A stretch of 23,254 bases of DNA from a virus. The stretch lies in IMG/VR virus record IMGVR_UViG_3300017767_000140, positions 1 to 23,254 of that record. One strand, written 5' to 3'. The position numbers and the translations under genes were made by a program. Shown piece after piece: positions 1 through 23,254 of this stretch; the stretch's first letter is position 1, and each line of letters opens with the position of its first letter. The notes under the pieces are model-generated. The model saw only the letters and a list, made by a program, of their open reading frames with translations, was not told where the DNA came from and did no database searches.

Positions 1-771
1 GAATTAATCGATGCATTTGATGAAGTTCGTAAGATGTATGGTGGAGAATATAAGGCTGCCGGTGTTATGCGCGGTGGTAGTCGTATTTGGGTGCAAGCTG
101 AGTTACCTAAAGATTATACCTTTGAGTTACCTAACCGTCAAGGTGATAAAATTAACTCAATGATTACAATGTTGATCGGCCATGATGGCATTATATCAAA
201 TTGTATTTTCCCGACATCAATGCGAGGTGCATGTAATAATCAGTTCGTAGCAATGACTAAAGAGTCTACAAGAGATTATCGAATTCAGCATTTTTCGAAT
301 TATAGTAATAGGTTAGATCTTGTTAAGGATGTATTCGCTAAGAATATTGATAGTTTGAAGAACATGTATACTGATTTTGCTAGACTTGATAGTACAGTGA
401 TTACTAAGGAGCAACTATACAACTTCTTGGGTGAGCTATATCCGATGAAGAATAATGAAGATGAACGTACCGTTACTCGTCATAATGATATTGCTGCTTT
501 ATTCAGCCGGGGTGATGGTAATCTTGGAAAGTCACGCTGGGATGCATTTAATGCAGTAACCGAATATGTAGATCATCATCAGCATGCAGCTCGGATGGCT
601 AATGCGATTGAGAATAAGAATCATACTTATATCCAGAATCGGATTGGTAGTTTAAATACACCAGGTGGTCAGATGGATAGGTTTAAACGTCGGGCATTAA
701 ATTTGCTTACTGGTACTCCTACGTTCAAGAAGCCAGTTGTAAAATCAGCTGAAATTACCTTCGCAGTTTAA
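1..771 (+). CDS. DUF932 / TIGR03299-like phage protein, C-terminal part (5' end outside window)
   Basis: The frame is open from base 1, with 11 codons before the first ATG at 34, so the true start lies upstream and this is a C-terminal fragment of 256 residues. It reads as the DUF932 / phage-plasmid TIGR03299 family. A segment around window residues 55-80 (ITMLIGHDG followed by SMRGACNNQF) matches the family pattern of a beta strand plus HDG and a conserved 'C.N' turn. The SRWDAFNAVTEYVDHH stretch near the C-terminus is the family's most recognisable signature. Molecular function is not established; members occur in phages and plasmids. The gene is visibly richer in G+C (roughly 40% in the lines I counted) than the structural genes to its right. 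It ends at TAA and is followed 20 nt later by a strong intrinsic terminator. Family assignment is fairly sure; role unknown. Confidence 0.78.
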   Translation, partial: ELIDAFDEVRKMYGGEYKAAGVMRGGSRIWVQAELPKDYTFELPNRQGDKINSMITMLIGHDGIISNCIFPTSMRGACNNQFVAMTKESTRDYRIQHFSNYSNRLDLVKDVFAKNIDSLKNMYTDFARLDSTVITKEQLYNFLGELYPMKNNEDERTVTRHNDIAALFSRGDGNLGKSRWDAFNAVTEYVDHHQHAARMANAIENKNHTYIQNRIGSLNTPGGQMDRFKRRALNLLTGTPTFKKPVVKSAEITFAV

Positions 772-791
772 TAAATCTCATAACATTGAGC

Positions 792-816
792 AACCCCCGT
801 TTCCGGGGGTTTTTTT
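792..816 (+). terminator. Rho-independent terminator of the DUF932 gene
   Basis: An 8-bp stem AACCCCCG / CGGGGGTT (792-799 with 804-811) with a 4-nt loop TTTC runs into a seven-T tract (810-816). It lies 20 nt after the DUF932 stop codon on the same strand. It is the most GC-rich hairpin seen in the window and a textbook intrinsic terminator. Confidence 0.93.
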
Positions 817-907
817 GTCACCAAATCCTATAAAGGTTAATGTTTTTAATAGGGTAGAGCCTTTGGGAAACGCAGGACGATAGGTGATAATAAACTAGTT
901 AACTCGA

Positions 908-919
908 CTAAATATTTAC
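908..919 (+). promoter_or_regulatory. T4-late-promoter-like motif at the start of the metallopeptidase gene
   Basis: CTAAATATTTAC directly abuts the ATG at 920; TAAATATTT (909-917) is two bases from the start codon. The TAAATA core resembles the T4 late promoter TATAAATA. No Shine-Dalgarno sequence lies between motif and ATG. The TAAATATTT variant also occurs by chance inside AT-rich genes here, so this single site is weaker evidence than the TAAATAATT sites. Confidence 0.4.
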
Positions 920-1408
920 ATGATTTCGGTTGAGTTGAAAGCAAAACCAAAAGTCAAAAAGTGGTTAAAATTGCATAATATAAAATTCAAGGTTGTAGAA
1001 AAATGTTTTAATATATTTCTCAACTCTATTCGCGATTTTGATATACCAGATACAACTCAAATACAAATTGCTAATTGCGATCATACTAGTAGTGGTTACT
1101 ATTTTGGTTTCAACGAATTACATATTACCAAACATTTAGATCAGAACGGCTGGAGTAGAGATAAAAAACTTGATACATTTGTTGGTCACATACTACATGA
1201 AATGAGACATTGGATACAAGATAATATGCTCAACGTAGATGAAGGTAAATTAAATTATACAGATGAAGACTGTGAAAAATTTAGACCCAAATATTATTAT
1301 AATAAATGGGAAGTAGATGCTCGTAGATTTGAGCGTCGTTACAAAAAAGAATTTATAGATTTATATAATGTGCTTGATAAATTATCCGACAAGCCTGACT
1401 TGAAATAA
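920..1408 (+). CDS. Small HExxH zincin-like metallopeptidase
   Basis: A 162-residue protein with a clear zinc-peptidase signature. HEMRH (H93, E94, H97) sits in the helix HILHEMRHWIQ, giving two zinc-ligand histidines and the catalytic glutamate. A second helix, KWEVDARRFERRY (E131, D133), comes 34 residues after H97 and is a plausible source of the third ligand, as in gluzincins. The N-terminal half is a basic helix plus predicted strands (IQIANCD, YYFGFNELHI) preceding the active-site helix, the usual zincin order. No signal peptide or membrane segment is visible, so it should act in the infected cell or be packaged. The substrate is unknown. The start is fixed by the TAAATATTT motif just upstream. 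The 70-aa gene follows 31 nt later on the same strand. The motif is clear; activity and family are inferred. Confidence 0.7.
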   Translation: MISVELKAKPKVKKWLKLHNIKFKVVEKCFNIFLNSIRDFDIPDTTQIQIANCDHTSSGYYFGFNELHITKHLDQNGWSRDKKLDTFVGHILHEMRHWIQDNMLNVDEGKLNYTDEDCEKFRPKYYYNKWEVDARRFERRYKKEFIDLYNVLDKLSDKPDLK

Positions 1409-1439
1409 AATTAGGATAGAATATAATAATAGAAATTTT

Positions 1440-1652
1440 ATGAACCCATCAGAATTCGAAAGACATAAACCAAGACAAACATACGCCGCGATTGATAGCG
1501 CAATAGCTAAGTATCGTCAAATGGTCTCAGAACACACTTATAACGGTCAACAATTAATAATGGAAGGCGTAGATGCGCAACGCGTTGCTTTAGCTCAACA
1601 GATGGTGAGTGATCTTGAAAATATAAAGAGAGTATTTTTAACAGGTAATTAA
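1440..1652 (+). CDS. Hypothetical small protein (70 aa)
   Basis: A short, probably all-helical protein starting MNPSEFERHKPRQTYAAIDS. It is rich in Gln, Ala and Arg, with no cysteine and no membrane segment. I recognise no family. It follows the metallopeptidase gene by 31 nt on the same strand and is likely co-transcribed with it. A sigma-70-like TATAAT at 1422-1427 lies 12 nt before the ATG and might give a separate start. No Shine-Dalgarno is seen. Its TAA (1650-1652) interlocks with the TAA of the opposing 1339-aa gene (1649-1651) in the four bases TTAA. Reality as a gene is supported by the position and tight fit, not by homology. Confidence 0.6.
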   Translation: MNPSEFERHKPRQTYAAIDSAIAKYRQMVSEHTYNGQQLIMEGVDAQRVALAQQMVSDLENIKRVFLTGN

Positions 1653-4600
1653 GATATTACAATATCTTTTACCTCATCAAAGTATGGAGTTATTTTCTGT
1701 AACTCTTCGGTAATTCTATCCTTGAGCTTGTCTTTAAGTTTATCGTCTGTAAGGCCTGTATTTTCAATTTCGACTTTGTAGTTGTTAGTAATTTTCTCTG
1801 GGTAATTAAACTTCATTAATTTATCAATTGTATCTACATATGTACGTTGACCAATTGGGTAAGACCAGATTAAATTTTTATCTTCAAAGTGATAATTGTA
1901 ATGAGCTAACATATCATAATATGTCATTACTTTGTTATACATTTTAAAGCTTTTTATTTTAGCATTCTTAATAAAATACTTTTTAGGTTGTAATAATCTA
2001 TTAGCAAGAGTTAAGTAAAATGGTGTACTTACAGCACCTATATAACTACCAGTACCTAAAACATTATCTAAAGCGAATACCCCAGATGGAAATTCTACTT
2101 TACTATAACGTTTACTATTAACATATAATTCCATATAACCTTTGCGTACAGATACGTTAACAAAGAAATGGTTATAACCTGGGTTTAATTGGCTGTAATC
2201 AAAGTCAATTTCAGTTTTCGTTTTTGGTATTACTCCAGTAGAAGAGAATAGAGGTTTAGTTTTTAATAAAACTTTCATTCTGTTTTTCTTAGCACCTACC
2301 TTACGGAGGTAATAAAAAGAGGTTAACGACTTGGTTAGTTTTAAATCCCCTAAGTTTAAGTTTCTAAATTTCTTTGTACTTATAACTTTTAATTCATCGT
2401 TAATTTTTGTTAAACGAAAACCATCATTATATTCTTGAACAAAAAGAATATATTTTTTATACACACCATCTTCAAAATCATATATCATATCTATGTATGA
2501 TTGCTGGAATGGATAGTTTTCTAGTTGACAAAATTCTCTTGTTCTTTTCAAAATGCGGTTACTATCTAGAATAGAAATTATATTATTATCGTGTAATACA
2601 ATTATGTTGTTATCGTCATCAATCTGTACTCCATTAATTTTAGATTCTACGTTTAAGCCAGATTTTATTAAGTTATTATTATTATCATAATCTAGAGTAT
2701 TGCTAGGAGATAATTTTTGTAAATAATTACGAGTATCTCCTATTGCAGATTTATTACTTTGTCTCACTGCATATGCATCACCAGAATTATCAAAAGACAT
2801 TTCATTACCGAAACCGCTTTTAGAATCTACAGAATAAAAGGTATGACCCGAGCTTGTTTCAACTACTTTACCTTTTTCTCCTACAGTGTCACTAGTAAGT
2901 TCATTAGTAATGTCTCCGCTTATTTTATTGTTTCTAAAGTTATATGTAAAGCATTTAGGGTGTTGTCTTATTGGGTCAAACAACACGTGTAGTTTATCTT
3001 CTCCGACTTCAAAGTCATCTATTACTGGGGGCGGTATAACTCTCTTTATAGTAATATTATCTATCTTACCTACAAAGTCATGAGTTGCTTGTATAAATAA
3101 TCTCCCAGGATTGTTTCCAACAGAGTGTACTCTTAGAGTATAAGTTTTATTTTCTGTTAAACCATCTTTCCAATAAGGAGGAGTTGGCCAAGAAGTACCT
3201 ATAAAAACTCTTACATGACCAGCTGTACGATCAGACATTGTTAATGTTACGTCATAATGTTCACCAGATAGAGCGCCTATTTCTTGATACATATTATCAG
3301 CGCTCAACGCAGAGTTTAAGGGGTTGACAACATGCTCAGCAACACCAGCGTTCCATCTCCAACCAGAATAATTCACACCATTTACAGTATCATTTAATCC
3401 ACCGTCAAATTGTATCTCTCCCATTTCCCAGTCTCCATATAAGTGAGCAGAATCCCATACCATATTAGACACGTTACTATGACCATCGATTGCCCATTTT
3501 GTATCTGCGTCAGCATATGTTCCAGAGACTGAAGATGAAAACTGTCCGTTTTGTGGTTCACCATCAACGGTATCTAATAGACCGTTCTTCATGTCTTCTA
3601 TTTGACCAATTAAATTATTATTCGCATTATAAACATATATTATATAATTAGAACCTAACACATAAAATTCAGAAAAATTATCCTTACGACCTATACCTAA
3701 GATTTCTATTTCTGTTGGACCATCCATTACAACAATCTCATCATAAATTTCAAAGTCATTATTAAGGAATAATAATTTACTTGTTATACCAGAATCTACA
3801 TTTTCTACTGGTAGAATAATATTAGGAGTAACTAGATCAGTATTAAAAATGCCAAAACCTTCTTCAAAATAATTACCAGCAATTTGGTAGCCAAATGGTA
3901 ATGTACTATCTGTGGTATGTAACCAGAAACTAGTACTAAAATCTCCTTTAATATCAGTATTAAATCTACCGAAACTTTCTCCATTTAAAATTAATTCATC
4001 TTCTTCTTTTACTTTGTTAGGTGTTGTAGGAACTCCTTTGTAGTTTATATACTCAACTCCTGATGCAACATTATATGTTGTATTATAAGCTTTAAATAGA
4101 TTTCTATAATCATTACCACCTACATGATAAAAAATATAATCATTATTAGGTTCAAAAGTTAAACTAGAAGATACATCAAATGTTTCAGTAGATTCAGCGC
4201 CTGCAGCCGTCACAACATTATAAAAAGACGTACCTGAAAGAGCATCAGAAAAATTAGAAACATGAGGGTTATAATATCTATCGACCCATTTTCTGTCTCC
4301 AATATCATTACCAGATAACCAACTACATAAATAAACTGGGTCAGTACTATCGCTGTATGAATTATTTTTAACACTTTCGCGGCGCTTAAAAACTTTATCC
4401 GACATCAATGGATTACTACCGGCAATAGCTCCTAGATTTTCTATTTTTGAATCTTTTATGTTTAAAACTGTATAAGGAGACATTGAGTCAGGAGTAGTAA
4501 AGTATGTAAGTTTATTTGGTTTAAATACTATGTCGTATGTTCCAATATTATAAGATAATCCTATTTTATCATACCCCCGTTGCTGGTTTGTTCCAGCGTT

Positions 4601-5668
4601 TACTTTTTCATAAACTCGATTTAAATGAGCTGGTTGAGAGTTGAAATGATTATTCTCTGAATAATATTCGTGTAAAGTAGCTTGGTTTTTTAACGGAAAG
4701 AAATCAGCATGCGCTTTTATTTTATTCTCATTGCTACTAGTCTTGCTATCATAAAAATTGTAATTATTAGTAAATACAAAATAATTATTACTTATATGGT
4801 CTACAACAGTAGATGTGTTTAAGTCAACTGTATCTGTATTATATGAGGAAATATATTTAGTATAACTATTAGGTATAGTTTTAAAATCTTTAGTTAATAC
4901 GTTTCTAGTAATATCAAAACTAGCTGTACTTAAAGCTGCAGCAGTAGTAAATGAACCAGGAGAAGTAGACAAGCTTAAAACATCATCCAGGTCTGTATAT
5001 AGACCACTATTTATACATATTTTTGAGGCAAATCCAGATGCAGGGTTTAATAGAGTAATTTTATTATCCGCGATACCATATCTAAAATAACATTGTTCTT
5101 TTAAACTATCTGTTGATGTCCATTTTGCAACAGTATTGGTTGCTGATAACGCTACTAGAAAAAATGTATCCCCACCAGAAACTGTACTCACTAAAATTCT
5201 ATCTTCACTTCCTTGTTGGTTAGTAGGTAAACTACCGCTGAGAGTACTTGATTTAGCAGTAGCAGGGACTGATGTTAATGTAAAAGTAAATAAAAACTCA
5301 CCACTAATAGGGTCGAACTCTGTCGAGGTAACAAATCTGCTACTTAAAGATTCGGGTTCAGATCCATAGTTAAATGTTTTTAAATATTTACCACCATGTT
5401 GTATAGGAGAGGAAAATACATCAACAACTGATTCAGTAAATGGAATATCTAATTCTGCTATTGTAGATAAAGAGTTTAACTCAGTAAGGGTATACTGAGT
5501 ATTATAATTAGTTTTTTTATCTTTAGCATCTTCATTAAAATAATATTGATCAACTGTTAGACCAAAATCGAAATTCTCTCTATATTTACGAAACAAGATC
5601 TTACTATCGTGAGTATGGCTATACTCAACCGGTACAATATTTTCTGTATCTATAGAATTAACTTTCAT
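1649..5668 (-). CDS. Large virion adhesin-like protein with LamG-like and carbohydrate-binding-like modules (1339 aa)
   Basis: This is the last gene of the minus-strand late cluster and the largest in the window. Three regions can be read. Residues about 560-610 (FSTSFWLHTT and following) look like a LamG/concanavalin-type strand pair. Residues about 720-880 resemble a galactose-binding/CBM4-9-type jelly roll: a W-rich start, then YDVTLTMSDRTAGHVRVFIG, and the ending GKIDNITIKRV, a pattern common in phage tail proteins. Residues about 1120-1250 look like a second LamG-like sandwich (FVNVSVRKGYMELYVNSKRY, then AKIKSFKMYNKVMTYYDMLAHY). Residues about 880-1110 contain repeated short strand-turn units that may form a propeller. 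The C-terminal tail is charged and helical. There is no signal peptide. The role is inferred as distal tail or baseplate-peripheral receptor binding. The start codon follows the 295-aa stop by 3 nt (TAA ACA ATG) without a Shine-Dalgarno. Confidence 0.6.
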   Translation of the reverse strand: MKVNSIDTENIVPVEYSHTHDSKILFRKYRENFDFGLTVDQYYFNEDAKDKKTNYNTQYTLTELNSLSTIAELDIPFTESVVDVFSSPIQHGGKYLKTFNYGSEPESLSSRFVTSTEFDPISGEFLFTFTLTSVPATAKSSTLSGSLPTNQQGSEDRILVSTVSGGDTFFLVALSATNTVAKWTSTDSLKEQCYFRYGIADNKITLLNPASGFASKICINSGLYTDLDDVLSLSTSPGSFTTAAALSTASFDITRNVLTKDFKTIPNSYTKYISSYNTDTVDLNTSTVVDHISNNYFVFTNNYNFYDSKTSSNENKIKAHADFFPLKNQATLHEYYSENNHFNSQPAHLNRVYEKVNAGTNQQRGYDKIGLSYNIGTYDIVFKPNKLTYFTTPDSMSPYTVLNIKDSKIENLGAIAGSNPLMSDKVFKRRESVKNNSYSDSTDPVYLCSWLSGNDIGDRKWVDRYYNPHVSNFSDALSGTSFYNVVTAAGAESTETFDVSSSLTFEPNNDYIFYHVGGNDYRNLFKAYNTTYNVASGVEYINYKGVPTTPNKVKEEDELILNGESFGRFNTDIKGDFSTSFWLHTTDSTLPFGYQIAGNYFEEGFGIFNTDLVTPNIILPVENVDSGITSKLLFLNNDFEIYDEIVVMDGPTEIEILGIGRKDNFSEFYVLGSNYIIYVYNANNNLIGQIEDMKNGLLDTVDGEPQNGQFSSSVSGTYADADTKWAIDGHSNVSNMVWDSAHLYGDWEMGEIQFDGGLNDTVNGVNYSGWRWNAGVAEHVVNPLNSALSADNMYQEIGALSGEHYDVTLTMSDRTAGHVRVFIGTSWPTPPYWKDGLTENKTYTLRVHSVGNNPGRLFIQATHDFVGKIDNITIKRVIPPPVIDDFEVGEDKLHVLFDPIRQHPKCFTYNFRNNKISGDITNELTSDTVGEKGKVVETSSGHTFYSVDSKSGFGNEMSFDNSGDAYAVRQSNKSAIGDTRNYLQKLSPSNTLDYDNNNNLIKSGLNVESKINGVQIDDDNNIIVLHDNNIISILDSNRILKRTREFCQLENYPFQQSYIDMIYDFEDGVYKKYILFVQEYNDGFRLTKINDELKVISTKKFRNLNLGDLKLTKSLTSFYYLRKVGAKKNRMKVLLKTKPLFSSTGVIPKTKTEIDFDYSQLNPGYNHFFVNVSVRKGYMELYVNSKRYSKVEFPSGVFALDNVLGTGSYIGAVSTPFYLTLANRLLQPKKYFIKNAKIKSFKMYNKVMTYYDMLAHYNYHFEDKNLIWSYPIGQRTYVDTIDKLMKFNYPEKITNNYKVEIENTGLTDDKLKDKLKDRITEELQKITPYFDEVKDIVIS
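1651..1668. terminator. Possible weak bidirectional terminator at a convergent gene end
   Basis: The inverted repeat AAGATAT-TACA-ATATCTT lies exactly where the + strand 70-aa gene and the - strand 1339-aa gene end. It is followed by TTTT on the + strand. The stem is AT-rich and the T tract short, so strength is doubtful. On the minus strand it encodes the last residues of the 1339-aa protein. Confidence 0.3.
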
Positions 5669-5671
5669 TGT

Positions 5672-6559
5672 TTAACTTGCAATCTTTACACCGAAAAACG
5701 TAGCACCATCATTTAAGATTACTGCATTTGACGTAGTGAGTCTTATTGTCTGACCTTTTTTGACATACACAACTTTACTTAATTGAGCTTGATGTTTACC
5801 TTTGAGATCAGCTCCAGTACCTATAAATTGAGTTGAACCTACCTCTACTCCATCTAGTAGTAAAATTAAATCCGCGTATTTGGTAGGAGTTGTAGTACTT
5901 GTAGTACTTACCGTACCGTCGAATTGAAATTGAATAAAACCGTCAACGTAAGAACTATCTGATGGGTATGTAATTTTGAATGGACTAGAGGCGAACACCA
6001 CGTTAGGGTTTGTTAATACTGGATCAAGTGTCCTGGTAGAGAAACTAAATTCAGTAGTACCGGTGCCACCGTTACCAGTTTGAGTAACTACAAAATTTAC
6101 AGACTTTGTAGTTAATGTAATAGAATTTAATGCATCAGAATCAGTATTTTTCAACGTTGATTCAACTCTTGCAATCGCCTTTTCTACATCACCGATGCGT
6201 GTTTCATTGGTTGTTATCGTAGTTGATAAGGAAGCGAATTCCGATACTCCAACATAATTAAATCTACCTAATTCTACAGTACCGCTAATATCAGAATACT
6301 TCGTTAAATGGTCTGCGACAGTATCTGTTGTTAATATATTATATCCGGTTACTATGTCAGTCTCTGTACTAGTTTTACCTGTACGAGCGCCTTGAACTAG
6401 TTTATCTTTAAATGTAATATTCTCTTCTCCAATTACAAAATCTTTGAAAGATATTAGCTTGGTACCGTTATTGGTTTCAATAATGAGTTTATCGTTGTTT
6501 AGTATTTCTGTACCAACATCGATATCTGATATATTAATAATTTCGTCTTCTATGGCCAT
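5672..6559 (-). CDS. Putative tail-fibre-like protein with C-terminal jelly-roll (295 aa)
   Basis: The N-terminal 45 residues (DKLIIETNNGTKLISFKDF) resemble the short beta segment at the base of many phage fibre proteins, where 'NGTK.IsF.df' recurs. A middle region, about residues 110-140 (STTITTNETRIGDVEKAIARVESTLKN), has heptad spacing suited to a trimeric coiled coil. The C-terminal 120 residues form a Ser/Thr-rich beta domain ending FFGVKIAS, with LILLLDGVEVGSTQF and KKGQTIRLTT strands, which suggests a C1q/TNF-like trimeric head. This is fold-level inference only. The gene lies between two other beta-rich virion proteins. It starts with ATG 2 nt after a TAAATAATT motif, so it may be the first gene of its own late transcript, shared with the 1339-aa gene. 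Confidence 0.5.
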   Translation of the reverse strand: MAIEDEIINISDIDVGTEILNNDKLIIETNNGTKLISFKDFVIGEENITFKDKLVQGARTGKTSTETDIVTGYNILTTDTVADHLTKYSDISGTVELGRFNYVGVSEFASLSTTITTNETRIGDVEKAIARVESTLKNTDSDALNSITLTTKSVNFVVTQTGNGGTGTTEFSFSTRTLDPVLTNPNVVFASSPFKITYPSDSSYVDGFIQFQFDGTVSTTSTTTPTKYADLILLLDGVEVGSTQFIGTGADLKGKHQAQLSKVVYVKKGQTIRLTTSNAVILNDGATFFGVKIAS

Positions 6560-6573
6560 ATAATTATTTATTT
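6560..6573 (-). promoter_or_regulatory. T4-late-promoter-like motif before the 295-aa gene
   Basis: On the minus strand the sequence reads AAATAAATAATTAT then ATG. TAAATAATT covers 6570-6562, two bases from the start codon at 6559. It lies in the 17-nt gap after the stop of the 361-aa gene. With T4 late geometry the predicted transcription start is the A of the ATG. No Shine-Dalgarno is possible in so short a leader. Confidence 0.6.
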
Positions 6574-6576
6574 CTA

Positions 6577-7662
6577 TTAGTAATTTACAAACGCTGTAAT
6601 TGTACTTGTTGTTGTTGTTATTGAGTCACATCCTGTAACATCATATAAATCTAAGTAAAAATACCCTCCGGATGCTAACCCTGTCATCGATGTACCTACA
6701 CCTGTATTAACATTAGTAAAATAATAATCAGTCAATGAGGTCTTAGTACCAGTAATATCTATAAGAGGTATTGTTATTGTCTTAGTAGTTAAATCTATAT
6801 CCTTTATTATATCACCGCAATTCCAATTTAAGAAACCACTTAAGTGTATAAAGCTAGAATTCGCAGTCAATGGTACATAAAACAATTCTGGGTTGTTAGG
6901 TAAATTTATTACTGCATCTGAGTTACCTGATTCTGCAGACTCCGCTGCTCTTGTTCTATATTTAAAAGAAACTTTACCATTGTCTTTAGGTAAACCTGTG
7001 TTTGGATTAATAACATCTCCTAGACTTACTTGAATTGCATTACCTGTATTAGATTCAGATGCGTATGTGTGTACATAATCGGTTGTAAAGCCTACTGTAA
7101 AAGCATTTGTACTAGTAGTCTGACTAGTTGTAAGAGATGGATCATATCCAGCTTTACCTGGAACATCAATATCTAATAAACTCAATCCTATAACTTCTGG
7201 ATTTTTATTAATAAATGTTAATAGTAATTTTTCATTATCTACATCATTATTAAAATAGTCGGTTTTTAATAAGTTTACATCTTCGTAAGTAGTGATAGGT
7301 GGCTTAAACATTGTAAACTTTAAATCTACTACATCTACTTCCATATCATCTCTATAGATTGTAAAGTATACATGTCTTTTAGCTTGGTCGGTAAAGTCTG
7401 TTTGTATTACATGTTTAAAGTTTTCACTAGATAAAGATGCGATAGTTGTACCTGATAAAGATCTAGTTAAAACTAATTCCTTACCGTCATCAAAATCAAC
7501 AACAACCTTATTAATTTTATAGTCATTGTTAACTTCGTATAAAGCGTTTAATCCAGATAATGAAAACGTTACATCAGTAGTACCTGTTAAAGACTGAGAT
7601 TTAGTCTTTGTACCGCCTACGGCTTGTGGGGTTGCTGTTAATGTGTATGTAAACGTATTCAT
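6577..7662 (-). CDS. Beta-rich structural protein with PKD-like N-terminal domain (361 aa)
   Basis: I recognise no named family. Residues about 45-120 have PKD/immunoglobulin-like features: VVVDFDDGKELVL, a strand-loop, then KHVIQTDF and RHVYFTIYRDD, recalling the WDFGDG...HxY layout in degenerate form. The remainder is Thr/Ser-rich with regular hydrophobic alternation, as in phage tail beta-sandwich proteins. A central low-complexity stretch (SLTTSQTTSTNAFT) may be a linker. No membrane segment, signal peptide or catalytic motif is visible. The gene starts 3 nt after the stop of the 893-aa lectin-like gene (TAA CAA ATG), so the two are probably co-transcribed and perhaps translationally coupled. 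Its place among large adhesion-type proteins suggests a virion component at the baseplate edge; this is inference. Confidence 0.5.
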   Translation of the reverse strand: MNTFTYTLTATPQAVGGTKTKSQSLTGTTDVTFSLSGLNALYEVNNDYKINKVVVDFDDGKELVLTRSLSGTTIASLSSENFKHVIQTDFTDQAKRHVYFTIYRDDMEVDVVDLKFTMFKPPITTYEDVNLLKTDYFNNDVDNEKLLLTFINKNPEVIGLSLLDIDVPGKAGYDPSLTTSQTTSTNAFTVGFTTDYVHTYASESNTGNAIQVSLGDVINPNTGLPKDNGKVSFKYRTRAAESAESGNSDAVINLPNNPELFYVPLTANSSFIHLSGFLNWNCGDIIKDIDLTTKTITIPLIDITGTKTSLTDYYFTNVNTGVGTSMTGLASGGYFYLDLYDVTGCDSITTTTSTITAFVNY

Positions 7663-7665
7663 TTG

Positions 7666-10347
7666 TTAATTAAAGAATCCCTCCCAATCTTTGGTGAATG
7701 TTTCTCTGTCTCCCGGGCGCACAACGTGATCAATATCCCCATCTCCATCTCCTCCACCGTCAGAGGTTCCTGGAAGAAATTCCCCCGGGTCTATAGCGCA
7801 TGTACCTCCGCGACCTGTGTAGCTAGGGGCTGTTATTGGCATAAGGAACCATTCTTTTATATCTGAAGTATAATATTTTAAATAAGTTTCCATTTCTGTT
7901 TGCGCTTTACCATAGAACCTACTTTCATTTCCTACAGTAGGTGGTAAAGCGGTTTGCCTTATTTCCCAGTCTGTTTCTCCGGGTTGTTTACTTATTTCCT
8001 CTAACAATTTATCCTCAAAATATTTGTAATTATCAAACAAGATAGTTGATGTACTTTTACTTTTGTTTCTGGTGTGTCCTGGTTTTTTACTTTCTAGCCC
8101 AGGGCCTGCTGGCCCATGATACATAATACTATCTATCCAAACATAATAATCTTTTCCTTTAATTGTTATTTTATTACTTTTCAACCACACAAAATATGGT
8201 ATATCTCCTTCACTTTCGTAAACAGTAGAACTATATCTTGAACGACAGTGCGGAGTTAATCCTGTAATTAGCGGAGGCGGTTCGCCTTCTAGATCTGGTT
8301 CTGATATTTCCTCTCCTTGTATACTTCTTCCATCGTCTTTAATAACTGTAACTGATCCTGGTATTTTAGGAATATCTCCAGATTCTGCGACTGCAATTGT
8401 TTTATCAATTTGATTAGGGTTTAGTTTTGTAATTCTTACATCTACATCTTGTTCAATTATTTCAGGGTTATTATCATCGCATAATGTAATTTCAGCATTA
8501 GATATTTTAGAGACTGCTTTTGCTATTCTCGATTTCCCAGGGATTACCATCTCTACATCTACTGTGTCATTAGAATCTCCAATATCAACATTAATTAATT
8601 TTTTGCGTAAGTTTTTAGAAGATTCTTGTAAGTAATCTATTTTTTCAGTTACTGTTGCTGTTTCTTCTCTAAGTTTTCGAGGACCACTAGCCCATGGGTT
8701 ATGTACTTTAACTCCTGTAACTTCGAACTTATGAAGTTCAAATTGACTAGCTTTACTACTTGTAGTAAAGGATAAACCTACATTTAAAGGTGGTAATTCT
8801 TCATTTTTTATTTGTTGGTTATTTTGAAAACCTCTCCATGCGTTATATTTTTCTCCTGTTGTACCACTTGTTCCAACTCCAACATTTAATCTTAATTCTA
8901 ATATTGTATTATAATCTGTTTCACTAGTGAGCTTATTGTATACTGTTACCTTGGTACCTTTATTAGTTAAATCAACTCTATAATCTACAAACTGAGCTGA
9001 CACTGCAGAAGTATGCATTGGTACTGCTGCACCTGCTGTTGCACTCATGTCTACAGATGTGAGTACTTGAGTATCATAAAATTTGCTACCTCTTATACCT
9101 ATCGAGCATGGAGAAGCTGTATAAGAGGTACCATCAAACCAACCAGGTTTATCTTCTGAGGTTGATGCAAAGTTACCACCAATATCAAACCCAACCCCTA
9201 AGAAACTATCTGCCGGGCTACCTTCTCCTACACTACCAACGTTCCCTGTACCAGTATTACCGCTACCAACGTTCCCTGTACCAATATTACCACTATAACC
9301 AGTATTTGGATCCCAATTATTTCGTTTGAATAATCCAACTGTTGAATGCGCCGTACCAGCTACCTCATTAGAACTAAAATCTGCTATAGCATAACCTAGA
9401 GTAGAACCTACACCATTAGGAATTATAAACGAATTTCTTTCTGGGTTTCTAAAGAACGAAAGACAAAATCCTTCTCCTGCACCTGCTGGGGCCCATTGTT
9501 GTACCCATCTAGTAGCGCTAGTTCCTACGGATTGAGTTCCACCGTAAGCTGTAGGGCTTGGAACATTAAATGATCTAGCTCTAAAATCTACCCGAATTGT
9601 ATACTCTGGATCAAATGCAACGTATTTTGGATTATATGTTATAAAACCACCACTGTACAACATTGGGTAGAATTTATCTCCTGTAATGGCGTCAATAGTA
9701 GTGTTTGTTTGGTCGAGTACTAAATTAAAACCTAAACTACTTGTAGATTGTACGTGCATAGGTCCGATTGAGTAGTCCGGAGATCTTTCTATCTCAGCTC
9801 CAGTACTAGGGTTGAACCATGATGGTTTACCATTACGAACAGTATTACCTGCAATATATAAATCAGAATTTAAATATCCAGTTTCAAATGTAAATTGATC
9901 ATCAGTAAATTTTCCTTTAGGTATATAAATTTTTGAATCAAGTAAATGGAAATAGGAATTTACATCTTCAAATATAAAATTATTAAGACCAAGACCATCT
10001 GAATCAGAAGTATATCTCCCTAAGAATGTGACTGAATATCTTGATGTAGTTTTATTATAATTAATAAGAGGTTTTGTTATAGAATCAAAATTTGTACCTT
10101 CAGGACAAGTTGGAGTTACTGCAAATAGATCAGAATTAGAACTTAAACTAAATGATGTTAAATCTTTAGGGTATACTCTACTTTTGTAATTAGTGTTTTT
10201 ATCTATTTTGTATATTAAAGGAACAGCGCCATATACAATTTCTGAGGTACCATCACACCGATCAGCAGAGAGAGAGCTTACAGTACAAACAAACATTTCT
10301 TTTGTTTCGTCGTTGTAAAATACGTCTGATTGTTTAGTACTGAACAT
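7666..10347 (-). CDS. L-type-lectin-like virion protein with pentapeptide-repeat insertion (893 aa)
   Basis: Residues about 245-490 carry the layout of a legume/L-type lectin sandwich: GEGFCLSFFRNP, then GVGSTLGYA, then FLGVGFDIGGNF (the position of VEFDTxxN), then CSIGIRGSKFYD and the back strand VDYRVDLTNKGTKVTVYNK. Between the second and third elements, about residues 350-373, sits a repeat GNxG(S/T). Residues 1-70 look like part of a domain that begins in the preceding 774-aa protein. Residues about 560-660 are charged with a heptad-like helix (EKIDYLQESSKNLRKKL). The C-terminus is Gly/Asp-rich (GGGDGDGDIDHV). I infer a sugar-binding role at the tail tip. The frame is the same as that of the 774-aa gene, with only TAG TAA and three codons between. 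The start follows a TAAATAATT motif by 3 nt. Confidence 0.6.
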   Translation of the reverse strand: MFSTKQSDVFYNDETKEMFVCTVSSLSADRCDGTSEIVYGAVPLIYKIDKNTNYKSRVYPKDLTSFSLSSNSDLFAVTPTCPEGTNFDSITKPLINYNKTTSRYSVTFLGRYTSDSDGLGLNNFIFEDVNSYFHLLDSKIYIPKGKFTDDQFTFETGYLNSDLYIAGNTVRNGKPSWFNPSTGAEIERSPDYSIGPMHVQSTSSLGFNLVLDQTNTTIDAITGDKFYPMLYSGGFITYNPKYVAFDPEYTIRVDFRARSFNVPSPTAYGGTQSVGTSATRWVQQWAPAGAGEGFCLSFFRNPERNSFIIPNGVGSTLGYAIADFSSNEVAGTAHSTVGLFKRNNWDPNTGYSGNIGTGNVGSGNTGTGNVGSVGEGSPADSFLGVGFDIGGNFASTSEDKPGWFDGTSYTASPCSIGIRGSKFYDTQVLTSVDMSATAGAAVPMHTSAVSAQFVDYRVDLTNKGTKVTVYNKLTSETDYNTILELRLNVGVGTSGTTGEKYNAWRGFQNNQQIKNEELPPLNVGLSFTTSSKASQFELHKFEVTGVKVHNPWASGPRKLREETATVTEKIDYLQESSKNLRKKLINVDIGDSNDTVDVEMVIPGKSRIAKAVSKISNAEITLCDDNNPEIIEQDVDVRITKLNPNQIDKTIAVAESGDIPKIPGSVTVIKDDGRSIQGEEISEPDLEGEPPPLITGLTPHCRSRYSSTVYESEGDIPYFVWLKSNKITIKGKDYYVWIDSIMYHGPAGPGLESKKPGHTRNKSKSTSTILFDNYKYFEDKLLEEISKQPGETDWEIRQTALPPTVGNESRFYGKAQTEMETYLKYYTSDIKEWFLMPITAPSYTGRGGTCAIDPGEFLPGTSDGGGDGDGDIDHVVRPGDRETFTKDWEGFFN
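9233..9292 (-). repeat. 30-bp tandem repeat (two copies) encoding GNxG(S/T) pentapeptides
   Basis: Positions 9233-9262 and 9263-9292 are near-identical 30-mers differing at two positions that I can see. Each encodes two pentads of the type GNVGS/GNTGT on the minus strand; flanking sequence extends the pattern to about four or five pentads. The unit is inserted inside the lectin-like domain. The high identity of the two copies suggests recent duplication by slippage. Confidence 0.85.
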
Positions 10348-10360
10348 ATAAATTATTTAC
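10348..10360 (-). promoter_or_regulatory. T4-late-promoter-like motif at the 774-aa/893-aa junction
   Basis: The minus strand reads TAG TAA ATA ATT TAT ATG. The exact 9-mer TAAATAATT covers 10359-10351 and ends 3 nt before the start codon of the lectin-like gene, and its first three bases are themselves an in-frame stop codon. The predicted T4-type late start would fall one base before the ATG. Confidence 0.6.
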
Positions 10361-12684
10361 TACGTTATTATGGATTTCGAACTAGCTTTATTTTTAAATG
10401 ATCCATCTACAAAATCATATAACTCAGTTACTGTTTCTGCAGACGTTTGCACGTAAATTGTATTTTCGATGATATCAAAGTCTAATATATTACTCGTTGT
10501 AAGTATATTAGCCTTAGTAAGACCTGTAGAGTGCTTATTAAACACTGTTGCAAAAGCTGTAGAAAGTGGGTCTACTGTTTGAGTATGTATGTTTCTAACA
10601 AATACTTCTCCAGCGCTAATAAACTGTTGATCAAATAACTTTACTGCGGTTGTTGTTGGATCGTTAGTTGCTGATGCTTCATATGTAGTAGTAGAGTTTG
10701 TATATATAGAGGAAGTATCAATTGTCATATACGGTATTGTAGTTTCTGTAAAATAATGAGTTATTAAATCATTACTAGACCCTGGGTGACCAGCAAACGG
10801 CCCACCATCAATAGCTGAGACCGCGGAAACAGAACCACATGATAATGCTATTGTATGTAAGTCGCTACAGCTTGTAAAACCAGTTAATGGCGCAGAAAAT
10901 TGGTCTCTCCAACCATCATTAGATGGAGATGTACAATGAGTACCAGATTCTGGTAAAACATGACTAGTTATAAAAGTATCATACATTCCAGTTACGCTAG
11001 AATATAAAGTACCGGTGGCTTCATATTCAGCGCTAGATATAGCAGTAAGTAAAGTGTCAAAATATAACCCATCATAATATTCTGCAGCTGTTGTACAACC
11101 AGAGGAGGTACTTGAATCTGATGCACTGCTTATATATGATGTTCCTGCGTATCTCTTTGGGTATACGGGCTTTATAAAGTAAAACTCATTACCATATACA
11201 TCACTCCGTAATTTAATGCCTGTTTTATTAGTTATTAATAGATCTGTAAGCCTTTCTGACTCTGGATATATGTTTAATACGCTTATAGGGTATGTATCAG
11301 TATTTTTCCAATCTATATGACCAATTTCATCTTCCCAGAAACTAATATTATCTTCTCTTTTATTAATACCTGTAGAAGAGTACTCTAAGCTATTTTCTTG
11401 ACTTTGATATCCATAATTTCGTAATATTTTATTATTGTAAAAACTTATAGAAGCGCTTTGATCATTGTTTTTGTATTCGTTTGTTTTTGCTTTAAAAATG
11501 AGCGGTGTTTTTTGTTTTATTTTTATATTACGAAGAATCTCTCCAGTATTGCTATTTTTAATATAACCGACACATTTAATGCCAGGTTCATATTTATTAG
11601 GATTAGGAACTACATAACCTGTACCATTGAACGCAGATAAGTCTATATTAAATGTTAACCCGTTAGAATAAAAATTAGTTGTTCCAGTATTTTTAAAAGA
11701 CAATTGATACGGGTAAATTTCTGTACTTTTTATGTTTACAGGTTTGTTATATAAATTTGGATTGTATCTTTGATTTAAACTATTTGTAGGATTAGTATTA
11801 TTAAATAGCTGTATTGCTTTTGCAGATTGTTTATTACCAGATACATGATATAAATCATTTGCTAAATATTTTTCTATTAATCCTTTTTCGTGTGTAAATT
11901 TTAAATTTTCTAATGTCTTTTCTTCTCCTCTAAAGTATCTACCAGGTAATCTTTCAAAATTTGAAAACGGTTGATTAACGCTCAATATACTTTCAGGAGT
12001 TGATATATTATTAGTTTCTAGTTTTAACTTCTTACCATTAGTGTTTATTGATATTGCCTGTAATATATTAGGTACTTCGTTAAGTACCTTACGGGTAATA
12101 TTTAAAATTAAATCTTTATCTATTGCGTGAATGTTATACAAAAATTCATCAGAAACATAGCTCTTTAAATTTATTTCTATATTGTTTGCTATTTTTTGTA
12201 TATTAATATCTTCTATAGCGGTGTTAGTATTTTCTTTTACAAATTCTTTACTACTGAGTAACCTAGCTATATAATTTTTTAAATATTTTTTTATACCTGC
12301 TTTTGAAGTTTTAAGTTTATTTTTTGATGTAGAAAACTTAACCTCTTCTCTCAAATCTCGAACGTTAGTTAATTGGTTTTGTATTATTTCAATAAAATAG
12401 TGAACTGATAATTCTAGTTCATATACATCATCAGTATCTATTCTCTCAAGAAAGCGTTGTACATTAGTATCTAAAGTTGATAAATTTAAATTCTTTAAAA
12501 ATTGTATGTAAATATTTTTAGTATAATCGTTATTATAATTAGTATTTGTCTCTTTTTGATTTTTCCACTCAATAAGATAGTTATTATAATTTATCGACAA
12601 CTCAGAAGAGTCAGAAATATCTTCATAATAAGCTTTCCATTCAATAAAAGATAATGGATTAGTTGTATTTAAATCTATTGTCAT
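10360..12684 (-). CDS. Baseplate-associated or tail-peripheral protein of unknown family (774 aa)
   Basis: Not recognised as a named family. The first 230 residues are charged and helical (EWKAYYEDI; LSTLDTNVQRFLERIDTDDVYEL; KYLKNYIARLLSSKEF), like an adaptor that docks on a baseplate. Residues about 330-520 are beta-rich with many Asn and Tyr. Residues about 525-640 form an unusual small Ser/Thr-rich region with five cysteines (SSGCTT; GTHCTS; TSCSDL; LSCGS). The last 70 residues (ILDFDIIENTIYVQTSAETV) look like the first strands of a repeat domain that seems to continue in the N-terminus of the next gene. Its ATG overlaps the stop of the 836-aa gene (ATGA), and a good Shine-Dalgarno AAGGAAAGG lies 9 nt upstream. 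It occupies roughly the position after gp7 in T4-like order, but I cannot assign it to gp8. Confidence 0.5.
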   Translation of the reverse strand: MTIDLNTTNPLSFIEWKAYYEDISDSSELSINYNNYLIEWKNQKETNTNYNNDYTKNIYIQFLKNLNLSTLDTNVQRFLERIDTDDVYELELSVHYFIEIIQNQLTNVRDLREEVKFSTSKNKLKTSKAGIKKYLKNYIARLLSSKEFVKENTNTAIEDINIQKIANNIEINLKSYVSDEFLYNIHAIDKDLILNITRKVLNEVPNILQAISINTNGKKLKLETNNISTPESILSVNQPFSNFERLPGRYFRGEEKTLENLKFTHEKGLIEKYLANDLYHVSGNKQSAKAIQLFNNTNPTNSLNQRYNPNLYNKPVNIKSTEIYPYQLSFKNTGTTNFYSNGLTFNIDLSAFNGTGYVVPNPNKYEPGIKCVGYIKNSNTGEILRNIKIKQKTPLIFKAKTNEYKNNDQSASISFYNNKILRNYGYQSQENSLEYSSTGINKREDNISFWEDEIGHIDWKNTDTYPISVLNIYPESERLTDLLITNKTGIKLRSDVYGNEFYFIKPVYPKRYAGTSYISSASDSSTSSGCTTAAEYYDGLYFDTLLTAISSAEYEATGTLYSSVTGMYDTFITSHVLPESGTHCTSPSNDGWRDQFSAPLTGFTSCSDLHTIALSCGSVSAVSAIDGGPFAGHPGSSNDLITHYFTETTIPYMTIDTSSIYTNSTTTYEASATNDPTTTAVKLFDQQFISAGEVFVRNIHTQTVDPLSTAFATVFNKHSTGLTKANILTTSNILDFDIIENTIYVQTSAETVTELYDFVDGSFKNKASSKSIIT

Positions 12685-15191
12685 ATATTAAGACCTTTCC
12701 TTATTTGATAATCTACATTTTTATATATTATACCACCAGTACTATCCCAATTACTAATAGAAGATGTACTGCGAGTAACAGATGTATAATCATTACTGAA
12801 ATCTACAATACTGTTTTTTAAATTTTGTACAGAAGACGTAGTGTCGAAAGTTGTATATGGGTAGAAAATATAAAAACCATCTAAACCACTTGCTCCTGAA
12901 ACTGAAGTATCTAATGGCCAACCCCAGTTACTATATACATTATAAGAGCTTAGTGGGTATGTAGAAGATTCTCCAGACGAACTACCATCAACATGTTTGG
13001 TTGCAACTTTTTGAGGTTTTACTACTACAAACTCATTGTTAAACTTTTGCCTAGCTACAAAATTAGTATAAGCTGAAACAGTGTATGTTGATGCTGTGAT
13101 AGGGTTGTTAAAATCTACGTTTCTTCCGTCTGCTGAAGTTGTGTAGTAGTTAGAGTTTAAACTTTGTTCTTGTCGTTCATAATCCCCTAAGAGTTTAGTT
13201 AATTTTATACTAAACAAATCATATAACCGTTTTAACTCTGGAGGAGGAGTTGGTAATACAATATCTATATCTTCATTGAAGAAATCATAAAATGATTGTA
13301 AGTTATCTAGGTTACAATAATCAACATCGTTATTATTTGCAACAAAGTTTGCTATTTTTTCAAAAACTGTTTTACCGAAAACAGTAGGACTTGAGCTTGC
13401 TTCACCAACAAACGAAGTAAATATACCGTCAAATAAATTATCATATTCATGTAAAAAAGATTGAAATCTATAATCTTTTATTGTTTGAGAATAATCTATA
13501 TCCTCGTTAGTTTTATAAACCTCAACATCATTTGTAGAAGGCAGTACTGTAAAAGTATAGGATGCTTCAATCACATTGCCAGTACCTGCATTACCAGCTC
13601 CTAAGTTACCTGAACCAACATCTCCATGAGAAGCTGTTAAAGCAACTGGACCAAGCGGGCCAGTACCATCATAATCTATTACCTCACCGAAACCAGAAAC
13701 TGATTGAGTTGAAGTAAAGGAATCCAGTCTACCAGTTATGTTTAATGTCCATGTACCTGCTTCTTGTGGGGTAATGTTAGTATATAGAAAACTACTTAAA
13801 TTTGTTTTACTAGTAGAAGTGTCATATGGAAATTTATTTGTACTAATACTACTTATGTTAGAAGTAGTTGTTGTAGTACCATCAGTCCATTCTAAGTAAA
13901 ATTGATTATCTGCAGTTATAGTATTAGTATTACTCCATAAAAAGTTAGGGTAAAATTTAGCAATATTTAACTCTCTATCTGCTAATGCTATAAACAATTG
14001 AAATTTATCTCCTTGTCTTTTATATTGTATACCAGACATTTCCTTCATACCTGTAGAGGTGAAAGAGAGTCTTGTAGGAGTTGGTTTAGAAATCTTAATT
14101 GGATAGCCAACCTCTGTAGTCGCGGTACCTACAAATGCGCCTACTTGATTTGTTTCTAGAAATGTTAAACCACTATTGTTAATATCTGAGTCAATATCAT
14201 CTATATAAAAATTTCTTACTTTATGTTTACTAGTATCAAGCTTAAACAATAACCTCACACCAGGATTAATATTAGGTATATCATCATAATATATAAATGC
14301 TGGTGTATCATGGGCGGATACAGAATATGGATGAGAGGGTTGCATTGATGTAACTCCTGCCGTGTTTGTAAATGTACTATCATAACCTTGGAACGTACTT
14401 ACTGTAGCACCTAACAAATAAGGAGTCATACCAGCAACAGTAAACTCTTCTACTTTATCTTCTAAAATTGGCTCTATTTTACTAGTAGAAGGATTAACTA
14501 CATAATACTGATTGTTTAATTTAAAATTTAAACCTTTAATGCTATTAATTAGACTACCATCTTGTGGGTCAAAAAAAGCATTATACGGCACTAAGTGAGC
14601 GTATTTACTTTTAGTATCGTATGGTTTAGCTTTACTACCGCTCGCTGTGAGGTATAAGGTAAATTTACCATCCTCTGGTATGTCTTGCCATGAAGCAGAA
14701 ACACCTGCATTAAACAAATTATTTTTTGATCCTGCTGGAAATTGAGCAGCAGAAACAGAAGCAACATAATTATTACTAATAGCTACATTAGTCGGTACAT
14801 GATTGTAAACTGATACTGATTTAGTAACTGTGTTAATATTAGTATTACCTTCTTCGTTAAAGAAATACATTGATACTTTATATATACCAGGTACTTTATA
14901 TCTATGAGTAGTTGTAGTAGTGTTAGCGGCGCTAAGAGTATAACCATCTCCAAAATCCCATACTGCGTTAGTATTAGATAATCTAGGTTCAAAATTATCT
15001 ATAATTGAAGAGCTAGTACCTGTTAAATCTGCAGCAAAGGTAAAATTAGATATTCTAGTAAAACCGGCTTGACTAGTTGATAATGGTTCTACTTTAGTCA
15101 CATCAATAGGAGGAGGAGAGGCTGATGTATTAACAGTAACAGTTATCGGTACTGGTATACTATCAGGAGTGTTGGTTAGTGGATTAGACAT
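12681..15191 (-). CDS. PKD-domain baseplate wedge candidate in gp7 position (836 aa)
   Basis: Residues about 45-130 form a clear PKD domain: VWDFGDG (77-83), then HRYKVPGIYKVSMYF (96-110), the standard WDFGDG...H.Y..pG.Y.V pattern. Residues about 521-540 carry GNLGA/GNAGT pentads like those in the 893-aa protein. Residues about 555-700 (RFQSFLHEYDNLFDGIF; YDFFNEDIDIVLPTPPPELKRLYDLFSIKLTKLLG) read like the helical P2 gpI-type segment found in T4 gp7, which docks on gp6. The gene follows gp25 and gp6 in the order seen in T4, supporting a gp7-type wedge role; T4 gp7 is over 1000 residues. The PKD module suggests an added surface-binding function. ATG overlaps the gp6 stop (TAATG). No Shine-Dalgarno. 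The PKD domain is seen; gp7 equivalence is inference. Confidence 0.55.
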   Translation of the reverse strand: MSNPLTNTPDSIPVPITVTVNTSASPPPIDVTKVEPLSTSQAGFTRISNFTFAADLTGTSSSIIDNFEPRLSNTNAVWDFGDGYTLSAANTTTTTHRYKVPGIYKVSMYFFNEEGNTNINTVTKSVSVYNHVPTNVAISNNYVASVSAAQFPAGSKNNLFNAGVSASWQDIPEDGKFTLYLTASGSKAKPYDTKSKYAHLVPYNAFFDPQDGSLINSIKGLNFKLNNQYYVVNPSTSKIEPILEDKVEEFTVAGMTPYLLGATVSTFQGYDSTFTNTAGVTSMQPSHPYSVSAHDTPAFIYYDDIPNINPGVRLLFKLDTSKHKVRNFYIDDIDSDINNSGLTFLETNQVGAFVGTATTEVGYPIKISKPTPTRLSFTSTGMKEMSGIQYKRQGDKFQLFIALADRELNIAKFYPNFLWSNTNTITADNQFYLEWTDGTTTTTSNISSISTNKFPYDTSTSKTNLSSFLYTNITPQEAGTWTLNITGRLDSFTSTQSVSGFGEVIDYDGTGPLGPVALTASHGDVGSGNLGAGNAGTGNVIEASYTFTVLPSTNDVEVYKTNEDIDYSQTIKDYRFQSFLHEYDNLFDGIFTSFVGEASSSPTVFGKTVFEKIANFVANNNDVDYCNLDNLQSFYDFFNEDIDIVLPTPPPELKRLYDLFSIKLTKLLGDYERQEQSLNSNYYTTSADGRNVDFNNPITASTYTVSAYTNFVARQKFNNEFVVVKPQKVATKHVDGSSSGESSTYPLSSYNVYSNWGWPLDTSVSGASGLDGFYIFYPYTTFDTTSSVQNLKNSIVDFSNDYTSVTRSTSSISNWDSTGGIIYKNVDYQIRKGLNI
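12694..12702 (-). promoter_or_regulatory. Shine-Dalgarno of the 774-aa gene
   Basis: AAGGAAAGG on the minus strand, 9 nt before the ATG at 12684, inside the 3' end of the 836-aa gene. It is the only strong Shine-Dalgarno-like sequence I found before any start in the window. It fits a gene that must be re-initiated inside a polycistronic message. Confidence 0.6.
13571..13628 (-). repeat. GNxG(S/A/T) pentapeptide repeat in the gp7-position protein
   Basis: The minus strand encodes GDVGS, GNLGA, GNAGT, GNV in a row (residues about 521-540). It is the same five-residue pattern as in the lectin-like protein three kilobases downstream, but with different codons, so the match is at protein level. 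It forms a loop between two beta-rich segments. Confidence 0.75.
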
Positions 15192-17026
15192 TAATATTCA
15201 ACGACTCTATTGTTACTAGTTGATGATTTTACTTTAATTTTGTTTTTAAATAAAGTTGAATTTTCTATATAAGGTATTTGATAAGGTTTTAACTGACATC
15301 TAGTATCAATATTTTTTATATCTCTTCCATTATAAATTGGGTTAAAAATACATAAAGAAAGACCAGGTACACCAGATCCTTCTACATCAGTTCTTATTGT
15401 TTCTATTTTCTCTATACCTTTAATCTTTTCAAGTTCGTTATTCAAAAATCTCACATCTATTAAACCTCCAAGTTTTATAGAATCTATATAGGTTGTTATA
15501 GTATTAAATACTTTTGTTTTTAAATCTTCTTCATTTATTAGAGAACGAGAACTTCTGCTTATTTCCAAACATGTATAATCTTTATAAGATGTTTTATTTG
15601 TCTCGCTAGAGAAGGATAAAGATAAATCTAAGTTTAAGTATACTGGATCAATAAAAGCAATTTCACTGTTAAGTAATTTGTAATCTTCGATCTCGCTTCG
15701 TATTTTTTCTTTTAGAGAATTAGAAAGATAATTAGAACGAGTTACTACTGTTTTATTTTTACGCAAATTCGGTACAATAGTTAGATATATGTTATTTGCA
15801 TCTGCGCTATCTGCAAAATAAAATTGATTAAAAAGCGCGTTTGTATCTAATGTATAATCTGTTAGACCTAACTCATCATTAACATATTTTAAATAGTCAT
15901 TAGTATAATCACTATTATTTTGTACCGTTACATCGTAAATTAAGTTTTTATAGTTTCGTTGTATAAAACTTTTATAATCTCCTTTCGTAGTTAGTTTATA
16001 TTCTGAACTAAAGAACCGAGGCGCGTTTTGTTTTATTTCTGATACTTTTTCTTCTTCTCCAAAATCTGTACTATCTTCAGTATTATTAATATTAACATTT
16101 AATACAGATTCTATTCCAAGATAATTTAATGATGTATCTTTTATATCTGCCCATATAGTATCGTATTGAGAAGTATTATAAATGTTAATTGAACTATCAA
16201 CAAATGTATTTTTGGTAACCTTGCCTACTTCCCCAGAGGATTTGATATAATAAATTGCGACTTGATCTCCGCTGTTTAACTTTTTACCGTTTACATTATT
16301 ACCAAATTTTAATTCATAGTTTTTATTTTCATTATATCTAATTTCAAAAACTCTTTCATTTGCATTTGCTAAGAATATACTAGGTACTCTTTTCCAAGTA
16401 TACCATTTATTTTCTTCATTTGTTTCTTTAACATAAACAAATATATTAAAGTGATCTATTATTACATTACCACCTGGTAATAAGTTTATTGTTTCAAATT
16501 TTTCTCCTATAGGATTAACTATAGGGTATTCTTCTATAGTTCCTTCATATAATAATTGGTTACCTGTTGCTGTAATAGTTTCTGTTTCAGATGTTACCTT
16601 TTCAAATGTAAGGTCGTTAGTGAAGGTAAATGTTTTACCTCCGGTGCTTGCAAACGTAAATTTAGGTACTGTATAGTAACCAGCAGATAAATCACTTGTA
16701 CCTTTTATGTTCACTGGTAACACACTTGATTGTTTACCTACAGGTTTATAATCAATAAGTTTGACTATGCGATTTATATTTTCATATAACTCTGCATCAT
16801 TAAAATTACTCTCTGAACTAGTCTGATTTAAGTAAAACAATAAAGTATGATATGAGTATGAAATAATATCTATAAGCGCAGAGATGTTACTACCTTCAAA
16901 GTTTTGATCTGTAAAATTAATATTGGTGTCGTTATTAATTCTAGATATGATTAGATCTCGTAAGCTTTGGGCATCAAAGCTTGCATATGCGTCTGTCGGT
17001 AAATCGAATTGTGTATATTTTGCCAT
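15191..17026 (-). CDS. 6: Baseplate wedge protein, gp6/J-like (611 aa)
   Basis: Core component of the contractile-tail baseplate wedge; in T4 gp6 dimers form the continuous inner ring that joins the wedges. The N-terminal 100 residues are diagnostic: SNISALIDIISYSYHTLLFYLNQTSSESNFNDAELY spread over about 45-85, followed by INRIVKLIDYKPVGKQSS, which matches the helical start of gp6/P2 gpJ family proteins. A beta-rich middle follows (about 100-300), and the C-terminal half contains the J-like helical/strand part (DLKTKVFNTITTYIDSIKLGG, VRFLNNELEKIKGIEKI). Length is close to T4 gp6 (660 aa). It lies 2 nt after the gp25 stop, the conserved gp25-gp6 neighbour order. A weak AGG lies 11 nt before the ATG. 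Assignment is strong. Confidence 0.87.
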   Translation of the reverse strand: MAKYTQFDLPTDAYASFDAQSLRDLIISRINNDTNINFTDQNFEGSNISALIDIISYSYHTLLFYLNQTSSESNFNDAELYENINRIVKLIDYKPVGKQSSVLPVNIKGTSDLSAGYYTVPKFTFASTGGKTFTFTNDLTFEKVTSETETITATGNQLLYEGTIEEYPIVNPIGEKFETINLLPGGNVIIDHFNIFVYVKETNEENKWYTWKRVPSIFLANANERVFEIRYNENKNYELKFGNNVNGKKLNSGDQVAIYYIKSSGEVGKVTKNTFVDSSINIYNTSQYDTIWADIKDTSLNYLGIESVLNVNINNTEDSTDFGEEEKVSEIKQNAPRFFSSEYKLTTKGDYKSFIQRNYKNLIYDVTVQNNSDYTNDYLKYVNDELGLTDYTLDTNALFNQFYFADSADANNIYLTIVPNLRKNKTVVTRSNYLSNSLKEKIRSEIEDYKLLNSEIAFIDPVYLNLDLSLSFSSETNKTSYKDYTCLEISRSSRSLINEEDLKTKVFNTITTYIDSIKLGGLIDVRFLNNELEKIKGIEKIETIRTDVEGSGVPGLSLCIFNPIYNGRDIKNIDTRCQLKPYQIPYIENSTLFKNKIKVKSSTSNNRVVEY

Positions 17027-17028
17027 TT

Positions 17029-17511
17029 TTATGTGTACCTAAACCCTGTTGCTGTTAGTAATCCGCTAGCGGTCCCTTTTTTATTATTTAATGATGGTAT
17101 TATGATAGATATACTAATTTTATATTCGTTTTGATCAGGTCGTGCAATTATATCTACACTATCTACTGTAACTCGGGGTTCATACAACGATAACTCTTCA
17201 TAAATTGTATTACCTATTAGATCTCCATTTTCCTTTGATATGTTCTCAAATAAATACTGTTCTAGGTCTAATCCAAAATTTGGAGATAATATTTTTTGTC
17301 CTTTTTTAGTATTAAAAGTGTTTCTTATAGAGTTGTAAATTGCAGCTTCATCATAACTTATTTTTAAATCTTGATTGTTTTTATTAGCGCCAACAGTTTT
17401 ATTAGAGAGAAAACTATTAAGTTCTATATCTAAATGTAAGTCTGCATAAGAGTAATTACGATAACTATCCCTATTCTTTACATCTTTTAGGATATCTAAT
17501 TTAAGAGCCAT
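17029..17511 (-). CDS. 25: Baseplate wedge protein gp25
   Basis: Small inner-wedge protein of the GPW_gp25 family, which links wedge to hub and triggers sheath assembly. The family signature is present: IYNSIRNTFNTKKGQKILSPNFGLDLEQYLFE (residues 58-89 region) followed by LSLYEPRVTVDSVDI, with the invariant E111-P112-R113 motif, then the two closing strands YKISISIIIPS. At 160 residues it is longer than T4 gp25 (132 aa), with an N-terminal extension of about 50 residues and a C-terminal tail. It is the first gene of the long minus-strand cluster. Its ATG is 4 nt after a TAAATAATT motif, and 46 nt separate it from the divergent 165-aa gene. Assignment is strong. Confidence 0.92.
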   Translation of the reverse strand: MALKLDILKDVKNRDSYRNYSYADLHLDIELNSFLSNKTVGANKNNQDLKISYDEAAIYNSIRNTFNTKKGQKILSPNFGLDLEQYLFENISKENGDLIGNTIYEELSLYEPRVTVDSVDIIARPDQNEYKISISIIIPSLNNKKGTASGLLTATGFRYT

Positions 17512-17526
17512 GTATAATTATTTAAT
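17512..17526 (-). promoter_or_regulatory. T4-late-promoter-like motif before gp25
   Basis: The minus strand reads ATTAAATAATTATAC then ATG. TAAATAATT covers 17524-17516, four bases from the start codon. It is one arm of a 46-bp divergent promoter region whose other arm (17543-17557) carries the same 9-mer for the opposite gene. It would drive the whole gp25-to-lectin cluster. Confidence 0.65.
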
Positions 17527-17542
17527 TTTAAAAGGCTTAAAA

Positions 17543-17557
17543 GAATAAATAATTTAA
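17543..17557 (+). promoter_or_regulatory. T4-late-promoter-like motif before the 165-aa gene
   Basis: GAATAAATAATTTAA abuts the ATG at 17558; TAAATAATT covers 17546-17554, three bases from the start. With AATAAATA in place of TATAAATA it is one mismatch from the T4 late consensus. No Shine-Dalgarno is present. Confidence 0.65.
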
Positions 17558-18055
17558 ATGAGTAAATTCGATACTATATTTGAACAACAAATTGGTCGAT
17601 TTGTAAAATCCGGTCCTATTGCTGGGGATTATGTTAAGATCAAAGGTAACTGCGAATCTTCAGATTGGTATAAATCTCTTGATGAAGCTAGGCAAAACTA
17701 TATACAAGAGATTAAAACTTTATCAGAACAAGGTAAACCTCTTATGTTATCTACTATTAAAAAAGCTGTATATGAGACAGGTACAACAGATACCCAAACT
17801 CAATTAGCAGATATTGCAGTAGAATACGCCCCAGGGTTATATCAAAACAGCTTAACTATTCCTTTAGAATTATTGGAGTTTAGTATATCTTCTGCAGATG
17901 CCCGTGGTACTCAAAAAGATCCTACTAACGATCAAAAAGATCCCACTACATTAAAACCTGAAGAAGTAGAAGATGCAGCGATTGATGTTGGTCAGCAAAC
18001 TAAAGTACCTAACGGAGATTATAAGTTAACTACTGCGAAGTATTTAAACGCTTAG
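17558..18055 (+). CDS. Conserved-looking phage protein of unknown function (165 aa)
   Basis: No named family recognised. The N-terminus MSKFDTIFEQQIGRF could be an amphipathic helix. It is followed by GDYVKIKGN and a DWYKSL...IQEIKTL segment, then two strands (KPLMLSTIKKAVYE; TIPLELLEFSIS) that suggest a small SH3- or OB-like barrel. The C-terminal third is polar and probably disordered, with a short internal duplication KDPTNDQKDPTT. There are no cysteine pairs, membrane segments or signal peptide. It is a single-gene + strand unit between two minus-strand clusters, with its own late-type promoter motif and its own terminator inside the opposing clamp-loader gene. The promoter type suggests a late, possibly virion-associated product; that is inference. 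The 3' end overlaps the clamp-loader 3' end by 12 nt. Confidence 0.6.
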   Translation: MSKFDTIFEQQIGRFVKSGPIAGDYVKIKGNCESSDWYKSLDEARQNYIQEIKTLSEQGKPLMLSTIKKAVYETGTTDTQTQLADIAVEYAPGLYQNSLTIPLELLEFSISSADARGTQKDPTNDQKDPTTLKPEEVEDAAIDVGQQTKVPNGDYKLTTAKYLNA

Positions 18056-18952
18056 TTCAAGGATACAAGAATAGAAGTTGATCTCCTGATCAATACATTG
18101 ACTATTCTGATAAAAATATCTAGAGACTGTTAAAAGACAGTCTCTCTTTTTGTCTACATCTATAGAAGATTCAAATATATAATCAAATAACTTCTTAAAT
18201 AAAACATCATAATCATTATTAAAGACAGTTTCATTCTCAATAATAAACTTTCTTATAGCTGTATATTTTTTATTTCGTAGAAGATCTATCAAGCCGTCAA
18301 AAAGCTCAGATATATCTCCAAACATACCTTCTTTACCTCCTGATAAAGCATACTTTTGTAAAGCGTTAATGCCTCTTCGGAAATCTGGATAACAACTATT
18401 AATAATATTAGTGAAATCTTCTTTATTAATCTTTACTTCTTCAGCTTTAACAATTGATATCAACTTAGTAATATACTCGTTTTTATCATGATTGAGATCG
18501 AATATTTGACACCTACTTTGAAGAGCTGGTATAATCTTATGTTTATAATTAGCTGTAAGTACAAATCGAGTTAAGTCATGATACTCTTCTATAGAATTAC
18601 GAAGAGCTTTTTGAGCATCAATTGATAGACCATCGCACTCGTCAAGTATTATAACCTTAATGCTCCCAAAGAGACTCTTTGTCTGCGCGAAGTTTAGAAC
18701 TTTTGTACGTATAGTATCTATTCCGTTTTCATCTGACGCATTGATGTAGAGATACTGGCAATTGAGAACATCTGATACTATGATCTTCGCTAAAGAAGTT
18801 TTGCCAATACCAGGTCTTCCAACGAACATAACATTAGGTATATTCTTATCCTCTCGTACTTTATTAAAATAATTACGAGTATTCGGATTGAGTACAATTT
18901 CTTTTAAAGTACTTGGTCTGTACTTCTCACACCATATATCAGATACGTTCAT
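18044..18952 (-). CDS. 44: Sliding-clamp loader ATPase subunit, T4 gp44 / RFC-small-subunit type
   Basis: AAA+ ATPase that opens and loads the sliding clamp for the replicative polymerase. All key elements are present: the RFC box WCEKYRP (7-13), Walker A GRPGIGKT (45-52), Walker B IILDECD (101-107), sensor-1 TAN (133-135) and the SRC arginine-finger motif S146-R147-C148. A collar-type helical domain follows to the end. At 302 residues it is close to T4 gp44 (319 aa). In T4 the loaded clamp also activates late transcription, relevant to the late-like motifs nearby. Its ATG overlaps the dUTPase stop (ATGA), so the two are co-expressed. No gp62-like small subunit or gp45-like clamp gene adjoins it here. 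The 3' end overlaps the opposing 165-aa gene by 12 nt and contains that gene's terminator. Assignment is strong. Confidence 0.92.
   Translation of the reverse strand: MNVSDIWCEKYRPSTLKEIVLNPNTRNYFNKVREDKNIPNVMFVGRPGIGKTSLAKIIVSDVLNCQYLYINASDENGIDTIRTKVLNFAQTKSLFGSIKVIILDECDGLSIDAQKALRNSIEEYHDLTRFVLTANYKHKIIPALQSRCQIFDLNHDKNEYITKLISIVKAEEVKINKEDFTNIINSCYPDFRRGINALQKYALSGGKEGMFGDISELFDGLIDLLRNKKYTAIRKFIIENETVFNNDYDVLFKKLFDYIFESSIDVDKKRDCLLTVSRYFYQNSQCIDQEINFYSCILELSV
18122..18151 (+). terminator. Intrinsic terminator of the 165-aa gene, inside the antisense clamp-loader gene
   Basis: A 9-bp perfect stem AGAGACTGT / ACAGTCTCT (18122-18130 with 18137-18145), a 6-nt loop TAAAAG, then C and TTTTT (18147-18151). 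It starts 66 nt after the 165-aa stop codon, in the correct + orientation. The DNA also codes for the C-terminal part of the clamp loader (DKKRDCLLTVSRYF region) on the minus strand. Confidence 0.75.
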
Positions 18953-19455
18953 GCAGATGGGTATTCTTTAAAATTATCATAAATAGACATTTTATCTGTA
19001 TCCATATCTGATTTATAATCAGTAGAACCGAAACCTGCATCTCCTCGATCAGCCTCTACTACTTCATCTACAAAACCAACTTTAGCTATTACATGAGGAT
19101 ACAAAACTAATTGTGCAATTTTTGTACCTTTGTTTAAAGTAATATTAACATCACTAAAGTTGTATAACTTCACACCTAGATCTCCTCTGTAACCATTATC
19201 AATAATACCTAAGTGAGGTTGTAAGTTATGTTTAAAACCTAAACCACTTCTAGGTTCAACACGGAACCACCAACCAGGAGTCAAATAACCTAGAGTTAAA
19301 CCAACAGGAACTACAACTGACCCTCTTCCAGGAACAATAACTTCTGATACGCTATATAGATCATATCCTGAATCACTATCATGGGCTCGTTCTGGTAGTT
19401 TGGCGTCTTCGTGGGTCTTTACAAACTTCATACTAAGCTGTTCTTTTGAACTCAT
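18949..19455 (-). CDS. dut: Trimeric dUTPase (dUTP diphosphatase)
   Basis: Hydrolyses dUTP to dUMP and pyrophosphate, keeping uracil out of phage DNA and feeding dTMP synthesis. The five conserved motifs are all visible, numbered from the ATG at 19455: I AHDSDSGYDL (24-33), II EPRSGLGF (67-74), III GIIDNGYRGDLGV (83-95), IV KGTKIAQL (109-116), V RGDAGFGSTD (137-146). The glycine-rich motif V normally closes the protein; here about 22 more residues follow (ending KEYPSA). I chose ATG at 19455; a TTG at 19461 would add two residues, and ATG at 19431 would remove eight. A sigma-70-like promoter sits immediately upstream. It shares an ATGA overlap with the clamp loader. Assignment is strong. Confidence 0.94.
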   Translation of the reverse strand: MSSKEQLSMKFVKTHEDAKLPERAHDSDSGYDLYSVSEVIVPGRGSVVVPVGLTLGYLTPGWWFRVEPRSGLGFKHNLQPHLGIIDNGYRGDLGVKLYNFSDVNITLNKGTKIAQLVLYPHVIAKVGFVDEVVEADRGDAGFGSTDYKSDMDTDKMSIYDNFKEYPSA

Positions 19456-19461
19456 ACACAA

Positions 19462-19489
19462 AATATAGTATATAATAGAGATTTTTCAA
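19462..19489 (-). promoter_or_regulatory. Sigma-70-like promoter of the dUTPase-clamp loader pair
   Basis: On the minus strand TTGAAA (19489-19484), a 16-nt spacer and TATATT (19467-19462), followed by only 6 nt to the ATG at 19455. It is unlike the late-type motifs, consistent with earlier expression of the replication genes. A start 6-7 nt after the -10 box would again give an mRNA with almost no leader. Confidence 0.5.
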
Positions 19490-19501
19490 GTAAATATTTT
19501 T
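19490..19501 (+). promoter_or_regulatory. T4-late-promoter-like motif before the 157-aa gene
   Basis: GTAAATATTTTT abuts the ATG at 19502; TAAATATTT covers 19491-19499, two bases from the start. Same geometry as the motif at 908-919. It is back to back with the dUTPase promoter in a 46-bp divergent gap. Moderate support because this variant also occurs by chance in AT-rich DNA. Confidence 0.4.
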
Positions 19502-19975
19502 ATGGATGATATTAACCCGGATGATTTGATTTCGCAACTTAAGTCTATACCTGCAGATAGTAAGATGTTAGAACGAGCTGCTCAAGATCATCCAGAATTG
19601 AATAAAGAAGATGTAGAGGAGTTTGTTATTAAAAACTCTTCGAAGTTAATTCAAGATAGTCTAGAGTTAATAGACAATATGAAAGAAGTAGTTCATCATA
19701 TGCCAGAAGCAGAAAATATATCATCCCTCGCAGAATTAATTAAAGCATCTTCTGGAGCTATAGAAACATTAAACAAAATTGTTATACAAGATAAAAAGTC
19801 TAATACTACTATTACATCAAAGAAAATGGATATTGAATCTAGGAAAGAACTTCAAACTGCAGACCAAAGTCATGCGTTAACTATGAGTAGGGAAGAGATT
19901 ATGGCTAAACTTATAAATGATAAATCTGTTATTAATGTTGATGCAGAAGTTCGCGATCCTGAAAAACTTAACTAA
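19502..19975 (+). CDS. Putative small terminase subunit (gp16-like), 157 aa
   Basis: An acidic, all-helical protein. The layout recalls T4-type gp16: an acidic N-terminal helical part (DDINPDDLISQL; HPELNKEDVEEFV), a central helical hairpin (KLIQDSLELIDNMKEVVHHM then ISSLAELIKASSGAIETLNKIV, residues about 51-95), and a C-terminal segment with a strand-helix 'LTMSREEIMAKLI' where gp16 has its 'VF.GS..eL' box. I see no catalytic motif, as expected for a DNA-recognition subunit. Against this: in T4-like phages gp16 is normally followed by gp17, and here the next gene is convergent. A scaffold or other helical virion protein remains possible. It is a lone + strand gene with a late-type motif at its start; its end overlaps the opposing 358-aa gene by 8 nt. 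Confidence 0.5.
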   Translation: MDDINPDDLISQLKSIPADSKMLERAAQDHPELNKEDVEEFVIKNSSKLIQDSLELIDNMKEVVHHMPEAENISSLAELIKASSGAIETLNKIVIQDKKSNTTITSKKMDIESRKELQTADQSHALTMSREEIMAKLINDKSVINVDAEVRDPEKLN

Positions 19976-21044
19976 GTATATCCATACTAAACGGCCGCTT
20001 AAGAGTTTGAATTTTATTTAAAAGTAAGTCTACTTCTTCTTTTGAATTTTCTACAACTAACTCAAATACTCCAGGTACAGTCTTTTGTTTGTTACTTACT
20101 TTATTTGTAGTCAGCCAGCCTAGTAAGTTAAATGCTCCACCTAACGTAACACTTATAACTTCGCTTATTTCAGACTGATTTTCTTTTAATCGTTTGTAGT
20201 AAAAATGGTCAGTTACTAAGTTTTCTTTATGAGCCGAATCTCCGAGATCTGTAGTTTTAATTACTTGTTGTATATTTCTTTTAAAGATTGATTCTGTTCT
20301 CCGACTTAAACCTAAGATATTTTTTCGAGTATCTAATTCCAATTTGTCATCTATAATACTATTAAATGGGTAAGGAGTTGGGTCTGAATCTTCATCTGCA
20401 TAATGCATATATCTTCCTTGAGGTGTAAGATATTGATAAGAGATAAAACCTATGCTTTCAGATATTTCTTGTAGAATTGTATCTTCAATATTAAGTTTTG
20501 TTTGCAATACTTCTTTAACTTTATTATGAGACTTACGATACTTATCTAACCACCATGCTATAAATTCTCCATTTTGATCTTCACTAGCGATATCAAAAGA
20601 AGTCTTTATCTCAGATAACTGTTCATTTACTTTATCAGTACCATCTTTAGTGAGAGGTATCTCTCTATCTTCAGTTGTTTCTGCTATTAAGTTACCAGCT
20701 GCGCTTATATAAACTAATGGGTCACCACTTTCAGTTAACTTTAAAAACTCTCCATCGTTTAATTCTAATTGTAGCCGAGATAGATATTTTGTAGCTTTAG
20801 GGTTCTTGGCGAAGGTTTGTAAATTTATATTAGAGTTTGCTAATTGTTCCCAGAACGTTGCTTCAGCTGTAATAGGATCAGCTTCATACTTTAAACTGTC
20901 ATAGTACTTACTAAGGGCTAGAAAGTTAATATATGATCTTAATATAGAGTTAAAGTTTGTTGAGGCAATATGAAAATCTACTGTATTTGTTAATTTACTA
21001 TTAACAATATCTGGTACTCCTGTTTTAGATGGTATTGCGCTCAT
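19968..21044 (-). CDS. Unknown protein of the baseplate-hub cluster (358 aa)
   Basis: Not recognised. It is mostly helical, with aromatic-rich stretches in the first half (SILRSYINFLALSKYYDSLKY; ATFWEQLANSNINLQTFAKNP; EFIAWWLDKYRK) and YLTPQGRYMHYADED in the middle. A glycine-containing segment near residue 310 (VTLGGAFNLLGWLTTNK) is hydrophobic but too short and broken for a sure membrane span. There is no lysozyme, OB-fold or lytic-transglycosylase motif, so it does not look like T4 gp5, which would be expected next to the hub. Its ATG overlaps the stop of the hub candidate (ATGA), implying co-translation and a shared assembly. A hub, spike-adaptor or tape-measure-chaperone role is possible; none is demonstrated. 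The 3' end overlaps the opposing 157-aa gene by 8 nt. Confidence 0.5.
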   Translation of the reverse strand: MSAIPSKTGVPDIVNSKLTNTVDFHIASTNFNSILRSYINFLALSKYYDSLKYEADPITAEATFWEQLANSNINLQTFAKNPKATKYLSRLQLELNDGEFLKLTESGDPLVYISAAGNLIAETTEDREIPLTKDGTDKVNEQLSEIKTSFDIASEDQNGEFIAWWLDKYRKSHNKVKEVLQTKLNIEDTILQEISESIGFISYQYLTPQGRYMHYADEDSDPTPYPFNSIIDDKLELDTRKNILGLSRRTESIFKRNIQQVIKTTDLGDSAHKENLVTDHFYYKRLKENQSEISEVISVTLGGAFNLLGWLTTNKVSNKQKTVPGVFELVVENSKEEVDLLLNKIQTLKRPFSMDILS

Positions 21045-22462
21045 TTCGGTTTATCTAATTTCACACATTCTATTGCACTTGAAAATTGACTTGGACCTAT
21101 AGTTGTAAGGTTTTTAGTTACATACCAAAACCCTGGTATTTTATTAGCAAATTTATTTCTAGTATTTAAATCTAATGTCATATAAATAAACTTATTTGCC
21201 GCTATATTAATGTCTCCAAAACAACTAAAATTAGCTTTAGTTAAACTATTTAGTAATTGTTTTTGTAATTGAATAGTCCCATGATACCTTGTTGTACTTT
21301 CATCCGCCATTGTGAAAATTTTAGTTTTAGTATTATTGAATTTTTTATTTTCATCAATATTTAATTGAATATTTTCTCCATCTGGTAAGGACTCAATACC
21401 GCTTCTGGCTTGTACAGCAGGTATTGTACCTTGATCGCTATGAATTGTAATTTGTTTTGCTTCAGCGTCAAATTGTATTATTTCTTTTTTGTCTAGCTCT
21501 TCTAATGTAGCGTTAAAGTTAACATCTGCAAATAGTATCTCATTAATATCTATAGGTATATAAGAATAATGATTACCTAATATAGAGCTTGCTTCTTTAT
21601 TTGTATAACTTACTCTATTATCTCCTGCAGATACCTTAAAACCTCCTGCGAAATTATTACCAAGTATTTTTTGTTTATTTGTATTTTTGTAAATTTTGTT
21701 TGTTTTACTTCTTATAGATTGTAGTTGAAATTGTCCGTTATAATATGTAAGTACACCTCCGCTTTCGTCTGATGAAACATATGTTTTCATTATTTCTTCT
21801 ATAGCAGTAAGAGCTGGTTCACCAGCTGGTAAAGAATAATAAACAGTACCTATACCATCATCCCAATTTTTCTCATCTATTATATTAGGGTCATCAGAAA
21901 AGTATGTAAGAACATCTTTAAGAGCTCTACCAGAGTTTACTTTATCTCGTCCTGTATTAATTACAACTTTTTGTTGTAGTTTTTCATTTAATAAATCTGT
22001 AGTCCATATTTTTCTCTTATTAGCAAAATGAGAATAAACTACATCTATAAAAAAATACACAGTAAGTTTATTATTATCTTGTACTGTTTTTTCACTGTTA
22101 GTTATAATAAATATTTTTTCTAATATTTTTTGATTATTAGATTTAATTAATATTTTTATAAATTCTTCTCCATCTCCGTAGCTGTTTATCTCAGACAAAG
22201 CTGCCGCGTTAGGGCCAAAATCTACTTTGTTAATAGTGGTTGAATTTTGCTCATCGTTTATTGACATGCTCCCTAATAGGAAAGGGGTATCGTGGTTTGT
22301 TTCTAGTACTATTTGAGATAAAGAAGTAGAGTCTATATACCTAGCTTCTCCTCTACTATTAAACAGAAAAGCTGTAACTTCATATTCTGTACCATTTGCA
22401 TTAATAGATACAAAAGGAAAGTCGGTTGCTGCTTTAATTTTTGCTTGAGGTATATCAGCCAT
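21041..22462 (-). CDS. Baseplate hub candidate, gp27/VgrG-N-terminal type (473 aa)
   Basis: Inferred central hub that carries the tail spike and joins the tube. Evidence is layout rather than strong motifs. A beta-rich N-terminal barrel (TEYEVTAFLFNSRGEARYI; DTPFLLGSMSIND; FIKILIKSNNQKILEKIFII) is followed by a middle insertion with ALTAIEEIMKTYVSS and GGVLTYYNGQFQLQSI, recalling the 'single subdomain' of gp27/VgrG proteins. The final barrel strands are FIYMTLDL, then GFWYVTKNLTTIG, then FSSAIECVKLD; the 'G.w.V....H/T.i....f....' ending is typical of gp27/VgrG/P2 gpD. T4 gp27 is 391 aa. It lies directly after the gp53-like gene with an 8-nt overlap, and before the 358-aa gene with an ATGA overlap. 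Confidence 0.5.
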   Translation of the reverse strand: MADIPQAKIKAATDFPFVSINANGTEYEVTAFLFNSRGEARYIDSTSLSQIVLETNHDTPFLLGSMSINDEQNSTTINKVDFGPNAAALSEINSYGDGEEFIKILIKSNNQKILEKIFIITNSEKTVQDNNKLTVYFFIDVVYSHFANKRKIWTTDLLNEKLQQKVVINTGRDKVNSGRALKDVLTYFSDDPNIIDEKNWDDGIGTVYYSLPAGEPALTAIEEIMKTYVSSDESGGVLTYYNGQFQLQSIRSKTNKIYKNTNKQKILGNNFAGGFKVSAGDNRVSYTNKEASSILGNHYSYIPIDINEILFADVNFNATLEELDKKEIIQFDAEAKQITIHSDQGTIPAVQARSGIESLPDGENIQLNIDENKKFNNTKTKIFTMADESTTRYHGTIQLQKQLLNSLTKANFSCFGDINIAANKFIYMTLDLNTRNKFANKIPGFWYVTKNLTTIGPSQFSSAIECVKLDKPK

Positions 22463-22826
22463 TAGTAAGTCTCTTTATTTCTGCTAAAATTGGATTAACG
22501 AAACCAGGTTTTATTATTTTATATACAGCTCCTAATTCAGGGTTACCTATAGGATTGAAAACCTTATTTACCAAACAAACCAACCACCACAAATCTTGAG
22601 TACCATATACATCATTCGATAAAGTTGTCCATGGTTTCTTGCTGTTAATTCTTAATTCATAATAAACATCTGACTGTAAGTCATCTGGTATAGCTATCTT
22701 TTTTATAATATTATAGAAGAAGAATTTATCTGACTTCGCAACTTTAAAAATATTCTCATATCTTACATCTTCTAAATTAGGTAAATCTTTTATTTGATTT
22801 TGATATTGTTCTAAGTCCGTAATCAT
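22455..22826 (-). CDS. 53: Baseplate wedge protein, gp53-like (123 aa)
   Basis: Small wedge protein that completes the T4 wedge and clamps it to the hub region. The recognisable part is the LysM-like segment in the middle: YYELRINSKKPWTTLSNDVYGTQDLWWLVCLVNKVFNP (residues about 55-92). 'W..LS..vYG...lWWl....N' is the hallmark of gp53 and of P2 gpX-like tail proteins. The C-terminal GAVYKIIKPGFVNPIL is the usual extended strand with a proline turn. T4 gp53 is 196 aa, so this is a short version. The start codon is 2 nt after the preceding stop (TAA TT ATG). It overlaps the hub candidate by 8 nt. Confidence 0.68.
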   Translation of the reverse strand: MITDLEQYQNQIKDLPNLEDVRYENIFKVAKSDKFFFYNIIKKIAIPDDLQSDVYYELRINSKKPWTTLSNDVYGTQDLWWLVCLVNKVFNPIGNPELGAVYKIIKPGFVNPILAEIKRLTNG

Positions 22827-22828
22827 AA

Positions 22829-23254
22829 TTATTCTTGGGTTGAAAATACTGGATTATTTACTGCATCGAAATATAAGTTTTGGGTTTCCGGTACTAAGCT
22901 CTTTAAAGTAAGTTTTACTTCATAACCTTCCGGTATAACTGCTTGAACACTTTTATTGTTCTCTGTATTAATAAAACCAGGTATTGTTTTATTTTTACGA
23001 GTACCTATCATGTTTACTTCTAAATTAGATAAAAAACAATACCTATAACTAAACACTCCTGGTAATTTAGCTCTATAAATCACAGGCGGGGTCAAAGCAA
23101 CACGATTTAATTTATTAGGCATATTTTGATACAACAATAAGAAAATTAAACGATAGTTCATCTCGTACATATTATTACCATATTCAGAGTCTCTTGTATT
23201 ATCTAAAAAAAATGACATGGTATGTGAAGGTCCAGAATCATCGTAATTAAACGA
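22829..23254 (-). CDS. Tail tube-baseplate junction protein candidate, gp48/gp54-like, C-terminal part (5' end outside window)
   Basis: The frame is open through the right window edge: twelve in-frame codons (reading SFNYDDSGPSHT) precede the Met at 23218, so that Met is internal and the gene continues outside. The visible 141 residues contain GPSHTMSFFLDNT, then PPVIYRAKLPGVFSYRYCFLSNLEVNMIGTRKN and finally PEGYEVKLTLKSLVPETQNLYFDAV. The closing pattern, a beta strand followed by 'P.gyeV.LtlksL.pEt.n', is what I would expect of the tube-like domain of T4 gp48/gp54-type baseplate tube-cap or initiator proteins ('sL.f.E'). Its place immediately before the gp53-like gene supports a baseplate role. 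Fragmentary, so only moderate confidence. Confidence 0.45.
   Translation of the reverse strand, partial: SFNYDDSGPSHTMSFFLDNTRDSEYGNNMYEMNYRLIFLLLYQNMPNKLNRVALTPPVIYRAKLPGVFSYRYCFLSNLEVNMIGTRKNKTIPGFINTENNKSVQAVIPEGYEVKLTLKSLVPETQNLYFDAVNNPVFSTQE

Follow-up and report, generated by a model that had tools for sequence, protein, structure and literature searches.

Within a 23,254-nt stretch of a virus record (31.6% GC; hereafter the window), boxes resembling the T4 late promoter lie 11-13 nt before the ATGs of six genes on both strands. Probably these are gp55-dependent late promoters fused to start codons, which would yield leaderless or nearly leaderless mRNAs, with early promoters apparently placed in the same register.

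The window covers part of the genome of an uncultivated marine phage and has the genes of a T4-like myovirus, encoding a gp6-type, a gp25-type and another baseplate wedge protein, a gp44 clamp loader and a dUTPase. Named phages are distant from it (gp6 about 25% identity; clamp loader 37% to P-SSM2), and the DNA polymerase of one of its relatives is 31% identical to that of phage C48C1 and 30% to that of HTVC008M. The close relatives found are all IMG/VR contigs (G001-G007, gp6 67-94% identical), while G008 and G009 are farther relatives (gp6 about 36% identical). G006 is a 200-kb record, and G004 and G007 are near-copies of it and hence not independent. The freshwater relative G008 carries a 16-tRNA gene cluster (L125:10486-18505) and 18 tRNA genes in all, versus two in G006 and none in G003.

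A single rule was applied to every record to call ORFs of at least 80 aa, with a simple ORF caller that takes the first ATG as the start. Positions were counted with the A of the ATG as 0, and dinucleotide shuffles were made of the same 40 nt. The T4 late box lies about one helical turn upstream of the transcription start (PMC2988020). Predicted +1 positions take the box at -13 to -6, assuming that the divergent gp55 retains T4 geometry; a TAAATA beginning 11 nt before an ATG therefore has its predicted +1 on the A of that ATG.

Late-type boxes in the window

The 9-mer TAAATAATT occurs exactly five times in the window: at 2720(+), inside a gene, and at 6570-6562(-), 10359-10351(-), 17524-17516(-) and 17546-17554(+), where it ends 2, 3, 4 and 3 nt before the ATGs at 6559(-), 10347(-), 17511(-) and 17558(+). 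This confirms the initial annotation, which had placed the 9-mer 2-4 nt before the ATGs of four genes and found a sole other copy within a gene; its T4 geometry, with the box at -13 to -6, likewise gives predicted leaders of 0, 1, 2 and 1 nt for these genes. It had, however, overlooked two further genes, so that the total is six: 920(+) and 19502(+) carry near-copies in the same register, TAAATATTTAC-ATG and TAAATATTTTT-ATG, with TAAATATTT in the register of the exact 9-mers. It also overlooked a sigma70-like promoter that stands in this register before the dUTPase gene. All features are listed in Table 1.

Table 1. Coordinates of promoter-like elements and genes in the window
Feature	Coordinates	Strand	Predicted +1	Predicted leader (nt)	Remarks
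Late-type box TAAATA(TTTAC) before ATG 920	909..914	+	920	0	-11 spacing also in G006, G003, G002 orthologues
Late-type box TAAATA(ATTAT) before ATG 6559	6565..6570	-	6559	0	-11 kept in G006, G002, G007
Late-type box TAAATA(ATTTAT) before ATG 10347	10354..10359	-	10348	1	-12 kept in G006, G003, G002, G005 at 38-42% protein identity; starts immediately past stop codon of upstream gene
Late-type box TAAATA(ATTATAC) before ATG 17511	17519..17524	-	17513	2	spacing unchanged in nearly all close gp6-relative loci
Late-type box TAAATA(ATTTAA) before ATG 17558	17546..17551	+	17557	1	
Late-type box TAAATA(TTTTT) before ATG 19502	19491..19496	+	19502	0	-11 kept in G006, G003, G002, G005
Sigma70-like promoter TTGAAA-N16-TATATT	19462..19489	-			ends 6 nt before dUTPase ATG 19455
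Gene, 162-aa protein, behind late-type box	920..1408	+			
Gene, 295-aa protein, behind late-type box	5672..6559	-			no PHROG match
Gene, 893-aa protein, Gly-rich GNxGxGN repeats, behind late-type box	7666..10347	-			no PHROG match
Gene, gp6-like baseplate wedge protein	15191..17026	-			phrog_219 5.6e-44; own box absent; 2 nt downstream of gp25 gene
Gene, gp25-like baseplate wedge protein	17029..17511	-			phrog_261 2.4e-23
Gene, 165-aa protein, behind late-type box	17558..18055	+			
Gene, gp44-like clamp loader	18044..18952	-			phrog_168 1.8e-77; without late-type box; overlaps dUTPase gene
Gene, dUTPase	18949..19455	-			phrog_135 1.1e-46
Gene, 157-aa protein, behind late-type box	19502..19975	+			

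The raw number of exact copies is ordinary for the window (expected 2.9, s.d. 1.9) and is not evidence, because 19 of 100 shuffles also give five or more. It is the position that is unusual: TAAATA lies at -13 to -11 in 6 of the 16 testable window genes, against a shuffle mean of 0.14 and a maximum of 2. All six have the form TAAATA-wTT, and they comprise every ATG-called window gene of at least 80 aa with an upstream gap, except the dUTPase gene. Each begins a transcription unit or follows a gap, versus one of the ten others (Fisher p 0.0009); nine of these ten are packed tightly behind a neighbour, and the tenth is the dUTPase gene.

The boxes for 17511 and 17558 stand back-to-back within one 46-nt gap, whose length, unlike its variable centre, is constant in nearly all close gp6-relative loci; a pattern for this bidirectional element matches 52 stretches of IMG/VR viral DNA. 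The window has two divergent ATG-to-ATG gaps, each of 46 nt: 17512-17557 holds two late-type boxes, and 19456-19501 pairs a late-type box with a sigma70-like promoter that faces in the opposite direction. Gly-rich GNxGxGN repeats are common to two large proteins, encoded at 7666-10347 and 12681-15191 (-) (GNIGTGNVGSGNTGTGN; GDVGSGNLGAGNAGTGN), neither of which had a PHROG match.

Position, conservation and late transcription genes across the relatives

TAAATA was found at -13 to -11 in 28 of 217 genes of G006 (shuffle mean 2.2, maximum 6), 20/122 of G003, 15/75 of G002, 16/122 of G004, 24/168 of G008 and 14/138 of G009, with shuffle means of 0.9-2.2 and maxima of 4-9 across these six records, and it is scarce between -20 and -60. 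T4 and Syn9 have it in no gene at -13 to -11 and in 19 and 14 genes, respectively, at -35 to -27, and P-SSM2 in 3 and 24. The count of distances to starts proposed by the initial annotation thus came out as it expected, with the motif concentrated 11-13 nt before starts in the relatives and nearly absent at a T4-like distance. Base composition does not account for the shift, because the more AT-rich Campylobacter phage WX1 (27.6% GC), used as a control, keeps the box mostly at -21 to -37 and retains leaders. Leaders are present in phage C48C1 and mostly also in Melnitz, where three genes have the box at -11.

The inner edge of the distribution in G006 is sharp, with a peak of 13 genes at -11, none at -10 and a tail out to -19, which is the shape expected if a transcription start cannot enter the coding sequence. 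For boxes at -14 to -19 the predicted leader is 3-8 nt long, which still leaves no space for a Shine-Dalgarno (SD) sequence, although 'strictly leaderless' is too strong a term for these genes. A gap or a divergent neighbour precedes 44 of the 52 boxed G006 genes, versus 70 of 164 others (p 7e-8).

Orthologues at 38-70% protein identity retain the box and its spacing, whereas the DNA farther upstream has diverged. Between G006 and G003 the box is kept in 16 of 20 boxed orthologues, mostly with the same spacing to the nucleotide, and it is present in only 4 of 80 unboxed ones (76/80 without). In alignments anchored at the ATG, identity is 75-85% in columns -14 to -6 versus about 50% upstream of -20; the -35 region is not conserved in sequence, its identity of about 50% being at the same level as in unboxed genes. 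Boxed genes include those for the head maturation protease, tail tube, endolysin, gp25 and gp6 relatives and PhoH, and also thymidylate kinase. No box was found at the gp43, gp44, gp46, gp32 and gp55 genes examined in the clade.

As the initial annotation proposed, homologues of the late transcription proteins were sought. A gp55 is encoded in G006 (phrog_234, E 1.7e-28) and in G002, with homologues also in G003, G004, G008 and G009; the window fragment itself does not carry it. A candidate sliding clamp adjoins gp32 in G006; it is the lone G006 protein of 80-330 aa that aligns well with gp45 (hhalign E 8e-5; next 0.02), and structure prediction gives it a fold like that of sliding clamps (Foldseek E 1e-8; model pLDDT 64.5, of moderate confidence). 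Among the G006 proteins of 80-330 aa none matched gp33, which is a small and divergent protein, and the record may not be complete. The clade keeps the TA at -13/-12 of the T4 box only weakly, with A at -12 in 48% versus 88% in T4.

Translation signals, probable early promoters and alternative explanations

An SD-like tetramer stands before 2 of 58 boxed genes in G006 and before none of the six in the window, versus 9 of 11 genes in T4, bearing out the earlier statements that the fusion leaves no room for a ribosome-binding site and that T4 keeps SD leaders. Unboxed genes are also near the SD background (26/159 versus 24/217 in a control stretch). The dUTPase gene most likely starts at ATG 19455 rather than at the listed TTG 19461, because this ATG sits directly behind a sigma70-like promoter in register. 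The same promoter is found at the G002 and G006 orthologues, and in the clade the arrangement TTGA-N17-TATAAT-N6/7-ATG, with the -10 element at -12 or -13, recurs at the genes for DNA helicase, dUTPase, QueD and others. TTGAC occurs 17 times at -40 to -33 in G008 (0.7 expected), and T4, Syn9 and P-SSM2 have no such excess there. A strict sigma70-like pattern is found 2-5 times per genome at -16 to -12 (expected 0.1-0.2); because these numbers are small, the case for early promoters is weaker than that for the late class. The register nevertheless matters, since a two-part promoter sets the +1 without any assumption about gp55. Fusion therefore seems to be the general way in which this lineage starts its genes, and not a late-only device.

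From the position, conservation and context of the box we infer a mechanism in which TAAATA-wTT would serve as a late promoter of the T4 type, recognised by gp55 with RNA polymerase and aided by the sliding clamp. Its placement would make transcription begin at the A of the start codon or a few nucleotides (up to 8) before it, so that late transcription units would give leaderless or nearly leaderless mRNAs, translated from a 5'-terminal AUG without SD pairing in a host suited to this; early units would use sigma70-like promoters in the same register.

Chance deserves hardly any credence as an alternative. AT-rich DNA before starts might make TAAATA frequent, and the raw count of the 9-mer in the window is indeed not enriched; yet dinucleotide shuffles of that same DNA give means of 0.1-2.2 against 6-28 observed, WX1 at 27.6% GC lacks the -11 to -13 placement, and orthologues conserve the spacing, so that shuffles and orthologue conservation together refute it. 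It is also very unlikely that the boxes are promoters with misassigned start codons, the true starts lying downstream behind an ordinary SD leader. The starts were called as the first ATG of each ORF, which leaves room for such errors, but the assignment is supported because in several proteins conservation reaches back to codon 2, with changes mostly at third positions (0.14/0.08/0.33), a downstream in-frame start behind an SD-like tetramer exists in just 3 of 52 boxed genes, and the annotators of HTVC008M chose the same ATGs.

A more serious, though still improbable, alternative is that the AT-rich element is a translation signal, an unstructured landing site for SD-independent ribosomes, with the real promoters farther upstream. 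A lineage generally without SD sequences needs another start signal, and the element invariably abuts the ATG. It is, however, concentrated at the starts of transcription units, although tightly packed genes need translation too, and it is absent from replication genes. Its core is that of the T4 late box, which in T4 is a promoter 27-35 nt upstream, and sigma70-like promoters independently occupy the same register. Fused promoters remain the reading that we prefer.

We lean, with less assurance, towards a lineage that is leaderless across temporal classes, in which host-sigma70 early and gp55 late promoters are both fused to starts and the SD sequence is dispensed with, HTVC008M being a mixed intermediate with fusion mainly at late genes. 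This would imply a host, marine and freshwater, with ribosomes that initiate chiefly at 5'-terminal AUGs or disregard SD sequences. A phage-encoded ribosomal protein bS21 (64 aa; 80969-81163 in G006) was considered as the cause of SD-free translation; it was found in G006, HTVC008M and Melnitz only and is not required, being absent from G003, G008 and G009. For a Bacteroidota host, considered because SD sequences are absent, the promoters give no support: the Bacteroidota element TAnnTTTG is not enriched, and sigma70-like spacing is. The best matches of the G006 bS21 are mostly Bacteroidota, but this was not taken to indicate such a host because the scan was pattern-biased and the HTVC008M bS21 is about equally close. 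For an actinobacterial host, WhiB was searched and none was found.

Relation to known systems

Both T4-type late promoters and leaderless phage mRNAs are already known. Their combination was not found in the literature searched, which included few subscription papers, and neither was a description of the arrangement in HTVC008M.

In T4, the textbook case of late transcription, the late messages have leaders with SD sequences. T4 late promoters (TATAAATA, served by gp55/gp33/gp45) share with the window clade the TAAATA core, AT-rich DNA just downstream, the lack of a conserved -35, an encoded gp55 and sliding clamp, and use at virion genes. They differ in the distance from box to ATG, which is mostly 27-35 nt in T4, where an SD leader intervenes, but 11-13 nt in the clade, where SD is absent, the TA at -13/-12 is weak and gp33 was not found. 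Cyanophage late promoters (S-PM2 NATAAATA; Syn9, P-SSM2) belong to related phages and have the same core, but in Syn9 and P-SSM2 the box peaks at -27 to -35 and leaders are about 16-24 nt.

The Pelagibacter phage HTVC008M, an isolate, shows the same fusion: the annotated starts of structural genes (those for tape measure, baseplate, gp2, gp4, gp54 and gp3, among them the divergent gp2/gp4 pair) have a TAAATAGTA-like box at exactly -11. It differs from the clade in its extended box TAAATAGTA, in SD sequences at about half of its genes and in an annotated gp33, and a few of its late boxes have a leader with SD. Fusion here coexists with SD in about half of the genes and is therefore not tied to SD loss. 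The initial annotation was thus right to propose fused late promoters, but its framing was too narrow, since sigma70-like early promoters appear to be fused as well and the fusion also occurs in this isolate. The cultured phages form a series from Melnitz (MZ577097; mostly leaders, three fused late boxes) to HTVC008M (mostly fused late boxes, SD elsewhere), with the window clade at its fused-throughout end.

The arrangement provides a simple rule by which the starts and promoters of these marine phages can be annotated, and the question of translation initiation becomes testable in the cultured pair HTVC008M and HTCC1062. It may also explain why late promoter prediction was reported as unsuccessful in pelagimyophages (PMC7029224), if that search expected another distance.

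Leaderless phage transcripts elsewhere arise by different means. Middle and late genes of the Thermus phage P23-45 give leaderless transcripts, and a mention in PMC5312081 attributes such transcripts to the late TATG promoters of phiKZ. In both phages, as in the clade, the promoter abuts or overlaps the start codon, but other polymerases or hosts are involved and not gp55-type late transcription. In the window clade, a promoter of the T4 type would have shifted by about 17 nt, making a single element of promoter and start codon.
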